Positions 1-64,000 of a stretch of DNA of 64,000 nucleotides are shown here, piece after piece. Each line of letters starts with the position of its first letter. Position 1 is the first letter of the stretch. The notes beneath the pieces are model-generated. The model did no database searches and was not told the DNA's origin. It was given only the letters and a program-made list of their open reading frames with translations. Source of the stretch: Chthonomonas sp. (lineage in GTDB: Bacteria > Armatimonadota > Fimbriimonadia > Fimbriimonadales > Fimbriimonadaceae). The DNA is taken from contig JAEURQ010000002.1 of assembly GCA_016788425.1 (NCBI GenBank), forward strand, positions 930,001 to 994,000, in the 5' to 3' direction. A program made the position numbers and the translations under genes.

Positions 1-371
1 ATAAACGCCGGGTTGTATGTTGATGATTGCGCGAGACTGTAGGTCATGTCCATCGACCCGCTCTGAACTCCCAGCGGAAATCCGCTAAAACTGGGTGCCT
101 CAGTAGCCGCAAGGCCATTTGTGGCGTTGCCATTTGAATCATGAATTTGAGCCCCTGTCGTATTGCCTGCTAGACCCGCAAAGTTTAGGCGAATTCGCAT
201 GGTGTGGATGCTGGTATCCACCACGATGAAAACGTGTCCCGTACCGGTGGACGAATTGGCGGGGACCACTGTTGCTCCGCGAAGGGTTCCGGTGAAAAAA
301 TATAAGTTTGCTTGAGCCAAGCCGGCGACTTGGACCACCCCAAAGAACAGAAAGACCTTAAAAAACCTCAT
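1..371 (-). CDS. CHRD-domain secreted protein, partial (3' end outside window)
   Basis: Reading the minus strand from an ATG at 371 gives an open frame to the window edge with no stop. It starts with a hydrophobic signal peptide (about residues 1-21, ending near GLAQA). It then shows the CHRD-like pattern: FTGTLRGATVVPANSSTGTG near residues 25-44, a beta-rich segment, and GLAGNTTGAQIHDSNG near residues 69-84. CHRD domains occur in secreted proteins of unknown enzymatic role and in chordin. The C terminus is missing, so a PEP-CTERM or other sorting tail cannot be checked. The surrounding DNA is AT-richer than the neighbours. The domain name rests on motif resemblance only. Confidence 0.7.
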   Translation of the reverse strand, partial: MRFFKVFLFFGVVQVAGLAQANLYFFTGTLRGATVVPANSSTGTGHVFIVVDTSIHTMRIRLNFAGLAGNTTGAQIHDSNGNATNGLAATEAPSFSGFPLGVQSGSMDMTYSLAQSSTYNPAF

Positions 372-404
372 ATCAGACAAAGAGCCAATGCCCTCTCCAT
401 CTGC

Positions 405-410
405 ATTATA
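405..410 (-). promoter_or_regulatory. putative -10 box of the CHRD gene
   Basis: On the minus strand this is a perfect TATAAT, 33 nt before the ATG at 371. No good -35 is visible at 16-18 bp. The rest of the 372-507 gap holds no other recognisable feature apart from a CATAAT at 492-497 ahead of the next plus-strand gene. Confidence 0.4.
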
Positions 411-507
411 GTGTGCAATTGTCAGAAATCCGCACCTTTGAGTCGAATTTTCTGATGGGTCGGCCTCGGACAATTCCACCACCGCAGGCTTCATAATCGG
501 AGTTGAC

Positions 508-807
508 ATGACCTTACACGGCGTTGACGTTTACATTTGGTCGGCCGAAACCCCCGACCTACCCAAGGAGCACGGCCCCATGAAGTTGGAGCTCATCTCG
601 AACCGCGGCACGAAAATTTATCCGGGTCCGGCCCCCGATATCAAGCTGCTGGATTGGCCGCGCTGCCGCTTCACCAGCGACGACGTGGTGACCAACGAGC
701 AGATTCAGGCGCTGTTGAACGACCTCACCGCCGCCGGCCACACCTGGACGAAGTGCCAAAAGCTCTTCCGCGACAACGGGACGAACCTTTACTCCCAACC
801 CTATTAA
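508..807 (+). CDS. stand-alone isocitrate dehydrogenase C-terminal domain protein
   Basis: This 99-residue protein resembles the extra C-terminal domain of Thermus-type NADP isocitrate dehydrogenase. It has GVDVYIW at the start, LELISNRGTKIYPGP near residues 27-41, then WPRCRF, and a WTKCQKLFRDNG tail corresponding to the WMHLEKLQEFDG stretch of the Thermus enzyme. That domain normally follows the catalytic domain in one polypeptide. Here it is a separate gene placed 19 nt before a catalytic subunit that lacks it. The start is supported by GGAG five nt upstream of the ATG. The likely role is structural or regulatory, as a partner of the next gene product. The resemblance is from memory of the Thermus protein; the partnership is inference. 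Confidence 0.75.
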   Translation: MTLHGVDVYIWSAETPDLPKEHGPMKLELISNRGTKIYPGPAPDIKLLDWPRCRFTSDDVVTNEQIQALLNDLTAAGHTWTKCQKLFRDNGTNLYSQPY

Positions 808-826
808 GAGGATTTAGAACGAACAC

Positions 827-1825
827 ATGGCACACAAAGTAGCTCTCGTCCGAGGCGACGGAACCGGCCCCGAGCTGGTCGCCGCCGTCGAAAAGATCAT
901 CAACACGGCCAAGGTCAACATCGATTGGGTTGACGTAGAAGCCGGTCTCAAGTGCGTGGAGGCGGGCAAACCCATCGTCCCCGACGAGACCATCGCGACG
1001 ATCAAGGAACTGGGCATCGGTCTCAAGGGCCCGATGACCACCCCGATCGGCAAGGGTTCGGTTTCGCCGAACGTAACCCTGCGCAAGAAGCTCGACCTGT
1101 ACGCCTGCGTGCGTCCGGTCAAGTCGATGCCCGGCGTCGAAACTCCGTTTAAGAATCTGGACATCGTCATCTTCCGCGAAAACACGGAAGACCTGTACGC
1201 CCAGATTGAATACATGTGCACGCCGACCGTCGCCCACAGCGTCAAGCTGATCTCGGAATACGGTTGCGAGCGCATCATCCGCGCCGCGTTTGAATACGCC
1301 GTCAAGAACAACCGCAAGAAAGTGGTCGCCGTTCACAAGGCGAACATCATGAAGGTGGCCGACGGCCTGTTCCTCAAGACCTTCAACCGCATCAAGGAAG
1401 AGTATCCGCAGATTGAAGCTTGGGACAACATCGTGGACAACCAGTGCATGCAACTGGTGACCCGTTGGAACCAGTACGACGTGTTGGTCACCCTCAACCT
1501 CTATGGCGATATCGTGAGCGACCTCGCCGCCGGCATGATGGGCGGTCTCGGCGTCGCGCCGGGTGCCAACTACGGCGAAGGCTGCGCACTCTTTGAAGCC
1601 GTTCACGGCTCCGCGCCGAAGTACACCGGCCTCAACAAGGTCAACCCCACCGCGCTGTTGCTTTCGGCAACTTTGATGCTTGAGCACTTGAAGGAAAACG
1701 ACGCGAAGGCCCAAATCGAGGGCGCGCTCCTGGCGACGCTCGCCAAGGGAATTAAGACCTACGACGTCGGTGGCTCGGCCACGCTCAGCGACTTCGCCGA
1801 CGCGATCTGCTCGGAACTTCGCTAA
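827..1825 (+). CDS. icd: isocitrate dehydrogenase, NADP-type, short form
   Basis: It oxidatively decarboxylates isocitrate to 2-oxoglutarate in the TCA cycle. Substrate residues of the isocitrate/isopropylmalate dehydrogenase family are visible: S80, N82 and R86 in the SPNVTLRK segment, R96, R117, Y124 in FRENTEDLYAQIEYM, K171 in HKANIMK, and metal-binding D228 and D232. The HGSAPKY motif (residues 260-266) carries the Lys-Tyr pair associated with NADP preference; NAD enzymes usually have Asp there. At 332 residues it is shorter than the E. coli (about 416) or Thermus (about 496) enzymes. It lacks the Thermus C-terminal domain, which is encoded just upstream. An AAGAGGA ribosome site precedes the ATG. 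A strong terminator follows. Confidence 0.93.
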   Translation: MAHKVALVRGDGTGPELVAAVEKIINTAKVNIDWVDVEAGLKCVEAGKPIVPDETIATIKELGIGLKGPMTTPIGKGSVSPNVTLRKKLDLYACVRPVKSMPGVETPFKNLDIVIFRENTEDLYAQIEYMCTPTVAHSVKLISEYGCERIIRAAFEYAVKNNRKKVVAVHKANIMKVADGLFLKTFNRIKEEYPQIEAWDNIVDNQCMQLVTRWNQYDVLVTLNLYGDIVSDLAAGMMGGLGVAPGANYGEGCALFEAVHGSAPKYTGLNKVNPTALLLSATLMLEHLKENDAKAQIEGALLATLAKGIKTYDVGGSATLSDFADAICSELR

Positions 1826-1845
1826 GCCTCACCGGCCACATCAGT

Positions 1846-1876
1846 CGGAGCCTGCAATCCAGGCTCCGATTTTTTG
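1846..1876 (+). terminator. intrinsic terminator after icd
   Basis: A perfect 9-bp stem (1846-1854 with 1860-1868, CGGAGCCTG/CAGGCTCCG) with a 5-nt loop is followed by ATTTTTT. It separates the isocitrate dehydrogenase pair from rpsB. Confidence 0.93.
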
Positions 1877-1881
1877 CGTGT

Positions 1882-1890
1882 CTGGTACAA
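1882..1890 (+). promoter_or_regulatory. extended -10 promoter of rpsB
   Basis: TGGTACAAT fits the extended -10 pattern TGn-TAnnnT. It lies just after the icd terminator and about 105 nt before rpsB, leaving a leader of about 100 nt. No convincing -35 is seen, as expected for an extended -10 promoter. Confidence 0.55.
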
Positions 1891-1916
1891 TAGGGGTATC
1901 TCTCAAGGGAGTGGTG

Positions 1917-1952
1917 GTCCTCGTGGTGCCCGGTTCGCCGGAGTTCGAGGAC
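1917..1952 (+). promoter_or_regulatory. structured leader hairpin upstream of rpsB
   Basis: GTCCTCG (1917-1923) pairs perfectly with CGAGGAC (1946-1952). Inside it, CCGG (1930-1933) and CCGG (1938-1941) close a UUCG tetraloop. There is no T-run after it, so it is not a simple terminator. Ribosomal protein S2 leaders are autoregulatory in other bacteria. Whether this one is a binding site for S2 is inference. Confidence 0.5.
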
Positions 1953-1995
1953 AAATCCATCGCCACTTTCTGACGGAAAACCAAAGGAAAAAAAT

Positions 1996-2835
1996 ATGGC
2001 AGTTACCCTTTCAATGAAGGAGTTGCTGGAGGCCGGCGTTCACTTCGGTCACCAGACCCGACGCTGGAACCCGAAGATGAAGCAATACATCTACGGCGCC
2101 CGCAACGGCATTTACATCATCGACCTTCACCAAACCATCAAGTTGTTTGAGGACGCCCTGCAGTTCGTTCGCGAACGCGTGGAAGAAGGCGGCAACGTTC
2201 TCTTCGTCGGCACCAAGAAGCAAGCCCAATCGGCCGTCGCCGAATCGGCCAAGAAGTGCGGCATGTACTACGTCAACGAGCGATGGCTCGGTGGCACGCT
2301 GACCAACTGGAAGACGATCCAGGGCCGCATCGCGCGCCTTAAGGAACTTGACCGCATGGTGGACGATGGTTACATCGAGCGCCTGCCCAAGAAGGAGCAG
2401 CTGATGCGCATGGCCGAACGCGCCGAGCTCAGCAAGAACCTCGACGGCATCCGCAACATGCCCGGTATGCCCTCGTGCATGCTCGTGGTGGACCTCAACA
2501 AAGAGGCCATCGCCGTCGCCGAGGCTCGCAAGCTCAACATCCCCATCGTGGCGATTGTTGACACCAACTGCGACCCGGAAATGGCCGACGTGGTCATCCC
2601 CGGCAACGACGACGCGATCCGCGCCATCCGCTTGGTGATGCAAAAGTTCAGCGAAGTCTGCCTTGAAGCTCGCCCGCTGAGCGATGCCCTTACCGAAGGC
2701 ACCCTCAACGAAGACGGCGAAGTCCAAGAAGACGGCGAAGCCGTGACGATGGGCGCTGTGGAAGAAGAACTGATGCGCGCCTTTGGTGGCGAGTTCAGCG
2801 AAGGCTTCATCGAGAAGGACGCCGAAAAGGCCTAA
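1996..2835 (+). CDS. rpsB: 30S ribosomal protein S2
   Basis: This is the small-subunit protein S2. The family signature is clear from the start: [19 protein letters not shown], then [18 protein letters not shown] and the [13 protein letters not shown] segment. The core ends near residue 225. A further 50-odd residues form an acidic tail rich in Glu, Asp and Gly. An AAAGGA ribosome site sits before the ATG. It has its own promoter and leader. The usual downstream partner tsf (EF-Ts) is absent; polysaccharide genes follow instead. Confidence 0.97.
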
Positions 2836-2854
2836 GCGACCTCATCACCAACAC

Positions 2855-2896
2855 CGTGCCGAACCCGAGTGGAATCCCCCGCCCGAGTTCGGCACG
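2855..2896 (+). terminator. hairpin after rpsB, possible terminator
   Basis: A perfect 10-bp stem (2855-2864 with 2887-2896, CGTGCCGAAC/GTTCGGCACG) lies 20 nt after the rpsB stop. The loop is 22 nt and no U-run follows, so termination may be weak. Confidence 0.5.
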
Positions 2897-2912
2897 CTCA
2901 CTTTAGCCCCCG

Positions 2913-3740
2913 ATGATTTCCATCCTCATCGTGAACTGGAACACCTGCGACCTCCTGCGCGCGTGCCTGGCCTCGTGCCGCGAACACGCGCCAGACGCCG
3001 AGGTGATTTTGGTGGACAACGCCAGTACCGATGGCTCGGCGGGCATGGTTCAAGCCGAGTTTCCCGAGGTGCGACTCCTCGCCGAAACCACGAATCACGG
3101 TTACGCAAAAGGCAACAACCTCGCTATTGCCGTGGCCAGCGGCGACACGCTCTTGACCCTGAACCCGGATACAGAGCTGCAACCGGACACGCTTGACGTC
3201 ACGCTCAGAGCCCTGCATGAGCAACCCAAGGTGGGGGTGGTGAGTTGCCGGTTTATCGGGCCGGACGGCGAAACCCAGCGCAGCGTGCGCGGCTTCCCTA
3301 CCCTGGGCGGGATCGCGCTCGACCTCCTGCGCTTGCCAAACCGCTACCGACAAAGCAACTTCGACTACACCCGCTCGCAGGTGTGCGAACAGCCGATGGG
3401 CACCTACCTGCTGTTCCGGCGCGAGGCGTTACCCGACCCCAAGAAGCCCTTTGACGAGAGCTTCCCGATCTTCTTTAACGAGGTCGATCTGCTGCGCAGG
3501 ATGCGCAACGCGGGTTGGCTTGCGTACTACTGCGCCGACACGCACATCCGTCATCACGGCGGAATGTCCACGCGACAAGTGCGAAAAGCGATGATCTGGG
3601 AATCGCATCGCAGCCTTTTGCGTTATTGTTCAAAGCACACTCGCGGCGTGGCGCGCGCCTTCTTGCCGCTGTGGAGCGTCGTCATTTGGGTTGGGGCGTT
3701 CGTGCGCGCCCGAGGATTCCATGCCGGATTTCGACCTTAG
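2913..3740 (+). CDS. family 2 glycosyltransferase
   Basis: This 275-residue protein begins with the GT-A core of family 2 (ISILIVNWNTCDLLRACL). It has the VDNASTDGS nucleotide-binding segment near residues 34-43 and LNPDTEL, a DxD-type motif, near residue 90. The layout matches rhamnosyltransferase-like enzymes that extend cell-surface polysaccharide. No membrane anchor is evident except weak hydrophobicity near the C terminus. Its last 20 nt overlap the start of a second glycosyltransferase, so the two are probably translationally coupled. The donor and acceptor sugars cannot be told from sequence. Confidence 0.88.
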   Translation: MISILIVNWNTCDLLRACLASCREHAPDAEVILVDNASTDGSAGMVQAEFPEVRLLAETTNHGYAKGNNLAIAVASGDTLLTLNPDTELQPDTLDVTLRALHEQPKVGVVSCRFIGPDGETQRSVRGFPTLGGIALDLLRLPNRYRQSNFDYTRSQVCEQPMGTYLLFRREALPDPKKPFDESFPIFFNEVDLLRRMRNAGWLAYYCADTHIRHHGGMSTRQVRKAMIWESHRSLLRYCSKHTRGVARAFLPLWSVVIWVGAFVRARGFHAGFRP

Positions 3741-4623
3741 CATCACGATATGTAGCTGGAACGCGGTGGAAGATCTCCGTCGTTGTTTGGCCAGCTTGCG
3801 CGAGCGAACTGGCGAAACCAAGTTCGAAGTCATCGTCGTCGAGAACAACTCCGAAGATGGCTCCGGCGACATGTGCCGCGCCGAGTTTCCGGAGTTCACC
3901 TGCCTTCAGCAAACTCAAAATTTGGGTTTCACCGGCGGACACAACCTCGCGAGGTCACACATCCAGGGGCGGCACTGGTTCCCGCTGAACAGCGACACCG
4001 TGGTGCACGAAGGCGCGCTGGCCAAGTTGGTGGCGTTTGCCGATAGCCGCCCCGACGTCGGCGTGGTCGGACCAAAGTTGCTCAACGGCGACGGCTCGCT
4101 GCAGTACAGTTGCCGCCGGTTCCCCAACCCGGTGGCGGCGGCGTTCCGCAACACGTTTCTCGGGCGGATATTCCCCAACAACCGATTTACACGGGAGTAC
4201 CTAATGCGCGACATGGATCACAAGGCGACGTGCGAAGTGGACTGGGTGTCGGGCGCGGCGATCCTCATTACCGAGACTGCCCTTCCCCACCTCGGCCAGT
4301 TCGATCCCGAGTTCTATATGTTTTGTGAAGACGTGGATATCTGCCGCCGAAGCTGGGATATCGGGCTCAAAGTCGTGTACTTCCCCGAGGCCGAGATTAC
4401 GCACCTCATCGGGCGGAGCACAGACAAAGCGCCCAAGGCAATGACCTGGCGGTTCCACCGCAGCATGCTGCTGTACTATCGCAAGCACATGGTGAGTAAG
4501 TTGCCGCGCTGGGTGCGGCCCTTCGCGGTGTTTGGCGCGGCGACCGCGCTGAGCCTCCGGGCGAGCACCTTCCTCCTCAAAAATAAGGTTCAAGAATGGA
4601 AACGAGCACTTCGACGCGGTTAG
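3721..4623 (+). CDS. family 2 glycosyltransferase
   Basis: This is a second GT2 enzyme of about 300 residues. I start it at the ATG at 3721, which has GAGGA five nt upstream and opens directly into LSITICSWNAVEDLRRCLASL. The VVENNSEDGSGDM and LNSDTVVHEG (DxD) motifs follow. Residues near 185-200 (DWVSGAAILI) and FCEDVDICRR match the acceptor region of rhamnosyltransferase-like proteins. It overlaps the previous gene by 20 nt and the next by 28 nt, forming one operon for surface polysaccharide. It is clearly a paralogue of the upstream gene. Confidence 0.88.
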   Translation: MPDFDLSITICSWNAVEDLRRCLASLRERTGETKFEVIVVENNSEDGSGDMCRAEFPEFTCLQQTQNLGFTGGHNLARSHIQGRHWFPLNSDTVVHEGALAKLVAFADSRPDVGVVGPKLLNGDGSLQYSCRRFPNPVAAAFRNTFLGRIFPNNRFTREYLMRDMDHKATCEVDWVSGAAILITETALPHLGQFDPEFYMFCEDVDICRRSWDIGLKVVYFPEAEITHLIGRSTDKAPKAMTWRFHRSMLLYYRKHMVSKLPRWVRPFAVFGAATALSLRASTFLLKNKVQEWKRALRRG

Positions 4624-6674
4624 ATTCGGTTTCGGTGGCGCAAGTCCTGCTGTTTGTGGGTCTCGCGCTCAGCGTGTTGCTGGGCGGCACCATCGCGCTC
4701 GACACCATCCGCGCCATGTCTGAGGGGCTGCTGCCAACCCTGTTCGCCAGTAACGAGCTGCCAATATGGCAGCATGCGTTGGCGGCGGTGTTCCTTTGCG
4801 GATCGTTGCTGGTGACCATGCTCACGCGTCGAGTGGTGGTGTTACCCGCAGGCAAGGTCAGCATTGCCGGATTCTGGTTCCTGAGCGTCTTGGTTCTCTC
4901 GTGCCTGTCGTCGCGGTTTCTCTCGACGAGCATCGTTTCGGTGCTGGAGTGGACCGTGTACGGCGCCACGTTTCTCGGGGCGATCTCCTGCCTCGGACGG
5001 ACCCGAGGTCCAGTCCTTTGCACGCAAGTGATCGTCGGGGCGATCGCCGTTCTCGCGCTGCTCGGCATCCGCGAGTTCGGCCAGATGAAGGCGATTGACC
5101 CGAGTTGGCGGATTATGGCCGGCTGGATGAACCCCAACATCCTGGGCGGCATGTTTGTGCTCGGCCTGCTTCCCGCCATCGGCCTCAGCGCGACCGCGCC
5201 AAAGCCCGCGCAGAGGCTCTCGTTTGGGCTCATCGCGGTGGTCATCGGGTTCGGCCTGGTGCTCACCCAAAGTCGCGGCGCGTTGCTCTGCGCGATGGTT
5301 GGGGTTGCCGTGTTTGGCCTCGCGATGGCTCTTCGCCGTCAGGGAAAGGTGCTGGCCGTTGCGGCGGTGATCGCCACTCTGATCGTTGGCATGACGTGGC
5401 TGCAAGGTCGCACCGCCGCCGCGCCGGGCGTGGCTTCGGCCGGTGCCGCGAGCCGACTGGGCAACATCGCGGCCACCCAAAACCAATCCATGACGTTCCG
5501 CGTGAACCTGTGGAAGACCGCGCTGGACCTGAGCAAGTGGCACGCCATGGGCACCGGCCCGATGACGTTTCAGCACTATTCGGGCGAGCCGGGACGCGTG
5601 ACCAAGACCACGCTCGCGCACAACAGCTTTCTGCAACTCGCCGCAGAATCATCTTGGCTCGCGCCGATTTTGCTGCTCGGCGTGATCGGGCTCAGCCTGT
5701 GGCAGGTGCTGCGCAATCAGCATGCCGCGCGGCCCGAAGCCAGCGTGCTTTCGGCATCAATCGCCGCCGCGCTGATCGCCGGGCTCGCCAACAACCTGCT
5801 CGACAGCCAGTTCTATCACTTTGGCTACGGCGTCATTTTCGCCTGTCTGGTCGCGGTCGCCACCCAGCTTTCGGCGGACAGTTCCGCGCCGGAGATCCTG
5901 CCCAAAACCATGCGCTACTCGGCGGTGCTCATCGCGGCGACGTTCCCCATGCTCGGGCTTCTGTACTTTGGGTGGAGCGAGCACGCCCGCGCATCCGCTA
6001 ACGCCTCGGCGCTGGCGAGCGCCCCGATTCCGGAAGGCGCAAATTTCGCCGCCCAGGCCCTGCTGGCGAGTTCCGCGACCGATCGCCGGGCGATGCTGAA
6101 GGCGGCCGCCGATGCCGCGCCGTCCGCCAAAAACCTCCGCAGACTCGCCGCGTTTGACCTGGCGGCGGGCGAACTGGACCTCGCTTTGCCGAGCCTGCTG
6201 GCCGCTCGTCGCCTGGAGCCGGGCGACCCGCAAGTGCTGGCGCTCCTGTACGAAATCTATCGCGCCGAAGACAAGGAGCCGGCGCGCCGTGCGATCCTCC
6301 AGGAAGCGTTGGCCGCGTACGACTCGCCCTATGGCCAAGTTCGATCGCTGCCCGACCTCATTGTCACCGACCTCGCGGGGATGCTCTTGCGGGAGAACGA
6401 GATAGCCCCGAACGAGGAATACAAGCGCAAGGCGGCGGCGATCTATTTCCAGTATTGGCAAACAACCTGGCCACAAATCATCGCGATGCCCGCGGAGTTT
6501 GCCGCGCAGACAGGCTACGCCGGGGAAACGCTTCCCGAGGCGGTGAAGAAGCTGCGCGAGTTGCAGCCGTTGCTGCCTTTGATCAGCGGAGTTGACCCCA
6601 CCGAAGCCGCCACCAAACTCACCGCCGACATTGAGAAGGGCGAATCAATTTTGAGTAAGTTGAACCTGCGCTGA
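4596..6674 (+). CDS. O-antigen ligase / polymerase-like membrane protein
   Basis: This 692-residue protein has about ten or more hydrophobic helices in its first 470 residues. A Wzy_C-like stretch includes TQSRGALL near residue 224 and MGTGPMTFQHYSG with AHNSFLQLAAE near residues 315-345. This matches the large periplasmic loop of O-antigen ligases and polymerases. The remainder is a soluble, Ala- and Leu-rich helical tail that looks TPR-like. It probably polymerises or transfers the glycan made by the two glycosyltransferases upstream, which it overlaps by 28 nt. Its last 30 nt overlap the convergent PBP2 gene. Confidence 0.8.
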   Translation: METSTSTRLDSVSVAQVLLFVGLALSVLLGGTIALDTIRAMSEGLLPTLFASNELPIWQHALAAVFLCGSLLVTMLTRRVVVLPAGKVSIAGFWFLSVLVLSCLSSRFLSTSIVSVLEWTVYGATFLGAISCLGRTRGPVLCTQVIVGAIAVLALLGIREFGQMKAIDPSWRIMAGWMNPNILGGMFVLGLLPAIGLSATAPKPAQRLSFGLIAVVIGFGLVLTQSRGALLCAMVGVAVFGLAMALRRQGKVLAVAAVIATLIVGMTWLQGRTAAAPGVASAGAASRLGNIAATQNQSMTFRVNLWKTALDLSKWHAMGTGPMTFQHYSGEPGRVTKTTLAHNSFLQLAAESSWLAPILLLGVIGLSLWQVLRNQHAARPEASVLSASIAAALIAGLANNLLDSQFYHFGYGVIFACLVAVATQLSADSSAPEILPKTMRYSAVLIAATFPMLGLLYFGWSEHARASANASALASAPIPEGANFAAQALLASSATDRRAMLKAAADAAPSAKNLRRLAAFDLAAGELDLALPSLLAARRLEPGDPQVLALLYEIYRAEDKEPARRAILQEALAAYDSPYGQVRSLPDLIVTDLAGMLLRENEIAPNEEYKRKAAAIYFQYWQTTWPQIIAMPAEFAAQTGYAGETLPEAVKKLRELQPLLPLISGVDPTEAATKLTADIEKGESILSKLNLR

Positions 6675-8483
6675 GGGCGGCACGGGCTTTTTACCCGCCT
6701 TGATATCGAGGTACTTCTTGATCACGGCAGTGCCGATGGGTGCCGCCGCTTCGCTGCCGTGACCCGCGCGCTCGGCCAAAATTGCCACCACGATGCCGGG
6801 CTTATCCATTGGCCCAATGCCGACAAACCACGAGTTGGTGAGGTGCTGACCGCGCACTTCCGCGCTCCCGGTTTTACCGCCAATCCGCACGCCCGGCACC
6901 TTGGATCGGGCCGCAGTGCCATACGAAACGACGCCTTCCATCGCGCCCAAAAGCGCATCCCAAAACTGCGGAGGCGCATCGAGTTTGTGCAAGAGCTCCG
7001 GTTGAATCCGGGTCGGCTGCTTGCCGCTATCCGGATCGAAGACCGTGCGCACCAGGTGCGGGCGGTAGCTGCGGCCCCGGTTGGCGACAAACGCCGCGAC
7101 CTGCGCCATCTGCAGCGGCGTCGTCGAGACCTCGCCTTGCCCGATGCTAAAGTTGGCGATTTCACCGCCCATCATGCGGTCCTCGCCGCGGTAGCGCGTG
7201 ATGAAATCCGCGGTCGGCACCGTTCCACGGCCGTCGCCGCCAATGTCGAGGCCCGGCTTTTCGCCGAGTCCCACCAACTTGCAAGCCTCGCGCAGATGCG
7301 CCTTGCCCGCAATGTTGTAGCCCAGGTTGATAAAGAACGTGTTGCAGCTCTTGACGAACGCGTTGTGGAACGAGATGCTGCCGTGATGCCCGAGGCACTT
7401 GATCGGGCGCCCTTTGCCGCCGAAGAAGTAGCCACCGGCGCAGAACGCGGTCGTGCCAGTGGAGAATTTCCCGGCGAGTTGAGCCGCGATCGCGGTCACA
7501 ATTTTGAATGTCGAACCCGGCGCATAGGCAGCTTGGAGCGCGCGGTTGAACAACGGTTTGCGAGGGTCACTGGTGATCGCGTCGTATTCGGCGGCGCTAA
7601 TTCCGCCAAGAAAGAGCGACGCGTCGTAGGACGGCTTGCTCACCAGGCACAGAATCTCGCCGGTGCTCGGTTCGATCGCCACGACCGCTCCGGTCAGCGG
7701 CCCCAGCCGATCATAGGCGAACTTTTGGAGCTCGTCGTCAATCGTGAGTTCCAGCTTTGCGCCCGGAGTCGGGCTATCCACGCCGATGCTGCGCACCGGC
7801 CGCCGCTTAGAATCTACTTCCAGGGTTTCCTTGCCGGGCAGCCCCATGAGAAATGCCTCGTAGCTCTTCTCGACGCCGGTTTTGCCGACGAACATGGCTG
7901 GCTCTTTGCCTTCTTCGCGGATTCGCTTGACATCCTCGGCGTTCGGCGATTGAACATAACCAAGCACGTGCCCGAGCGTCTCCGCGTTCTTGTAGTATCG
8001 CATTGGCATCCAATCCACGCGAAACGCGCTGCGAAAGTCTGCGTCAACATTGCCCCACTCCTCGATCTTGGTGGCGGCGGCCAAAGTGACCTCGGCCTTG
8101 ATCGGGGTTTCCACGTAGGGACGCCACTTCTCGCGCTCAATCTGCTTGACCAGTTTGTCGGTTGAGAGCCCAATGAGCGCCGCGACTTGCGCCTGATACT
8201 TCTTGCTGGCGAGCGCAAACTTGGGCGTGGCGACCACCACCACCTCGCGGCGCACACCCGCGATGAGGGTTCCCCGCCGATCCACGATCATGCCGCGCGG
8301 CGCGAGTTGCTTAATATCGGTCGTGCGAGACCGCTTGGCCTCGGCGATCAACTCATCCGCCGTGGCGACCTGGAAGTACCAAAACCGGAAAAACAGGCCG
8401 ACCAGCCCCAGGGTGAGCAGGCTCGGCAGAATCGCGGTGCGGCCCGAGATGGAGTCGCCGCGCTCCTCGTGAATCACCGACAA
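6645..8483 (-). CDS. mrdA: penicillin-binding protein 2 (class B transpeptidase)
   Basis: This is a class B peptidoglycan transpeptidase of 612 residues. One N-terminal membrane helix (about residues 17-36) is followed by a dimerisation domain with the family RGMIVDRRGTLIA segment. The transpeptidase domain has active-site S324-TFK327, S379-C-N381 and K537-TGS. The size and the early RG.I.DR.G motif fit the PBP2/elongation type better than FtsI, though this is not certain. It lies 2 nt downstream of the PBP1A gene, so both halves of wall synthesis are co-transcribed. No mreBCD or rodA is adjacent. The end overlaps the convergent O-antigen ligase-like gene. Confidence 0.87.
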   Translation of the reverse strand: MSVIHEERGDSISGRTAILPSLLTLGLVGLFFRFWYFQVATADELIAEAKRSRTTDIKQLAPRGMIVDRRGTLIAGVRREVVVVATPKFALASKKYQAQVAALIGLSTDKLVKQIEREKWRPYVETPIKAEVTLAAATKIEEWGNVDADFRSAFRVDWMPMRYYKNAETLGHVLGYVQSPNAEDVKRIREEGKEPAMFVGKTGVEKSYEAFLMGLPGKETLEVDSKRRPVRSIGVDSPTPGAKLELTIDDELQKFAYDRLGPLTGAVVAIEPSTGEILCLVSKPSYDASLFLGGISAAEYDAITSDPRKPLFNRALQAAYAPGSTFKIVTAIAAQLAGKFSTGTTAFCAGGYFFGGKGRPIKCLGHHGSISFHNAFVKSCNTFFINLGYNIAGKAHLREACKLVGLGEKPGLDIGGDGRGTVPTADFITRYRGEDRMMGGEIANFSIGQGEVSTTPLQMAQVAAFVANRGRSYRPHLVRTVFDPDSGKQPTRIQPELLHKLDAPPQFWDALLGAMEGVVSYGTAARSKVPGVRIGGKTGSAEVRGQHLTNSWFVGIGPMDKPGIVVAILAERAGHGSEAAAPIGTAVIKKYLDIKAGKKPVPPSAQVQLTQN

Positions 8484-8485
8484 GG

Positions 8486-10831
8486 CTAGTGGCCCCCGGC
8501 GTGATCCTTACGGCAATAGCGCTTGGGGCCCTCGCCGCGCCGATAGCGCATGGGCCGCTGCTCGGGGCAACTGCTGGAAGCCAGCAGCCCACTGTCGGGG
8601 CAAATGTAAACCGTTTCGTAGCCACCGCCGCCCTCTTCCGGAGTGGTTCGCTCGGGTCGCGGACGGTCGCGATCGCGGTCCCGATCTCGATCGCGATCGG
8701 TGTCGCGATTGTTGGTCGCTGGAGTCGCGTTGGGCTCCGGCTGGGGATCGTCGGGCTCGATCGGAGTGATGTCGCCATCCGGACCCGGCTCAACATCAGG
8801 CTCTTGCACGTCGGCGGTGCGTTCGGTCTCATCGCGCCGCTTGCGACGGTTGGTGCTGTTGGGCGAATCTTGGCTCCAGAACGAGTAGCTTGGCCGCGGC
8901 GAGCGCTCTTCGCTGACCATGCGCTGGCACTCCTTCATAATGCCTCGCCACATCTGAATCGTGACGGTGCCACCAAACACGGTCCGGTTCATTTCGGGGT
9001 AAATCCAGCGGCCCTTAGTATCTTTGGTTTCGCCGCTAATCCAGCCGATGCCGAGCAGCTCATCCGAGTAACCGCAGAACCACGCATCGCGGTTGTCGTT
9101 GGTGGTTCCGGTTTTGCCGCGGGCGTTGCGAATATCCCGACCCCGCGTGGCCGTACCCTCGTTGATGACGCCGCGCAGGAGGTAATCCATGAACTCAAGC
9201 GTCGTCTTGCGCAGGCCGCTGACTTGCGGATCGGGCACAAACGACTTGAGCGTCCGGCCATCGGGGCCTTCGATGCTGACGATGCCGTAAGCGGGTCGGC
9301 GCTCGCCTTCATTTTGGAAAACGCTATAAGCGCCGGCCAGCTCCATCGGCGTGACTTCCGCTGTGCCGAGCGCGAGCGAAGGCACCGCCGGTAGGTCGCT
9401 GACAAAGCCAAACGCCGAAGGCGCGCGCTGGGTAAAGCGGCGCGGCCCAAGCATTCGCAAGGTATCAATGGCCGGCAAGTTCTTGCTGAAAATGAACGCG
9501 TTGTAAACGTCCATCGAACCGCCCACCGTGCCGTCGGAGTTCTTGGGTTCCCACTTGCGACCGGTGCCCGGGTCGAAGATGTCTTGCGGGGGCTCGTTGC
9601 TCAGCGAGGAGTGCGGCCCGATTGCTCCGGTGTCAAAGGCGATCGCATAGATAAAAGGCTTGAACGAAGAGCCCGGCTGACGCTTACCATTAGCGATGAA
9701 ATTAAACTGATTGCGCTCGTAATCGACGCCGCCGACCATCGCCTGCACGCGGCCTTCGCGATCGGTGAGCAAAAACGCTCCGGTATTGACGCTGCGGTAA
9801 TCATCGACCAGCTTGCGAACTTCGCGCTCAGCGACAAGTTGCATATCGTAGTTGAGCGTGGTTTGAATGCGGTATCCGCCTTGCGAGAGGTCAATTTCCG
9901 GCATGCGACGATTGATCTCGTCGAGCACGTAGTCCACAAAATAAGGCGCCTTCTTCTTGCGCTGGGATGTTCGACTGCCCTGCGCGACAACCTGCTTGCT
10001 CAGGTCTTCCTTGATCGCCGTGTCGTACTCGGCGCTGGTGATCATGTTCTCCTCCTTCATGGTGCGGAGAACATCGTTACGAGCCTCGGTCGCGGCGTTG
10101 ACGTCGGTAATCGGGTTGATGCGGCTCGGACGTTGCACACACCGGGCGAGCGCGGCGGCCTGCCCCCAGGTCAACTGGTCGAGTTTCTTGCCGAAGTAAG
10201 TGTCGGCGGCCTTGGCAATCCCGTAGGCTTGGTTGCCGTAATAGACCTGGTTGAGATACATTTCCAGGATCGTGTTCTTGGAATAATGCCGCTCGATCTG
10301 AATCGCCATGGCAGCGTCGTCAATCTTGCGCTGGAATGTCTGCGCCGAGTCGGTATAGACCCGCTTGGCCAGTTGCATGGTGATAGTCGAACCACCGCCC
10401 TTAATGCTGCCCGCCTTGGCGTTGGTGACCAGCACGCGGAACACCGACCAGGTATCAATCCCGCCGTGCTCGTAAAAGCGTTTATCCTCGGCGGCGAGCG
10501 TGGCTTGAATCACGCGCTTTGGTATGTCGTCGAACTTCACCGGGAGTCGCTTTTCGGCGGCGATTTCCCACAGCACAACGGGGCGACTGTCGGCGCTGAG
10601 AATTTGGCTGGGCGCGCTACTCAGAACCGAGCGATAAACCTCAAGCCGCGGGAGCTTAGTTTGCGCTTCGTTGAGTTTGCCGGTCCACCACACGTAACCC
10701 GCGGCCATGCTGACCCCGAACAAACAGAACACGGTGGCACCGAAAATTTTCCATTTGCGCTTGCGGGAAGACTTGACCTTGACGGCCTTCTTATTCGCGG
10801 GTTGAACCCGGGCTTTTGCTGGGCGAGCCAC
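8486..10831 (-). CDS. penicillin-binding protein 1A (bifunctional)
   Basis: This is a class A PBP of 781 residues. A basic cytoplasmic tail and one membrane helix (about 29-50) come first. A GT51 glycosyltransferase domain has catalytic E115 in AAEDKRFYEHGG, GGSTITMQLAKR near 146-157 and E190 in NTILEMYLNQVYYG. The transpeptidase domain has S388-SFK391, SKN and KTGT motifs. The C terminus carries a charged Arg-Asp repeat and a Cys-containing tail (CPDSGLLASSSCPEQ). It polymerises lipid II and cross-links the chains in the periplasm. It is the first gene of a two-gene operon with PBP2. Confidence 0.93.
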   Translation of the reverse strand: MARPAKARVQPANKKAVKVKSSRKRKWKIFGATVFCLFGVSMAAGYVWWTGKLNEAQTKLPRLEVYRSVLSSAPSQILSADSRPVVLWEIAAEKRLPVKFDDIPKRVIQATLAAEDKRFYEHGGIDTWSVFRVLVTNAKAGSIKGGGSTITMQLAKRVYTDSAQTFQRKIDDAAMAIQIERHYSKNTILEMYLNQVYYGNQAYGIAKAADTYFGKKLDQLTWGQAAALARCVQRPSRINPITDVNAATEARNDVLRTMKEENMITSAEYDTAIKEDLSKQVVAQGSRTSQRKKKAPYFVDYVLDEINRRMPEIDLSQGGYRIQTTLNYDMQLVAEREVRKLVDDYRSVNTGAFLLTDREGRVQAMVGGVDYERNQFNFIANGKRQPGSSFKPFIYAIAFDTGAIGPHSSLSNEPPQDIFDPGTGRKWEPKNSDGTVGGSMDVYNAFIFSKNLPAIDTLRMLGPRRFTQRAPSAFGFVSDLPAVPSLALGTAEVTPMELAGAYSVFQNEGERRPAYGIVSIEGPDGRTLKSFVPDPQVSGLRKTTLEFMDYLLRGVINEGTATRGRDIRNARGKTGTTNDNRDAWFCGYSDELLGIGWISGETKDTKGRWIYPEMNRTVFGGTVTIQMWRGIMKECQRMVSEERSPRPSYSFWSQDSPNSTNRRKRRDETERTADVQEPDVEPGPDGDITPIEPDDPQPEPNATPATNNRDTDRDRDRDRDRDRPRPERTTPEEGGGGYETVYICPDSGLLASSSCPEQRPMRYRRGEGPKRYCRKDHAGGH
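8650..8712 (-). repeat. Arg-Asp dipeptide repeat within PBP1A
   Basis: On the minus strand this stretch encodes about eight alternating Arg and Asp residues (after NNRDTD, ending RPRPER). It reads as a GATCGC/GACCGC microsatellite. It sits in the linker between the transpeptidase domain and the Cys-rich tail and may vary in length between strains. Confidence 0.75.
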
Positions 10832-10885
10832 TTACTCCAATTATAACGGGTCAGAGCCCATATTCGGTGCCCAGCGGGGCCAAAG

Positions 10886-11938
10886 TCACTTGCGGACCAC
10901 AATCAAACTGCGGGCGAGGGTTTGCAATTTGGACTTATCGAACGGTCCCATGAGCACGCATGAGTATTCGCCGTACTGCCATTTGTGAATGGCGCCCGGC
11001 CCACCGGGACCACGACGGCCCGCGTTTTCGAGGCGATCATCGCTCAGCGCGCCCTTGACCACCATCAGTGAGAGTCGGCCCTGGCCGCTCCCGTACATGC
11101 TGATCATCGAGGTGCGCCCGCGGAAATCGCGCATCATCGCGCTTTCCAAGCTCAGCGAACCATCGCTCAGCAGAAGCGCGGGGAAATTGACTTTCTTCGA
11201 CGCTCGAACCAGCAAGGCTTGCGGCGTCACGATGACGGCACCGGCGCGGCGAATCGTGAAGTCGGCGTCGCTGGGCTTGACATCGTAGTTGATGCGGCGA
11301 AACTCCATCAGCGAAATCCGGCGACCGGTAAAGTCGTAACCCTCGCGCTTGAGCATCACGCCCGAAGCGGGGTCGAACCACATTTTTTGCATTGCGTTGC
11401 CGCGATCATCCATCACCGCGACCAGTTTGGTCTTGCGGTTGGCAATCGCGCCGCCATCTTTCGTGATCACTTTGATCCCCGGAGGCGCTTGGCGCTTTTC
11501 GCCCATGTTGCCGATCTTGCGGCGAAACTCGTCGCGCACGCGCGGCATCGTGTGAATCTCGTTGCTGGCCGCAAAGTAGTGCATGCGCTGCTTGCCGTTG
11601 TCCACAATGACTTCGCCGTACTTGTCGCTGTCCTTGTTGAACTCCACCCGGCGACGCGCGCCATCCACGAGCACATTCTCGGACCCGCGCAACCAGCCGT
11701 CGGGCGTCATGACTTCTTGGTAACGCACGCCGGAATACCGCGCCTTTTGCTCGAGCTCAAGGTACTTCTTAATGACCTCAAACTCGGGGCCGCGCATGTG
11801 CATGCCGGGGCCACGTTGGCCGCCGCCTGGGCCACCAGGACCGCCCGGACCACCAGGCCCGCCCTGCGCTTGCACGATCAACATCGCGCCTAACGCCAGC
11901 GTGGCAAGTCCAATGCGGTTCCAGGTGAAAACTTTCAT
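10886..11938 (-). CDS. RseB/MucB-like secreted sigma-factor regulator
   Basis: This 350-residue protein has a signal peptide (about 1-24, ending at VQAQ) followed by a Gly-Pro-rich stretch (about residues 26-50). The rest resembles the lipoprotein-binding fold of RseB/MucB: YSGVRYQEVMTPDG near residue 70, VEFNKDSDKYGEVIVDNGK, and MLKREGYDFTGRRISLMEF near 215-233. RseB binds the anti-sigma factor in the periplasm and senses envelope damage. Its place directly after a sigma factor and a membrane anti-sigma gene supports that role. The family call rests on fold-level resemblance plus context. Confidence 0.65.
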   Translation of the reverse strand: MKVFTWNRIGLATLALGAMLIVQAQGGPGGPGGPGGPGGGQRGPGMHMRGPEFEVIKKYLELEQKARYSGVRYQEVMTPDGWLRGSENVLVDGARRRVEFNKDSDKYGEVIVDNGKQRMHYFAASNEIHTMPRVRDEFRRKIGNMGEKRQAPPGIKVITKDGGAIANRKTKLVAVMDDRGNAMQKMWFDPASGVMLKREGYDFTGRRISLMEFRRINYDVKPSDADFTIRRAGAVIVTPQALLVRASKKVNFPALLLSDGSLSLESAMMRDFRGRTSMISMYGSGQGRLSLMVVKGALSDDRLENAGRRGPGGPGAIHKWQYGEYSCVLMGPFDKSKLQTLARSLIVVRK

Positions 11939-11947
11939 CTTGATTCC

Positions 11948-12382
11948 TTAAAGGCTATCGTCCGGATTCTCCATCCATTCAAGCACATCTTGGTTGACCG
12001 GTTGAGCCCCGTCGTCTACCAGTAGGCCCGCGCTCGCTTGTTGAACAAGCAGCTCGTGGCTGGCGACCATGTCGGCTTCGATGGAGCCGGCCGGCCCCAT
12101 CACCTTCGTGGTCGGGGCGAGCATCGCCCAGGCCAAGGCAGCCGCGGCGGCGCCAGAGGCGAGTCCGCCGACCAGGAACCAAGGTCGTCGCTTGGGTTTG
12201 GGTTGCAAGGCCAATAGTCGCTCATTCAGCTCACTGCGCCAAGCCAGCGAGGGCTCTTCTTGCGGAAGCGCGCCCACCGGCGAGGTGGTTTGCTCGGCCA
12301 AATGCGAATCAAGCCAGGCCTCTTCCGCTGCCGTCAGCGGAAGCTCCCTTGCTAGCTTGTCCATTAACTCCTTCTCGTTCAT
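11948..12382 (-). CDS. membrane-anchored anti-sigma factor, putative
   Basis: This 144-residue protein has a cytoplasmic helical N terminus (residues 1-66), one membrane helix (about 68-90, FLVGGLASGAAAAALAWAML) and a short outer part. The start codon overlaps the sigma factor stop (TAATG), as is usual for sigma/anti-sigma pairs. The HxxxCxxC zinc motif of many anti-sigma domains is absent. It probably holds the sigma factor at the membrane and is controlled by the RseB-like protein encoded 9 nt downstream. The function is assigned mainly from topology and position. Confidence 0.7.
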   Translation of the reverse strand: MNEKELMDKLARELPLTAAEEAWLDSHLAEQTTSPVGALPQEEPSLAWRSELNERLLALQPKPKRRPWFLVGGLASGAAAAALAWAMLAPTTKVMGPAGSIEADMVASHELLVQQASAGLLVDDGAQPVNQDVLEWMENPDDSL

Positions 12383-13011
12383 TAGCGTGTCGCTCCTTCT
12401 AAATATTCCTTAAGATACTGTTGTAAAAAGTTTCGAGCCAAAAAGAGGCGGCTCTTGACGGTGCCGACGGGGATCCCGACGGTCGAGGCGATTTCCTCGT
12501 AGCTCATTTCCTCCTGGTCGTGGAGGACGATGACGGTGCGCAGTTTATCGCTCATGCGGGCGAGGCCGTTGCGGACCATGGTGTGCAGTTCTTCGTCGAG
12601 CACCTCTTGATCGGCGGTGTTGCGGGTGTCCGCCACATCCCATGTTTCACCGGTGTTGGCCGAGTTGGCGTCGAGGCTAGCGCGGACCGGGTTACGGTCT
12701 TCGCGACGAGCTCGATCGACGCACAAGTTGTGGGCGATGCGGAACAGCCACGTGCGTAGCGACGAACGACCGTCAAATCGGTTGAACGCCTGGTAGGCGC
12801 GGATGAAGACTTCCTGCGTGATGTCGAGGGCTTCCTCGCGGTTGCGCACCAACCGAATGACAAAGCCCAGGACGCGCGACTCGTACGCATCCACCAGTTG
12901 GCTGAATGCTTCGTAACTTTGACGTCGACACTTTTCGACGAGTCTTGCTTCTGTTTCCGCGTCGAGTTTTGGCGTCACGTTCAATGCTTGGAGTCCGTAG
13001 ACCGCTTCCAT
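12382..13011 (-). CDS. ECF RNA polymerase sigma factor, RpoE type
   Basis: This 209-residue sigma factor has region 2 (AFSQLVDAYESRVLGFVIRL, then EEALDITQEVFIRAYQAFNRF and TWLFRIAHNLCVDRARR) and region 4 (LRTVIVLHDQEEMSYEEIASTVGIPVGTVKSRLFLAR). These direct RNA polymerase to stress promoters. The ATG at 13011 is the only usable start: an in-frame stop lies 16 codons upstream with no other start codon between. There is no ribosome site in front of it; a long hairpin ends 3 nt before the ATG. It leads a sigma/anti-sigma/RseB-like operon, probably for envelope stress. Confidence 0.93.
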   Translation of the reverse strand: MEAVYGLQALNVTPKLDAETEARLVEKCRRQSYEAFSQLVDAYESRVLGFVIRLVRNREEALDITQEVFIRAYQAFNRFDGRSSLRTWLFRIAHNLCVDRARREDRNPVRASLDANSANTGETWDVADTRNTADQEVLDEELHTMVRNGLARMSDKLRTVIVLHDQEEMSYEEIASTVGIPVGTVKSRLFLARNFLQQYLKEYLEGATR

Positions 13012-13014
13012 ACA

Positions 13015-13058
13015 AAAGGAGAAACGAACAACATTTCCGATTGTTCAGTTTCTCCTTT
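13015..13058 (-). terminator. 17-bp stem-loop between beta-barrel gene and sigma factor
   Basis: AAAGGAGAAAC plus GAACAA (13015-13031) pairs perfectly with TTGTTC and GTTTCTCCTTT (13041-13046, 13048-13058). There is one bulged base and a 9-nt loop. On the minus strand the stem runs into TTTTGT, so it may terminate the beta-barrel transcript. It ends 3 nt before the sigma factor ATG. Its 5' arm holds an AAAGGAG sequence, so it may instead control sigma factor translation. Confidence 0.7.
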
Positions 13059-13083
13059 GAGTTCCGTAGAACCGGTCGTTATG

Positions 13084-13596
13084 CTAGAACCGGATACCGC
13101 CGAAGAAGCCCAGACCATTGAGTTTGCTGCGCGAGCTACCCATGTACTTGGCTTCGATGAACAGCGGCAACGACTGACCCTTGAGGTCCATGCCGAGGCC
13201 GACTTGGTAAGCAATTCCAGTCTTGTTATCTCGCGACGGAGTGGAGCCGCCCGAAAGTTCTTGGGTGAAGTTCAGACCCGCGCCGACCACGTAGTAGATG
13301 TTGTCTTGCAGGCTAGCGCGGTAGTAGCCGACGATCGGCGTTTGGCGGAAGTCGTTCTTGCTGGTGAAGTCCACCGAGATGCCGTAGCTCGCGGCTTGGC
13401 CGGTCTCGCTGGCGAACTTCAGATCGCCGAGCTTGTAGTCAACACCGAAGCCAAACCAGGTTTTGCCGGCTTGCTTGGCGCGTTGAGCGGTCGGGAAGAA
13501 AAAGCCAGCGCGAGCCGACAGTCCCATCGGCTTGGCGGTTTGCGCGAAAACCGCCGCGGAGGCGAAAACGAGGGCGAGTACGGAGAGTTGCTTCAT
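13084..13596 (-). CDS. outer-membrane beta-barrel-like protein
   Basis: This 170-residue protein has a signal peptide (about 1-19, ending VFAQ). It then shows alternating hydrophobic strands ending in an aromatic residue (LGFFGGIRF at the C terminus), typical of small outer-membrane barrels. Strand-like segments such as WFGFGVDYKLG, SYGISVDF, IYYVVGAGLNF and YQVGLGMDLKG can be read. No specific family is recognised. A stem-loop separates it from the sigma factor operon downstream. Confidence 0.6.
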   Translation of the reverse strand: MKQLSVLALVFASAAVFAQTAKPMGLSARAGFFFPTAQRAKQAGKTWFGFGVDYKLGDLKFASETGQAASYGISVDFTSKNDFRQTPIVGYYRASLQDNIYYVVGAGLNFTQELSGGSTPSRDNKTGIAYQVGLGMDLKGQSLPLFIEAKYMGSSRSKLNGLGFFGGIRF

Positions 13597-13654
13597 GCGG
13601 ATGTACCGTAACGAAGTACGTTCAACGCAGGCTAACTGATTCCGAAAAATTGAC

Positions 13655-14092
13655 CTAGAGCCCGCAACCCGACATGCGCTTGGCCGGATAGACCTTGCTC
13701 GTGAACTTCACGCCCGTGCGCTTGGTGAGCTCGGCTAGGACTTTTGGCCCGAAGCCTTCGAACTTCACGCGGTCTTTTCCTTGCACAATCAGCACGTCCA
13801 GGCTGTGCTTCCCACCGAGTTGGCGACTGCGCGTGGCGTCGGGATCGGCCATCAATGTGAAGTTGGTTTTCAGTTTCTTTTGGGTGGCTTCCACGTCCTT
13901 CGTCGGCACCGTGATGAAGGCCATCAGGGCGCCTTTCCCCTTCAAATCGGTTGAAAGTTGGCGCAGAGCCGGGAGCGCGGCCGCCGTGTGCGGGCAGGTG
14001 TCCTTGAGGAAGACATACACGTGCAGCGAATCCTTGGCGAACCCAACGGCGAAGGAAACCAGCAACAAGAAAACCGAAGCGAGTTTGCGCAT
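13655..14092 (-). CDS. exported thioredoxin/peroxiredoxin-like protein
   Basis: This protein has about 145 residues when started at the ATG at 14092, which opens into a signal peptide (MRKLASVFLLLVSFAVGFA). A thioredoxin-like fold follows: LHVYVFLKDTCPHTAAALP with a single Cys, then a FTLMADPDATRSRQLGG segment as in AhpC/redoxin proteins, and LDVLIVQGKDRVKFEG. Only one Cys is in the active-site position, so it is not a CxxC thioredoxin. It could be a one-Cys peroxidase-like or a non-catalytic relative. The substrate is unknown. Confidence 0.6.
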   Translation of the reverse strand: MRKLASVFLLLVSFAVGFAKDSLHVYVFLKDTCPHTAAALPALRQLSTDLKGKGALMAFITVPTKDVEATQKKLKTNFTLMADPDATRSRQLGGKHSLDVLIVQGKDRVKFEGFGPKVLAELTKRTGVKFTSKVYPAKRMSGCGL

Positions 14093-14292
14093 GGATTCAT
14101 TATGGGGAAAAGCCGGGAACCCTGGCCCGGCCATCGGCGACAAATACTCGGAACTGGTTCGCCAGAACCAGACAACAGAAAACTCAGCATCCTCAGTCGG
14201 TCCACCTCCATGGGCCGACTTCTGTTTTTTGGGCTCGACGGATGAACCGATGCCGCCTCAACTCTCGTTGATGAACTAGAATGATCGGAGTC

Positions 14293-15240
14293 ATGTCGCA
14301 GGTGCAGGAAATCAAGGGGCTGAGCGAAGCCCTGATCAACGAGGTCGGAAAGGCCGTGCTGGGCAAACGCGAGGTCATTAGCGACGCTGTGCTGTGCCTT
14401 CTCTGCAATGGGCACGTGTTGCTGGAGGACATTCCCGGCGTCGGGAAAACAACCCTGGCCAAGGCTCTTGCCCGCGCTATTGGCGGCATCTTTAAGCGAG
14501 CGCAGTTCACGCCCGACATGCTCCCCGCCGACGTGACCGGCGCCGCGATTTATCTTCAAAACGAGCAGCGGTTCGAGTTTCGCCCCGGCCCGCTCTTCGC
14601 CAACGTCATTCTGATCGACGAAATCAATCGGGCGACGCCAAAAACCCAAAGCGCCTTGCTCGAAGCGATGGAAGAACGGCAGGTCTCGGTGGATGGTGAA
14701 ACCCATCCGCTGCCGAAGCCATGCTTTGTCATTGCGACCCAAAACAACATCGAGATGACCGGTACTTACCCGCTGCCCGAAGCTCAACTCGACCGATTTT
14801 TTGCTCGCCTTAGCCTGGGTTACCCCGGTCGCGACATCGAGGCGGACATGCTGCTTAGCCGCCAGACCGACGATGTGATTGACTCGGTGGTCCCGGCGAT
14901 CACGCTCGATCAACTGGTGTCGGCGCAAACCGCTGTGCGCGAGATTGGGGTGAGTGACGCGATTCGCGAGTACATCGTGAGCATCGTTCACGAAACCCGC
15001 GAGCACGCCCTGCTCACGCTCGGCGCGAGTCCGCGCGGTTCGCTCTACATGATGCGAGCCGCCCAGGCCAAGGCGGCGATGAGTGGCGACGAGTGGGTCA
15101 CGCCCGACCACGTGAAGGCCGTCGCGCCGCTGACGCTCTCTCACCGCGTGATGGCGCGTGGTGAAGTGCGCGCCCGTGGGACCACGAATCAGGAAATCAT
15201 TCGCCAGATTTTGAACTCGGTGACGGTGCCCATCCCCTAA
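14293..15240 (+). CDS. MoxR family AAA ATPase
   Basis: This is a chaperone-like AAA+ ATPase of about 315 residues. Walker A is GVGKTTLAKALARA (near residue 54), Walker B is ILIDEINRATPKTQSALLEAMEE, and the FVIATQNNIEMTGTYPLPEAQLDRF sensor region is typical of MoxR. I start it at the ATG at 14293. The earlier ATG at 14281 overlaps a TAGAAT box (14277-14282) that could be the -10. MoxR proteins work with DUF58 and transglutaminase proteins; both are encoded immediately downstream, 3 nt away and then overlapping. Confidence 0.92.
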   Translation: MSQVQEIKGLSEALINEVGKAVLGKREVISDAVLCLLCNGHVLLEDIPGVGKTTLAKALARAIGGIFKRAQFTPDMLPADVTGAAIYLQNEQRFEFRPGPLFANVILIDEINRATPKTQSALLEAMEERQVSVDGETHPLPKPCFVIATQNNIEMTGTYPLPEAQLDRFFARLSLGYPGRDIEADMLLSRQTDDVIDSVVPAITLDQLVSAQTAVREIGVSDAIREYIVSIVHETREHALLTLGASPRGSLYMMRAAQAKAAMSGDEWVTPDHVKAVAPLTLSHRVMARGEVRARGTTNQEIIRQILNSVTVPIP

Positions 15241-15243
15241 GCC

Positions 15244-16485
15244 ATGGTTCGGCGTCTCGCCCGCCTCGTCCTCACGACATCAGCCCTTTTCCTGCTGGTG
15301 ATGGCGATTTTGATCAACTCGCCGGCGCTGTTTTACATGGCGACGGCGATGGCGGCCACAATCGCCGCGTGCGCATTTCAGGCGTATCTTTCGGTGCGCG
15401 GACTGCAGATTCAGCGCATCTCGCCGCCGGCGGTCAACTTCGGCGAAGTCGTCACGGTCAGCCTCATCGTCCGGAGCGAGCGCCGGATCAAACGGCCTCT
15501 GATTCAGGTTTACGACAAACTTCCGGCGCGTCTGCGGTTTAGTCAGCGGACGTGGAGTTTGCCGATTGCGCCCGCATACGACCAGCCCATCCAAACGCGA
15601 TACAGTTTCCGGCCCTTGCGACGCGGCGTATTTACGTGGAGCGAGGTCGAAGTCAACGGAACCGACACCTTGGGGCTGGTCACGAAAAGCAAAGTGTATG
15701 AAGCCGAGCAGGCTCAACTGCTGGTTTATCCCGCGCCGCTCCCTGTCAACATCGACTTGCGTCCCTCAGGCGGCGTCGGCACCAGCGAGGCCGAATCAGG
15801 CCGATTCCGAGGCTCCGGCCTCGAACCGCGCGGCATCCGCGAATACGTTCCGGGCGACCCCCAGCGCTACGTTCACTGGACCAGCAGCGCGCGTTCGCGC
15901 AACCTCATGGTCAAGGAGTTCGAGTCGGGCGCAGGGCTCGCCGCACTCATCTTCATTCAGCGCTTGCCCGAAAGCGATTTGGCGCACAACGGCCTCACCT
16001 CGTTTGAGGTCGCTTGCGGCCACATTAAGTACCTGGCCGAGCAGTTCATCAAAATGGGCGCGAGCGTGGACTTTCCGAGCCTGCCCGGCGGTCAAACCCA
16101 GGGCAATCCGGGTTGGGACGAGCGCCGTCAGCAGGTGGATCAAGTCCTCACCCACATCAATCCCGACCAGACTTTTGGGCTCGCCGAGGAACTCGCTGAT
16201 TCGCGCTCGCTGTGGCAGGGTCAGGGGTCGGTTTATCTGTTTTTGAGCGTCGCTGAGCCGGGCCTGCCCGACCTCATCGCTCGTCACCGGGATAACGAAT
16301 GGGTGTGCCTTCTCTATGATGCGCAGGACTATTCGCCGCCGCGCAAAGGCCAAGCCGCGAGTTCGACCGAGTATCTAACCCAGCTTGAAAGCGCGGGCGC
16401 GAAGGTTCACCTTATGCCGGCCGTGGTCGAATTCCAACGTCAAGTGGAGGCGCACCGCGCCCGAGGAGTGTATGCGACGAGTTGA
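15244..16485 (+). CDS. DUF58 domain protein
   Basis: This 413-residue protein has two N-terminal membrane helices (about residues 12-45). The DUF58 signature follows: GSGLEPRGIREYVPGDPQRY near residues 194-213 and HWTSSARSRNLMVKEFE just after. DUF58 proteins are always near MoxR ATPases and are thought to be their partners, with a VWA-like fold. It overlaps the following transglutaminase gene by 14 nt. The process served by this module is not defined by sequence. Confidence 0.9.
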   Translation: MVRRLARLVLTTSALFLLVMAILINSPALFYMATAMAATIAACAFQAYLSVRGLQIQRISPPAVNFGEVVTVSLIVRSERRIKRPLIQVYDKLPARLRFSQRTWSLPIAPAYDQPIQTRYSFRPLRRGVFTWSEVEVNGTDTLGLVTKSKVYEAEQAQLLVYPAPLPVNIDLRPSGGVGTSEAESGRFRGSGLEPRGIREYVPGDPQRYVHWTSSARSRNLMVKEFESGAGLAALIFIQRLPESDLAHNGLTSFEVACGHIKYLAEQFIKMGASVDFPSLPGGQTQGNPGWDERRQQVDQVLTHINPDQTFGLAEELADSRSLWQGQGSVYLFLSVAEPGLPDLIARHRDNEWVCLLYDAQDYSPPRKGQAASSTEYLTQLESAGAKVHLMPAVVEFQRQVEAHRARGVYATS

Positions 16486-18517
16486 CCGCCAAGTCACGTG
16501 GGTCGATCACCTGCTGACCCTGATCGCGGCCATGTGTATCTGCTTTGTCAGCGGCAACTCCATCGGTCGCCCCGGCATCAGTTGGTTTTTCTTGCCGATC
16601 GCCCTGGTGTGCGGGGTGCTTGGCTTTGGGCTCGGCAAACTCGCCAAAGACCGCAAGATCGAATCGTACGACTGGGCCCTTTACTGCGCGCTGGCGGCGG
16701 TGATTATCTTCAACATCCGGCTGCTCAACGAAGTGCTGCCCGACGATGGCTTCCCGTTCCAAATCGTGATGATGAGCTTCCTGTCGTGGCTCATATGCGT
16801 CGGCCAATTGGTGACGTGGCGCGACACGACGATGGCGTTCCATGCCGTGCCGTGTATCGCCGCCTTCGGCTTGGTCGGCGCGTTCGATTACAAGGCCACG
16901 CCGTACGTATTCTTCGCGTTCCTGCTCTGCATGTCGAGCCTGTTCTTCCGGGTTCATGCCCGATCCATGCTCCGGCGCGCGGAAGCCAGTTTCGCCCTGA
17001 GTTCGGACCGCGAGGAAATGGGCGATCAGCAAAAGCTCTGGGAGCGCGCGTTTGCCACCGGGGCGTGGCGATGGATGGCGGGCACCGGTTGGGCCCTCAC
17101 CTCCGCGCTGATTATCGTGGTGCTCAGCTTGCTCGGAGCGCCGCTGGTCCAGTATTCGGTGCAATCGGTCGCCGGACGGGTCGCGTTTAATCTGCCTTCG
17201 CGGCCGCAGCAGCGCCCTATGCTCGGAGGAAACTCGAACCCCGACGGGAGTTTGAGGCTAGGCAACGGCCCGCCAAGCCAGGCCGGTTTTCCCCTGTTCA
17301 AGTTTAGTTGCGAAGCTTCGAGCTACTGGCGCACCGAATCGTATGATCGCTACACCGGTCGGTCTTGGCGAAATTCGTTGGCGAATCGCAACGCCACGCT
17401 CGTGCCGTTTTCTCAGGAGGAGCTCAAAGAGACCTACCCTAACCACCGCGAAGTGCCGTTTACGGTCAAACGCGTGCGGCTGGGTTTAAGCTACAACGGG
17501 GGCACGTCGCTCCCGACTCCGGGAACCGTCGTTCGCATGGACACCCGGAAGCACACGTTCCGGGTGACGCCCGATCTCGCGATTCTACAGCAGTTCGGCG
17601 CCGATCCCAAAATGAGCGGACAATCGCTGTTCGCCCCGCCCGATATGCAGCCGGGCCGGTCGGTGCCGCCGCCCGAATATCGCGGCATGCTGCCGCTCAC
17701 CGAAGTCGGCGACCGCACTTGGCTCAACCCCATGCTCTGGGAGGCGACCGAGGGCGCTTCGACCGACTACGAAAAAGCGCAAGCCATCGCCCGGTGGATT
17801 GCGCGGCGGTGTAACTATAACCTCAAGGTTGAGGCTCCGCCGCAGGACGTGGACGTAGTGGCGTACTTCCTGACCAACAGCAAGGAAGGCTATTGCGACC
17901 TCTTCGCCAGTTCCATGACGTTGCTCGCCCGCAAAGCCGGGCTTCACGCGCGGATGTCGGGCGGCTTTTTAGCCGACGACAAACCCGACGAATATGGGTT
18001 TGTCACCGCCACCGACAAAGAAGCCCACGTCTGGTGCGAGGTGTACTTTGAGAATGTCGGGTGGGTGATTTTCGATGCCACCGAAGGTGCCCGCGACGTG
18101 ACGCCCGCCGAGGGCGGCACAAAGACCAACCGAGAACTGCTGGATCGAATCGTGCAAGGCACGATCATCGCGGTTGGCATCGCCGGGCTCATCGCGATTG
18201 GCTTTGCGCTCCGCACCGATCGCCGCAAGCTGGCCGAACGGACCACGCAATCGCAGCTTGGCGTTCACTACCGCAGCTTCTTGGCCAAGGTCGAAAAGGT
18301 CACGCAGCGCCCCTGTCTGCTTGCCGAAACCCCGCTGGAATATCTCTCCCGCGTGAAGCATCGGCTGGGCGAAGGTCGAGCCGAGGCCGAGCAGCTGGCG
18401 CAGATGTTCACACGGCACCTCTTTTCCCCGGCCGGACCGCCGGATGAAGTGGTGAAAGAGATAGAATCTAGGGTGCAAACGCTTCGGCGGACTCTGCGCC
18501 CGCAGGACTCTCTTTGA
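16472..18517 (+). CDS. membrane transglutaminase-like protein
   Basis: This protein has about 681 residues from the ATG at 16472, which has GAGGAG just upstream. Several membrane helices fill the first 200 residues and one more lies near residue 575. Between them is a transglutaminase core with its catalytic triad: Cys in EGYCDLFASSMTLLARKAG, His in KEAHVWCEVY and Asp in FDATEG. The C-terminal part resembles the cytoplasmic DUF4129 region. It belongs to the common MoxR-DUF58-transglutaminase cluster. The peptide or amide substrate is unknown. It overlaps holA by 4 nt (TTGA). Confidence 0.88.
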   Translation: MRRVDRQVTWVDHLLTLIAAMCICFVSGNSIGRPGISWFFLPIALVCGVLGFGLGKLAKDRKIESYDWALYCALAAVIIFNIRLLNEVLPDDGFPFQIVMMSFLSWLICVGQLVTWRDTTMAFHAVPCIAAFGLVGAFDYKATPYVFFAFLLCMSSLFFRVHARSMLRRAEASFALSSDREEMGDQQKLWERAFATGAWRWMAGTGWALTSALIIVVLSLLGAPLVQYSVQSVAGRVAFNLPSRPQQRPMLGGNSNPDGSLRLGNGPPSQAGFPLFKFSCEASSYWRTESYDRYTGRSWRNSLANRNATLVPFSQEELKETYPNHREVPFTVKRVRLGLSYNGGTSLPTPGTVVRMDTRKHTFRVTPDLAILQQFGADPKMSGQSLFAPPDMQPGRSVPPPEYRGMLPLTEVGDRTWLNPMLWEATEGASTDYEKAQAIARWIARRCNYNLKVEAPPQDVDVVAYFLTNSKEGYCDLFASSMTLLARKAGLHARMSGGFLADDKPDEYGFVTATDKEAHVWCEVYFENVGWVIFDATEGARDVTPAEGGTKTNRELLDRIVQGTIIAVGIAGLIAIGFALRTDRRKLAERTTQSQLGVHYRSFLAKVEKVTQRPCLLAETPLEYLSRVKHRLGEGRAEAEQLAQMFTRHLFSPAGPPDEVVKEIESRVQTLRRTLRPQDSL

Positions 18518-19542
18518 AAAACGAAATCGCCCATGCCGCCCAGCAGCGCGTCGTCCTTTTAACCGGCGACGAGCCCACCATGCGGCTCCAAGCCCTGCGC
18601 GGGATCGTGGCGATTCACGAAGCCGAGGGCGATGAGTTTGACCGCGAGACCCTGATCTCCGATGGCCAGTCCCTGCGCAATACAATTGGCGCGGCGGGCA
18701 CGACGCCGTTCCTCAGTTCCACCCGGGTGGCGGTGCTGCGCAACGTGCTGCGCGAGGACCTCGACGAAGCGGACTCGCTCAAGGCTCAACTGGCCGCCTT
18801 GCCCGAATCGGCGCGGCTGATCTTGGTTGCCGACGAGGAAGCCAACGAGCGCCACAACAAGAATAAGTCCGCCCTGGAAAAGCTGGTTAAGGCCGCCGGC
18901 GGCTTGGTCCTCAGCTTCAAGGTGGACCCCAAAAAGGCGGTGGATGAGATCCGTGTCGAGGCCGATCGGCGCGGCAAAAAGCTATCGCCGGGTGCGGCCC
19001 GAATCATGATCGACATGGTCGGCGGAAGCTACAGCAGCGCGCTGGAGGAACTCGACAAGCTCGAACTGTATGTGGGTTCGGCCGCCGCGATCACCGAGCA
19101 AGACGTGCAGAAGGTGGTCACGGCCTCGCGCGAGTACAACGTCTACAAGCTCACCGACGCGATCGTCGCGCGCAACCCGGCGGAGGCGATGCGCCAACTT
19201 GCGGTGCTCATGAGCGGTGCGCAAAAGGTCGGCGACGCGATGATCGGCTCGATCTTGCCCACCATGCTGCGGCAGGTCCGCCTGATTTACCAAGCCCGTT
19301 GCCTGCACGATTTCGGTGACAAGTGCGCCGCCGACTTCCCCGAAAAGCCGAACTTCAACACACTCACCGATTGGCAGCGACGCCCGGTGATGGAAGCCTC
19401 GCGCAAGCTCACGTTGCCTCAGATTGTGCAACTGATGAACCTGCTCTCCGACGCCGATGCCCGAAGCAAGGGCATGGTGGAAGCGTCAAACTCGCCTTCG
19501 GAAAACATGGAACTGCTGATCCAGCAGGCCACCCTCGTTTGA
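18514..19542 (+). CDS. holA: DNA polymerase III subunit delta
   Basis: This is the clamp-loader subunit that opens the beta clamp. The 342-residue sequence follows the family pattern: VVLLTGDEPTMRLQALRGI at the start, FLSSTRVAVLRNV near 64-76, then a C-terminal collar with IGSILPTMLRQVRLIYQAR. The start codon is TTG at 18514, overlapping the previous stop as TTGA, with AGGA 6 nt upstream. It is thus the last gene of the MoxR operon. This coupling of a replication gene to a MoxR module looks incidental. Confidence 0.88.
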   Translation: MKNEIAHAAQQRVVLLTGDEPTMRLQALRGIVAIHEAEGDEFDRETLISDGQSLRNTIGAAGTTPFLSSTRVAVLRNVLREDLDEADSLKAQLAALPESARLILVADEEANERHNKNKSALEKLVKAAGGLVLSFKVDPKKAVDEIRVEADRRGKKLSPGAARIMIDMVGGSYSSALEELDKLELYVGSAAAITEQDVQKVVTASREYNVYKLTDAIVARNPAEAMRQLAVLMSGAQKVGDAMIGSILPTMLRQVRLIYQARCLHDFGDKCAADFPEKPNFNTLTDWQRRPVMEASRKLTLPQIVQLMNLLSDADARSKGMVEASNSPSENMELLIQQATLV

Positions 19543-19567
19543 TCGGCGGGTAAAGTACCCAATACTT

Positions 19568-22339
19568 ATGCGATCGCTTCGGCTTTCCTCGCTGGCCTTG
19601 TTGGCCCTCCTCTCCGCTGCCGCCCTGGCGCAAACGGCTGAAATCAAAAAAGACGATCCGCCCAAGCCGGACCCCAAGATTGTCGAATACGACAAGGCGA
19701 TTAAGGACCTTCCGAAAACCGAAGGGCCGGTGACGCTCTACATTCGCAAGAAGGACATCCTGATGGAGATTCCCGAGTCGAAACTCGGCAAGCTGTTCTT
19801 CCTGCAAGGCGCGTGGAACACAGGCTTCTCGGTGAACCAGCAGCAGGGCCTGCCGCTGGCCTTGCCAACCGGCGAGAACTTCAGCACGGTGGACATGTTC
19901 CGGCTGGAAAAGCAGCAGGAAGACCGCGTGTGGATGATCCGCCCGAACACGAAGTTTCGCTGGCAGCAGGACGATCCGAACCTGGAAGCGATCAAGCGCA
20001 CTTTCCCCGAGGCGTTCTACCAAGACTTCCGCATTGAGCAAACGCACCCCGAAAAGAAGCTGCTGCTTATCAACGTGACCGGCCTCTTCAGCGGCGACCT
20101 TTTCAGCCTCACTAAGTCGCTTTCGCAAGGCGGCATGATGGTCACTCCTGACCGCGAGAAGACTCGCGTGGACAAGGTCACGGGCTCGCCGGACGTGCTG
20201 AGCCTGCGCATGGACCACTTCTACACTGCCCAAGAAGGCGGCCAAGCCAACCCACTCCTGGCTCTCCTCGGCATGGCGGGCGGCGGCACGCACCAAGAAG
20301 ACTCGCGCTCGATTAACTTCAAGATCACGTACAGCATGTACTTCCGCGATGAGAAGAGCACCTACCGGCCGCGCCTTGGCGATCCACGCGTGGGTTACTT
20401 CACCAACGACCACTTTAGCTTTGAGCGCTACTACCGTGACGACCGCATGGTCAAGTACATCAATCGCTGGAACCTGCAAAAGAAGGACCCGAATGCGGCC
20501 CTGAGCGAGCCGGTGAAGCCGATCACCTGGGTACTTGATACATCCATTCCGACCAACTATCGCGAATGCTTCCGCCGCGGAATGCTCGATTGGAACCGCG
20601 CCTTCGAAAAGATTGGTTACAAGAACGCCATCGTCGTGAAGGACGCTCCGGCGGGCAAGGATTACGACCACGCCGATGGCCGCAACAACGTCATCCGCTG
20701 GACGGTGACCTCGGAAGGTGACGGCGCGATTGCCCTGTTCCGCTCCGACCCCATGACCGGCGAAATCATGAACGCCGCGATCAACGTGGATGGCACGTTT
20801 GCAGTGGGCGTGGATGACTTCTATCGCACAGTGCTGCCGACCAGCCCCGGCCTCATGATGAAGCTGTTCCGGCAGTCCATTAGCGATGCCGTTCCCGGCC
20901 AATCCGAGGCCGCCGAGAAGATGCTCCAGAATCCGGGCATCTCGCCGCTCGCCGGTTTGGCCGAGGCTCAGCTGACCAAGAACGGTTGGCACCATGATCA
21001 GTGCGGTTATGGCCGCGAACGCATGGCCCGGCTGAACTACAATCTCAGCGCGATCAACGCGCGAGGCATGGCGGGCATCTCGAAGCAAAAGCTCATCGAG
21101 GACTACATTCAAGACACGGTCGCTCACGAATTCGGCCACACTCTGGGTCTGCGCCACAACTTTGCCGCCTCCACCAACCTCACCACCGCTCAGTGCGGCG
21201 ACGAGGCCCTGGTGCGCCGCGAAGGCTTCGCCAGCAGCGTGATGGACTACATCGACATCAACATGGTGGCCGTTCTCAACGGTCGCGGCGTGCTCATCAA
21301 CCCGGGCATCGGGGCCTACGACATGCACGCGATTCGCTACGGTTACTCGGACATCAAGGCCGACACGCCGGACGGCGAGCGCTTTGCCCTCAGTCAAATC
21401 GCGAAGGATGGCGGCAAGCCGGGCTTGCGCTTTATGACCGACGAGGACGCCGACCGATTCGACCCAACCGTGCAGCGTTGGGACTCGGGCAAGGACCCGC
21501 TGGCCTACAACGAAACCACAATGCGCGTCGCCCGAAACACCATGAACTGGGCGATCAAGAATCTGCCAAAGCCAGGTGAAAGCTACGCCAAGCGCAACAA
21601 GCTGATTTCTACGGCGCTCACGCAGATCGTCGGCCAAGCGAGTCGCGCAAGCCGCTTTATCGGTGGCCTTCGCGCTAGCCGCACCTACGCGGGTGACGTT
21701 GGGCAACTTGCGAACCTGACGCCCATTCCGGCCGCTGAGCAGCGCCAAGGCTTGCGCCTGGCGACTTCGGTGCTCAACGCCTCGTTTGGCGATCTGCCGG
21801 ACTCGGTGCTGAATTCTTTCGCCGAGGACTTTAACGCCGACGCGGGGGCCGGAACGGCGACGTTCCGCTCACTCTTTGCGATGATGCAGCAGCAGGTGTT
21901 GGGTTCGCTGATGAACGCGGGACGCATCAGCCGCATCATCGAAAACGAGTTCAAAACGAAGACCGGTGCCTACACCGTGGACGAGCATTACGCGGCGATT
22001 AACAACGCCGTGATGAGCGAGTTCGCCGGCACCGCCGCGATTCGCCCGCTGCGCCGCGATCTCCAGCGCAACTACGTCATCGCGCTGCTGGATCAAGCTG
22101 GCGGCGTGGAAGGCGCGGTGCGCGACGACGCCCAACTGGTGGCCCTAGCCAACCTCAAGGGCGTGCGCAAGAGCTGCATGACCTACGCGGCCAAGGCCAG
22201 CGGCGTCAGCAAGCTCCACGCCGAGCATCTGGCCGAAGTCATCACGCTATTCCTCAACCGAACGCGTGTCACGGGCGTTGAAGGGGGTGGAGGCGGCGGC
22301 GGACTCGATCTGGCGGCCCTGCTTGGAGGCAAGAACTAA
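19568..22339 (+). CDS. exported zinc metalloprotease (DUF5117/DUF4953 type)
   Basis: This 923-residue protein has a signal peptide (about 1-21, ending ALAQ). A zinc-binding HEFGHTLGLRHN motif lies near residue 520. It is an extended HExxHxxGxxH (metzincin-like) arrangement, with SVMDYIDIN (a Met-turn candidate) about 40 residues later. The N-terminal portion resembles the DUF5117 domain and the region after it DUF4953. The C terminus ends in a Gly-rich run. It probably degrades protein in the periplasm or outside. A TAAAGT box 11 nt before the ATG could be the -10. Confidence 0.85.
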   Translation: MRSLRLSSLALLALLSAAALAQTAEIKKDDPPKPDPKIVEYDKAIKDLPKTEGPVTLYIRKKDILMEIPESKLGKLFFLQGAWNTGFSVNQQQGLPLALPTGENFSTVDMFRLEKQQEDRVWMIRPNTKFRWQQDDPNLEAIKRTFPEAFYQDFRIEQTHPEKKLLLINVTGLFSGDLFSLTKSLSQGGMMVTPDREKTRVDKVTGSPDVLSLRMDHFYTAQEGGQANPLLALLGMAGGGTHQEDSRSINFKITYSMYFRDEKSTYRPRLGDPRVGYFTNDHFSFERYYRDDRMVKYINRWNLQKKDPNAALSEPVKPITWVLDTSIPTNYRECFRRGMLDWNRAFEKIGYKNAIVVKDAPAGKDYDHADGRNNVIRWTVTSEGDGAIALFRSDPMTGEIMNAAINVDGTFAVGVDDFYRTVLPTSPGLMMKLFRQSISDAVPGQSEAAEKMLQNPGISPLAGLAEAQLTKNGWHHDQCGYGRERMARLNYNLSAINARGMAGISKQKLIEDYIQDTVAHEFGHTLGLRHNFAASTNLTTAQCGDEALVRREGFASSVMDYIDINMVAVLNGRGVLINPGIGAYDMHAIRYGYSDIKADTPDGERFALSQIAKDGGKPGLRFMTDEDADRFDPTVQRWDSGKDPLAYNETTMRVARNTMNWAIKNLPKPGESYAKRNKLISTALTQIVGQASRASRFIGGLRASRTYAGDVGQLANLTPIPAAEQRQGLRLATSVLNASFGDLPDSVLNSFAEDFNADAGAGTATFRSLFAMMQQQVLGSLMNAGRISRIIENEFKTKTGAYTVDEHYAAINNAVMSEFAGTAAIRPLRRDLQRNYVIALLDQAGGVEGAVRDDAQLVALANLKGVRKSCMTYAAKASGVSKLHAEHLAEVITLFLNRTRVTGVEGGGGGGGLDLAALLGGKN

Positions 22340-22348
22340 ACCACAACC

Positions 22349-23329
22349 ATGCCGTTGGGACAGTACGAAATCACCGCGCTTGAGCTGCTCGCCGAGTTCC
22401 AAAAGTTCTCGGCGGGGGTGATTTCCGGCCCGGCGCTCAAGCCAGCGAATCGCTCGGCGTTTCACTGGCCACCGCATTCGGTGGCGGTCGACTATCACGT
22501 GCAGGCAAGCGAGTGGACCGAGACGCTCGACCTGGAGATCGAAGGCGAGCGACATGCGGTGCGACTGGCCTACACCCGCAACGGGGTGTTCGGACAGATG
22601 CCCGACTTTGGCAACGATGCTCGCGCCGACAGCGCCGAGAAGGTGCTGAAAAAGCTAGCCGAAGGCGTCAAGCCGCTGTTCCGTCGGCAACGCGAGTTGG
22701 CCACGCTGCTCGGCTTGCCCGGTCGTTACACCGAGCGCATTTCTACATTGTCGCCGGTCGGGTTGGTGCGGCTGCTCTACGCCGCCGATCGCGATATCTC
22801 GCATCAGGCGTGCGTCGAGATTGAATCCCACGCCAGCACGGCGGTCTTCGGGCCGACCTTGGTGGCCGTGCTCAGCGACACCTCGCATCCGCATCGTCGG
22901 GCCGCGCAGTGGGCGGTTCTTGACCTGTTTGAGGACCTGTCTAGCTACTTCCCCTCGGTCGAGGCGCAAGCCGCCGCCATCGAGGCGATCCGTAACCTGA
23001 TGTGGGAAGCGCCCGAGGACTACGCCCGGACGATTTACAAGGCGGGCGTCGTGCTGGGCGGACACATCTGCACCGAGGCGAGCGCGGCGGTGTTGCTCGA
23101 ATGCTTTGAGGCGCCAAGCAAGTTCGCGCGTCGCAGCGCGATCCACGCGAGTTTCCACCTAGTGGAGTGGATGCCGGAGGCCAAAGACGCGGTGCTCGCC
23201 GGACTTCAACGCCTCGCCGAGAGTGACCCCGATGGGATTCTGCAAGCGTACGCCGACGGCATGGCCAGCGATATCGCGCGCGGCCTCACCGACCACATTG
23301 ACGACGTGTTCTTCCCCGAAGAGCAGTAG
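22349..23329 (+). CDS. conserved hypothetical protein, HEAT-like
   Basis: I do not recognise a family. The 326-residue protein is probably cytoplasmic (no signal or membrane helix). The first 110 residues include a beta-rich segment (HAVRLAYTRNGVFGQMPDFG). The rest is helical, in units that look like HEAT repeats, for example HPHRRAAQWAVLDLFEDL and FARRSAIHASFHLVEWMPEAKDAVLAGL. It starts 9 nt after the metalloprotease gene, so the two may be co-transcribed. It converges with the next gene at a 2-nt gap. Confidence 0.6.
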   Translation: MPLGQYEITALELLAEFQKFSAGVISGPALKPANRSAFHWPPHSVAVDYHVQASEWTETLDLEIEGERHAVRLAYTRNGVFGQMPDFGNDARADSAEKVLKKLAEGVKPLFRRQRELATLLGLPGRYTERISTLSPVGLVRLLYAADRDISHQACVEIESHASTAVFGPTLVAVLSDTSHPHRRAAQWAVLDLFEDLSSYFPSVEAQAAAIEAIRNLMWEAPEDYARTIYKAGVVLGGHICTEASAAVLLECFEAPSKFARRSAIHASFHLVEWMPEAKDAVLAGLQRLAESDPDGILQAYADGMASDIARGLTDHIDDVFFPEEQ

Positions 23330-23331
23330 TC

Positions 23332-24153
23332 TTACGGCAGCGCGCGGACTTTCATCTTCAGCCAAATTGTGGTTTCGAACGCCTGGGGTTTCGGTTCTCC
23401 GGCGGGCGCGTTGCCGCCGCCCATCATGATCCGCACCTTACTCTCCGTGTCAATCGAGTGCAGTGAGGTTGTCGCCATGTCCAGCCGCATTTCGGTGTTC
23501 ATGCCAACCTCCATTTGCATCTTGAGAATGTCAATATCAAAGTCAATCGGCAAGGTTGCGTGGGACTCAAACAGGCCAATGCCGTCTTTGACCCCAATGA
23601 ACTGTGTGACCGCCTGGCCGATGGTCGTGAGTTCACTGGGCTGAGCCCTTCGCACCTGAACGTTTAAGTTGCTGAGGCTCTCCTTCGTCACGTCCCAGTA
23701 GTCGCCCACCGTTACGCGCCCCGTGGTGAACATCGGAGCGGCCATGAATGTGCCGGCGGTAATGTCACCATCCTTGCTTTCGGGCGACATCATGTTCAGG
23801 AAGGCCGCCGGATTGTTGGACGGGTAATTGATCGCCAGTTTGGTTCCCTTCTTCCATTCCAAAAAGTCGGGCGGAACCTTGTTTGGATGCATGTCTGAGG
23901 TCGAGATCGCGCGAACAGTTAGGTCCGCGTACACTCGCTCACGAGTGACCCCTGTAATTGTCTGCGTGACTTCGAGCACAACGAAGGCGCTCAGGGACAT
24001 GTCGTCGGCGGGGTCGCTGCTCTTGCCGCTCACATTTACGCTCACCTGATGGCGCACAACGCTGCCCACTTTGGGTTGGAAGTTCAGCCGATAGGTCTGG
24101 GCGGAGGCCAAAGCTGGAACGGCGAAAAGCAAGACGAAGCCGCGTGTCTTCAT
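23332..24153 (-). CDS. secreted hypothetical protein
   Basis: This 273-residue protein has a signal peptide (about 1-19, ending ALASAQ). A beta-rich body begins YRLNFQPKVGSVVRHQVSVN, which recalls DUF6263-type exported proteins, but I would not press that. There are no catalytic motifs. It is the last gene of the alaS-sbtA-sbtB-thioesterase string, 9 nt after the thioesterase stop, and converges with the HEAT-like gene. Confidence 0.55.
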   Translation of the reverse strand: MKTRGFVLLFAVPALASAQTYRLNFQPKVGSVVRHQVSVNVSGKSSDPADDMSLSAFVVLEVTQTITGVTRERVYADLTVRAISTSDMHPNKVPPDFLEWKKGTKLAINYPSNNPAAFLNMMSPESKDGDITAGTFMAAPMFTTGRVTVGDYWDVTKESLSNLNVQVRRAQPSELTTIGQAVTQFIGVKDGIGLFESHATLPIDFDIDILKMQMEVGMNTEMRLDMATTSLHSIDTESKVRIMMGGGNAPAGEPKPQAFETTIWLKMKVRALP

Positions 24154-24162
24154 GCCACAACG

Positions 24163-24558
24163 TTACCCGGCGGGGCTGAGCATTGCACGGTATTTATCGG
24201 GAATCGTGACCGCCTTGCGCTCGCGGCCCATCACCACGTGCGTGGTGCTGCCCGTCGCTCGGAGTACGTCGCCCGACCAGATTTCGTAGTGGAACGAGAA
24301 CGACACTCGCTTGACTTCACCCGCCCAAGCGCGAATGGTCACCTCTTCGTCGTACATGATCTCGCGTTTGTAGTCAATGGTCACGTTTACCACCGGCAGA
24401 AAGAAGCCCTCGGCCTCCATGCTAGCGTACGTAAAGCCCGCTTGACGGCACCAATCCGTTCGAGCCACTTCCAGCCACACCAAGTAGTTGGCGTAGTAGG
24501 CGTGACCCATCTGGTCGGTTTCGGCGTAGCGCACCCGCAGCGTGGTTTCGCTGATCAC
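24163..24558 (-). CDS. YbgC-like acyl-CoA thioesterase (4HBT fold)
   Basis: This 131-residue hot-dog-fold protein shows the YbgC/4HBT signature VRYAETDQMGHAYYANYLVWLEVART (about residues 9-34), with the catalytic Asp in ETDQMGHAYY. It probably hydrolyses acyl-CoA thioesters; the chain is unknown. The start overlaps the sbtB stop as ATGA. In other bacteria this family often sits near tol-pal, which is not the case here. Confidence 0.85.
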   Translation of the reverse strand: MISETTLRVRYAETDQMGHAYYANYLVWLEVARTDWCRQAGFTYASMEAEGFFLPVVNVTIDYKREIMYDEEVTIRAWAGEVKRVSFSFHYEIWSGDVLRATGSTTHVVMGRERKAVTIPDKYRAMLSPAG

Positions 24559-24851
24559 GTGTACTTCTCGCCTCGGAGCACGGTCGCATCCACCACGTAG
24601 GCAATCACCGCGTAATTCTCAAAGTAGTTCTCTTCGATGTGCGCGAGAATAGCGGACACCGTGGCCTGGCTGGCCACGATTTCAAAGCGAATGTTCTGGC
24701 CTTCTAGGTCGCTGGTGCGGCGTCCGCGCGATCCCTGACCGCGCACCTCCGACTCGGTGAAGCCAGTTGCGCCCAGCCGTAGAATGTCGTCCACCAAGCG
24801 GCGACGGAGCGCGCTTTCGGCGATGATGGTGAGAAGTTTTGCCTGTGCCAT
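24555..24851 (-). CDS. sbtB: SbtB-type PII signalling protein
   Basis: This 98-residue PII-like protein follows the cyanobacterial SbtB pattern: a GxGSRG...TSDLEG T-loop region (about residues 38-51), NIRFEIVAS, NYFENYAVIAYVV and a VLRGEKYT end. SbtB binds adenine nucleotides, including cAMP and AMP, and controls the bicarbonate transporter SbtA. The C-terminal CGPxGC redox loop of some cyanobacterial SbtB proteins is missing. It lies 4 nt after the sbtA gene and overlaps the next gene. Adjacency to sbtA makes the assignment strong. Confidence 0.85.
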   Translation of the reverse strand: MAQAKLLTIIAESALRRRLVDDILRLGATGFTESEVRGQGSRGRRTSDLEGQNIRFEIVASQATVSAILAHIEENYFENYAVIAYVVDATVLRGEKYT

Positions 24852-24855
24852 AAGC

Positions 24856-25812
24856 CTATGATCGCTGCGAGAGGGCCACCGCCATCAGGTGATAGAGCGG
24901 CAACCCGAGCGAGAGATTGAACGGAAACGTGATGCCGAGCGCGGCGGTGAGACTGAGGCTGGGGTTGGCCTCGGGGATGCCGACGCGGACCGCGGCTGGC
25001 GCGGCAATGTAGCTGGCGCTGGCGGCCATCGCGCCCAGAATGGTGCAGCCGCCCGGGCCGAGTCCGCACCAATGCCCGACGAGCACTCCCAACGCACCTT
25101 GCGCGATCGGCGCGAGGATGGCGAACGTCACCAAAAACCCGCCGACGCGCTTGACATCGCCGAACCGCCGCGCGGCGACCATGCCCATTTCGAGCAAGAA
25201 GATGACCAGCAGCCCGGAGAACGCGCCCTTGAACACCGGCGCGACCGGCGCGAAGCCTTTTTCGCCGGCGGCAAGACCCATGATGAGCCCGCCTACCAGC
25301 AGGATAACGCTCTTGCCGGAGACGATTTCGGCCAGGGCGGGGCCGAGGTCACGACTTCCCTGCTTGCGCGCCAAAAGCAGCGCGATGATGATCGCCGGAA
25401 CCTCGAGAATAGCGACGAGGGCAGGCATGAATCCTTCGGGATTGTCGCCCGCCCGAGTGGCGAAGGCGACTGCCGCCATGTACGTCACCGCCGAAACCGA
25501 CCCGTAGTGAGCCGCGATCGCCGCCGCGTTCGCCCGGTCGAACTTGCGCCGCAATACGGCAAACGCCACAAGCGGAATGAGAACGCCCAAAGCAAGCGTG
25601 CCCAGCATCGGCCACGCCACCTGCGAAAACGAGGTGTTGCTCAACTCGACCCCGCCCTTGAGGCCGATGGCGAGGAGCAAATACACCGAGAGGGCGGAGT
25701 AGATTTGCTCCGGAATCTTGAGGTCGCTCCGAACGAGCGTCGCGATTGCGCCGAGCACAAACGCCAGCACGATGGGCGAGCACAGATTTTGAAGAATCAA
25801 CTCGCCCGACAT
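24856..25812 (-). CDS. sbtA: sodium-dependent bicarbonate transporter SbtA
   Basis: This 318-residue membrane protein has about ten hydrophobic helices. SbtA-family segments include PEQIYSALSVYLLLAIGLKGG (residues 34-54), FDRANAAAIAAHYGSVSAVTY (about 90-110) and GGCTILGAMAASASYIAAPAAVR near 254-276. SbtA imports bicarbonate with sodium in cyanobacteria. Homologues occur in non-phototrophs, where the purpose is less clear. It is followed by its regulator sbtB and begins 4 nt after alaS, so it shares the alaS transcript. A beta carbonic anhydrase lies 30 kb away. Confidence 0.88.
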   Translation of the reverse strand: MSGELILQNLCSPIVLAFVLGAIATLVRSDLKIPEQIYSALSVYLLLAIGLKGGVELSNTSFSQVAWPMLGTLALGVLIPLVAFAVLRRKFDRANAAAIAAHYGSVSAVTYMAAVAFATRAGDNPEGFMPALVAILEVPAIIIALLLARKQGSRDLGPALAEIVSGKSVILLVGGLIMGLAAGEKGFAPVAPVFKGAFSGLLVIFLLEMGMVAARRFGDVKRVGGFLVTFAILAPIAQGALGVLVGHWCGLGPGGCTILGAMAASASYIAAPAAVRVGIPEANPSLSLTAALGITFPFNLSLGLPLYHLMAVALSQRS

Positions 25813-25816
25813 GCTG

Positions 25817-28573
25817 CTATTTCACCATGCTGGCGAGGAATCCCGCCGCCGCTTGCAGAGCCTCATCGACCTTGGCCGCATCGCGACCGCCGGCCGTGGC
25901 GAACTCCGCGCGCCCGCCGCCGCCGCCGCCCGTCATGCGGGCGAGCTCCTTGAGGACATTCCCGGCGTGAGCCCCCTTGGCCAAGGCGTCCGCGCCGACC
26001 TTGCCCACAAACATCACCTTGCCTTCGGCTTCGGCGGCCAGCACCACCACGCGCGCGGGCTTGCCTTCGATCAGGCGATCCACGAGCAGCTTGGCGTCGT
26101 CCGCGCTCCCCGCGATCCGCTGTGTGATCAGTTCAACGCCGTTCACGTCGGTGCCGCTCGCGACGGACTCACTGCCTTGCTGAGCGAGTTTTTGGCGCGC
26201 CCGGCGCTCCTCGCGGAGGCTCTCTTGCAACTTGCCGATAGCGTGCACCAGGTCCTTGGGCGTGGATTTGAGGAGCGTCGCCGCTTGCGAAGCCAGCGCC
26301 ACTTGATCGTTTACCCACGACATCGCGCCACGACCCGTGACCGCCTCGATGCGGCGCACTCCGCTGGCCGCGCTGGCTTCGTGAACAATCTTAAAGAGCC
26401 CGATTTCACCGGTCGCCGCCACGTGCGTGCCGCCACAAAGCTCGCGGCTAAAGTCGCCGATCTCCACCATGCGCACCTTGTCGCCGTACTTCTCGCCAAA
26501 CAACGCCATTGCGCCGCGCGCCTTGGCTTCGGAAATCGGGATGTCCACGTAGGTCACCAGCGGCGTGTTTTCGAGCACCTCGGCGTTCACGGTCTGCTCG
26601 ATCTCGCGAAGCAACTCGACCGGAATCGCGGCATTGTGCGTAAAGTCGAATCGCAACGTGTGCGGCCCAACGTAAGAGCCTGCTTGCGTGACGTGCTTGC
26701 CCAGGTGATGACGCAGCGCCGCGTGCAGCAGGTGCGTCGCGGTGTGGTTGCGCTGAATGTCGTTGCGCCGATCGATGCTGATGGTCGCGATGACGCCTTG
26801 CCCGAACAATTCTTCCTGCAAGAGTTGGGCAATCTCCTCGCCGTTGCCACCCACCAGCGACTCCATGCCGCGCATGGCGACCGGCTCGACCAGGTGCACG
26901 AAGATTCCGTTTTGCTTGACCAGGTCCAGAACGCGCAGGCTAAACGTCGCGCCCTCGATGGTGCCGCTGTCGCTGGTTTGGCCACCAGATTCGGCGTAGA
27001 ACGGCGTCTCGCGCAGCGCCACCGCAAAGCGGCCGGTGCCAAGACCCTGCTCGTTAAGTTCGGGTAGCGCCGCCACAATCACGGTTTCCGCGCGGCCAAA
27101 CTCGTAGCCGACAAAGTGAGTCGGCGTGGGCCCTTCTTCGAACTCAAACGCCAGCGTGACCCCGCCGTAAGCGCTATCCATGGCGCTCGCGCCGCGGCTG
27201 CGCTCCTGCGCCTCGGCCATTGCGGTTTCGAATCCTTCCAGGTCCACCACCACGCCGGCCTCGTCGCAAAGCTCGGTGGTGACTTCCAGGGGGAATCCGT
27301 AGGTGTCGTACAGCAAAAAGGCGTCCGCGCCAGGCAGGATGCGCAGCCCCTTGCTCAGCATCTTTTCGAGCAAGTCCATGCCGCGCGAGAGGGTGCGGCT
27401 GAACAACTCTTCCTCGCCGCGCAGGGTTTGGCGAACGGTGGGCGCTTGGTCGCCGAGCACCGTGTAAAAGTCGCCCATGCTCTCGAGCACGGGTTCAAAC
27501 ACCTCGCTCAGGAACGGCTCGCTAAATCCCAGGTGTCGCTGACCCTTGAGCACGGCGCGCCGAATGAGCCGGCGCAGCACGTAGCCGCGACCGTTGTTGG
27601 CTGGCAAAATGCCGTCCGCAATGCAGAACGTCGCCGTGCGAATGTGGTCGGCGATCACGCGGATGGCGCGGTCGCCCGCCTCGCTGACGCCATACTTCGC
27701 GCCGCTCAGCGACTCGATCTTGGCGATAATCGGCTGGAAGGCGTCGGTATCGTACACGCTGCGGAAGCTGTTGAGCACCGCCGCCGTGCGCTCCAACCCC
27801 ATGCCGGTATCAATGCTGGCAAAGGGCAGCTCGGGCATGCCGGTTTTACGGTAGCCCTCGTTCGGTCGCTCGGGGTTTTTGTGCTCGCCTTGCCACTCGT
27901 ACTGAATGAACACGTCGTTCCAAATTTCCAGCCACTTGCCCTCGGCTTCGTCGCGCAGATAGTCTTCCCGCGAGTAGGCGCCGCTTGGCGCAGGCTCGTT
28001 GTTGCTGGTCCAAAAGAACATTTCCGAGTTGGGGCCGCACGGGCCGGGAGGGCCACTGCTAAACGCGCCCGCCGGCCAATAGTTAGTCTCTTCGCCGAGG
28101 CGGAAAATGCGGGTCGCGGGTTCAATTCCGGCCGCGCTGAGGTGCTGCGACCAAGCCTGGTAGGCTACGTCGTCCTCGGTGAACACGGTAAACGCGAGGC
28201 GGGTGGGGTCGAGGCCGAGCCACTCGGGGGAAGTCAAAAACTCCCAGCTAAAGGCGATTGCCTCGGCCTTAAAATAGTCGCCAAACGAGAAGTTGCCGAG
28301 CATTTCGAAGAACGTGAGGTGCGAATCGTCGCCGACCTCGTCGATGTCGCCGGTGCGCACGCACTTTTGTACGCTGACCAAGCGCGGTTGAGGCGGCTGG
28401 GCCACACCACGGAAGTAGGGCTTAAACTGCACCATGCCCGCGCCATTAAAAAGGAGCGATTCGTCGAGGCGACCGGTGACGTCAATGGGCACCAGCGACC
28501 CACTGGCGTGGTGCAGGTGCTGTTTGGATTCAAAAAACTTGACGTAGAGTTCCCGGAGCTTGGCGACGGTCAT
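25817..28573 (-). CDS. alaS: alanyl-tRNA synthetase
   Basis: It charges tRNA-Ala. At 918 residues it is slightly longer than usual (about 875). The catalytic domain shows LLFNGAGMVQFKPYF and FFEMLGNFSFGDYFK. The editing domain has the HTATHLLHAALRHHLG zinc motif and a distal CGGTHV. A Gly-rich tail (MTGGGGGGRAEFATAGG) matches the C-Ala domain end. A TACCCT box 12 nt before the ATG may be the -10. It is the first gene of a five-gene minus-strand string that continues into sbtA, sbtB and the thioesterase. Confidence 0.96.
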   Translation of the reverse strand: MTVAKLRELYVKFFESKQHLHHASGSLVPIDVTGRLDESLLFNGAGMVQFKPYFRGVAQPPQPRLVSVQKCVRTGDIDEVGDDSHLTFFEMLGNFSFGDYFKAEAIAFSWEFLTSPEWLGLDPTRLAFTVFTEDDVAYQAWSQHLSAAGIEPATRIFRLGEETNYWPAGAFSSGPPGPCGPNSEMFFWTSNNEPAPSGAYSREDYLRDEAEGKWLEIWNDVFIQYEWQGEHKNPERPNEGYRKTGMPELPFASIDTGMGLERTAAVLNSFRSVYDTDAFQPIIAKIESLSGAKYGVSEAGDRAIRVIADHIRTATFCIADGILPANNGRGYVLRRLIRRAVLKGQRHLGFSEPFLSEVFEPVLESMGDFYTVLGDQAPTVRQTLRGEEELFSRTLSRGMDLLEKMLSKGLRILPGADAFLLYDTYGFPLEVTTELCDEAGVVVDLEGFETAMAEAQERSRGASAMDSAYGGVTLAFEFEEGPTPTHFVGYEFGRAETVIVAALPELNEQGLGTGRFAVALRETPFYAESGGQTSDSGTIEGATFSLRVLDLVKQNGIFVHLVEPVAMRGMESLVGGNGEEIAQLLQEELFGQGVIATISIDRRNDIQRNHTATHLLHAALRHHLGKHVTQAGSYVGPHTLRFDFTHNAAIPVELLREIEQTVNAEVLENTPLVTYVDIPISEAKARGAMALFGEKYGDKVRMVEIGDFSRELCGGTHVAATGEIGLFKIVHEASAASGVRRIEAVTGRGAMSWVNDQVALASQAATLLKSTPKDLVHAIGKLQESLREERRARQKLAQQGSESVASGTDVNGVELITQRIAGSADDAKLLVDRLIEGKPARVVVLAAEAEGKVMFVGKVGADALAKGAHAGNVLKELARMTGGGGGGRAEFATAGGRDAAKVDEALQAAAGFLASMVK

Positions 28574-28628
28574 AGCTTGGGTTCTAGGGTACCGGATTCC
28601 AGGTTCGCGGGGGATTTCGAGAGGTTGT

Positions 28629-29606
28629 TTACTTCGGCAGGGCTACCTTCCGCAGAGTGCGAGTGTCATCGATGATATAGGCATGAGATTCTCCGATGAC
28701 GATCTCGGAGGTCAGAAACGGATTAAACGACAATGGAATAGTTGTCACCTTCAGCTTCTGGCCCACGGACTTGACCTCATAAAACTGATACCTGGGCTTC
28801 GACCCCGAAGTGTCAATCAGAATCACGTACAGGGAGTTGTGGGCGGCCATGGCAAAATCCACGCGCATGTTCCGAGACGGAATCTCGACAGTGGATTCGG
28901 TTCCGTTAAAGAACATAATTCGGCGCACGTTATCCTTCTTCCCAATCCTCCAAATCAACGCTCCATAAGTAAACACTGACGGCCAACTGATTTGATCTGA
29001 AGAGTACACGATGGCCCCGGTCTTCAATTGTTGATAAGCAAACGGCTTAGCAGCATCTTGCGATCGAACAAATATCCACTTATCGTTAGCCGCGAGCGGT
29101 TGCCCTTTTTTCTTTAAGCTTCTACCGCCCAAGGCGACAACATAACCATCTGACCGCTGGTAATACGAGCCTGTGCCCTGGGAAAGCAAAGACAGAGTGT
29201 CGGCGATCTTTGTCAGGCCCAACGGGGTAGCTTTGTAGAGCGCAAAGTTGAAACCTCCAGAATGAAGATTCATACCGCCCGTGCTCACGTATAGGCGCCC
29301 TTGCACTTCCTTGATAAAGGGACGACCCTTCACTTGGAACGAGTAAGGCTTTTTACCCTTCTCGAGGACATTATTCTGAGTGCCCCCGCTTAGGCTCCAG
29401 ACGATAAAGTTCTTAGAGCCGTGCCGCAAGCGAAAGAGCGACGGGTTGTGAGGGAAATCAAAAAGCTTGTCTTGGGGACGGAAGAGATTGAACGCCGCCT
29501 TGTCCCGAATCAAAATTGCTCGCTCCTGATTGCACTTGATCGTGAAAGCATCTGCCTCGGGCTGGGACATGATTGCAGATGCGAATGGTATGGCTAGAAG
29601 GATCAT
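28629..29606 (-). CDS. exported hypothetical protein
   Basis: This 325-residue protein is not a recognised family. A short hydrophobic N terminus (about 1-17) suggests export. The body is beta-rich and repetitive in a propeller-like manner (FRLRHGSKNFIVWSLSGG, GRLYVSTGGMNLH, DGYVVALGGRSLKKK). GGAG lies 4 nt ahead of the ATG. The DNA is noticeably AT-richer than its neighbours, as is that of the next gene, which suggests a later arrival or relaxed selection. It shares no obvious operon with alaS. Confidence 0.55.
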   Translation of the reverse strand: MILLAIPFASAIMSQPEADAFTIKCNQERAILIRDKAAFNLFRPQDKLFDFPHNPSLFRLRHGSKNFIVWSLSGGTQNNVLEKGKKPYSFQVKGRPFIKEVQGRLYVSTGGMNLHSGGFNFALYKATPLGLTKIADTLSLLSQGTGSYYQRSDGYVVALGGRSLKKKGQPLAANDKWIFVRSQDAAKPFAYQQLKTGAIVYSSDQISWPSVFTYGALIWRIGKKDNVRRIMFFNGTESTVEIPSRNMRVDFAMAAHNSLYVILIDTSGSKPRYQFYEVKSVGQKLKVTTIPLSFNPFLTSEIVIGESHAYIIDDTRTLRKVALPK

Positions 29607-29722
29607 GTCACTCCGTGGATCATATCGTGGTTGAGCAGACTGATTCCAATTGCTTTACGGTGATTTTCCACTAGGGGTTGCCGTAGGGCAAATCTGCATC
29701 GATGTTTTGCGAACTGAGATTG

Positions 29723-30778
29723 TTACTTAGCCTCAAACTGTTTGTGAAACAGGATCTCTTCAATTCCCTTGCGTCGCAACGGGAACACTTGGTGTTTGCC
29801 CGTCCAGATGTTCAGAACTGCCAGCGCAATCCCCTGGTGTGCGTTGTCGCCAAAATATGCCAATGTCAGGTTAGGCGTCATGCCCAGCAACATGAGATCG
29901 GAATTGAGCGGCAGATAGCTTGGGAAATCTGAAGAATCATCGCTTGGAAACGTATCGAACGATCTAAAGCCATGTTTGTTACCAACATAGATTCTGTGCG
30001 TTTGCTCGTGTTGCGACCAAAAGCCCACCTCCTCGTTGGTAGGATAGAACAATGTACCAGTTTCAATGTAGGCGAAGGGGCCAGCTTTCTCGCCGTCGCC
30101 GCTCATCCAGTTTCCCACAAACCCAAATGAGTCCTCAGTTTCCGTTGCCGGCACCCGACGCGAGTACTCCACTTTGGACGACTTACTTATCTCTAGTGTG
30201 TTTACTTTGTCGGCATTATACGGATCTTTAACCAAGACCTGTGATCCGTCGTCACTAAAGGCAATCGCCTGCCAGGTTCCGGGCCACCTACGCACAACTT
30301 TGGCAGAAGCGGCGTCCACAAGAAAACCGCCGGTGTTTCGTGTTCCGATAAACAACCTTTCTCCGGAGCGATCGAACATTCCTGCCAAATACTCTTTTCC
30401 AAAATTACCAACGACCATCCGGGTTGTCATCGCGTTTGACAAGGTAACAATGGATAACCGGGAGTTCCGCAGAACAGCGCAGTAGTTGTCGGAATGGCTG
30501 ACGATGGCGGCGTTCCCAATCTCGCGTCGGGATCCCGTGGGCGAAACCACCGCTTCGTCGCCGCCTGGCTCAATGGACCAGGTGGCTAGCTGCAAAGATC
30601 GCGGCTGAGAACCTTTGGCTTGAAGCACCAACAAACAAGCTCCTTGGCCCGAGAAGATTGGCTTAGCAATCTTGCTCTCGGCTGGATAAAAGTCTTGAGC
30701 CCTGGAACCGCAACCCGCGATCAGCATGGACGCCAGCAAAAGCCAACACGCGAAACCAAACCGACTCAACGACACCAC
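29723..30778 (-). CDS. lipoprotein, beta-propeller-like, unknown function
   Basis: This 351-residue protein has a lipoprotein signal: a hydrophobic stretch ending in the lipobox LIAGC with Cys23. The rest is rich in short beta segments like those of WD40 or PQQ-type propellers (LIGTRNTGGFLVDAASAKVV would be one; also WQAIAFSDDGSQVLVKDP). No specific family is recognised. It sits in the same AT-richer patch as the preceding gene. The 117-nt gap between the two holds a small TTGCC/GGCAA inverted repeat and nothing else clear. Confidence 0.6.
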   Translation of the reverse strand: MVSLSRFGFACWLLLASMLIAGCGSRAQDFYPAESKIAKPIFSGQGACLLVLQAKGSQPRSLQLATWSIEPGGDEAVVSPTGSRREIGNAAIVSHSDNYCAVLRNSRLSIVTLSNAMTTRMVVGNFGKEYLAGMFDRSGERLFIGTRNTGGFLVDAASAKVVRRWPGTWQAIAFSDDGSQVLVKDPYNADKVNTLEISKSSKVEYSRRVPATETEDSFGFVGNWMSGDGEKAGPFAYIETGTLFYPTNEEVGFWSQHEQTHRIYVGNKHGFRSFDTFPSDDSSDFPSYLPLNSDLMLLGMTPNLTLAYFGDNAHQGIALAVLNIWTGKHQVFPLRRKGIEEILFHKQFEAK

Positions 30779-30857
30779 CTCACTTTACAACTCCAGTTTG
30801 TCACGAACGCGACCTTGTGCAACCAAGGGAACATCCAGTTCCGACCAATCGTGCCCA

Positions 30858-30893
30858 GAAAAAAAGCGCGGAGCCAAGTTTGGCTCCGCGCTT
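30858..30893 (-). terminator. intrinsic terminator of the RRM gene
   Basis: A perfect stem (AAGCGCGGAGCCA at 30864-30876 with its complement at 30881-30893) has a 4-nt loop. On the minus strand it runs into a T-run (A-run at about 30858-30865 on plus). It lies 18 nt after the RRM gene stop. Confidence 0.93.
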
Positions 30894-30911
30894 AGATTCG
30901 TTAACTCGGGC

Positions 30912-31397
30912 TTAGTAGCTGCGTCGTCCGCCGCTACCGCCGCGTCGATCATCGCGACCGCGACCACCGCCGCCGCCGCCACCGTAGCCACCGCCACCGC
31001 CGTAACCGCCGCCGCCACCACGACCGCCGCCGCCACCACCGTAGCCGCCGCCGCCGCCACTACGACCGCCGCCGCCGCCACCGTAGCCGCCGCCACCACC
31101 GCCAGGACGACCACCGCCGCCTCCGCCGTAGCCACCGCCGCCGCCACCGAAGTCGCGTCGGGGTCGATCTTCGCGAGGTCGAGCCTCGTTGATCACCAGC
31201 TTGCGTCCACCCAGTTCTTGACCATTCAGGGCCTCAATTGCGGCCTCCAGTTGGGATTCGTCAATATCCACGAACCCAAAACCCTTGTTGGGGATGATGA
31301 CCACTTCATGCGGTTGAAAATTCGCAAAATGGTTCATCAATTCGGTTTCACCTACGCCAAAGGGCAGGTTCCCCACAAACAATCTCTTCGTACTCAT
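30912..31397 (-). CDS. glycine-rich RRM RNA-binding protein
   Basis: This 161-residue protein has one RNA recognition motif (about residues 4-72) with RNP2 (RLFVGNLPF) and RNP1 (KGFGFVDI). It is followed by a Gly-rich tail of GGGGGYGGGGGGR units ending in GRDDRRGG. This matches the plant-like glycine-rich RNA-binding proteins found in cyanobacteria and scattered bacteria, often linked to cold response. It probably binds RNA as a chaperone. It has its own terminator. The start at 31397 has no strong ribosome site. Confidence 0.92.
   Translation of the reverse strand: MSTKRLFVGNLPFGVGETELMNHFANFQPHEVVIIPNKGFGFVDIDESQLEAAIEALNGQELGGRKLVINEARPREDRPRRDFGGGGGGYGGGGGGRPGGGGGGYGGGGGGRSGGGGGYGGGGGGRGGGGGYGGGGGYGGGGGGGRGRDDRRGGSGGRRSY
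30920..31160 (-). repeat. Gly-codon repeat tract of the RRM protein
   Basis: The tract is built of GGN triplets with interspersed TAC and CGT codons, encoding Gly-rich units with Tyr and Arg. It is coding, in frame with the RRM, and prone to slippage. Confidence 0.85.
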
Positions 31398-31432
31398 TAC
31401 TTTAACTCTGACCGTGGCGATGGAGCGGTACC

Positions 31433-31780
31433 ATGCAATTAATGGATAGCTACGAGATTTGGGTGAATCTGCTTCCCGGAACTGATGATCTAGACTTTGT
31501 CGATGCGGTCAATGAATATTGTAGCTGGTTTTCCACCAACAACTTGCTGAATTCCTATAGAATTCGTCGAAGAAAGTTCGGATTTGGGCCGGAAGCCCTG
31601 GGCGAATTCAATATCTCCCTTCATTTCGACACGCTCAGTCAGATGGACGAGGCCTTTCAGCAGGCCGCTCGGCGCGCCGGCGAGCTCGAGCAACTCCACG
31701 CCGCGGTCTACTCAAAGGTAACCGACTTCAAGAGCGGGCTGTTCCGCGACTTTCCGGACCCGGTCCGCGCACCGCGCTAG
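31433..31780 (+). CDS. small conserved hypothetical protein (DUF6614-like)
   Basis: This 115-residue protein begins YEIWVNLLPGTDDLDFVDAV and has RRRKFGFGPEALGEFNISL near residues 44-62. This is a ferredoxin-like (dimeric alpha/beta) layout that resembles DUF6614 proteins; the name is a guess from memory. Two ATGs (31433 and 31442) could start it; GGAG upstream favours the first. Its last 69 nt overlap the 3' end of mutY on the other strand. Confidence 0.6.
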   Translation: MQLMDSYEIWVNLLPGTDDLDFVDAVNEYCSWFSTNNLLNSYRIRRRKFGFGPEALGEFNISLHFDTLSQMDEAFQQAARRAGELEQLHAAVYSKVTDFKSGLFRDFPDPVRAPR

Positions 31781-32719
31781 GATTTTCTGGTGGATCGCCG
31801 GCAAGGCGAGCTGCCGAATCTCCGCTGGCGTCAGCCATTCGCCGGTCTCGTCGCTGGGGCATTGCTGCACCACCTGAAACTCAATGCGGTGCTTCGTCAC
31901 CACGTAGCTGCCCGCCCACCACACCGGCGCGTCGAGCGGCGCATCCACAAATTCAAACGGCAGACTCCACAGCCCTTGCCACCACGTCCCCGGCGGAACC
32001 GGGCGCACAAGGAACCTTCCCCGCTGCTCGGCCAAATAAATCACTTGATGCCGAACCTGCGGTGGCGCGGCCCGTTTGCTGGGCGGATACTCCTCGGGGT
32101 TGCCAGCGTTCGCCGCGGCGCACCCGGGTCGGAGCGGACACCCGGGACACTTCGGCGAGCGCGGCGTGCACACCCGCGCCCCGAGTTCCATCACGGCCTG
32201 GTTCCAATCGCCGGGCCGGTCCGGCGGTATCACTTCTTGCGCCCACGTTTCGGCTCGCTTGGTGAACCCCCTTTGTTCGCCGTCAGCTGTAAATCGCGAG
32301 TACACCCGGTGGACGTTGCCATCCACGGCGGGCACCCGTTCATGGAGAGCAATGCTGGCGATCGCTCCGGCGGTGTACGCGCCCACGCCCGGCACGGCGC
32401 GCCACTCGGCGGCGGAATTCGGCAACCCGTTTAAGTGAACCGCGCGGGCTCCGGCGAGCAACATTTTCGCGCGGCGATAGTAGCCGAGCCCTTGCCACAA
32501 GGCGAGCACGTCCGATTCCTCGGCCTCGGCGAGGGCGGCGATCGTCGGGAAGGCGGCCATCCACCGCTCCCAAAAGCCGATGACCACCTCAATGCGGGTT
32601 TGCTGGCTCATCACTTCGCTCACCCAAATCGCGTAAGGGTCGCGGGTCTTGCGCCACGGCAAGTCGCGATGGTGCGCCGCGTACCAATCGCGCAGCGCGG
32701 CTTTCAGATCGTCGGTCAC
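31712..32719 (-). CDS. mutY: A/G-specific adenine glycosylase
   Basis: It removes adenine mispaired with 8-oxoguanine. I start the 335-residue protein at GTG 32719, which overlaps the pyrF stop as GTGA and gives the usual N terminus (DWYAAHHRDLPWRKTRDPYAIW). Catalytic residues are E35 and D133 (VDGNVHRV), with the helix-hairpin-helix LxxVPGVGxYTAGAI. A full 4Fe-4S ligand set is present: C184, C191, C194, C200. A NUDIX-like C-terminal domain follows. Its 3' end overlaps a convergent small gene by 69 nt. Confidence 0.94.
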   Translation of the reverse strand: MTDDLKAALRDWYAAHHRDLPWRKTRDPYAIWVSEVMSQQTRIEVVIGFWERWMAAFPTIAALAEAEESDVLALWQGLGYYRRAKMLLAGARAVHLNGLPNSAAEWRAVPGVGAYTAGAIASIALHERVPAVDGNVHRVYSRFTADGEQRGFTKRAETWAQEVIPPDRPGDWNQAVMELGARVCTPRSPKCPGCPLRPGCAAANAGNPEEYPPSKRAAPPQVRHQVIYLAEQRGRFLVRPVPPGTWWQGLWSLPFEFVDAPLDAPVWWAGSYVVTKHRIEFQVVQQCPSDETGEWLTPAEIRQLALPAIHQKILARCADRVRKVAEQPALEVGYL

Positions 32720-33420
32720 CGTTCGGCCAGAAGTCCAAACTCGCCCAGAATTCGCTCGGGCTCGGTCGCCGCCATCAGGGTGCGGCCCATCACCAGGTAA
32801 TCCGCGCCATCGGCGAGCGCCTGTCGAGCGGTGCCCGTGCGCTTTTGGTCGTGCACCGCGCCGCCTTCCTGCCGAATGCCGGGGCACACGATGATGCCTT
32901 CGTGACCAATCCGCTGGCGGATGGCCTTGGCTTCCACCGGCGAGGAGATGACGCCGTCGAGTTCGTTTTGAATCGCGAGCTCGCTGAGGGCGAGCATCTG
33001 CTCCTCCACGCTGCGATTCACGCCGACGTGGTCGGTCAAATTGTGTTGGTCTAGCGAAGTCAGCACACTCACGCCCATGAGGAGCGGGGCATTTTCTTCG
33101 CCGTAAAAATGAGCTTCCTCGGCGGCGGCGACCATCATGGCCGGGCCACCCGAAATATGGACGGTCAGCATCCACACGCCGTGCCGCGCGGCCTCGCGAA
33201 CGGCGAGGGCCACAGTGTTCGGGATGTCGTGAAACTTCAGGTCGAGAAACACGCGGTCAATACCGCGGTCGCGGATGCGCTCAACCACGTCCAGGCCATG
33301 CCCCAGGGTCAAGCTGTGCCCAACTTTCACCGCGCCGACATGCCCTTTCAGGCGATCGCAGGCGGCCAAAGCCTCATCTAGGTCGGTTGTGTCAAGCGCG
33401 CAGATAACTTTTCGCTTCAT
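32716..33420 (-). CDS. pyrF: orotidine 5'-phosphate decarboxylase
   Basis: This 234-residue enzyme makes UMP in pyrimidine synthesis. Family motifs are VICALDTTDLDEAL at the start, the catalytic LDLKFHDIPNTV near residues 61-72, and GVSVLTSLDQ and VCPGIR later. It is coupled to mutY by a GTGA overlap. No other pyrimidine gene is in the window. The region just upstream, to 33460, has no clear promoter. Confidence 0.95.
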   Translation of the reverse strand: MKRKVICALDTTDLDEALAACDRLKGHVGAVKVGHSLTLGHGLDVVERIRDRGIDRVFLDLKFHDIPNTVALAVREAARHGVWMLTVHISGGPAMMVAAAEEAHFYGEENAPLLMGVSVLTSLDQHNLTDHVGVNRSVEEQMLALSELAIQNELDGVISSPVEAKAIRQRIGHEGIIVCPGIRQEGGAVHDQKRTGTARQALADGADYLVMGRTLMAATEPERILGEFGLLAER

Positions 33421-33460
33421 GTTGCCTCGGGAGCCTCACCCGAGTACATCATACACGGAC

Positions 33461-33979
33461 CTAGTGCCAATCGCGCAAGGCTTGAATCATCGGAACGCCG
33501 AGCCACACGAGGAAAAGTCCGAGCATCGTGAGCAGGCTCACATCGCCCCAGAACTTGGCGCGGTCGCTGCTAATGGCCGCTTGGTCAAACTGACCGGCCC
33601 GATTCTGCTGATCGGTTCGCCAAGAGAAAACAAGCGCCAGCAGCGTAATCGGCAAGCAGCCGATGACCAGGTGAATCACGTTCTTGATCAGATGCGTTTC
33701 GGCAGCGGCGGGTTTAATCAGCGGTTCGTAGCCCAGCCCAAGCGCCACTTGCGCCGAGCTGCCCGCCACCGACCAATCGAGTTCGGCTCGGCTGGTCACC
33801 GGGCGATCGCAATCGCGGAGTTTGAGCCCCGGAAGCGCGAAGGCCAGAACTTGGTCGTGGTCTTCCCCTTCAATGGTGGTCGATGGGCCAATTCTCCCCT
33901 CGGCTGCCCATCGGTTCAGCGTGTCGAGAGTTACGGGGCCATACTTTTTCCCGTCCCGAGCGCGTACAAAATACACCAT
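33461..33979 (-). CDS. GYF_2 domain membrane protein
   Basis: This protein has 172 residues from the ATG at 33979. The first 50 residues are a GYF_2 (DUF4339) domain: YFVRARDGKKYGPVTLDTL with NRWAAEGRIGPSTTI. Two hydrophobic helices follow (about residues 103-125 and 150-170). GYF_2 domains are probable peptide-binding modules in bacterial membrane proteins. Two further proteins of similar design lie near 49 kb, but the C-terminal parts differ. The function is unknown. Confidence 0.75.
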   Translation of the reverse strand: MVYFVRARDGKKYGPVTLDTLNRWAAEGRIGPSTTIEGEDHDQVLAFALPGLKLRDCDRPVTSRAELDWSVAGSSAQVALGLGYEPLIKPAAAETHLIKNVIHLVIGCLPITLLALVFSWRTDQQNRAGQFDQAAISSDRAKFWGDVSLLTMLGLFLVWLGVPMIQALRDWH

Positions 33980-34033
33980 GGTGCCGCTTGGTGGCACCTT
34001 CCATGCCGTTATCCAGAAATTGGGGAAAGCCTA

Positions 34034-34054
34034 GGAAATTTCCCGGGTTATAAT
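34034..34054 (+). promoter_or_regulatory. promoter and palindrome ahead of the second ECF operon
   Basis: A TATAAT box at 34049-34054 lies 38 nt before the sigma factor ATG. A GGAAATTTCC palindrome at 34034-34043 sits just upstream, in the -35 spacer, and could be an operator. No good -35 is seen. Confidence 0.45.
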
Positions 34055-34092
34055 GTCTTGTTGCTCCCTCAGCCGGGGGTGCTCCGTCCATT

Positions 34093-34638
34093 ATGTCGAG
34101 TGAACCGACCCAAGAATCTCTGGCGGAAAAGCGATGGCTCAACGCGTTGGCGAAAGGAGATCCCAACGCGCTGGGGGCTATTTATGAGCTTTACGGCGAG
34201 AGAATTTTCCGGTATGCCTATCGCATGCTGGGCAATCGGTCGGATGCCGAAGATGCAACTGCCGAAACCTTCCTTCGAGTGCTCAAGCGTTCGAACGAGC
34301 TCCGCGCCGATGGTGCTTTCCGCACCTGGATTTTCCGCATCACTCGCAACCTTTGCATCGATAAGATGCGGCAACACAAGCTATTGGAGTTGCCAAGCGA
34401 CGCCCAGTACGGCGGTGGCGAAGAGAAAACTGCGCTCCGCATTACTGTGCAACAAGCACTTCGCGATCTTCCCCAAGAGTATCGCGAGCCTTTGGTGCTT
34501 TGCGACCTGGAAGACATCTCAGCCAAGGAGGCAGCGGCGGTCTTGCAGATCAGTGTCCCCGCGCTCAAATCCCGCCTTTATCGAGGGCGGCGAGCGCTGC
34601 GTGACAAACTTGGGGGAACCCTGGAGAAACTAAAATGA
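34093..34638 (+). CDS. ECF RNA polymerase sigma factor
   Basis: This 181-residue sigma-70 family protein has region 2 (ALGAIYELYGERIFRYAYRML, DAEDATAETFLRVLKR, FRTWIFRITRNLCIDKMRQ) and region 4 (LRDLPQEYREPLVLCDLEDISAKEAAAVLQISVPALKSRLYRGRR). It is unlike the RpoE-type sigma at 12.4 kb in having no membrane anti-sigma beside it. The next gene overlaps its stop as ATGA. Downstream lie dnaN and a terminator, so the operon may tie a stress sigma to the sliding clamp. Confidence 0.92.
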   Translation: MSSEPTQESLAEKRWLNALAKGDPNALGAIYELYGERIFRYAYRMLGNRSDAEDATAETFLRVLKRSNELRADGAFRTWIFRITRNLCIDKMRQHKLLELPSDAQYGGGEEKTALRITVQQALRDLPQEYREPLVLCDLEDISAKEAAAVLQISVPALKSRLYRGRRALRDKLGGTLEKLK

Positions 34639-34922
34639 AGAATGAGTTCTACTCGAAATTGGTTGATCTCTACGCGGGTGATGAACTGTCCACCGAGCTT
34701 AAGGATGAGCTTGAATCGGCAGCCCTCGCAGACCCTGAGCTGAGTCATGACATGCTCTCGCTCAAAACTACCGTCCAACTCCTGAGGGAGGGTCCTGAGG
34801 TTGAGTTTAGTGAAGACTCATTCCAGAGAATCCTTCTGAAGATGTATCGGCGCGGTGTCGAGATTCAAACCTCGGCTCCTCACGCCGCTTACATGCAACT
34901 CCATTTGCCCATGCAGGGCTAA
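34635..34922 (+). CDS. small putative anti-sigma or regulatory protein
   Basis: This 95-residue protein is acidic and helical with no membrane helix or zinc motif. The first half (LVDLYAGDELSTELKDELESAALADPEL) is like the cytoplasmic head of anti-sigma factors, with Asp/Glu-rich helices. The start overlaps the sigma gene by 4 nt (ATGA), which is the usual position for an anti-sigma. The role is inferred from position; no family was recognised. Confidence 0.55.
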   Translation: MKNEFYSKLVDLYAGDELSTELKDELESAALADPELSHDMLSLKTTVQLLREGPEVEFSEDSFQRILLKMYRRGVEIQTSAPHAAYMQLHLPMQG

Positions 34923-34934
34923 TTTGTTTGAATC

Positions 34935-36035
34935 ATGAAGCTCGAATGTTCGCGTAAAGACTTGTTTGACGCCCTGGTCCTGACGGCTGCGGCGTCCAGT
35001 ACCCGGTCGTCCAATCCGATCCTGCAGACCCTGCGACTCACCGCCGACGGGTCGAGTCTGACCTTGTTGGGTTGCGATAGCGAAATGTGGGCCGAGCGCC
35101 GCATTTTGGCCAGCGTAACGGAGCCCGGCAGCATCTGCGTGGAAGCCGCGCTTCTGCGCGATCTCGTCGCCAAACTCGGTGACGGCCCGATCACGCTGAC
35201 GCTGGAGAACGGCAACTTCTTTATTCGAACTTCGATGTCCGAGTGGCGCATGATGGTGCTGCCCGCCGACGACTTCCCGCCGATTCCGGCGGTTGAAGCT
35301 CGCTCCGAGCTGCGCCTGAACATGGGCGATTACCGCCGCGCGGTGGATGGCGTATCGTTCGCCGTCGCCGACGACAGTTCGCGCATCATCCTCACTGGAG
35401 TCTTCATGCAATACGATGGCAACACGCTCACGCTGGTGGCCACCGACACGCACCGCCTCGCCGTTCTCCGCTTGGAGAAGGAAGGCATCGGCTCTGACAT
35501 CAAGGTCGTCGTGCCCGAAAAGGCACTGAAGGCCGTGAAGAATCTGCCAATCGACGACGCTTCGGAAGTCACGATCAGCTTCGACGAAACCCGCATTTTC
35601 GTGGACACCGGCGATGGTAAGGTCGTCAGCCAGTTGCTCATCGGCAACTACCCGCAGTGGGAAAAGGTTGTCCCGGCCGAGGCGACTCGCTCGTGGACGC
35701 TCGACCGCGCCGAGCTGATCGAGAACGTGGGACGCGCCATGATTTTGGCCCGCGGCAACGCGAACCGCATCAAGTTCAGCGGGCACGGCGACCAGATCAC
35801 GATCTCCGCTCGCAGCGAGGACAAGGGCGAGGCCAAGGAAGAAGTCGCCACGGTCAGCAAGAATGGCGACATTGACATCGCCTTCAACGGCCACTACGTC
35901 ATTCAGGCGCTCAGCGCCCTGAACTGCGATGCGATCATCGCCGACATGACCGAGAGTAGCCGCCCCGCGGTCTTCCGACCGACCGAAGCGCAAGATGGTC
36001 ACTACTGCGTGATCATGCCGATGGCGCTGAACTAA
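34935..36035 (+). CDS. dnaN: DNA polymerase III sliding clamp, beta subunit
   Basis: This is the ring-shaped processivity clamp (366 residues). The family pattern is seen in full: LECSRKDLFDALVLTAAASSTRSSNPILQTLRL at the start, VATDTHRLAVLR in domain 2, LLIGNYPQWEKVVP and the terminal HYCVIMPMALN. It lies 12 nt after the putative anti-sigma gene, so it is read as the third gene of the ECF operon. No dnaA or recF is next to it. A strong terminator follows. Confidence 0.96.
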   Translation: MKLECSRKDLFDALVLTAAASSTRSSNPILQTLRLTADGSSLTLLGCDSEMWAERRILASVTEPGSICVEAALLRDLVAKLGDGPITLTLENGNFFIRTSMSEWRMMVLPADDFPPIPAVEARSELRLNMGDYRRAVDGVSFAVADDSSRIILTGVFMQYDGNTLTLVATDTHRLAVLRLEKEGIGSDIKVVVPEKALKAVKNLPIDDASEVTISFDETRIFVDTGDGKVVSQLLIGNYPQWEKVVPAEATRSWTLDRAELIENVGRAMILARGNANRIKFSGHGDQITISARSEDKGEAKEEVATVSKNGDIDIAFNGHYVIQALSALNCDAIIADMTESSRPAVFRPTEAQDGHYCVIMPMALN

Positions 36036-36060
36036 GCTTTTCATAGTTCATGAATCACTT

Positions 36061-36087
36061 GGCTGGGCATCTGCCCAGCCTTTTTTC
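36061..36087 (+). terminator. intrinsic terminator after dnaN
   Basis: GGCTGGGC (36061-36068) and GCCCAGCC (36073-36080) form a perfect 8-bp stem, with a 4-nt loop, followed by TTTTTT. Confidence 0.95.
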
Positions 36088-36113
36088 TTGCACGCTTTTG
36101 CGGTACGAACCGA

Positions 36114-36119
36114 TATACT
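36114..36119 (+). promoter_or_regulatory. -10 box of mfd, leaderless type
   Basis: TATACT lies 8 nt before the mfd ATG at 36128, so transcription should start at or within 1-2 nt of the start codon. No ribosome-binding site is present. The -35 region is weak. Confidence 0.6.
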
Positions 36120-36127
36120 GAGTACAC

Positions 36128-39100
36128 ATGCGCATATCCCAATGGGCTCGATGGATCGAGCTCCATCCCGCGCTTCAAACCCTCAGCGAGCATTCGACGG
36201 GTGGCCTCACGTTTCCGAGCATCGCCTCGGAAGCGCGGCCTTTCGTCGCCAGCGGCATCGTGCGACGCGCGCCCGGCAAGTGCATTATTGTCGCGCCGAC
36301 CTACGATCGCGTACTGCAATGGCAAGCCAAACTCGCGCTGTGCGGCATCAATGAAGCCCTCATCCGAATCCTTCCCTCGGGCCAAAGCACCCTCTTCGAA
36401 GACTCGCTTCCCGAAAGCGTCGCGCTCAGCGATCGCATTGGCGCGCTACGATTTTTGACCGAGCCCGGTCCCGGCGTGATCATCACCACGCCGCCAGCCG
36501 CGCTCGAGCGCACTCTCCCGCGCGAGATCCTGGAAGAGTCGTTCTTTAGCCTGCGCAAAGGCGACACGATCGACGAGAACGGCTTGGTCCGCCGACTGCA
36601 GATGCTCGGCTACGAAAAGAGTGAGCCGGTGCGCATGCCCGGCCAATATTCCCGGCGTGGCGGGATCATCGACATCTACGTGGCGGGCGCGCAAAACCCG
36701 GTTCGCATTGAGTTGTTCGGCGATGAAGTGGATTCGCTCCGCAGTTTCGATCCGATTTCCCAGCGATCAATCGCCCCGGTCAGCGTGGTCGCCCTCGCGC
36801 CTTCGCGCGAAACGCTCTACGCGATCGGCGAAGACGGTGCGGATGAGGACGATCTCGCCCGAGCCCGGCAGGAATTCGTCGAGATGATCTCCAACGCCGC
36901 CGCCCAAGAGGCGGCGCTGCTTCCCGACGAGGCGGGCGCGAAGCTGGAAGCCCAAATCGAAGACGACGTCAAGGCGCTCGGCGCCGGTGTGTTCTTCGAT
37001 CGGCTCGACCTCTATCGGCCCTACCTGCACGCCGACTCCAACTGTCTGCTGGACCTATTGCCGGAAGATGGATGGCTTATCCTCGACGAGCCGCTCGAAC
37101 TGGCGGCCTTTGCCGCCCGCGCCGAAGAGGAACTCGGCACGGTGTTGCAGTCGCGCATGCAGCGCGGCGAGATTCTGCAGTGCACGCTCAGCGATTTCAT
37201 GCTGCCGCCCGAGCATCTCGATTCGCACGAGCGGGTGATCCACTTTATCGGCATGGGCGGCTTGCCCGACTGGATGAGCCCCGGCCACGAGGTGGACCTC
37301 GAATTCATCTCGATGGAGCCCTATCGCGCGCGGCTCGATACCTTGCCGCAGCGCCTAAAGGATTGGCACGAGCAGGGATTCATGGTCATCATCGCGACCG
37401 ACCAGCCGACTCGGGCCCGCAGCGTCTTGCACTCGCTCGAAATCTTCCCCGTGGAAGACTTGGCCGACGGAACGACACCGGAGCCGAACGTGTATCTGGT
37501 GCAGGGCAACCTCGCCGGTGGGTTCCTTAATCCCAGCGAAAAGATCGCGGTCCTCACCGACCGAGAACTGTTCGGCGTAGGTCGGCTGAAGCTGCCGCAA
37601 CGACGCTTTAACGAAGGTGCGGCCATCGCGACCGTGCTCGATCTCAAGCCGGGCGATTACGTGGTTCACATCAACTATGGCATCGGCATTTTCCGCGGAC
37701 TCGAATCGCGGACAGTGGCCGGCATCACCAAGGAAGTTCTCTACATTCAATACGGCGGTCCGGACAAGCTTTATGTCCCCGCCGATCAACTCGACCGTAT
37801 CCAAAAATATCTAAACCCGGGGGATACGGAACCGAAACTCAACCGCCTGCACAGCGGCGAATGGCAGCGTGCGGTGGGAAAAGCCAGGGAGGAGGCGCGT
37901 GAATTCGCCCGGGATCTCATCCGCCTCTATGCTCAGCGGAAACGGGTAGAACGCCCGTCCTACGGGCCGGATTCCCCTTGGCAAGCCGAAATGGAAACGA
38001 CCTTCCCTTGGGTGGAAACCGCAGGGCAAATGAAGGCGATTCAAGAAACCAAACTCGACCTGACCCAGCCGTACCCGATGGATCGCCTCATCTGCGGCGA
38101 CGTCGGCTTCGGCAAAACCGAGGTGGCGATTCGCGCCGCATTCAAGGTCGCGCAAGCGGGGCGGCAGGTGGCGGTTCTCTGCCCCACCACCATCCTGAGC
38201 GAGCAACACTTCCGCAATTTCGCCGAGCGATTGGGGCCCTTCCCCACACGGCTCGACTACCTCAACCGATTCCGGTCCACCGCCGAGCGACGCGAGATTC
38301 TCAAAAAGGTGGAGGCCGGCGAGATCGACATCATCATCGGCACCCACGCGCTGCTCAGCCAGGAACTCAAGTTCAAGGACCTGGGCATGGTGGTGATTGA
38401 CGAAGAGCAAAAGTTCGGCGTTAAGCAAAAGGAATCGCTCAAGAAGCTGCGCGTTAGCGTGGACGTGCTCAGCATGTCAGCGACTCCGATTCCGCGCACC
38501 CTCAGCATGGCCCTCATGGACATCCGCCAGATGTCGCTGATCAACGATCCGCCGCCGGGTCGCCTCCCCATCCGCACGATCGTGCGCCCGTTCCAAAAGG
38601 AGCTAGTCCGCGACGCGCTGATGCGCGAACTTGCCCGCGGCGGACAGGTGTTTTATGTCAGCAACCGCGTGACCGGGTTGTATCACATCGCCGAAAAAGT
38701 GCGCCAAATGGTTCCGCAAGCTCGGATCGCGGTCGGTCACGGCCAAATGTCCGAGCAAGAGCTTGAGCCCGTGATGCTCGCCTTTATGAAAGGCGAGATT
38801 GATATCCTGATTTCGACCACGATTGTCGAGGCGGGGCTCGACATCCCGAACGCAAACACCCTGATCGTGGAGAACGCCGACCGATTCGGCCTTTCGCAGC
38901 TTTATCAGTTGCGCGGGCGGGTCGGTCGCTCCGACCGCCAAGCCTACGCCTACTTGCTGTACTCCAGCGAGCGCGAACTCACCGAGAACGCCCACGCGCG
39001 GCTGCAGTCGTTGCAAGAATTTTCGACCCTGGGTTCGGGCTATTCACTCGCGTTTCGCGATCTGCAGATTCGAGGCGCGGGCGATCTTCTGGGAGCCAAG

Positions 39101-39688
39101 CAAAGCGGCACGATGGCGACCGTCGGCTACGAACTGTTCATGCAGATCATCGCCGAGGAGGTCACGTTCCTCAAGTCGCACGCCGATGGCGAGCGCCGCG
39201 ACTACAACGACCCGCTCGAAGGTTTGGCGCCGTTGCCGACGCTCGACTTGCCGGTGTCGGCCATGATTCCGCCCGGCTACATTCCGGACCAAGCGCAGCG
39301 GCTGTACTACTACAAGCAGCTTATGTCGAGCCGCAACGTCGCCGAGCTCGACGAAGTCGCCACCGAGATTGCCGACCGCTATGGCTCCTCGCCGATTGAG
39401 GTGCAGCGCGCGGTCGAGATCATGCGCCTGCGCATGCGTTGCCGCGAACTCGCAATCGAGAAAATCGAAGGCGATCAGGGCCGACTGGCGATCTACTTCC
39501 GGCCGGACGCCGAGATTTCGAGTCGCGTGTTTAGCATCATGCAAAAGCGCAACCGCGAGTTCTACGTGGCCCGCGAAAAGGGCATCTGGCCGTTTGGCAA
39601 AGACCCGCTGGTGGCCGCGCGGACCATGCTAGATACTTACGCCGCCGCGATCGACGAGATTGAGGCGCAGCGAGCGGCGTTCACCTAG
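36128..39688 (+). CDS. mfd: transcription-repair coupling factor
   Basis: Mfd displaces RNA polymerase stalled at lesions and recruits UvrA. The 1186-residue protein has a UvrB-like N-terminal part (PGQYSRRGGIIDIYV), a CarD-like RNA-polymerase-interacting domain near residue 500 (LKPGDYVVHINYGIGIFRGL), and a RecG-like SF2 motor with Walker A GDVGFGKTEVA near 655 and DEEQ near 757. A TRCF domain ends it (AMIPPGYIPDQAQRLYYYK). The ATG is almost certainly used without a leader. Its end overlaps the convergent CYTH gene by 4 nt. Confidence 0.96.
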   Translation: MRISQWARWIELHPALQTLSEHSTGGLTFPSIASEARPFVASGIVRRAPGKCIIVAPTYDRVLQWQAKLALCGINEALIRILPSGQSTLFEDSLPESVALSDRIGALRFLTEPGPGVIITTPPAALERTLPREILEESFFSLRKGDTIDENGLVRRLQMLGYEKSEPVRMPGQYSRRGGIIDIYVAGAQNPVRIELFGDEVDSLRSFDPISQRSIAPVSVVALAPSRETLYAIGEDGADEDDLARARQEFVEMISNAAAQEAALLPDEAGAKLEAQIEDDVKALGAGVFFDRLDLYRPYLHADSNCLLDLLPEDGWLILDEPLELAAFAARAEEELGTVLQSRMQRGEILQCTLSDFMLPPEHLDSHERVIHFIGMGGLPDWMSPGHEVDLEFISMEPYRARLDTLPQRLKDWHEQGFMVIIATDQPTRARSVLHSLEIFPVEDLADGTTPEPNVYLVQGNLAGGFLNPSEKIAVLTDRELFGVGRLKLPQRRFNEGAAIATVLDLKPGDYVVHINYGIGIFRGLESRTVAGITKEVLYIQYGGPDKLYVPADQLDRIQKYLNPGDTEPKLNRLHSGEWQRAVGKAREEAREFARDLIRLYAQRKRVERPSYGPDSPWQAEMETTFPWVETAGQMKAIQETKLDLTQPYPMDRLICGDVGFGKTEVAIRAAFKVAQAGRQVAVLCPTTILSEQHFRNFAERLGPFPTRLDYLNRFRSTAERREILKKVEAGEIDIIIGTHALLSQELKFKDLGMVVIDEEQKFGVKQKESLKKLRVSVDVLSMSATPIPRTLSMALMDIRQMSLINDPPPGRLPIRTIVRPFQKELVRDALMRELARGGQVFYVSNRVTGLYHIAEKVRQMVPQARIAVGHGQMSEQELEPVMLAFMKGEIDILISTTIVEAGLDIPNANTLIVENADRFGLSQLYQLRGRVGRSDRQAYAYLLYSSERELTENAHARLQSLQEFSTLGSGYSLAFRDLQIRGAGDLLGAKQSGTMATVGYELFMQIIAEEVTFLKSHADGERRDYNDPLEGLAPLPTLDLPVSAMIPPGYIPDQAQRLYYYKQLMSSRNVAELDEVATEIADRYGSSPIEVQRAVEIMRLRMRCRELAIEKIEGDQGRLAIYFRPDAEISSRVFSIMQKRNREFYVAREKGIWPFGKDPLVAARTMLDTYAAAIDEIEAQRAAFT

Positions 39689-40092
39689 AGTTCCTGCCCG
39701 GCGAACGCCGGCGGAACGTAAGAAGCAGCTTCCTCTTGGGTCGAGAATTCGTGCTCAAACACCAGGTAGCAGTCGCCTACATCGAGGGCGCCGCCCTCGA
39801 TGTGGTAGCGCCGCTTGTGAATGTTCGTGCCCGGCAGTTGCATGAGCGAGTGATACTCTTCCTCGGCCAGGTACAGGTTCGTGATCGGGCGCGACAACGG
39901 CGAGAGAAACTCGTACTTCCGAGTCATCTTGTAGGTCACCGCGCCAACGCGCGTGACCTTTCTCACCCGTAGATTTACCGAGATGTACCGGTCTTCAATC
40001 TCGCTGACCGGCACCTCACTCAAGTCCGGCAGCTGGTCGGCGTCAACCAGCCACCGGCGCTCAATCTCGATGAGCGCGTACTTGGGCGTCAC
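39685..40092 (-). CDS. CYTH domain protein (TTM superfamily)
   Basis: This 135-residue protein carries the CYTH signature at its start: ALIEIERRWLVD (consensus ExExK), then RYISVNLRVRKV and VTYKMTRKYE. CYTH proteins bind triphosphates in a beta tunnel and include tripolyphosphatases and thiamine-triphosphatases. At 135 residues it is a short form. The start is GTG at 40092, 7 nt after the PEP-CTERM gene stop. It belongs to the same superfamily as the VTC polymerase at 43 kb. Confidence 0.75.
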   Translation of the reverse strand: MTPKYALIEIERRWLVDADQLPDLSEVPVSEIEDRYISVNLRVRKVTRVGAVTYKMTRKYEFLSPLSRPITNLYLAEEEYHSLMQLPGTNIHKRRYHIEGGALDVGDCYLVFEHEFSTQEEAASYVPPAFAGQEL

Positions 40093-40099
40093 GGACGGA

Positions 40100-41077
40100 T
40101 CAGCGCGAACGCCGTCGCAGAAGCATCAGCGCGCCGAGGCCAACCGCAAGCATGCTCCCTGGCTCCGGCGCGACGATGTTCGCGACCTGGAAGAACGGCA
40201 CTCCAGCCGCGCCGAATGCGGCCAAAGTGAACTCATTGACCGCCGTAAACGATCCTATGGAGTTGAATTGGCGGAACCGGAGCGTGGTGCTCGTCGTTGA
40301 GTCGTGGCCGACAAGATAGAAGCCATCGTGCGATGGCGTGGCGGCAGGTACCACAGCGTTCGAAAATCCAGTGGAAATCGTTTGCGAACCGAAGATAGGG
40401 GTTGTCGACCAATCCTGAACGGACTTAAGTGCGCGCAAGATCTCTATGTTTCCACTCGCATTAATAAATGCCGCAACAGAATAGTGAAACCCATTCTGCG
40501 GCGAAATGAAGGTTGCCATACCTCCAATGGTTGTGCCGGGCAAAGCAACTCGGCCGAAATCAAAGACGCTAGTTGCGGTATTCGTCAGGGTGTTGACCTG
40601 AATCGCCTTAACATTGTTCGACGAGTCTCGGCCAAAGATATTGAGGTACTGGCCGGACATGGCCATTGAATCCCAAGTGGCGCTTGTCGGCAGCGAAACA
40701 CCGGAAACATTGTTACCCTGCGAATTGAACCGTGTGACCGCATTAGACGAGAGCGCAAAAAGGTTGACGCCACCGAAGGTATCAAACGCGATTGCCCGCA
40801 CGCCAGCGCTTGCAAACCAGTTGTGAATGCCGTTATCGTAGTTGGTCGAGCGCACGGCGGTACTACTTGCCGAAAATGCTGTTGAGGTCGTTGGGTCAAT
40901 CGTCACCATTCCCGCGGCAGTGGGCAACGATTGAAAGCTTCCGAGAGAAACCTGGTTCACGGGGTCGTAGCGAAGCACCCTACCCGTGGATTGCGGAAGG
41001 AGCATCATCTCGAACGAGGCAAATGCGGCGGTCGTAACCCCCGCCAATGAGACACAAAAAATAATGCGGCGAAGCAT
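40100..41077 (-). CDS. PEP-CTERM sorting-signal protein
   Basis: This 325-residue protein has a signal peptide (about 1-20). The C terminus ends PEPGSMLAVGLGALMLLRRRSR, a classic PEP-CTERM tail: PEP, a hydrophobic stretch and basic residues. Such proteins are processed by an exosortase and usually go to the cell surface with exopolysaccharide. The middle looks like a repeated beta propeller. AAGGATC precedes the ATG. The DNA is AT-richer than average. No exosortase gene is seen in the window. Confidence 0.88.
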   Translation of the reverse strand: MLRRIIFCVSLAGVTTAAFASFEMMLLPQSTGRVLRYDPVNQVSLGSFQSLPTAAGMVTIDPTTSTAFSASSTAVRSTNYDNGIHNWFASAGVRAIAFDTFGGVNLFALSSNAVTRFNSQGNNVSGVSLPTSATWDSMAMSGQYLNIFGRDSSNNVKAIQVNTLTNTATSVFDFGRVALPGTTIGGMATFISPQNGFHYSVAAFINASGNIEILRALKSVQDWSTTPIFGSQTISTGFSNAVVPAATPSHDGFYLVGHDSTTSTTLRFRQFNSIGSFTAVNEFTLAAFGAAGVPFFQVANIVAPEPGSMLAVGLGALMLLRRRSR

Positions 41078-41202
41078 GATCCTTTAGTTATAGCCGAACA
41101 CTTTGCTCCACGCACGATGATCTCGCGCAAATACCGGGGCTTACCCGGTATATTTACCAGGTTCTGCCCCACACCACACCATTCTCGTCAAAAAGTGTGT
41201 AT

Positions 41203-41226
41203 TATACTTTTTGGTTAATTAACCAA
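41203..41226 (+). promoter_or_regulatory. ArsR operator and -10 box
   Basis: TTGGTTAATTAACCAA (41211-41226) is a perfect 16-bp palindrome. TATACT (41203-41208) stands just before it, so the palindrome covers the likely transcription start, 11 nt ahead of the arsR-type ATG. This is where an autoregulating ArsR repressor would bind. Confidence 0.7.
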
Positions 41227-41236
41227 TTAGTAATCT

Positions 41237-41578
41237 ATGCACGATCAGCTTTCGACCACCTTTGCCGCCTTGGCCGATCCGACCCGCCGAGCCATCTTGG
41301 CGCGGCTCGCTTCGGGACAAGCCACGGTCAACGAAATTGCGGCCCCCTTCGCCATGACTCTGCCCGCCATCACCAAGCACCTTAAGGTGCTGGAAACCGC
41401 GGGCTTGGTCGAGCGGAGCAAGAAGGCGCAGTTTCGTCCGGTGACGCTGCGGGCCGAGCCGCTTCAGGCGGCCAACAGCTTCATCGAGGAGTATCGGCAG
41501 TTCTGGGAAGCCAGCTTCGATCGCCTAGATTCGTATCTGCAAGAATTGCAACAAGAGGACAATCCCCATGACAACTAA
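41237..41578 (+). CDS. ArsR family transcriptional regulator
   Basis: This 113-residue winged-helix repressor begins LSTTFAALADPTRRAILARLASGQATVNEI and has the DNA-recognition helix in FAMTLPAITKHLKVLETAGLVERSKK. It has no metal-binding Cys pair in alpha-3 (ELCVCDL type), so it is not a typical metal sensor. Members paired with SRPBCC proteins are common. The ATG is preceded by a palindromic operator. It overlaps the next gene by 11 nt. Confidence 0.92.
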   Translation: MHDQLSTTFAALADPTRRAILARLASGQATVNEIAAPFAMTLPAITKHLKVLETAGLVERSKKAQFRPVTLRAEPLQAANSFIEEYRQFWEASFDRLDSYLQELQQEDNPHDN

Positions 41579-42056
41579 ACATCAACTCAAAGTCGAGCTT
41601 CCTTCCCCGACCGAAATCCGCATGACCCGCTCGTTCGATGCCCCTCGAGACCTTGTCTACCGCGTGTTTGCCGACCACACGACTCACCAACACTGGATGG
41701 GCTGCGGCTATGGCAAGGTGCTGGAGTCCACCGGTAAGCCCGAGATCGGCGAACCGTGGCACTTCCGCATGGACATGGGCGAGCACGGGCAGATGCACCT
41801 GTTTGGCCAGTGCCTCGAAGCCATTCCCAACGAGCGTCTCGTCCGAACGTTTATCTACGATGTCCCGCAAATCCGTGAATGCGCGAGCGTTGAAATTTGC
41901 ACATTCTCGGAGTCCAACGGTGTGACCACGATCGAGGTTTTGGTACAACATCTCAGCCAAGAAAATCGCGACGGCCACGTCAACTCGGGAATGGAGCAAG
42001 GCGCGGGCTCAAGCTACGACGCGCTGGATCGCTACCTGGCTGAGGTTGACAAGTGA
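41568..42056 (+). CDS. SRPBCC (AHSA1-like) protein
   Basis: This 162-residue START-like domain protein opens with LPSPTEIRMTRSFDAPRDLVYRVFADHTTHQHWMG. It has the GEPWHFRMDMGEHG and YLAEVDK ends typical of the AHSA1 (activator of Hsp90 homologue) group. It forms a hydrophobic ligand cavity. The ligand is unknown. It starts inside the ArsR gene and is followed by a paralogue with a 4-nt overlap, so all three form one operon under the ArsR operator. Confidence 0.88.
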   Translation: MTTKHQLKVELPSPTEIRMTRSFDAPRDLVYRVFADHTTHQHWMGCGYGKVLESTGKPEIGEPWHFRMDMGEHGQMHLFGQCLEAIPNERLVRTFIYDVPQIRECASVEICTFSESNGVTTIEVLVQHLSQENRDGHVNSGMEQGAGSSYDALDRYLAEVDK

Positions 42057-42580
42057 GCGACCCGGTCTTCAATCTCAAGCGCGTGTTTCGTGCCCCGCAA
42101 TCGCTGGTCTGGAAGTGCTGGACCAGCGAGGAGCACGTCGCGGCATGGTTCTCGCCGCCCGGCGCAACCACCAAGTTCCTGCACTTCGATTGCCGCCCGG
42201 GAGGACATAACCACTACGCCATGACGACCTTGCCGCCCGAGGGCAATCACGACTGCGCGCAGGGCGAGGCGGGCACCGTGATGTACGGCAAGTCCGTCTA
42301 CCGCGAGGTCAATCCCGAGGACAAGCTGGTCTACGTCAACGCGTTTTCCGATGCCGAAGGCAACTTGGTGCGGCACCCGATGGCCCCGGAATGGCCGCTG
42401 GAACTGCTCACAACCATCTTGTTCCGCACAGTCGAAGGTGGCACCGAGATGGACCTAACCTGGGTTCCACTTAATGCGAGCGAACAGGATAAAGCAGTGT
42501 TCGCCGCGGGTCTGGAGGGCTGCCATCAAGGCTGGTCCATGTCGCTGGACGGCCTCGACGACTACCTGGCGAAGAGTTAA
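42053..42580 (+). CDS. SRPBCC (AHSA1-like) protein
   Basis: This is a second SRPBCC domain protein of 175 residues. It starts at GTG 42053 (GTGA overlap with the previous stop). The N-terminal pattern is FNLKRVFRAPQSLVWKCWTSEEHVAAWFSPPGATT. The C-terminal helix (GLEGCHQGWSMSLDGLDDYLA) is typical. It is a paralogue of the previous protein but diverged. It is the third gene of the ArsR operon and converges with the DUF4956 gene at a 4-nt overlap. Confidence 0.88.
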   Translation: MSDPVFNLKRVFRAPQSLVWKCWTSEEHVAAWFSPPGATTKFLHFDCRPGGHNHYAMTTLPPEGNHDCAQGEAGTVMYGKSVYREVNPEDKLVYVNAFSDAEGNLVRHPMAPEWPLELLTTILFRTVEGGTEMDLTWVPLNASEQDKAVFAAGLEGCHQGWSMSLDGLDDYLAKS

Positions 42581-43236
42581 AGCCGGTCCAAACTCACGCT
42601 CGTCACCTGCTCTCGCGCACTGAGGCTGGTGACGAGCTCGCTCATGCGATCGGCGTGGAGCAGCGTGATGCGGTAGCGATACTCGTAGCCGGTGGTCTGC
42701 CGAGTGCTGGCCATCGAAGCCAGCTCGATGCGCGTGCAATATGGCTCCAGCCATTCGCGAACGCCTTGTTGGTCGGCGCCGAGCCCGGTCTTGATCTCAA
42801 TCATGGTGCGCACCGGCCCATTGGGCTTGTCGCTCCAGATCACCGCGGCGAGCACCGCAAAAACGATGATGAGGCCCGCCAAAACCAGGTAGCTCGAACC
42901 GACGGCCATGCCCACGGTGACGGCCAGAATCACAAACGCGGTGTCGCGCGTGTCTTCCACCACGGTGCGGAACCGCACAATGCTGAGCGCGCCGACCAGG
43001 CTGAACGCCTTCGCGACGTTGTTGCCAATGATGGCGGTTACGGCGCAAATCAGCACCGTCAGCATCACGAGCGTCGTCGGGAAAGCCGCCGAGCCGCGCG
43101 TTTCTTTGCGGCAAATCGCGCGGTACAGAACGGCCACCACCAACCCGAGCAGCAGCGAAACCGCGAGATGAATGCTGGTCGCGCGCCAATCCACCTGCGA
43201 ATCGGCGGCAAACTCGGCGCTAAGCCACGGTGGCAT
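42577..43236 (-). CDS. DUF4956 membrane protein
   Basis: This 219-residue protein has about four membrane helices in its first 130 residues, with VGALSIVRFRTVVEDTRDTAF (about residues 83-103), the hallmark of DUF4956. A soluble C-terminal domain with ferredoxin-like spacing follows. DUF4956 genes typically stand next to VTC-domain polyphosphate polymerases and CotH proteins. Here it overlaps the VTC gene by 17 nt. It may anchor or regulate the polymerase. Confidence 0.85.
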   Translation of the reverse strand: MPPWLSAEFAADSQVDWRATSIHLAVSLLLGLVVAVLYRAICRKETRGSAAFPTTLVMLTVLICAVTAIIGNNVAKAFSLVGALSIVRFRTVVEDTRDTAFVILAVTVGMAVGSSYLVLAGLIIVFAVLAAVIWSDKPNGPVRTMIEIKTGLGADQQGVREWLEPYCTRIELASMASTRQTTGYEYRYRITLLHADRMSELVTSLSAREQVTSVSLDRL

Positions 43237-43918
43237 TCTGATCCTCGGCGCGCAGCGCGCGCAGCCCTTGTCGGAACTTCGAGAACGTGGTCTGGTTCAG
43301 GCCAAGTTCGGCCAGCAGTACTCGAAACTGGGCCGGCAGGCCATCCACAAATTTCAGTTCCATCACGAGTTCGGGCAGCGCTTCCCACTGTGCCGGTGCC
43401 TCAAAGCTGTAGCTCGTGCTTGCAGCAACTTGGATATTGCGATCCAGAGTCAGGCGCGTGGATCCGCTCGACGAGATTCCGCTAAACGCGCGGCGCTCGT
43501 AGCGACCAAGCATCTGCGGAACCAAGCCCTTGGCGCGGACGGCGTGAGCGAACGCCAGTTCGGTTTCGCAAGGGTCGGTGAGGCACTCCAAGTTGGCCAG
43601 CGCCAGCGATTCCCTGACCTTCTGCACCCGAGTTCCCTGCTTGGTTTTGCGCTCCAGATACAGCATTTCTTCCGCGCCGTAGCGACGGATGCGGTACTTG
43701 GTTTGGCGGAAACCGGGTTCGCGGCGGAAGGTCTTGAGGTCCGGCGTATCCAGGTAGAGCGTCGTGGTTTCGTATTGCGGATGCCCGTGCGGGTCCGCCA
43801 CCATCTTCTCCGCCGCCCAAGCGGTGGCCGCCAAAGCTTGCTCCGGCGTGAGCCGGAATTTCACTTCGTGGGCGGCGCGACCGACTTGGGCCAGCGATGG
43901 GGAGTGGTGCGAAATCAC
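43220..43918 (-). CDS. VTC-domain polyphosphate polymerase
   Basis: This protein has about 232 residues from a GTG at 43918 that overlaps the CotH stop (GTGA). It has the VTC/TTM tunnel pattern: EVKFRLTPEQA near the start, TTTLYLDTPDL, KYRIRRYG, LYLERKTKQGTRVQKVRESL, RYERRAFSG and a final PELVMELKFVDGLP. Charged residues in alternating strands line the triphosphate tunnel. In yeast Vtc4 this fold polymerises phosphate from ATP. The bacterial version next to CotH and DUF4956 is a known cluster. Confidence 0.85.
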   Translation of the reverse strand: MISHHSPSLAQVGRAAHEVKFRLTPEQALAATAWAAEKMVADPHGHPQYETTTLYLDTPDLKTFRREPGFRQTKYRIRRYGAEEMLYLERKTKQGTRVQKVRESLALANLECLTDPCETELAFAHAVRAKGLVPQMLGRYERRAFSGISSSGSTRLTLDRNIQVAASTSYSFEAPAQWEALPELVMELKFVDGLPAQFRVLLAELGLNQTTFSKFRQGLRALRAEDQNATVA

Positions 43919-45828
43919 TGCTTGGGTTGTTCCTTGTAGTTGATCAGATATTGCGAGCGAGCGTCGATCCACGATCGCAGGTTGCGCGGGCCGTTGGGCG
44001 TTGCCGCGGCGGTCGAAAGCATGTCGATGAAGGCCTGCGTCGAGCTGTTCTTGCGCGTGTCGGCTTGGATCTCGGGCAGCAGCATATCGCGCGTCTTGTT
44101 GATGAGCGGCGAAAGTGCGTTCCAATTCATGCTTTCGGCGGCAAGCTTCTTGACGTTCGCCAGATACTTCGCGCGCAGACTCGGCACTTGCAGCAGTCGG
44201 CTTCGCAGCGGCTTGCGCAGATCGGTCATTCCGGTGAGCGGATCGAGTTGAGAAACTTGTCCGCCACCTTGCTGACCGCCAGGACCACCAGGTCCACCTT
44301 GGAACCCGCCGCCTTGCTGACCACCAGGGCCACCAGGGCCGCCTTGGAAGCCGCCACCTTGCGGTCCACCAGGGCCGCCGGGACCGCCTTGGAACCCGCC
44401 ACCTTGCTGACCGCCAGGTCCACCGGGGCCGCCTTGGAATCCACCACCCTGCTGACCTCCAGGACCGCCAGGGCCGCCTTGGCCGCCGGGACCACGGCGA
44501 CCACCGCCGCCGCCCATGCGACCTTCGTTGCGGAAGGCCTCATTCATGTCGTGCGGAATCACGTGGAAAATCCCCTTCGGATCGCGGTAAATGCTGTAGT
44601 CGCTCGCCCGCACCCAATAGCCGTCGCTGTTGGCCAGCGAGACATCCAGCGCGAGGAACCAAAGCGCGCCCTCGATGTCTAGCATCGGCTTAAGCGCCTC
44701 TTCGAGCTGCTCAATCGGGGTTTCGCTCAGCGTTTTTGTCAACTTCACGAGCGCCTGCCAATCCTTTTCGTTGTCCTTCGACTTCATGTCGTAGCGCTGC
44801 TTGTATGGCGCAAGGTCTTCGCCTAAGTAGTTCAGACCGGCATCGCCTTGCGGACTGCCGCTGACCTTCCAGCGCGCGCCGGTCTTGCCGGCCTCGGCGC
44901 TCTTCGCGAAATTCTTGTCCACAAAGTCGGTGTTGAACTGCTCGGCGTTTACATAAACGCCCCAGCTTTCCCCGTTGATGACCACCTTAAGGTGGTTGGC
45001 CCGCGGCGCGGGAATGTACTTGTTCGCGATCGAGCTATACAGCACCGAGCTCATGAACGAGGCATCGCCGTTGCTGTTCAGCAGGTTCAGAGTCTTGACG
45101 CCGTAGAGCTTTTGCTTCGCGTCGATAAAGTCCATCGTCACGTTCAACGAGCGCTTGTTGCCGGCGGGCACCATCATAAAGCTGGACGCGCCGCGGAAGT
45201 GCACGCCCACCTGCGGATAGGTCTTGCCGTCCACGGTCAGCGTCGCCGGAATCTCAACGTCGGTGTTGTAAAACGCCGCCATTTCTTCTTCCCAGTCGCC
45301 GGCTTCAAACTCCAGAAAAACGGTGCGCACAGCATCCTTGGTGTAGAGGTCGGTGCCGGCCACGGCCTTCACTTGGCTCGGACTGACCTTCGGCCCGGCG
45401 GTGCCGGCGGTCATCCCTCCGCCCGGTCCACGCATGCCGCCACCCGGAGGGCCGCCTTGGAACCCACCTTGAGGGCCGCCTTGCATTCCACCTTGGAACC
45501 CACCTTGGGGACCACCTTGCATCCCACCTTGGGGACCGCCTTGCATTCCGCCTTGGGGACCGCCTTGCATTCCGCCTTGGGGACCGCCTTGCATGCCGCC
45601 GCGACCGCCCATTCCGGGACCACGTCGTTGGGGAATGCTCTTGCGGGCCTCGTCGCGCTCGGCGCGGTTGAGCCAGCCGTTTCCGTCTTTATCAAACTTC
45701 TTCACCAGTTTGATCTCGCCGGAATTGGGGCCGCCGGGACCCATCGGGCCACCTTGACCAGGACCACCCTGCATGGGCATGCCCTGCGGGCTGAATTGAG
45801 CTACAAGCAAGATAAGCGGCGTTAGCAT
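43915..45828 (-). CDS. CotH kinase family protein with Gly-Pro-Gln repeats
   Basis: This 637-residue secreted protein has a short signal-like N terminus. An EF-hand-like DKDGNGWLNRAERDE motif is near residue 46, then collagen-like GGMQGGPQ repeats (about residues 75-140). The CotH domain follows (VHFRGASSFMMVPAGNKRSL, WGVYVNAEQFNTDF, DVSLANSDGYWVRASDY, GIFHVIPHDMNEAF). A second Gly-rich block (about 440-520) splits it near its end. CotH proteins phosphorylate spore coat proteins in Bacillus. It is first in the CotH-VTC-DUF4956 operon. Confidence 0.85.
   Translation of the reverse strand: MLTPLILLVAQFSPQGMPMQGGPGQGGPMGPGGPNSGEIKLVKKFDKDGNGWLNRAERDEARKSIPQRRGPGMGGRGGMQGGPQGGMQGGPQGGMQGGPQGGMQGGPQGGFQGGMQGGPQGGFQGGPPGGGMRGPGGGMTAGTAGPKVSPSQVKAVAGTDLYTKDAVRTVFLEFEAGDWEEEMAAFYNTDVEIPATLTVDGKTYPQVGVHFRGASSFMMVPAGNKRSLNVTMDFIDAKQKLYGVKTLNLLNSNGDASFMSSVLYSSIANKYIPAPRANHLKVVINGESWGVYVNAEQFNTDFVDKNFAKSAEAGKTGARWKVSGSPQGDAGLNYLGEDLAPYKQRYDMKSKDNEKDWQALVKLTKTLSETPIEQLEEALKPMLDIEGALWFLALDVSLANSDGYWVRASDYSIYRDPKGIFHVIPHDMNEAFRNEGRMGGGGGRRGPGGQGGPGGPGGQQGGGFQGGPGGPGGQQGGGFQGGPGGPGGPQGGGFQGGPGGPGGQQGGGFQGGPGGPGGQQGGGQVSQLDPLTGMTDLRKPLRSRLLQVPSLRAKYLANVKKLAAESMNWNALSPLINKTRDMLLPEIQADTRKNSSTQAFIDMLSTAAATPNGPRNLRSWIDARSQYLINYKEQPKQ
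44258..44505 (-). repeat. Gly-Pro-Gln coding repeat, block 2 of CotH protein
   Basis: The block encodes repeated GGPGGPGGQQGGGFQ units in frame within the CotH domain gene. The unit is about 45 nt and at least five near-identical copies are seen. Confidence 0.85.
45417..45610 (-). repeat. Gly-Met-Gln-Pro coding repeat, block 1 of CotH protein
   Basis: The block encodes repeated GGMQGGPQ units (24 nt each, about seven copies with small changes) between the EF-hand-like part and the CotH domain. Confidence 0.85.
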
Positions 45829-45866
45829 GCCATTGTGGACGGAGTTCTTAACCGAACGTTCACAAA

Positions 45867-46547
45867 TTAGTCGGGAAAATGATCTTCCTTGCCGGTGCTA
45901 AAGATGATGCAGAAAATCTCGGGCGCTTCCGAGCTCAGCGGGATATAGCAGTGCGGCTCGGTTGCGTGAAAAAGCAGCGCGTCGTTCGGTCCTAACGTCA
46001 CCGCCGCATCGCCCACTTCCACCCGGACCTCACCCTTCAACACGTAGATCAGTTCCTCGCCGCGGTGAAACCGCTTCTCGGTGGCACTGAGCAACCGAAT
46101 GAAGAACGGCTGAAAACCCGCTCGCTCCCGCATATGGCGCAGGTGATAGAACGGCAAGAACGTGCTGTTCGAATCAGCCGCGGCGACGACGTCGGCGGGA
46201 ATGCTTTCCGATACTGTCCAGGTGACGAAGCTGCGCATGTCGAACCACTTCGCTTCGCTCGCGCGGTCAACCGCCAAAATCGAATCCTGCGAGCCGATGC
46301 TCTGCAATCGCCGGGGCGTGAGTTTGAGCCCCCAAAGAATCTGCTCGAGACTGGAGTTGTGCACCGCCTCGCCGCGCTCCAACCGCACGAGGGTGTTCTT
46401 GCTGACCTGGGCCGACTCGGCGGCTTCGCGGATGCTGATGCCCGCTTTCAGCCGAGCCGCCCGCACCCGAGCCCCCACCCACTCATAGCCATGCAAGGCG
46501 ATGAGGTCGCGGACTGAAATGTAATCGGGGCTGAGCTCAAGGGCCAT
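45867..46547 (-). CDS. XRE family regulator with cupin domain
   Basis: This 226-residue protein has a helix-turn-helix (about residues 25-75: VRAARLKAGISIREAAESAQVSKNTLVRLERG) and a C-terminal cupin (about 155-215: KRFHRGEELIYVLKGEVRVEVGD, then LGPNDALLFHATEPHCY). Such regulators sense small metabolites or react to redox and often control a single neighbouring gene. An inverted repeat stands just upstream. The target is unknown. Confidence 0.9.
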   Translation of the reverse strand: MALELSPDYISVRDLIALHGYEWVGARVRAARLKAGISIREAAESAQVSKNTLVRLERGEAVHNSSLEQILWGLKLTPRRLQSIGSQDSILAVDRASEAKWFDMRSFVTWTVSESIPADVVAAADSNSTFLPFYHLRHMRERAGFQPFFIRLLSATEKRFHRGEELIYVLKGEVRVEVGDAAVTLGPNDALLFHATEPHCYIPLSSEAPEIFCIIFSTGKEDHFPD

Positions 46548-46561
46548 GTGCCAACTTCCCT

Positions 46562-46579
46562 AACTTTGCGGTCAAAGTT
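46562..46579 (-). promoter_or_regulatory. inverted repeat ahead of the XRE-cupin gene
   Basis: AACTTTG-CGGT-CAAAGTT, a perfect 7-bp inverted repeat with a 4-nt spacer, lies 14 nt upstream of the ATG. On the minus strand it contains TTTGACC, usable as a -35. It is a plausible autoregulation site for the encoded helix-turn-helix protein. Confidence 0.55.
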
Positions 46580-46650
46580 GAGACGTGCCAAGTTTAACAC
46601 AGGATTCAGAAATTCGGGCGAACTTCCCGCATTTTCCATAGCATTTGAAG

Positions 46651-46682
46651 CAAAAAACGCCCCGACCCTTGGGTCGAGGCGC
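46651..46682 (-). terminator. intrinsic terminator of rplI
   Basis: On the minus strand CGCCTCGACCC-AA-GGGTCGGGGCG forms an 11-bp stem with one G-U pair, followed by TTTTTT. It lies 21 nt past the rplI stop. Confidence 0.92.
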
Positions 46683-46703
46683 GTTAAGGTGAGAGACGCG
46701 AGC

Positions 46704-47237
46704 TTAGGCTTCGACGGCTTCGGCCGGAGCTTCTTCTTCGACGACTTCTTCCGCCGGAACGGCGGCGGGCATACCCGGCATAAAGCCGTCCGGACCCATG
46801 ACGTTCACGGTGATGTTGGCGTCCACGTAGCGGTGCAGGTCGAGAGCGATGGCGAACGAGCCCAGGCTCTTGATCGGCTCAAGAATGCCCACTTGCTTCT
46901 TTTCCAGCTTCACGCCGGCCTTCTTTTCGATGGCGTCGGCGATGTCTTGGGCGGTGAACGCACCGAAGAGGCGACCGCCTTCCTTCGCGACGTTCGCTTC
47001 GAATTCAATCACAAGACCGTCAAGCTTTTCCTTGAGCGAATCGGCGGCTGCCTTCGTGGCGGCCAGCTTGGCTTCCACGCGTGTTCGCTTAGCTTCAAGC
47101 GCCTTCAGTTGACCGCGATCGGCCACGGTTGCGAGGCCGCGCGGGAAGAGGAAGTTGCGGGCGTAGCCACCGGCTACCGTCACAATGCTGTCCTCTTTGC
47201 CGAGATTCGGCACGGTTTGCTTCAAAATCACCTTCAT
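46704..47237 (-). CDS. rplI: 50S ribosomal protein L9
   Basis: This 177-residue protein has the L9 N-terminal signature MKVILKQTVPNLGKEDSIV and GGYARNFLFPRGLA (residues 23-36). A long connecting helix and a C-terminal RNA-binding domain follow, then a Glu- and Ala-rich acidic tail of about 20 residues. L9 usually sits with rpsF and rpsR; here it follows an mlaD-like gene by 15 nt. The S2 protein in this window also has an acidic tail. Confidence 0.95.
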   Translation of the reverse strand: MKVILKQTVPNLGKEDSIVTVAGGYARNFLFPRGLATVADRGQLKALEAKRTRVEAKLAATKAAADSLKEKLDGLVIEFEANVAKEGGRLFGAFTAQDIADAIEKKAGVKLEKKQVGILEPIKSLGSFAIALDLHRYVDANITVNVMGPDGFMPGMPAAVPAEEVVEEEAPAEAVEA

Positions 47238-47252
47238 TCGTCTCTGTACCTT

Positions 47253-48686
47253 CTACTTGCGGATGCCAATCCCAATGGTCGGCGAATTCCGCTGAAATAC
47301 GCGCTCAAACCCGACCCACCCGGTTAAGTCCTTACTCAAACCGAAGTTAGCTTTCAGGTCCAGCCGAGGCTTGTTGAGGTCGAAAAGGTCCGATCTCAGC
47401 CGTAGGCCTGACGCGAAATTGTAGTCTACCCCCACGCCTGCCTTTCCTGCAAACATTCCGACGCGGGCCTCCGCGCTTTTGCCGAGCGGCACGCCCATCT
47501 GCGCGGTGAGTTTATTACTTTCCAGCGCGTCATAAAGACCCAGGTGCAGGTTGCGCTTGCCCATCGGCACCTTCGCATTCACCTCGACTCGCCAATGGTT
47601 GGGGTTGAATTCCCGAAACAGGTCGGCGCGGGTTTCAATGCCGCTGAGCGCCATGCCGCCGCCGATTCCGCCGATGCTATTCGGAAGCGATTCCACCTTC
47701 TTCTTGATGGTTCGCAGCAGGTCGTTGGCCTCGTCGGCAAAGACGCTCGCCTTTTTGCTAATCGTGATGAACTCGTCGGCGAGGGTGCTGCCCTTGGCCG
47801 TGATGACTTCCGCGTTCTTGGCAATTTGCACGCCGCTGTCGGTCATCAGTTTGGCGTTGGCAATCATCGCGTTGAGTTGCTCCTTGTTGGCCGGTGTGTT
47901 GATGAGCGCGCGCATGTCGCTGAGCATCGCGTTGCCGGTTTCCAGCGTGGTGTTCATCTTTGTAAGCAGGCCATCAATGCCGCCCTGCAGTTTGCCGGAC
48001 TGCGCGTAGCTGGCGAGTTCCTTGCTCACCTTGCGCAGGTCGCCCGCGATTTCGGCCCCGTTACTCACCGCGCGATTCGCGTTTTTCATGGTCGCCGCGA
48101 GCAAGCCCTGGTTCTGGGCGATCAGGCCATCCATGCGGCTGGCAAGCTGGCCGAACGCCTTGGCCGTTTGTTGCCCCTGGTCAAGCACCTGCACCAGCCC
48201 ATGCTTCAGCGACTTGTCTTCCATAAGGCCACGCATGCTGGCGAGCGTCTTGTTGACTTCTTCGAGGGTCTTGCCCGAATCCGGCGCAAAGGCGTCCAGC
48301 GGCGATCGCAGGCTTCCCATGAGCACCTGGTCGCGGGTGAGCGTGCCCGCCGGATGCTTGGCAATGAGCTCAATCTGGCGGTCGCCGATGCCGATGAGGC
48401 TCATCGGCAGGAACGCTTCAACGTTCCCCGGGATCTGCGGCCCTTCTTCCATGGCGAATTTTAACCGCGCCTTGCCGTTGAGGAGCCCCACGCTTTCGAC
48501 TTGGCCCACTTTTACGCCGGCGTACAGCACCTGCGCTCCCGAGGTCACCCCCGCCGCGTCGGCGAACTCAGCATAAACCGGATAGGTTTTGGCGGCAAAC
48601 ATACTGCGCCCGAGAATCGCGTACGCCCCCACTAACATCCCGACAAAGACGCAGGCGAAGAGGCCCACGCGAAACGCATTTCCCAT
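47253..48686 (-). CDS. MlaD/Mce family lipid-transport protein
   Basis: This protein has about 477 residues from the ATG at 48686. One membrane helix (about 6-28) is followed by the MlaD/MCE domain: YPVYAEFADAAGVTSGAQVLYAGVKVGQVESV (about 35-66) and DRQIELI. A long helical stretch (about 150-330) follows, and the last part is a beta-rich domain of unknown type. MCE proteins form rings or tubes that carry lipids between membranes. The usual permease and ATPase genes are not adjacent, so partners must be elsewhere. It is co-transcribed with rplI. Confidence 0.85.
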   Translation of the reverse strand: MGNAFRVGLFACVFVGMLVGAYAILGRSMFAAKTYPVYAEFADAAGVTSGAQVLYAGVKVGQVESVGLLNGKARLKFAMEEGPQIPGNVEAFLPMSLIGIGDRQIELIAKHPAGTLTRDQVLMGSLRSPLDAFAPDSGKTLEEVNKTLASMRGLMEDKSLKHGLVQVLDQGQQTAKAFGQLASRMDGLIAQNQGLLAATMKNANRAVSNGAEIAGDLRKVSKELASYAQSGKLQGGIDGLLTKMNTTLETGNAMLSDMRALINTPANKEQLNAMIANAKLMTDSGVQIAKNAEVITAKGSTLADEFITISKKASVFADEANDLLRTIKKKVESLPNSIGGIGGGMALSGIETRADLFREFNPNHWRVEVNAKVPMGKRNLHLGLYDALESNKLTAQMGVPLGKSAEARVGMFAGKAGVGVDYNFASGLRLRSDLFDLNKPRLDLKANFGLSKDLTGWVGFERVFQRNSPTIGIGIRK

Positions 48687-48742
48687 GCTAGTTAGGACGT
48701 CCAAATGGAGCCGAGAGGTGCAATTGGATTGCGCGGTCTGGG

Positions 48743-48748
48743 TATAGT
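48743..48748 (+). promoter_or_regulatory. -10 box 8 nt before a GYF_2-like gene
   Basis: TATAGT stands 8 nt upstream of the ATG at 48757, which has no ribosome site. This arrangement gives a leaderless transcript. Confidence 0.5.
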
Positions 48749-48756
48749 GCGAAAGT

Positions 48757-49368
48757 ATGACCGGGTCAGCCGCGCTCGCGACCAAGGGTGAAAAGAGCTT
48801 CTCCGTCTTTGAGCAAGACGGGGAAAAGGTGCTGGCCAACTTGGACCAGTTGCAGGCGTGGATTTGCGAGGGTCTTGTGACACTCAACACCTGGATCGAG
48901 GACGGCGCAACCAGCCAGCAAATGGGTGCGATTTCGGTGAAGGGGCTTCGGTTCAAGCTTACCGACCACCTCGGCTTGCGAGGACTCAGCCGAAAAGAGC
49001 CGCGGTTTCGCGAGCGACCACCCCTGACTGAACAGCATCGAGGCTTCAATTGGGGGGCGTTCACTTTCACCTGGATCTGGGGATTCAATCATCGAAAACC
49101 GGGGCTGTTTGCCCTCCTCGGATTGAGCTTGGCCTTCATTCCGTATTGGCAGGTAGCGCATGCGGCGCGAAACCGAATCACGGCTGCTCTTTTGGTCTTC
49201 TTGCTAATCAGGATCATTCTCGGTTGTTGCGGAAATCGGTGGGCGTGGGAAAGCGGGCGATTTGAGTCCATGGAGAAAATGTCGAGTTGCCAAACCATCT
49301 GGGGGCGGGTCGGCTTTACCGTCACGGCGGTGATTTTCGTGTGGTTCCTATGGGCTGCGTCGCAATAA
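48757..49368 (+). CDS. GYF_2-like membrane protein
   Basis: This 203-residue protein has a divergent GYF_2-type N terminus (SFSVFEQDGEKVLANLDQLQAWICEGLVTLNTWIED) and a C-terminal membrane part with FNWGAFTFTWIWGFNHRKP (about residues 97-115) and three hydrophobic helices. The same membrane motif appears in the next gene, so the two are tandem paralogues. The function is unknown. Confidence 0.7.
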   Translation: MTGSAALATKGEKSFSVFEQDGEKVLANLDQLQAWICEGLVTLNTWIEDGATSQQMGAISVKGLRFKLTDHLGLRGLSRKEPRFRERPPLTEQHRGFNWGAFTFTWIWGFNHRKPGLFALLGLSLAFIPYWQVAHAARNRITAALLVFLLIRIILGCCGNRWAWESGRFESMEKMSSCQTIWGRVGFTVTAVIFVWFLWAASQ

Positions 49369-49415
49369 TGCGATAGCATCGCATTTCAACACCGCCATTG
49401 GGTAACGTAACCGGC

Positions 49416-50066
49416 ATGTACTTTGTCGTCCATCCTTCTGGCGAAAAATTCGGTCCGGCTGATGAAGCCACGCTGCAGCAGTGGATTCAGGAGGGTCGTC
49501 TCACGCCGACCACGGTCCTGGAAGACTCGGCGACGCGCATGCAGTTTCCGGCCTCATCCTTGCCCGGATTGCAATTCAACTCCGCTGCCGCTCCGCCTCA
49601 ATCGCCGCCTTCCTACGGCCAGCCCGGCCCCGGCCCGCAAGGATACGGCCAGCCACACGGTGGCTTCAACCCGATGGGTAACCACTACAATCGTGGCGAA
49701 ACTTATGGCTCCGGCCCCTTGCCCGAACAGTACAAAAAGTTCAACTGGGGAGCGTTTGTCTTCACCTGGATTTGGGGCTTGAATCACAAGAAGCCAATTC
49801 TGCTGGTCTTGATTCTCCTGGGCCTGATCGGGCGAGGCAATACCGCGCTCGGAGCAGTGATCGGCGTCGCTCAACTTGGCATCAGCATTTACCTGGGCAT
49901 CGTCGGCAATCAATGGGCCTGGGACAGTGGGCGATTTTCGACGCCGGATGAGATGCAAAAATGCCAGACCATTTGGGGCTGGTGGGCACTTGGCTTCTTC
50001 CTGCTCTGCGCAGTCGGGGTCTTCCTGGCCGTTCTGCTTCCCCTGATGGCTCGAGGATTAAACTAG
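49416..50066 (+). CDS. GYF_2 domain membrane protein
   Basis: This protein has about 216 residues from the ATG at 49416; a TTG at 49398 is a less likely start. The GYF_2 domain is clear (YFVVHPSGEKFGPADEATLQQWIQEGRLTPTTVLED). A Pro-Gly-Gln linker follows, then FNWGAFVFTWIWGLNHKKP and three to four membrane helices. It is a paralogue of the gene 47 nt upstream. The membrane part contains the NQWAWDSGRF segment, matching NRWAWESGRF in its sister. Confidence 0.78.
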   Translation: MYFVVHPSGEKFGPADEATLQQWIQEGRLTPTTVLEDSATRMQFPASSLPGLQFNSAAAPPQSPPSYGQPGPGPQGYGQPHGGFNPMGNHYNRGETYGSGPLPEQYKKFNWGAFVFTWIWGLNHKKPILLVLILLGLIGRGNTALGAVIGVAQLGISIYLGIVGNQWAWDSGRFSTPDEMQKCQTIWGWWALGFFLLCAVGVFLAVLLPLMARGLN

Positions 50067-50076
50067 GAAGCACAAC

Positions 50077-50733
50077 TTACAGCATCCGCTCGCGGCGAAG
50101 GCTCACCCACTTGCCGCGACCCACGATGATGTGGTCGCGGAGCTCGATATCGAGCAACCGACCTGCCTCAAGCAAGAGGCGGGTCACTTCGATATCCTCG
50201 GGGCTTGGCGTGGGGTCGCCGCTCGGGTGATTGTGCGCCACGATAACCGTGCATGCACTTTCGCGGACCGCCTCGCGGTACACCTCGCGAACGCCCACGA
50301 GGCTCATGTTGAGCGTGCCGATGTGGATCGTTTTGCGGCTGATGACGCCGCCCTTGCTATCCAGATACAGCGCGCAGAAATGCTCGCTCGGATGTCCGGC
50401 CAAATCCTTAAAATGCTCGTACGCCGACTCGGGACCGCTCACTTCCTCGCGAACATGGTTCGCGGCTGAGAACCCGATGCGTCGGCCCAATTCGAGCGCG
50501 CACTGAATCCGGAACACCTCAAAATCGTCGAGCGATGTGGTCTCGGCAAAGTCAGCCCGGGACAAATCTTGCAGCCAAAACAGCTGACGACCTTTCAGCA
50601 GTTCGCGGGCGCGGCTCTCGCAATTCTCGGTGTCCGGCTCATCCACCGCCAGCACCACCGCGAGCAATTGGATGGCGTCAGACGCCTTGAGCCCCATCGT
50701 CCTCACCCGCCGAAAAGGGGTCTCGCCGCTCAT
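50077..50733 (-). CDS. radC: RadC family JAB-domain protein
   Basis: This 218-residue protein has the JAB/MPN metal-binding motif VAHNHPSGDPTPSPEDIEVT (about residues 153-172), an upstream Glu in the conserved position, and a helical N-terminal domain (LGLKASDAIQLLAVVLAV). RadC proteins are named for DNA repair, but the biochemical role is unsettled. The gene overlaps the TPR lipoprotein gene as ATGA, so it is the third gene of the leuS operon. Confidence 0.88.
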   Translation of the reverse strand: MSGETPFRRVRTMGLKASDAIQLLAVVLAVDEPDTENCESRARELLKGRQLFWLQDLSRADFAETTSLDDFEVFRIQCALELGRRIGFSAANHVREEVSGPESAYEHFKDLAGHPSEHFCALYLDSKGGVISRKTIHIGTLNMSLVGVREVYREAVRESACTVIVAHNHPSGDPTPSPEDIEVTRLLLEAGRLLDIELRDHIIVGRGKWVSLRRERML

Positions 50734-51398
50734 AGCCCCGCCTTTTTCATGCCTCGCTCAACCTCTTCCAGGTTCAACAGCGTGAGCAGCTGGTTCGCCC
50801 GGCGATTGTCCCGATCGATGCGGATCGCGGCAACCAAGAGCTCCTTGGCTTCGGATGTGCGCTTCATCTGCACCAGTGCGCTCGCCCGGGTCGCCATGTA
50901 ATCGGGGTTTTTCGGCATCAACTTGAGCGCTTGCTGCGAGGCGAAGTCGGCCCGAGTAAAGTCGTTTTTCAGCACCGCCAGGTTCGCGATCTGAGCATGG
51001 AGTTCCGCCGCAAAGCGCACGTCCTGCGCCGGAATCGGCTCGAAAATGTTGGCTAGCGCCTGCTCAAAGTAGTACTCGGCCTCGCTAAACTCCTCAAGCG
51101 CCACCGCCACCTTCCCCGCCAGCATCGCCGGAGCGTATTGTGTGGGCTCGTAGGCCACCACGCCCTTAAAGAGTCGCAGCGCCTTTTTGAGATTCTTCTT
51201 TTCGGCTTCGTTCGGGTTCTCGCCTTCCCGATCGTAGCGATCGAGGATCGCCCCGCTGAGGTCTTTTGCCTCGGCTAGCCCCGCGTTGTACTCCTCAATC
51301 GTGCGGTAGTTGGGTGTGGCGTCGGGGTTTTCCGGCGCCTTATTGCAACCCGCGATGGCCAGCACGACCAAGCCCAGAGCCCACTTAGTTCGCAACAA
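50730..51398 (-). CDS. TPR-repeat lipoprotein
   Basis: This 222-residue protein has a lipoprotein signal (hydrophobic helix, lipobox AIAGC, Cys18). About four TPR-like helical pairs follow (LRLFKGVVAYEPTQYAPAMLAGKVAVALEEFSEAEYYFEQAL, then DFASQQALKLMPKNPDYMATRASAL). It is probably anchored in the outer face of the inner membrane or in the outer membrane. It overlaps leuS by 14 nt and radC by 4 nt. Confidence 0.78.
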   Translation of the reverse strand: MLRTKWALGLVVLAIAGCNKAPENPDATPNYRTIEEYNAGLAEAKDLSGAILDRYDREGENPNEAEKKNLKKALRLFKGVVAYEPTQYAPAMLAGKVAVALEEFSEAEYYFEQALANIFEPIPAQDVRFAAELHAQIANLAVLKNDFTRADFASQQALKLMPKNPDYMATRASALVQMKRTSEAKELLVAAIRIDRDNRRANQLLTLLNLEEVERGMKKAGL

Positions 51399-54036
51399 TG
51401 TTCACCAACTTGCCCGGCACGACCACCACCTTGCGGACGGTCAGACCTTCCGTAAACGTTCGCACCTTGGGCAGGTCGCGCGCAATGGCTTCGAGCTCGT
51501 CCTTGGTCGCGATAGCCGGCGCCTCAAAGGTTTCGCGGAGCTTGCCGTTCACCTGAACCGCGATCGTCACGGTGTTGTCGGCGGCCAGCGCCTCGTCAAA
51601 CTTGGGCCATTCGGCCAGGTACGTAAAGCCTTCGTACCCGAGCGATTCCCACACTTCGTCGGCGGTGTGCGGCGCGAACGGCGCGAGCAACAGGGTCAGA
51701 GTTTCGGCGGCTTCGCTCCAGGCGAGCGGGTCGCTCACGCCTTCCTTGCGCAGGTCGCCGCAAGTATTGAGGAACGTCATCATCGCCGCGATCGCAGTGT
51801 TGAACGCAAACCGATCCACGTCTTGCGTGACCTTGCGGCAGAGTTGGTGCGTGGCCCGGCGCAGCTTTTCGTTCTCCGGTGAGGCGACGATGGACTTGGC
51901 CCACTCGGCATTGTAGGTGGGCTGAATCTCCGTCACAAACCGCATCACCCGCGAAAGGAACCGGACGGCCCCCTGCATGCCCTCATTCGACCACATCACG
52001 TCGGCGTCGAACGGGGCGACGAACAACTCGTAGATGCGCAGCGCGTCCGCGCCGTACTGCTCGACCGCCTCGTCCGGCGTCACCACGTTGCCCTTCGACT
52101 TGCTCATGCGAACAAATTTCCAGGTCACGTCGCTCTCCGGCAGTTCGGCCGCCTCTTCGTACGAAATCAAAATCCCATCTTCGCCGACATCCAAACGCTC
52201 ATCGGCTTGGGGCGCGCGGTACGGCGTGTTGCCCAGCACCTGGCCCTGATTCATCAGGCGACGGAACGGCTCTTTGCAGCTCACCAGCCCGAGATCAAAC
52301 AGCACCTTGGTCCAGAAGCGGGCGTACAGGAGGTGCATCACGGCGTGCTCCGCGCCGCCGACGTAGCAGTCCACCGGCATCCAGTAGTTGGCCTTCGCCG
52401 GATCCCACGCCGCGCCCTCGTTGTGCGGATCGCAGAAGCGCAGGAAGTACCACGAGCTACAGGCGAAACCGCCCATCGTATCCGTCTCGCGGCGACCCAA
52501 GCGGCCATCGCGATCGGTCACGTTGACAAAGTCGCTGATCTGCGCCAGTGGCGAACTCCCATCGCCGCTCGGCTCATAGTTCTCCACGTCGGGCAGTTCG
52601 ACCGGCAGATCGCCCATCGGCACGAGCTGCTCCTCGCCATCCACGGCGTGAATAATCGGAATCGGGCAGCCCCAATAGCGCTGTCGACTGATCAGCCAGT
52701 CGCGCAATTTGTAGTTGACTTTGCGCTCGCCGATGTCGTGCGCTTCGATCCACTCGCCAAGTTGCTCCTGCGCGTCGGTCACGCTGAGCCCGGTGAACTC
52801 GCCGCTGTTGATGAGCACTCCGTCCTTCGCTTCGAACGCCTGACCCCGAGCGTGGGCGGCGTCAATCTCGGCTTGGGCCTCGGCATGCGGCGCGATGACG
52901 GGCAGGATCGGCAACCCAAACCTCTTGGCGAAATCGAAGTCACGCTGATCGTGGCCGGGCACCGCCATGATCGCGCCGGTGCCGTAACCGAGCAGCACGT
53001 AGTCCGCGATGTAGATCGGCACCGCCATGCCATTCGCGGGGTTCAGCGCGTGAAACCCGATGAAGACGCCGGTCTTCTCGCGGTCTTCGCTTTGGCGCGC
53101 AATATCGCTCATTTCGCGAGTGCGCACCCGGTACCCGTCCACTTGACGCTTTTGGTCCTCGGTCATTTGGGGCAGCAGCTTGTCCACGACCGGGTGTTCC
53201 GGCGCGAGTACGCAAAAGCTCATGCCGAAAATCGTGTCGATGCGGGTGGTGAAGACGCTAAAGCGCAGTTCCTCGTGCTCGGTGCCCGAGTCAAAGTCAA
53301 TGATGTTGCCCGCGCCCGCCGTCTCGGCCACCTTCATGGCAAACTCCACGCCTTCGCTGCGCCCGATCCAGTTGCGCTGCTGGTTCTTGATTCCTTCGGG
53401 CCAGTCGAGATCATCCAGGTCATCAATCAGGCGCTGCGCGTATTCGGTGATGCGGAAGTACCACTGCGGAATGAGCTTCTTTTCAACCGGAGTGCCACAG
53501 CGCTCGCACAGCCCGCCGACCACTTCCTCGTTCGCGAGCGCGGTCTTATCCTTGGGGCACCAGTTCACCGGTGCATTCGACCGGTACGCGAGGCCCTTTT
53601 TGTAGAGTTCGCCGAAAATCCATTGTGTCCACTTGTAGTAGCTCGGCTCGCAGCTTTTGAACTCGCGACTCCAGTCGTAGCCCACGCCAACGAGATCCAT
53701 CTGCTCGCGGTAGCGCGCGGCGTAGCGATCGATCATGGGCGCGGGGTGCGACTTGCGCTTGATCGCCTCGTTTTCGGCAGGCAACCCGAACGCGTCGAAA
53801 CCCATCGGGTGCAGCACGTTGTAGCCCTGCATGAACTTCATGCGGCACAGCACGTCGGTGGGAATGTAGTTGCGGCAATGCCCAACGCTCAGACCGGCAC
53901 CGCTGGGATACGGGAAGAAGTCGAGGCCGTAGAACTTGGGTCGCCCGGCATCCTCGCGCGTGCGGAATAGGTCGGCTTTTCGCCATTCCTCGCGCCACTT
54001 AGCCTCAAAATTCGACGGTTCGTATCGGTCCAACAT
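51385..54036 (-). CDS. leuS: leucyl-tRNA synthetase
   Basis: This 883-residue enzyme charges tRNA-Leu. I start it at the ATG at 54036 (MLDRYEPSNFEAKWREEW), which is the usual LeuRS opening. The HIGH-type motif is PYPSGAGLSVGHCRNY; Ser replaces the first His. KMSKS is RMSKSKGNV. The editing domain has the FTTRIDTIFG and YGTGAIMAVPGHDQRD stretches. TACCCT lies 8 nt before the ATG, so the message may be leaderless, although AAGGGG overlaps the same space. Confidence 0.96.
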   Translation of the reverse strand: MLDRYEPSNFEAKWREEWRKADLFRTREDAGRPKFYGLDFFPYPSGAGLSVGHCRNYIPTDVLCRMKFMQGYNVLHPMGFDAFGLPAENEAIKRKSHPAPMIDRYAARYREQMDLVGVGYDWSREFKSCEPSYYKWTQWIFGELYKKGLAYRSNAPVNWCPKDKTALANEEVVGGLCERCGTPVEKKLIPQWYFRITEYAQRLIDDLDDLDWPEGIKNQQRNWIGRSEGVEFAMKVAETAGAGNIIDFDSGTEHEELRFSVFTTRIDTIFGMSFCVLAPEHPVVDKLLPQMTEDQKRQVDGYRVRTREMSDIARQSEDREKTGVFIGFHALNPANGMAVPIYIADYVLLGYGTGAIMAVPGHDQRDFDFAKRFGLPILPVIAPHAEAQAEIDAAHARGQAFEAKDGVLINSGEFTGLSVTDAQEQLGEWIEAHDIGERKVNYKLRDWLISRQRYWGCPIPIIHAVDGEEQLVPMGDLPVELPDVENYEPSGDGSSPLAQISDFVNVTDRDGRLGRRETDTMGGFACSSWYFLRFCDPHNEGAAWDPAKANYWMPVDCYVGGAEHAVMHLLYARFWTKVLFDLGLVSCKEPFRRLMNQGQVLGNTPYRAPQADERLDVGEDGILISYEEAAELPESDVTWKFVRMSKSKGNVVTPDEAVEQYGADALRIYELFVAPFDADVMWSNEGMQGAVRFLSRVMRFVTEIQPTYNAEWAKSIVASPENEKLRRATHQLCRKVTQDVDRFAFNTAIAAMMTFLNTCGDLRKEGVSDPLAWSEAAETLTLLLAPFAPHTADEVWESLGYEGFTYLAEWPKFDEALAADNTVTIAVQVNGKLRETFEAPAIATKDELEAIARDLPKVRTFTEGLTVRKVVVVPGKLVNIVAN

Positions 54037-54044
54037 TCCCCTTA

Positions 54045-54050
54045 AGGGTA
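54045..54050 (-). promoter_or_regulatory. -10 box of leuS
   Basis: TACCCT on the minus strand, 8 nt from the leuS start codon. The same TACCCT hexamer, preceded by GG, is found 12 nt before alaS. A TTGGTT 19 nt further upstream may be the -35. Confidence 0.45.
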
Positions 54051-54083
54051 CCGCACGCCGAATCCCTGGAACCAATTCTGGCA

Positions 54084-54104
54084 CTTGAGCGTCTTAGACT
54101 CATG
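54084..54104 (+). promoter_or_regulatory. HAIR-type HspR operator
   Basis: CTTGAGC-(7 nt)-ACTCATG matches the HspR-associated inverted repeat consensus CTTGAGT-N7-ACTCAAG at 6 of 7 bases in each arm, with exact spacing. It ends 22 nt before the dnaJ ATG and overlaps a TAGACT box (54095-54100). The hspR gene itself follows dnaJ, so this is probably an autoregulatory site. Confidence 0.8.
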
Positions 54105-54126
54105 GAGTTGAGTGCTCCATACGCAC

Positions 54127-55191
54127 ATGGCGCAAGATTTCTATCGTGTTCTGGAACTAGATCGCAAGGCCGACGACAAGGCGATTAAGGCTGCGTTCCG
54201 TCGCCTCGCGCGCAAGTATCACCCCGACCTGAACCCTAACGACAAGGCCGCTGAGGCCAAGTTTAAGGAGATCAACAACGCGCACGAAGTGCTGAGCGAT
54301 CCCGAGAAGCGCAAGCTCTACGACCAATACGGCGACAACTGGGACAAGGTGCAGGCCGGCGGCGGAGATTTTGGCGACGGCATGAACTTCGGCGGCGGCG
54401 GATTGGAAGACATCTTCGGCGCAATGTTTCAGAACTTTGGCAGCACTCGCGAGGCGGGCCGACGCCAAGCCTCGGTGCCTCCGCGCGATGTCGTGCAACC
54501 CGTGGACATGACGCTGGAAGAGCTCGACAAGGGTACCAAGCGGACCCTGACTTACCAAGTGGACGACGCCTGCAAAAGCTGCAGCGGCACCGGCCAAGTG
54601 CGCATGCGCGCGGCCCACGATTGCCCCGGCTGTCGCGGCACGGGCCGCGTCAGTGGCGGGCTGTTTGGTGGCGCGGCCACCTGCCCCGAGTGCGATGGCA
54701 CCGGCAAAACAAACTTCGAAAAATGTCCTTCGTGCCGCGGCACCGCGGTTTCCAAAACCACCAAAAAGGTGGAAGTGACGATCCCTGCGGGCATCTCGGA
54801 CGGCAAGAAACTGCGCGTGCCCGGGCGCGGTGGTGTCGGCACGACCGGCAAGGCGGGCGACCTCTACGTGGTCATTCGCGAGCTTCCGCACAACCAGTTT
54901 AAGCGGGTCGGCGAAGACCTCCAAACCGAGGTTGAGGTTCCGTTTACGACCGCCGCCTTGGGCGGAGAAATTTCTGTGCCGACTCTGCGTGGCAAGGTTT
55001 CGATGCGCATTCCCGAACTTTCGCAGTCGGGCCAAACGTTCCGGCTCGCCGAGCAGGGCATGGCCAAGCTCAAGGGCGGTCGCAGCAACCTCATGGTGAA
55101 GATCAAGCTGGCGATGCCCAAGACTTTGACCGCCGAGCAGCGCGAATTGCTGAGGAAGCTGGCCGCGCTGGAGGTGGAACATGCCCGATGA
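54127..55191 (+). CDS. dnaJ: chaperone DnaJ
   Basis: This protein has about 354 residues from the ATG at 54127 (MAQDFYRVLELDRKA). The J domain has HPD in YHPDLNPND. A Gly-rich linker follows, then a zinc-binding region with CKSCSGTG, CPGCRGTG, CPECDGTG and CPSCRGTA (last Gly changed to Ala), and a C-terminal substrate domain. DnaJ stimulates DnaK. Neither dnaK nor grpE is next to it, unlike in actinobacteria. It overlaps hspR by 11 nt and has a HAIR operator. Confidence 0.95.
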   Translation: MAQDFYRVLELDRKADDKAIKAAFRRLARKYHPDLNPNDKAAEAKFKEINNAHEVLSDPEKRKLYDQYGDNWDKVQAGGGDFGDGMNFGGGGLEDIFGAMFQNFGSTREAGRRQASVPPRDVVQPVDMTLEELDKGTKRTLTYQVDDACKSCSGTGQVRMRAAHDCPGCRGTGRVSGGLFGGAATCPECDGTGKTNFEKCPSCRGTAVSKTTKKVEVTIPAGISDGKKLRVPGRGGVGTTGKAGDLYVVIRELPHNQFKRVGEDLQTEVEVPFTTAALGGEISVPTLRGKVSMRIPELSQSGQTFRLAEQGMAKLKGGRSNLMVKIKLAMPKTLTAEQRELLRKLAALEVEHAR

Positions 55192-55582
55192 CGGGCAGCC
55201 GGTCTACATGATCGGCGTCGCCGCCCAGCTGTGCCAAGTCCATCCGCAGACCCTGCGGCAATACGAGCGGATCGGGCTCGTGGTGCCGTCGCGAGTCGGC
55301 TCCAAAAACCGCCTCTATAGCGAAGCCGATATTCGCCGCGTGCAACGCATTCAACGCCTGACCCAGAGCATGGGCGTGAACCTCGCCGGCGTGGAGATTA
55401 TCTTGCGACTGCTGGACGATATGGACGAGCTTCGCCGGGACATGGAGACGCAGTTTGAGGAGTTCCGCCTGGAAGCCGAGCGCCGGATTCAGGACCTCGC
55501 GAGCCAAAGCAACCTACCCGTGCGCCGCGACGAGCAGCTTCTACCAACGCGCCAAATTCAGTGGCGTCGCCCCGAAATCTAA
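55181..55582 (+). CDS. hspR: heat-shock repressor HspR (MerR family)
   Basis: This 133-residue protein has a MerR-type DNA-binding domain: VYMIGVAAQLCQVHPQTLRQYERIGLVVPSRVGSKNRLYSEADIRRVQRIQRL (residues 8-60). A coiled-coil-like helix follows (DDMDELRRDMETQFEEFRLEAERR). GGAGG lies 9 nt before the ATG. HspR represses dnaK/dnaJ-type operons through HAIR elements, and one is present upstream of dnaJ, so dnaJ-hspR should be heat-inducible and autoregulated. Confidence 0.93.
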   Translation: MPDDGQPVYMIGVAAQLCQVHPQTLRQYERIGLVVPSRVGSKNRLYSEADIRRVQRIQRLTQSMGVNLAGVEIILRLLDDMDELRRDMETQFEEFRLEAERRIQDLASQSNLPVRRDEQLLPTRQIQWRRPEI

Positions 55583-55668
55583 ACCTTGCGATCTACTTGA
55601 GCCTTGCGACTTAGCCCTCGGCAACCGCGCACAACCAGCCGAAAATTCGCGCGAGAGCAAGGCTAAAT

Positions 55669-56403
55669 ATGATTACTGCATTTGCAATGCTGGCCATGGA
55701 CACCCATGGTCATGCGCCCGCCAAACCGGCGAGCACCAAAACGAATTCGTCGTCTTACATCCGTGTCTACAAGCCGGGTGAAACCGAAGGCACCGAGGGC
55801 CTGGCCAAGCTGATCGAAGGCAATTCGCGCTTCATCAAGTCGACGGCCAAGGGTCCCAACCGCACCAAGGCCACTCGCGAGCACGTCGCCAAAAAGCAGG
55901 CGCCGTTTGCGAGCATCCTCACCTGTGCGGATTCGCGGCTGTCGCCCGAGCTGATCTTCGACCAAGGTTTCGGCGACCTTTTCGTCGTGCGCGTGGCCGG
56001 TAACGTGGCGGACACATTTGGGATCGCGAGCCTGGAATACGCTGCCGAGCACCTGGGCTCGAAGGTGATCTTGGTTTTGGGCCACGAGCGCTGCGGCGCG
56101 GTGAAGGCGGCATGCGATACCTTCGTGGCGGCCCACGCCAATCACGGCGAATCTGGCTCGCCCGAAGCGGTCAAGTCCAGCATCCCGGCGCTGATCGAGT
56201 TCCTGATGCCGAGCGTAACCGAGGCCGCCGAGCACCAGACCTCTTCCCTGCTGGATGAGGCGATCAGTGTCAACGCGGACCATACCGTCAAGGACCTGCT
56301 CGCCAAGTCGCCCTTGCTCACCGAGATGGCGCACAAGGGCGAGGTCAAGATCGTGAGCGGCGTCTACGATCTTGATACCGGCAAGGTCACTCTGCACAAG
56401 TAA
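55669..56403 (+). CDS. beta-class carbonic anhydrase
   Basis: This 244-residue enzyme interconverts CO2 and bicarbonate. Zinc ligands C86, H139 and C142 and the D88/R90 pair (CADSR; GHERCG) are in place, with VVRVAGNVADTFGIASLEYA between. The first 30 residues look like a poor signal peptide or a tail; export cannot be decided. The start has no clear ribosome site. An SbtA/SbtB pair lies 30 kb away, so inorganic carbon handling may be linked. Confidence 0.93.
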   Translation: MITAFAMLAMDTHGHAPAKPASTKTNSSSYIRVYKPGETEGTEGLAKLIEGNSRFIKSTAKGPNRTKATREHVAKKQAPFASILTCADSRLSPELIFDQGFGDLFVVRVAGNVADTFGIASLEYAAEHLGSKVILVLGHERCGAVKAACDTFVAAHANHGESGSPEAVKSSIPALIEFLMPSVTEAAEHQTSSLLDEAISVNADHTVKDLLAKSPLLTEMAHKGEVKIVSGVYDLDTGKVTLHK

Positions 56404-56425
56404 GTAGCGCCCGCAAGGTGGTTGA

Positions 56426-57976
56426 CTACCCGTGACAAGCGCACTCTTCGTGCGCGGCGTACATTTCGTACCAATCGGGGTCAATCGCCTTCTTCATTTT
56501 GTCGTAGTGCTCACGCGCCTCGGCGTAGGTCATCAGCGGGTTCTTGTGCTGAATATCCTTGGTGGCGAGAATAAACGTGTTGAACCATGTGTTCTTGATC
56601 AAGCCGTGGATGTTCTCGCTCCCCGGCCCCCAGGCGAGCACGGGCACGGCATCGTTGGTGTGGTTGCCGCTGGTAAAGCCGATCTTATAGTGGTTCGCTA
56701 ACACCACGCCGAGCACATCACTCAGTCCGCGCCGGAAAATCGGGAGCGCATCCTTCGTCTTTTCGTAAGCGGCGTCCTTCACGTAGAGCGCCTCCTCTTC
56801 GGTGAGCTGAACCTTCAGCACGTCTTCCACCTTGTCTTGAATGTCGGCGGCTTTGAGCTTGCCAAGTTTGGCCCCGGCGGCTGCCCACGCACTGATGCTG
56901 CTTGCCGAGCCCTTGGCGTCTTTCAGTTTGAGCAGGCCTGTATTCGCATCCTCGTACTCGCTCCCCGCACCATTCAGAGCCACCCCGCCGCACGCGTGGT
57001 CGGCGGTGGCAATGACGAGGGTGTCTCCGTCGCGCATGGCAAACTCAACGGCGGCCCGCAATGCGGCTTCGCCCTCAATTTGGTCGTACAGCATGCCCAC
57101 GCAGTCGTTGCCATGATTCGCGTGGTCCACGCGGCCGGCTTCGACTTGGAGCAGAAATCCGTTCGGGCCGCCGTCCAATAGCTCAATTGCTTTGGTGGTC
57201 AACTCGGCGAGGGTCGGGACATTGGAGCGCAACTTGGCGTCGTTGCGGCGATCAATCGTGTATGGCAGGTGGCTGTCGGCGAACACGCCGAGCACCTTGC
57301 CGGTGCGCAGCGCGCGCATTTCATCGCGGGTTCGGACGATCTGGAATCCGGCGCGTCGGTAGCCTTCGTAAGCATCCTTCTTGTCGCTGCGCAGGTCCGC
57401 CGCGATGTAGTTGTTTCCGCCCCCCATCACGACGTCAACGCCCGACTCGGGATACATCTCCGCCATGAGCGGCTGCAGATCACGGTCTATACAGTTGAGC
57501 GCGAATCCGGTGGGCGTGGCGTGGGTAATCGTGGTCGTCGTAACCAGTCCGCACTTCACCCGCTTGGCATGCATCAGTTGCACCAGCGTGCGCAGTTTGG
57601 TGCCGTCGGGATACATATTCGTCATCCCGTTGAAGATTCGTCGGCCCGACCCCCAGGTGCTCGCCGCGGCCGAGGAGTCGGTGACCACGCAGTTGAGCGA
57701 TCGCGTGTCTTGCAGGGCCAGTTTCGTCTCAGGCAAGTCCATGAGCCACTGCCAGTCGCCACCCGCCTTCCCCATCATCTGTTGAAAGTGATGCGCGATG
57801 GTTGGACATTGAACGCCCATGCCATCGAACACGACAAAGATAATGTTCTTGGGTCGTCGCTTGAGCCGCACGACAGGATTCTCAACATTGAACGGCGCTT
57901 GCGAGGAGACGGCGGCGGTGAGGCCCGCAAGCCCAGCACCTAAAAGTCCACGACGGGAGAGGTTAGCCACGCTCAC
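56426..57976 (-). CDS. alkaline phosphatase, Tat-exported
   Basis: This protein of about 516 residues has a twin-arginine signal (SRRGLLGAGLAGL). The alkaline phosphatase core follows: metal ligand D51 in VVFDGMG, nucleophile S101 in VVTDSSAAASTWGSG, EAGRVDHANHGND and TADHACGG. The reading frame opens with GTG at 57976; a second GTG at 57970 lies 7 nt after a TAACCT box and would give a leaderless start two codons shorter. It hydrolyses phosphate monoesters in the periplasm. It is convergent with the carbonic anhydrase gene. Confidence 0.92.
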   Translation of the reverse strand: MSVANLSRRGLLGAGLAGLTAAVSSQAPFNVENPVVRLKRRPKNIIFVVFDGMGVQCPTIAHHFQQMMGKAGGDWQWLMDLPETKLALQDTRSLNCVVTDSSAAASTWGSGRRIFNGMTNMYPDGTKLRTLVQLMHAKRVKCGLVTTTTITHATPTGFALNCIDRDLQPLMAEMYPESGVDVVMGGGNNYIAADLRSDKKDAYEGYRRAGFQIVRTRDEMRALRTGKVLGVFADSHLPYTIDRRNDAKLRSNVPTLAELTTKAIELLDGGPNGFLLQVEAGRVDHANHGNDCVGMLYDQIEGEAALRAAVEFAMRDGDTLVIATADHACGGVALNGAGSEYEDANTGLLKLKDAKGSASSISAWAAAGAKLGKLKAADIQDKVEDVLKVQLTEEEALYVKDAAYEKTKDALPIFRRGLSDVLGVVLANHYKIGFTSGNHTNDAVPVLAWGPGSENIHGLIKNTWFNTFILATKDIQHKNPLMTYAEAREHYDKMKKAIDPDWYEMYAAHEECACHG

Positions 57977-58020
57977 TAGGTTACACCACCAATTGTTGGC
58001 GTGGCGTTAAATCTCAGGCG

Positions 58021-58026
58021 TAGAAT
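58021..58026 (+). promoter_or_regulatory. -10 box of the Dop/PafA-like gene
   Basis: TAGAAT ends 7 nt before the ATG at 58034. This supports that start over the in-frame GTG at 58001 and implies a leaderless message. A TTGGCG 19 nt further upstream may be the -35. Confidence 0.55.
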
Positions 58027-58033
58027 GGGGCAT

Positions 58034-59485
58034 ATGCCGAGTTTGCCGCAAAGAATCATGGGCGTGGAAACTGAGTTTGGTTGCCTGGTTCGCGATCCTG
58101 ACCTCATGAAACCCGCCGAGGCGGTGGAGACGGTGAAAAACGCGGCGTTCTACGATTTGAAAATCGGCGCGCTCGACCTGCACGCCCGCGACGAAGTCTT
58201 TGAACCCGCCCGCTCGGGCGGGTTTTTGCGCAACGGGGCGCGGCTCTATATTGATAACGTCGGCTCTCACCTGGAATACGCCACCGCCGAGTGTCTCGGC
58301 CTGCGCGACCTCATCGCAAACGACCGCGCCGGACAACGCCTGGTTTTGCGCGCGCTCGCCGAAAGCGGGCTCGGCGACGAGGTGGCCTTCTACAACAATT
58401 CGGTGGACCACTTCGGCGGGCACACGTTCGGCTGCCACGAGAATTATCTGGCCCACGTGGACGACGAGTTCTTTGCGCACCGCCTGGAGTTCATCCTTCC
58501 CTTTTTGGTGACGCGACAGATATTCGCCGGTGTGGGGCGGGTCGGCGGACACGTGCTCAGCGATGGCAACCGTCGCCCCACCTTTGACGAGGTGATGCAG
58601 AACCCGGTGGACTACATTTGGGTGAGCAACGTGTACCAGGTGGACCCGGACGAGACGGTTGACTTTCAGATCAGTCAGCGCGCCGACCACATTCTCAAGG
58701 TTGCGGCCAGTCGCGTGCGCTTCAACCGCGCGATGATCAATCCCAAGTGGGAGCACTTTTACGATCACGACGAGTTTAAGCGGCTGCACATTTTGTTCGG
58801 CGAGGCCAACCAAAGCGAGTATGCCTACGCGCTCAGGGTCGGCACCACGGCGCTGGTGCTTCGCCTCAGCGAAGAAGGTTTCTTGACCGATCAAGGGATG
58901 ATTATGAACAACCCGATTTTGGGTTTGCGGCAAGTCAGTCGCAACCTCGGGCTCGACACCAAACTCGGCGGACCCAACCTCAAGCCGAGCGATATTCAGC
59001 GACGCTTTTTGGAACTCGCCGACCAGGAGTATCGCGGTGAAACCGACGAAACCGACTGGGTTCTGCGCGAATGGGCGCAGACGCTCGACGATCTGGATCG
59101 CGACCCGCTAAGCCTGGGTCACAAGCTCGATTGGGTGGCCAAGTACACGATGATTCGCGACTTCACCGAGAGCGAGAACCTCACCTGGAAGGACGACATA
59201 TGCCACTCGCTGGATATGGAGTACCACAACATCGATCCGCAGCAGTCGCTCTACTACGCATTGCCCCACCGCGAGCGGCTCACCACCGAAACGGACATCG
59301 TGAACGCCATGTCCGAAGGGCCTGCCGATACCCGCGCCCGCGTGCGAGGCCAGCTCGTGGCGAAGGCGATGGAACTGCGCCCACCCAACAGCTATACGAT
59401 CGACTGGGATGGGGTGGCGCTGGGCCGCAACGAGTACTACGATCTCGCCGATCCCTACGGAACCGAGCTACAGCGGGACGAGTAA
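58034..59485 (+). CDS. Dop/PafA family Pup ligase or depupylase homologue
   Basis: This protein of 483 residues belongs to the family that attaches (PafA) or removes (Dop) the ubiquitin-like tag Pup. Visible motifs are RIMGVETEFG (metal Glu at 12), GARLYIDNVGSHLEYATAEC (catalytic-base Asp about 74), FGCHENYL, FLVTRQIFAGVGRVGG and RVGTTALVL. The DDLDRDPLSLGHKLDWVAK stretch is Dop-like, and VGSHxEYATAEC is PafA-like. The usual NTRDEPHAD segment is replaced by NPKWEHFYDHDEF (about residue 236). No pup, proteasome or mpa gene is in the window, so direction of activity is open. Confidence 0.88.
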   Translation: MPSLPQRIMGVETEFGCLVRDPDLMKPAEAVETVKNAAFYDLKIGALDLHARDEVFEPARSGGFLRNGARLYIDNVGSHLEYATAECLGLRDLIANDRAGQRLVLRALAESGLGDEVAFYNNSVDHFGGHTFGCHENYLAHVDDEFFAHRLEFILPFLVTRQIFAGVGRVGGHVLSDGNRRPTFDEVMQNPVDYIWVSNVYQVDPDETVDFQISQRADHILKVAASRVRFNRAMINPKWEHFYDHDEFKRLHILFGEANQSEYAYALRVGTTALVLRLSEEGFLTDQGMIMNNPILGLRQVSRNLGLDTKLGGPNLKPSDIQRRFLELADQEYRGETDETDWVLREWAQTLDDLDRDPLSLGHKLDWVAKYTMIRDFTESENLTWKDDICHSLDMEYHNIDPQQSLYYALPHRERLTTETDIVNAMSEGPADTRARVRGQLVAKAMELRPPNSYTIDWDGVALGRNEYYDLADPYGTELQRDE

Positions 59486-59490
59486 AGCAA

Positions 59491-59519
59491 GATGGTCAAG
59501 GGCAGAACCCTTGACCATC
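59491..59519. terminator. bidirectional hairpin between the Pup enzyme gene and rpmE
   Basis: GATGGTCAAGGG (59491-59502) pairs perfectly with CCCTTGACCATC (59508-59519) over a 5-nt loop. It lies 5 nt past the plus gene stop and 24 nt past the minus gene stop, with short T-rich stretches on both sides. It probably serves both convergent genes. Confidence 0.8.
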
Positions 59520-59543
59520 GCTTGTTGGTGAGACCCGGAAGCC

Positions 59544-59789
59544 TTACTTCTTGCCTTGGTTGGCGTAGCGTCGCATAAACTTTTCGACGCGGCCCGCGCT
59601 GTCCACGATCTTCTTTTGACCGGTGTAAAGCGGGTGAGTAAAGGCGCTGATGTCGACGCGGATAACAAAGTGCTCCACGCCATCCACCGCGCGGGTTTCC
59701 GACGACTTCATGGTGCTCAGACCAGTCCACTCGTGCTCGCCGTCGACGAACAGGACCGGGTGATTTGCGGGATGGATGCCAGACTTCAT
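59544..59789 (-). CDS. rpmE: 50S ribosomal protein L31, type B
   Basis: This 81-residue protein follows the L31 pattern: MKSGIHPANHPVLFVDGEHEW at the start, FVIRVDISAFTHPLYTGQKK and GRVEKFMRRYANQG. It lacks the four zinc-binding cysteines of type A L31, so it is the zinc-free type B form. It is alone, convergent with the Pup enzyme gene. Confidence 0.93.
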   Translation of the reverse strand: MKSGIHPANHPVLFVDGEHEWTGLSTMKSSETRAVDGVEHFVIRVDISAFTHPLYTGQKKIVDSAGRVEKFMRRYANQGKK

Positions 59790-59825
59790 AGATTACGAAC
59801 CTTTACGAACCCGGAAGTATACCCA

Positions 59826-61142
59826 CTATTTCGCGCTGACGCGAGCCGCGATGCGACGATTTTGCGCTCGGCCTTCTTCGGTATCGTTTGACGCTTCCGG
59901 ATGCTGCTCGCCGTAGCCTTCAGCGTCAAGCCGGTCGGCGGCCACGCCCATGGTGACGATCTTCATCATCACGTTCTTGGCGCGTTCGCCCGACAGTTTG
60001 AGATTCATCGCGGGGTCACCAACGTTGTCGGTGTAACCACCGATCTTGAGGCTGACGTTCGGGAACGCCTTGAGAATCGCCACCATATTCTTGAGTTGTG
60101 CGTCCGATTCGGGCTTGAGCGTCGCCTTGCCGGTGTCAAACGTAAGGCGATCAAAGTTGAACCAAGTGGTCTTGTCCACGGGCTTCGTCGAGTCCATGAT
60201 GAAGTTCACCAGGCTCGTTTCGATCCCGCTGTCCGAGGCGGTGATGGTCATTCCGCCAGGCAACGAGAGGTTGACCATGCCGGGCTGCCCCTCAATCGGC
60301 TGAGCCATCGCCGGACTCATATCGCCCGCGGGTTGGCCACTAGGCGGACCCTGCTTGTCGGTGGGCTTTTTGATCTCGCGAGCCTCCATGGCAATCTTTT
60401 CGTTGGGGTTGGCTTCATGCGAAGCGGTAGAAGTTTCTTCCCCGTGGCCGCCGCCTTCGGCGCGCGACTTTTGGCAACTTTGGAAAAGCAAGAATCCGCC
60501 GATCGCGAAAATGGCCAGCAAAGCCGGAGCCACCCAACGCGTGTTGCTACGCGTCTCCGAAAGACCACTCGTCGTCGCCATGACCGGCGAACCTGCGGCC
60601 ACGGCAGTGGCCGTCCCTATCTTCGGCATGGCATCGGCGCCGCCGCCGAACATGCCCGCCAATCCGGCCGGGAGAGCGGATAGCAATGCGCCCTTTTCCT
60701 TGCCGACCATATCCACTAAACCGGCCGGGTTGAGGCCGTCGGTCTTCATTTTGCCGCCCAAGAAATTCATCAAGAGGCCGCCGATGAGGGCGATGAGGCC
60801 GCCCGATGCCGCGCCCTTCACGCCGCTGACTTCGCCGAGGACCTTACTCATCGCGTCGGCCTTGTCACCGAGAATGCTCTTGAGGAAGTCCGGCAAGAAC
60901 GTGCCCGCGTCCTGTCCTTGGGCCGCCCGCACGGGGTCTTCGGTGGGAATCTTGCCCAAGATATCAAATGCGTTGGTGAGCGCCGGCGAATCCGGCGCAT
61001 GCGACCCGGCCTGCAGGACCGCGGCGGGCAGGCCGACCGAGAGGCCCTTGCTCAGGTTCGCCTCACCTTCGCCAAGAAACTCACTGGCGCGCGCCAGCAA
61101 TTCGGGGGTGACGAGGGACTTTAAGGATTCCAGCAGACTCAT
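59826..61142 (-). CDS. DUF937 and OmpA domain protein
   Basis: This protein has 438 residues from the ATG at 61142 with GGGAG upstream. The N terminus (about residues 1-160) is DUF937-like: LKSLVTPELLARASEFLGEGEANL and a Gly-rich LIALIGGLLMNFLGGKM part. One membrane helix lies near 210-228 (VAPALLAIFAIGGFLLFQSC). The C-terminal 115 residues are an OmpA peptidoglycan-binding domain (FDRLTFDTGKATLKPES, IGGYTDNVGDPAMNLKLSGERA). It links a cytoplasmic or periplasmic DUF937 part with the cell wall. Confidence 0.87.
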   Translation of the reverse strand: MSLLESLKSLVTPELLARASEFLGEGEANLSKGLSVGLPAAVLQAGSHAPDSPALTNAFDILGKIPTEDPVRAAQGQDAGTFLPDFLKSILGDKADAMSKVLGEVSGVKGAASGGLIALIGGLLMNFLGGKMKTDGLNPAGLVDMVGKEKGALLSALPAGLAGMFGGGADAMPKIGTATAVAAGSPVMATTSGLSETRSNTRWVAPALLAIFAIGGFLLFQSCQKSRAEGGGHGEETSTASHEANPNEKIAMEAREIKKPTDKQGPPSGQPAGDMSPAMAQPIEGQPGMVNLSLPGGMTITASDSGIETSLVNFIMDSTKPVDKTTWFNFDRLTFDTGKATLKPESDAQLKNMVAILKAFPNVSLKIGGYTDNVGDPAMNLKLSGERAKNVMMKIVTMGVAADRLDAEGYGEQHPEASNDTEEGRAQNRRIAARVSAK

Positions 61143-61293
61143 GATTTCTCCCAAGGCGTTGTGCCCTGCTCCGCAATTATACAGGCAAATGCCGGCGTTC
61201 CAACAAGTTCTTATAGGGGCCCGAACAATTACCAGGTTTCCTAGCAATTATGGGAGAAATTGTTAATGGAGCAATAAACGCGCCTTCAAAAGT

Positions 61294-61323
61294 TTGAGAA
61301 ACCGGGTCGCCATCATTCATAAT
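61294..61323 (+). promoter_or_regulatory. promoter of the dockerin-type gene
   Basis: TTGAGA (61294-61299) and CATAAT (61318-61323) are 18 nt apart, 41 nt before the ATG. The 61143-61293 part of the gap has no other feature that I see. Confidence 0.55.
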
Positions 61324-61364
61324 GTTAGCGTAAGGTCTAGCTTCGGCTGACCACGTGGAGATCT

Positions 61365-62864
61365 ATGAAACGAGCCCTCACAACTTCGCTTTTCGTCGCC
61401 GCACTCGGTAGTGCGTTCGCGGCCCCTCTTACAGCTGGCAACGTGGTTGTCGTTCGCTTCGGCGACGGCGCGGCCGCCCCGACCACTGCTTCGTCTGCGG
61501 TATTCCTTGACGAATACACCCCGCTTGGTCTGCCGGTACAAAGCATCGCCCTTCCCGCCAGCGGCGCCAATCGCCACACCAACACCGGTACCTCGACCAG
61601 CGAAGGCCAACTCTACATGAACGAGAACAAGTTCTCGCTGATGGGCTACGACCTGGACGCCGGCGCCGCCAGCCCGGGCACCACTTCGAACCTGACGACC
61701 GACGCTGATCCCGTCGAGCGCGTGGTTTCGATCATCAACCTTGCTGGTACGGTCGATTCCTCGACTCGCCTCGTTAACATCTTCAGCGGCAACGCTGCTC
61801 GCGCGGCCATCGTCAGCGGCACCAAGGTGTACGTCGGCGGCAGCGGCGGCTCCACCGCCAACGGCGCTCTTCGCGGCACGATTCTCGCCACGATTGGTAG
61901 CCCGACCACGACGGCAGCCGACGTGATCAACACGGAAATCACCAATATCCGTACGCTGCAGATCTTCAACGGCCAACTCTACATGAGCTGCGGTTCAGGC
62001 GTGCCCTTCCACGGTGTCAACTCAGTTGGTACTGGCACCCCCACGGCTGCGGCAACGCTGACAAATCTGGCTAACACCGGATCCGGCGGCAACCCGGTCA
62101 ACGGTTCGCCGTACGACTTCGAAATCGTGGGCAACACGATGTTCGTGGCCGACGACCGCACCTCGGGCGGCATCCTGAAGTACACCTTCTCGAGCGGCGT
62201 CTGGAGCTTCGACTCCACCCTGACGGTGGCCGCTGGCGTTGGCGCCCGCGCAATCGCTAAGGCGAGCTCCGGCTACTTCGTGACCGGCACCGACAACCAA
62301 ATCTACTCGTTCGACGGCGTTTCGTCGTTCGCTTCAATCGTTGCGGGTGCAGCGAACACCAACCTGCGCGGCATCGGCGTCGTTCCGGGTTCGGTCGGCG
62401 GCTCCATCAGCGGCACCGTGAACCTCGGCAGCTACGTTGGCACGGCCTCGGGCTCGGCCAGCGTTACGCTGAACTACCAAATCACCGATCTCTCGGACAA
62501 CGTATTGAGTTCGGGCACCGTCTCGGTCACCCCGTCGGGCGGCGTGGCTCCTTATTCGATCAGCGCTGGTTCGGCGACCGGATCGGTCAAGGTGAAGCTC
62601 TCGGGCGGCACCTGGCTCAAGCGATCGGCCACCACCACGGTGGGCGCGGTCAACGCCAACATGACGTTGCCGAACGGTAACGTTGCTCTCGACGGTTCGT
62701 TCGAACTGATCGACGTGGCCGACTACTCCGGTCTCGCCGCTGCCTTTGATGGCGTGGAAGGGGATGGCACCTACGCCGCTCGCGCCGACCTCAACAAGGA
62801 TGGAATCGTCGACATTGCTGACTACACCATCTTGGCTGGTAGCTTCGACCTGACCGACGAATAA
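61365..62864 (+). CDS. secreted protein with dockerin-type calcium repeat
   Basis: This 499-residue protein has a signal peptide (about 1-19, ending AFAA). A long beta-rich body follows, possibly a propeller. Near residue 345 there is a GSVGGSISGTVNLG domain start like carboxypeptidase-regulatory folds, and the C terminus has two dockerin-like loops (VADYSGLAAAFDGVEGDG, then DLNKDGIVDIADYTILAGSF). GTGGAG precedes the ATG. The function is unknown. Similar secreted proteins are common in relatives with PEP-CTERM systems. Confidence 0.72.
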   Translation: MKRALTTSLFVAALGSAFAAPLTAGNVVVVRFGDGAAAPTTASSAVFLDEYTPLGLPVQSIALPASGANRHTNTGTSTSEGQLYMNENKFSLMGYDLDAGAASPGTTSNLTTDADPVERVVSIINLAGTVDSSTRLVNIFSGNAARAAIVSGTKVYVGGSGGSTANGALRGTILATIGSPTTTAADVINTEITNIRTLQIFNGQLYMSCGSGVPFHGVNSVGTGTPTAAATLTNLANTGSGGNPVNGSPYDFEIVGNTMFVADDRTSGGILKYTFSSGVWSFDSTLTVAAGVGARAIAKASSGYFVTGTDNQIYSFDGVSSFASIVAGAANTNLRGIGVVPGSVGGSISGTVNLGSYVGTASGSASVTLNYQITDLSDNVLSSGTVSVTPSGGVAPYSISAGSATGSVKVKLSGGTWLKRSATTTVGAVNANMTLPNGNVALDGSFELIDVADYSGLAAAFDGVEGDGTYAARADLNKDGIVDIADYTILAGSFDLTDE

Positions 62865-62890
62865 GTCGGCTCGTTCGGGAACCCAACCTT

Positions 62891-62923
62891 GGGCCGTTCC
62901 TCACTCGTGAGGAACGGCCCTTT
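62891..62923 (+). terminator. terminator of the dockerin-type gene
   Basis: A near-perfect 14-bp stem (62891-62904 with 62907-62920) is followed by TTTG. The hairpin overlaps the last codons of the convergent MFS gene. Confidence 0.85.
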
Positions 62924-64000
62924 GAATTTCGATGAGGCGACTATCCAGTTCGCCGAGGCTTTTATCAAACGCGGCGTAGGCCAGCGCCGTGACGAGCACC
63001 ACGCCGCCGCCAATGCCCAGAGTGGGCTGCAAGCCGCGCGTTTGCGCCATCCACCCAAAGAATGGCAGGCTCAGCGGGCCAATGCCACTGAGCGCCCACA
63101 CGTGCATCGAGATCACACGGCCCCGCATGCGCTCCGGCGCAAGAATTTGGAACAGTGCGCCGGTCGTGTTGAACTGAGCGACGGCGCCCGCCCCGGCCAG
63201 CATAAAGCACATCGAGGCGAGAAAGAGATTAGTCGTCAGCGACATCCCCACGACAGCCAGCCCCACCATGATCATCGCGGTTTGCACGATCTTGGCTTTG
63301 ACCGGACGATTGGCGAGGACGCTGATGACAATCAGGCCACTGATCGCGCCGAGCCCGATGGTCGTCATCACGCCGCCCAGACCGCGCTCGTCCATGCGCA
63401 GCACGTCCTTGACGTACGCCGACAACAGGTTGAGATAAAACAGCGCGAAGATGCTGAGCACCATCTCCATGATGAACAGCGTGCGGAGCATCGGCTCGCG
63501 CCAGGTGTAGCGCATGCCTTCGACGATGAGGTCGCGCACGGGTTCGGTGCGCTTGGTGCGCACGCTGAGGTCGGCCTTGATCTTCACGACCGCGCCGATG
63601 AGGAAGATGTAGCTAATGCCGTTGACTCCGTAGTTCGCGGTCGGGCCGAGCCAGTAGTACAGCAAACCGCCGACCGAGGGTCCCAGAATCCGGGCCAAGT
63701 TGAACGTCATCGCGTTGAGCGGGATCGCCGCGTGCAACTGCTCCAGCGGCACCACGCGGCTCACAATGCTTTGGCGAGTCGGCATTTCCAGCGCGCCCGT
63801 GAGGCCATTCATAAAGGCCGCGATGAGGATGTACTCGTACCGAATATGGCCCGACCAGCACATGAACGCCATGGAGAACGCCGACATGGCGAACATGATC
63901 TGGCAGAAGATCAGCACCTTGCGCTTGTCGAGCGTATCCACCAACGCGCCCATGATAGGCGCGCTCAAAAACACCGGGATGGTGTTGATGAACCCGACCA
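62901..64000 (-). CDS. MFS transporter, partial (5' end outside window)
   Basis: This major facilitator protein runs off the right edge. The open frame continues in-phase from a GTG at 63974 to the last base, adding VGFINTIP, so the start is beyond the window. Motif A-like GALVDTLDKRKVL is seen near the visible start. About ten hydrophobic helices follow, and the ARILGPSVGGLLYYW segment matches MFS_3-type exporters. The substrate is unknown. The 3' end overlaps the neighbouring terminator. Confidence 0.88.
   Translation of the reverse strand, partial: VGFINTIPVFLSAPIMGALVDTLDKRKVLIFCQIMFAMSAFSMAFMCWSGHIRYEYILIAAFMNGLTGALEMPTRQSIVSRVVPLEQLHAAIPLNAMTFNLARILGPSVGGLLYYWLGPTANYGVNGISYIFLIGAVVKIKADLSVRTKRTEPVRDLIVEGMRYTWREPMLRTLFIMEMVLSIFALFYLNLLSAYVKDVLRMDERGLGGVMTTIGLGAISGLIVISVLANRPVKAKIVQTAMIMVGLAVVGMSLTTNLFLASMCFMLAGAGAVAQFNTTGALFQILAPERMRGRVISMHVWALSGIGPLSLPFFGWMAQTRGLQPTLGIGGGVVLVTALAYAAFDKSLGELDSRLIEIQRAVPHE

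Follow-up and report, generated by a model that had tools for sequence, protein, structure and literature searches.

All of the published mechanism that we found for the Pup_ligase family comes from the actinobacterial ligase PafA and its relative Dop. In crystal structures, R227 of Dop, which corresponds to R207 of PafA, holds the phosphate, and R201 of C. glutamicum PafA touches the C-terminus of Pup (PMC8599861, from which the role of Dop H241 is also taken). The R193A mutant of M. smegmatis PafA is inactive (PMC7947786); by the 14-residue offset in the table of that paper, R193 is R207 of C. glutamicum. UBact is a tag whose status as known we take from its Pfam and NCBIfam models and from PMC11354881, where it is mentioned in one line.

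Here we study a gene in a window of 64,000 nucleotides (the whole stretch of DNA analysed) from Chthonomonas sp., a member of the Armatimonadota. The original prediction described its product as a Dop/PafA homologue with a changed NTRDEPHAD segment and mixed features of the two enzymes, and proposed that it may be a third branch with a different tag or substrate. As judged from its sequence, the product is most likely the enzyme that attaches the UBact tag to proteins for destruction.

Family assignment and active-site residues

The open reading frame (Table 1) comprises 483 codons with an ATG start at 58034; an alternative in-frame GTG start at 58001 gives 494 amino acids. Its product matches Pup_ligase (PF03136) with 382 bits over 455 residues, from position 1 to 440 of the 441 in the profile, and thus exceeds the curated cut-off of 25 bits over its full length, which establishes it as a Dop/PafA homologue. 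The mixed resemblance is real as well: the NCBIfam models for PafA (TIGR03686) and Dop (TIGR03688) give 268 and 250 bits, under their equivalog cut-offs of 551 and 492 bits, and the best matches in the PDB, by sequence and by fold, are Dop first and PafA second. Full-length orthologues with 50–64% identity to the window protein occur in 95 other genomes of the order. Many of these genomes have the changed motif in their orthologues, and the window sequence is therefore neither a chance match nor a sequencing error.

The GhExE motif and the catalytic aspartate are present, as had been claimed for the metal glutamate and this aspartate, and G10, E12, E14 and D74 are invariant among relatives in a 30-sequence alignment. 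Y72, R232, N236 and H252 are also intact and invariant among relatives; R232 aligns with R201 of C. glutamicum PafA. One residue is inserted after the catalytic aspartate (DNVGSH versus D-VGSH in actinobacterial PafA). All 56 distinct orthologues of the phylum have this extra residue, the segment reading DAVGSH in 54, DAVGDH in one and DNVGSH in the window protein, so that the asparagine noticed earlier is real and is particular to this protein.

The segment that reads NTRDEPHAD in PafA and Dop is indeed altered: residues 236–248 are NPKWEHFYDHDEF, of which residues 236–244 read NPKWEHFYD. Aligned position by position, the segment is less altered than it looks, its key positions keeping the asparagine, exchanging arginine for lysine, and remaining acidic at the glutamate. 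The alpha-loop reads ASRVRFN versus SSATTRS in actinobacterial PafA, and the actinobacterial pattern of alpha-loop and NTRDEPHAD is not matched.

Table 1. Features of the predicted ligase gene and of its partner genes. Positions without a contig prefix are those of the window; residues are numbered as in the window protein.
Feature	Position	Strand	Evidence or remark
pafA-type gene, predicted UBact ligase	58034..59485	+	PF03136, 382 bits; orthologues; UBact-ligase clade, support 99
ExE metal/ATP motif, E12 and E14	58067..58075	+	invariant in 30-sequence alignment
Catalytic Asp D74, then extra residue N75	58253..58258	+	all other orthologues (55 of 56) have Ala instead of N75
Alpha-loop RVRFNR, residues 227-232	58712..58729	+	R227 and R229 clade-specific
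NPKWE (residues 236-240), where PafA and Dop have NTRDE	58739..58753	+	K238 aligns with PafA R207 / Dop R227
Conserved His H252	58787..58789	+	aligned with Dop H241; invariant in 30-sequence alignment
Dop-type paralogue	C4:49212-50474 (L003:9204-10601)		NTRDEPHA, DHGHPE, Dop-loop
ARC/Mpa-type ATPase	C1:332819-334327		TIGR03689, 435 bits, under equivalog cut-off of 505
20S alpha, prcA	C2:55266-55835		44% identity to the operon-linked alpha of a relative, E 1e-42

Elsewhere in the window, positions 54112-55582 hold an apparent dnaJ-like gene and, after it, a regulator of the MerR type that resembles HspR; they lie upstream of the ligase gene, at a distance of about 2.5 kb. A secreted-looking protein with a C-terminal dockerin-like repeat (DLNKDGIVDIADYTILAGSF) lies at 61365-62864.

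The UBact–proteasome gene set of the genome

The genome that we searched (2.67 Mb in 4 contigs, 99.9% complete) contains exactly two PF03136 genes, the window gene and one on contig C4. In the product of the latter, a long segment (WDY...EHPRRDLRGF) corresponds in the alignment to the Dop-loop of the actinobacterial enzyme. Directly downstream of this Dop-type gene are a UBact reading frame of 61 amino acids, with the C-terminus RQRSGE, and a 20S beta gene; the 61-residue product scores 77.8 bits against PF20513 (cut-off 27.8) and 74.6 bits against NF033388 (cut-off 35). The ARC/Mpa-type ATPase falls under the TIGR03689 cut-off of 505 bits, as does the operon-linked ARC/Mpa ATPase of a relative (445 bits). 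For the second PF00227 match, at C2:55314, an identity as HslV was considered and rejected, the search with an operon-linked 20S alpha subunit identifying it as prcA. Classical Pup (PF05639) was not found in the genome.

The earlier statement that no Pup, Mpa or 20S genes lie nearby therefore holds within the window and fails for the genome, in which UBact, the ARC/Mpa ATPase, prcA and prcB are all present and only the search for classical Pup came back empty. We conclude that the UBact–proteasome system is complete and split over four loci, one of which is the window. The window gene in this genome is not linked to the UBact tag gene; since dop, UBact and prcB on C4 are found in the same genome as prcA and the ARC/Mpa gene, the window gene would be the ligase-side (PafA-type) partner. 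A UBact system can thus be complete with its genes at four places, and searches limited to a window or to an operon will miss it.

Ligase or hydrolase

In a tree of 97 sequences, all UBact-linked ligases, including the window protein, form one clade (SH-aLRT 99), the ligases of Armatimonadota and Bipolaricaulota form one subclade (support 99), and the UBact-linked Dop sequences cluster with a support of 92. When the motif columns and the region of the catalytic aspartate are left out, the subclade of Armatimonadota and Bipolaricaulota still has a support of 99, and on this motif-free tree the proline that replaces threonine at position 206 corresponds to one change of state. The NP-type substitution arose once, in the clade with support 99. 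The M. tuberculosis PafA reference, which entered only the residue table and the motif-free tree, matches C. glutamicum PafA from end to end (543 bits). Among the Dop sequences, those of Bipolaricaulota (L128, L157, L179) are nested among those of Armatimonadota (support 96), a position suggesting that the UBact operon was transferred from one phylum to the other.

Approximately unbiased (AU) tests were made on a tree in which Actinobacteria were represented by just 2 sequences of PafA and 3 of Dop; with this sample, neither the grouping of actinobacterial PafA with Dop (p-AU 0.57) nor that of Dop with the window clade (0.38) is rejected, and three arrangements of UBact ligases, UBact Dops, actinobacterial PafA and actinobacterial Dop are indistinguishable. 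Orthology of the window protein to actinobacterial PafA has a support of 25 in a quick tree. The window branch thus has no firm place within either of the two actinobacterial enzymes, in keeping with the original prediction.

Independently of the tree, we compared the window protein at the 22 positions that discriminate PafA from Dop (PMC7947786). It has about 10 PafA states, including F54, G66, S67, A72, A74, H188 and D439, and none of the Dop-only states at these positions; the remaining positions, many of them in the alpha-loop, match neither enzyme. In the alignment, the Dop-loop before strand 2 is absent from the window protein and present in the C4 paralogue. The missing Dop-loop and the balance of states both point to PafA.

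The AlphaFold2 model of the window protein (mean pLDDT 84.6, pTM 0.89) matches Dop with Z 46 and 36% identity and PafA with Z 40 and 33% identity, in both cases over the whole length. Its alpha-loop lacks a helix and in this is Dop-like, but since the pLDDT of the loop is about 70 and residues 240–245 are poorly predicted, we regard the shape of the modelled loop as weak evidence. The higher Z and identity to Dop, the loop without a PafA-type helix, and the grouping of Dop with the window clade that the AU test leaves standing (p 0.38) would all agree with a second hydrolase (a depUBactylase) or a bifunctional enzyme. We nevertheless consider such an enzyme improbable, given that the window protein has no Dop-loop whereas the genome already has a true Dop with one, that PafA states outnumber Dop-only states by about ten to none, and that a tagging system needs a ligase, for which the genome offers no other member of the family.

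Distribution among relatives

The pattern NP[KR][WR][DE] is found in 56 of 56 distinct orthologues of the phylum, as NPKWE (36), NPKWD (18), NPRRD (1) and NPKRD (1), and Dop-type sequences have NTRDE in 122 of 122 cases. The substitution is thus common to the whole clade and not peculiar to the window gene; of the outcome that the original prediction named as its own refutation, the part concerning the clade has come true. The seemingly unique NPKW-type stretch is shared by nearly all relatives in Armatimonadota and Bipolaricaulota.

We searched named genomes for UBact loci with a degenerate UBact pattern. The matches listed include loci from Verrucomicrobiota, Latescibacterota, Bipolaricaulota, Gemmatimonadota and Armatimonadota. 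Nitrospirota is a phylum with UBact; no Nitrospirota loci are among the matches listed for this pattern. In Bipolaricaulota the ligase-type neighbours of the UBact loci have NPKWD, and the neighbour in an outlying genome of Armatimonadota has NPKSD. In Latescibacterota and Verrucomicrobiota the arginine of the UBact ligases is retained, the motif reading N[TA]RDEPL, together with DM-GH, and so the UBact tag alone does not require the change of motif.

Outside the family of the window organism, most of the loci examined have the order dop–UBact–prcB–prcA–pafA, with prcA next to pafA. In the best-annotated relative the genes form a single operon, ARC-dop-UBact-prcB-prcA-pafA, with the ATPase upstream of dop and prcA adjoining pafA. 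We sampled 251 genomes of the phylum and found PF03136 in 150 of them and UBact in 137; both occur in 137 genomes, PF03136 only in 13, UBact only in none, and neither in 101. Two genomes of one genus in the family of the window organism (G181 and G185, 1.5 Mb) lack both, which suggests that the whole tagging system was lost with genome reduction.

This distribution bears on the proposal of a third branch. Part of it stands, since the protein lies outside any firm placement in actinobacterial PafA or Dop and its predicted tag is UBact rather than classical Pup; but the gene is the non-Dop member of a dop and pafA pair, there is no third paralogue, and the protein is not peculiar to this genome. 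A tag or substrate unrelated to UBact, which the distance from the tag gene and a motif unlike that of PafA and Dop might suggest, is very improbable, because orthologues share an operon with UBact in relatives, UBact is always accompanied by the PF03136 family in the 251-genome sample, and classical Pup was not found in the genome.

Other genomes of the phylum have PF03136 but no UBact. At L255:9396-14234 (G005), L256:75-9371 (G219) and L257:4360-9601 (G053), long divergent Pup_ligase-family proteins stand in tandem and adjoin a proteasomal-type AAA ATPase (3 of 3 loci). A JAB-domain protein is encoded in L255 and L256 and a ThiF/E1-like protein in L256; a small reading frame of L255 (13833-14234), with no match in Pfam, reads as a ubiquitin-like beta-grasp protein with the C-terminus SISAG. 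These three loci form a separate system, which is a stronger candidate than the window gene for a further branch with a different tag. The PF03136 members at L259:4127-10406 (G132), L260:4559-6130 (G217) and L261:3610-6428 (G215), with about 520–550 amino acids, are very divergent (E 1e-15 to 1e-30), that of L259 adjoining an AAA ATPase; no UBact match was found in these three genomes.

Changes in catalytic residues

We number residue changes as in C. glutamicum PafA. All UBact ligases lack the alpha-loop threonines T197 and T198 and have valine or isoleucine, then arginine or glutamine. The ligases of Armatimonadota and Bipolaricaulota additionally have A196R, T198R, T206P, R207K (24 of 25) and D208W (22 of 25), with D or E at position 209 and mostly tyrosine or phenylalanine for H211; R201 and H221 (Dop H241) are unchanged. 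The arginine replaced in this NPKW clade is conserved in the remaining UBact, PafA and Dop sequences examined.

The simplest reading of R207K would be an active enzyme in which lysine preserves the positive charge. Compensation for the lost arginine may come from the two arginines gained in the alpha-loop, a suggestion that derives from a single branch of the tree. A stronger version, in which the phosphotransfer centre of these ligases is changed, with lysine in NPKW, the two loop arginines take over the role of the lost arginine, and a Dop-like loop shape is kept together with ligase function, we hold to be possible but rather unlikely; if true, it would contradict the view that ligation depends on a helical alpha-loop and on the conserved set Thr-Thr...Arg. 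A catalytically dead, degenerate paralogue, which the inactivity of mycobacterial R193A (PMC7947786) could suggest, is scarcely credible for the only ligase candidate in the genome, with a motif fixed in 56 orthologues, lysine or arginine always at that position, and all other checked catalytic residues invariant.

Discussion

In all likelihood, the window gene encodes the ligase of the UBact–proteasome system, and by analogy with PafA we infer the following mechanism. The ExE cradle would bind ATP and metal, and the enzyme would phosphorylate the C-terminal glutamate of UBact; since UBact ends here in ...RQRSGE, a deamidation step would be unnecessary. D74 would then assist the attack of a substrate lysine, giving an isopeptide bond that the C4 Dop homologue would reverse, and the tagged proteins would be degraded by the ARC/Mpa ATPase and the 20S core. 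In Armatimonadota and Bipolaricaulota, the phosphate-binding arginine is replaced by the lysine of NPKW[DE], and the two gained alpha-loop arginines may share its role.

Several observations count against a UBact ligase: the PafA score of 268 bits against an equivalog cut-off of 551, the AU test, which leaves PafA with Dop (0.57) or Dop with the window clade (0.38) unrejected, and the absence of linkage to the tag gene in this genome. In addition, the alpha-loop, the main discriminator of ligase and hydrolase, mostly matches neither enzyme and is predicted without a helix, and the modelled fold appears slightly nearer to Dop than to PafA.

UBact is a tag described before; what stands out as unstudied is the rewriting of the catalytic arginine motif throughout the clade, and the interest of the finding lies in how a ligase works with this motif rewritten. 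The alpha-loop threonines and the catalytic arginine are replaced in enzymes that, by gene content, are the only available ligase. With the NPKW clade, nature offers an experiment on the question of which residues of the active site ligation truly needs.

Comparison with known systems

With the UBact systems of Gram-negative phyla (PF20513, NF033388), the system described here shares the tag family, the Dop partner, the 20S subunits and ARC/Mpa, and its ligase belongs to one clade with those of Verrucomicrobiota and Latescibacterota. It differs in that Armatimonadota and Bipolaricaulota have NP[KR][WRS][DE] in place of NTRDEP and extra residues after the catalytic aspartate, and in that the operon is split into four loci in the window genome. 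Actinobacterial PafA (4b0t, 4bjr; TIGR03686) has the same fold, ExE, R60, Y62, D64, R201, N205 and H221, and like the window protein has no Dop-loop; however, T197/T198 are Val/Arg in the window protein, R207 is Lys, D208 is Trp and H211 is Phe. Dop (4b0r, 5lrt; TIGR03688) is the closest match in fold, its R227 aligning with K238 and its H241 with H252, but the window protein lacks the Dop-loop, DH(A/G)HPE and NTRDEPHA.
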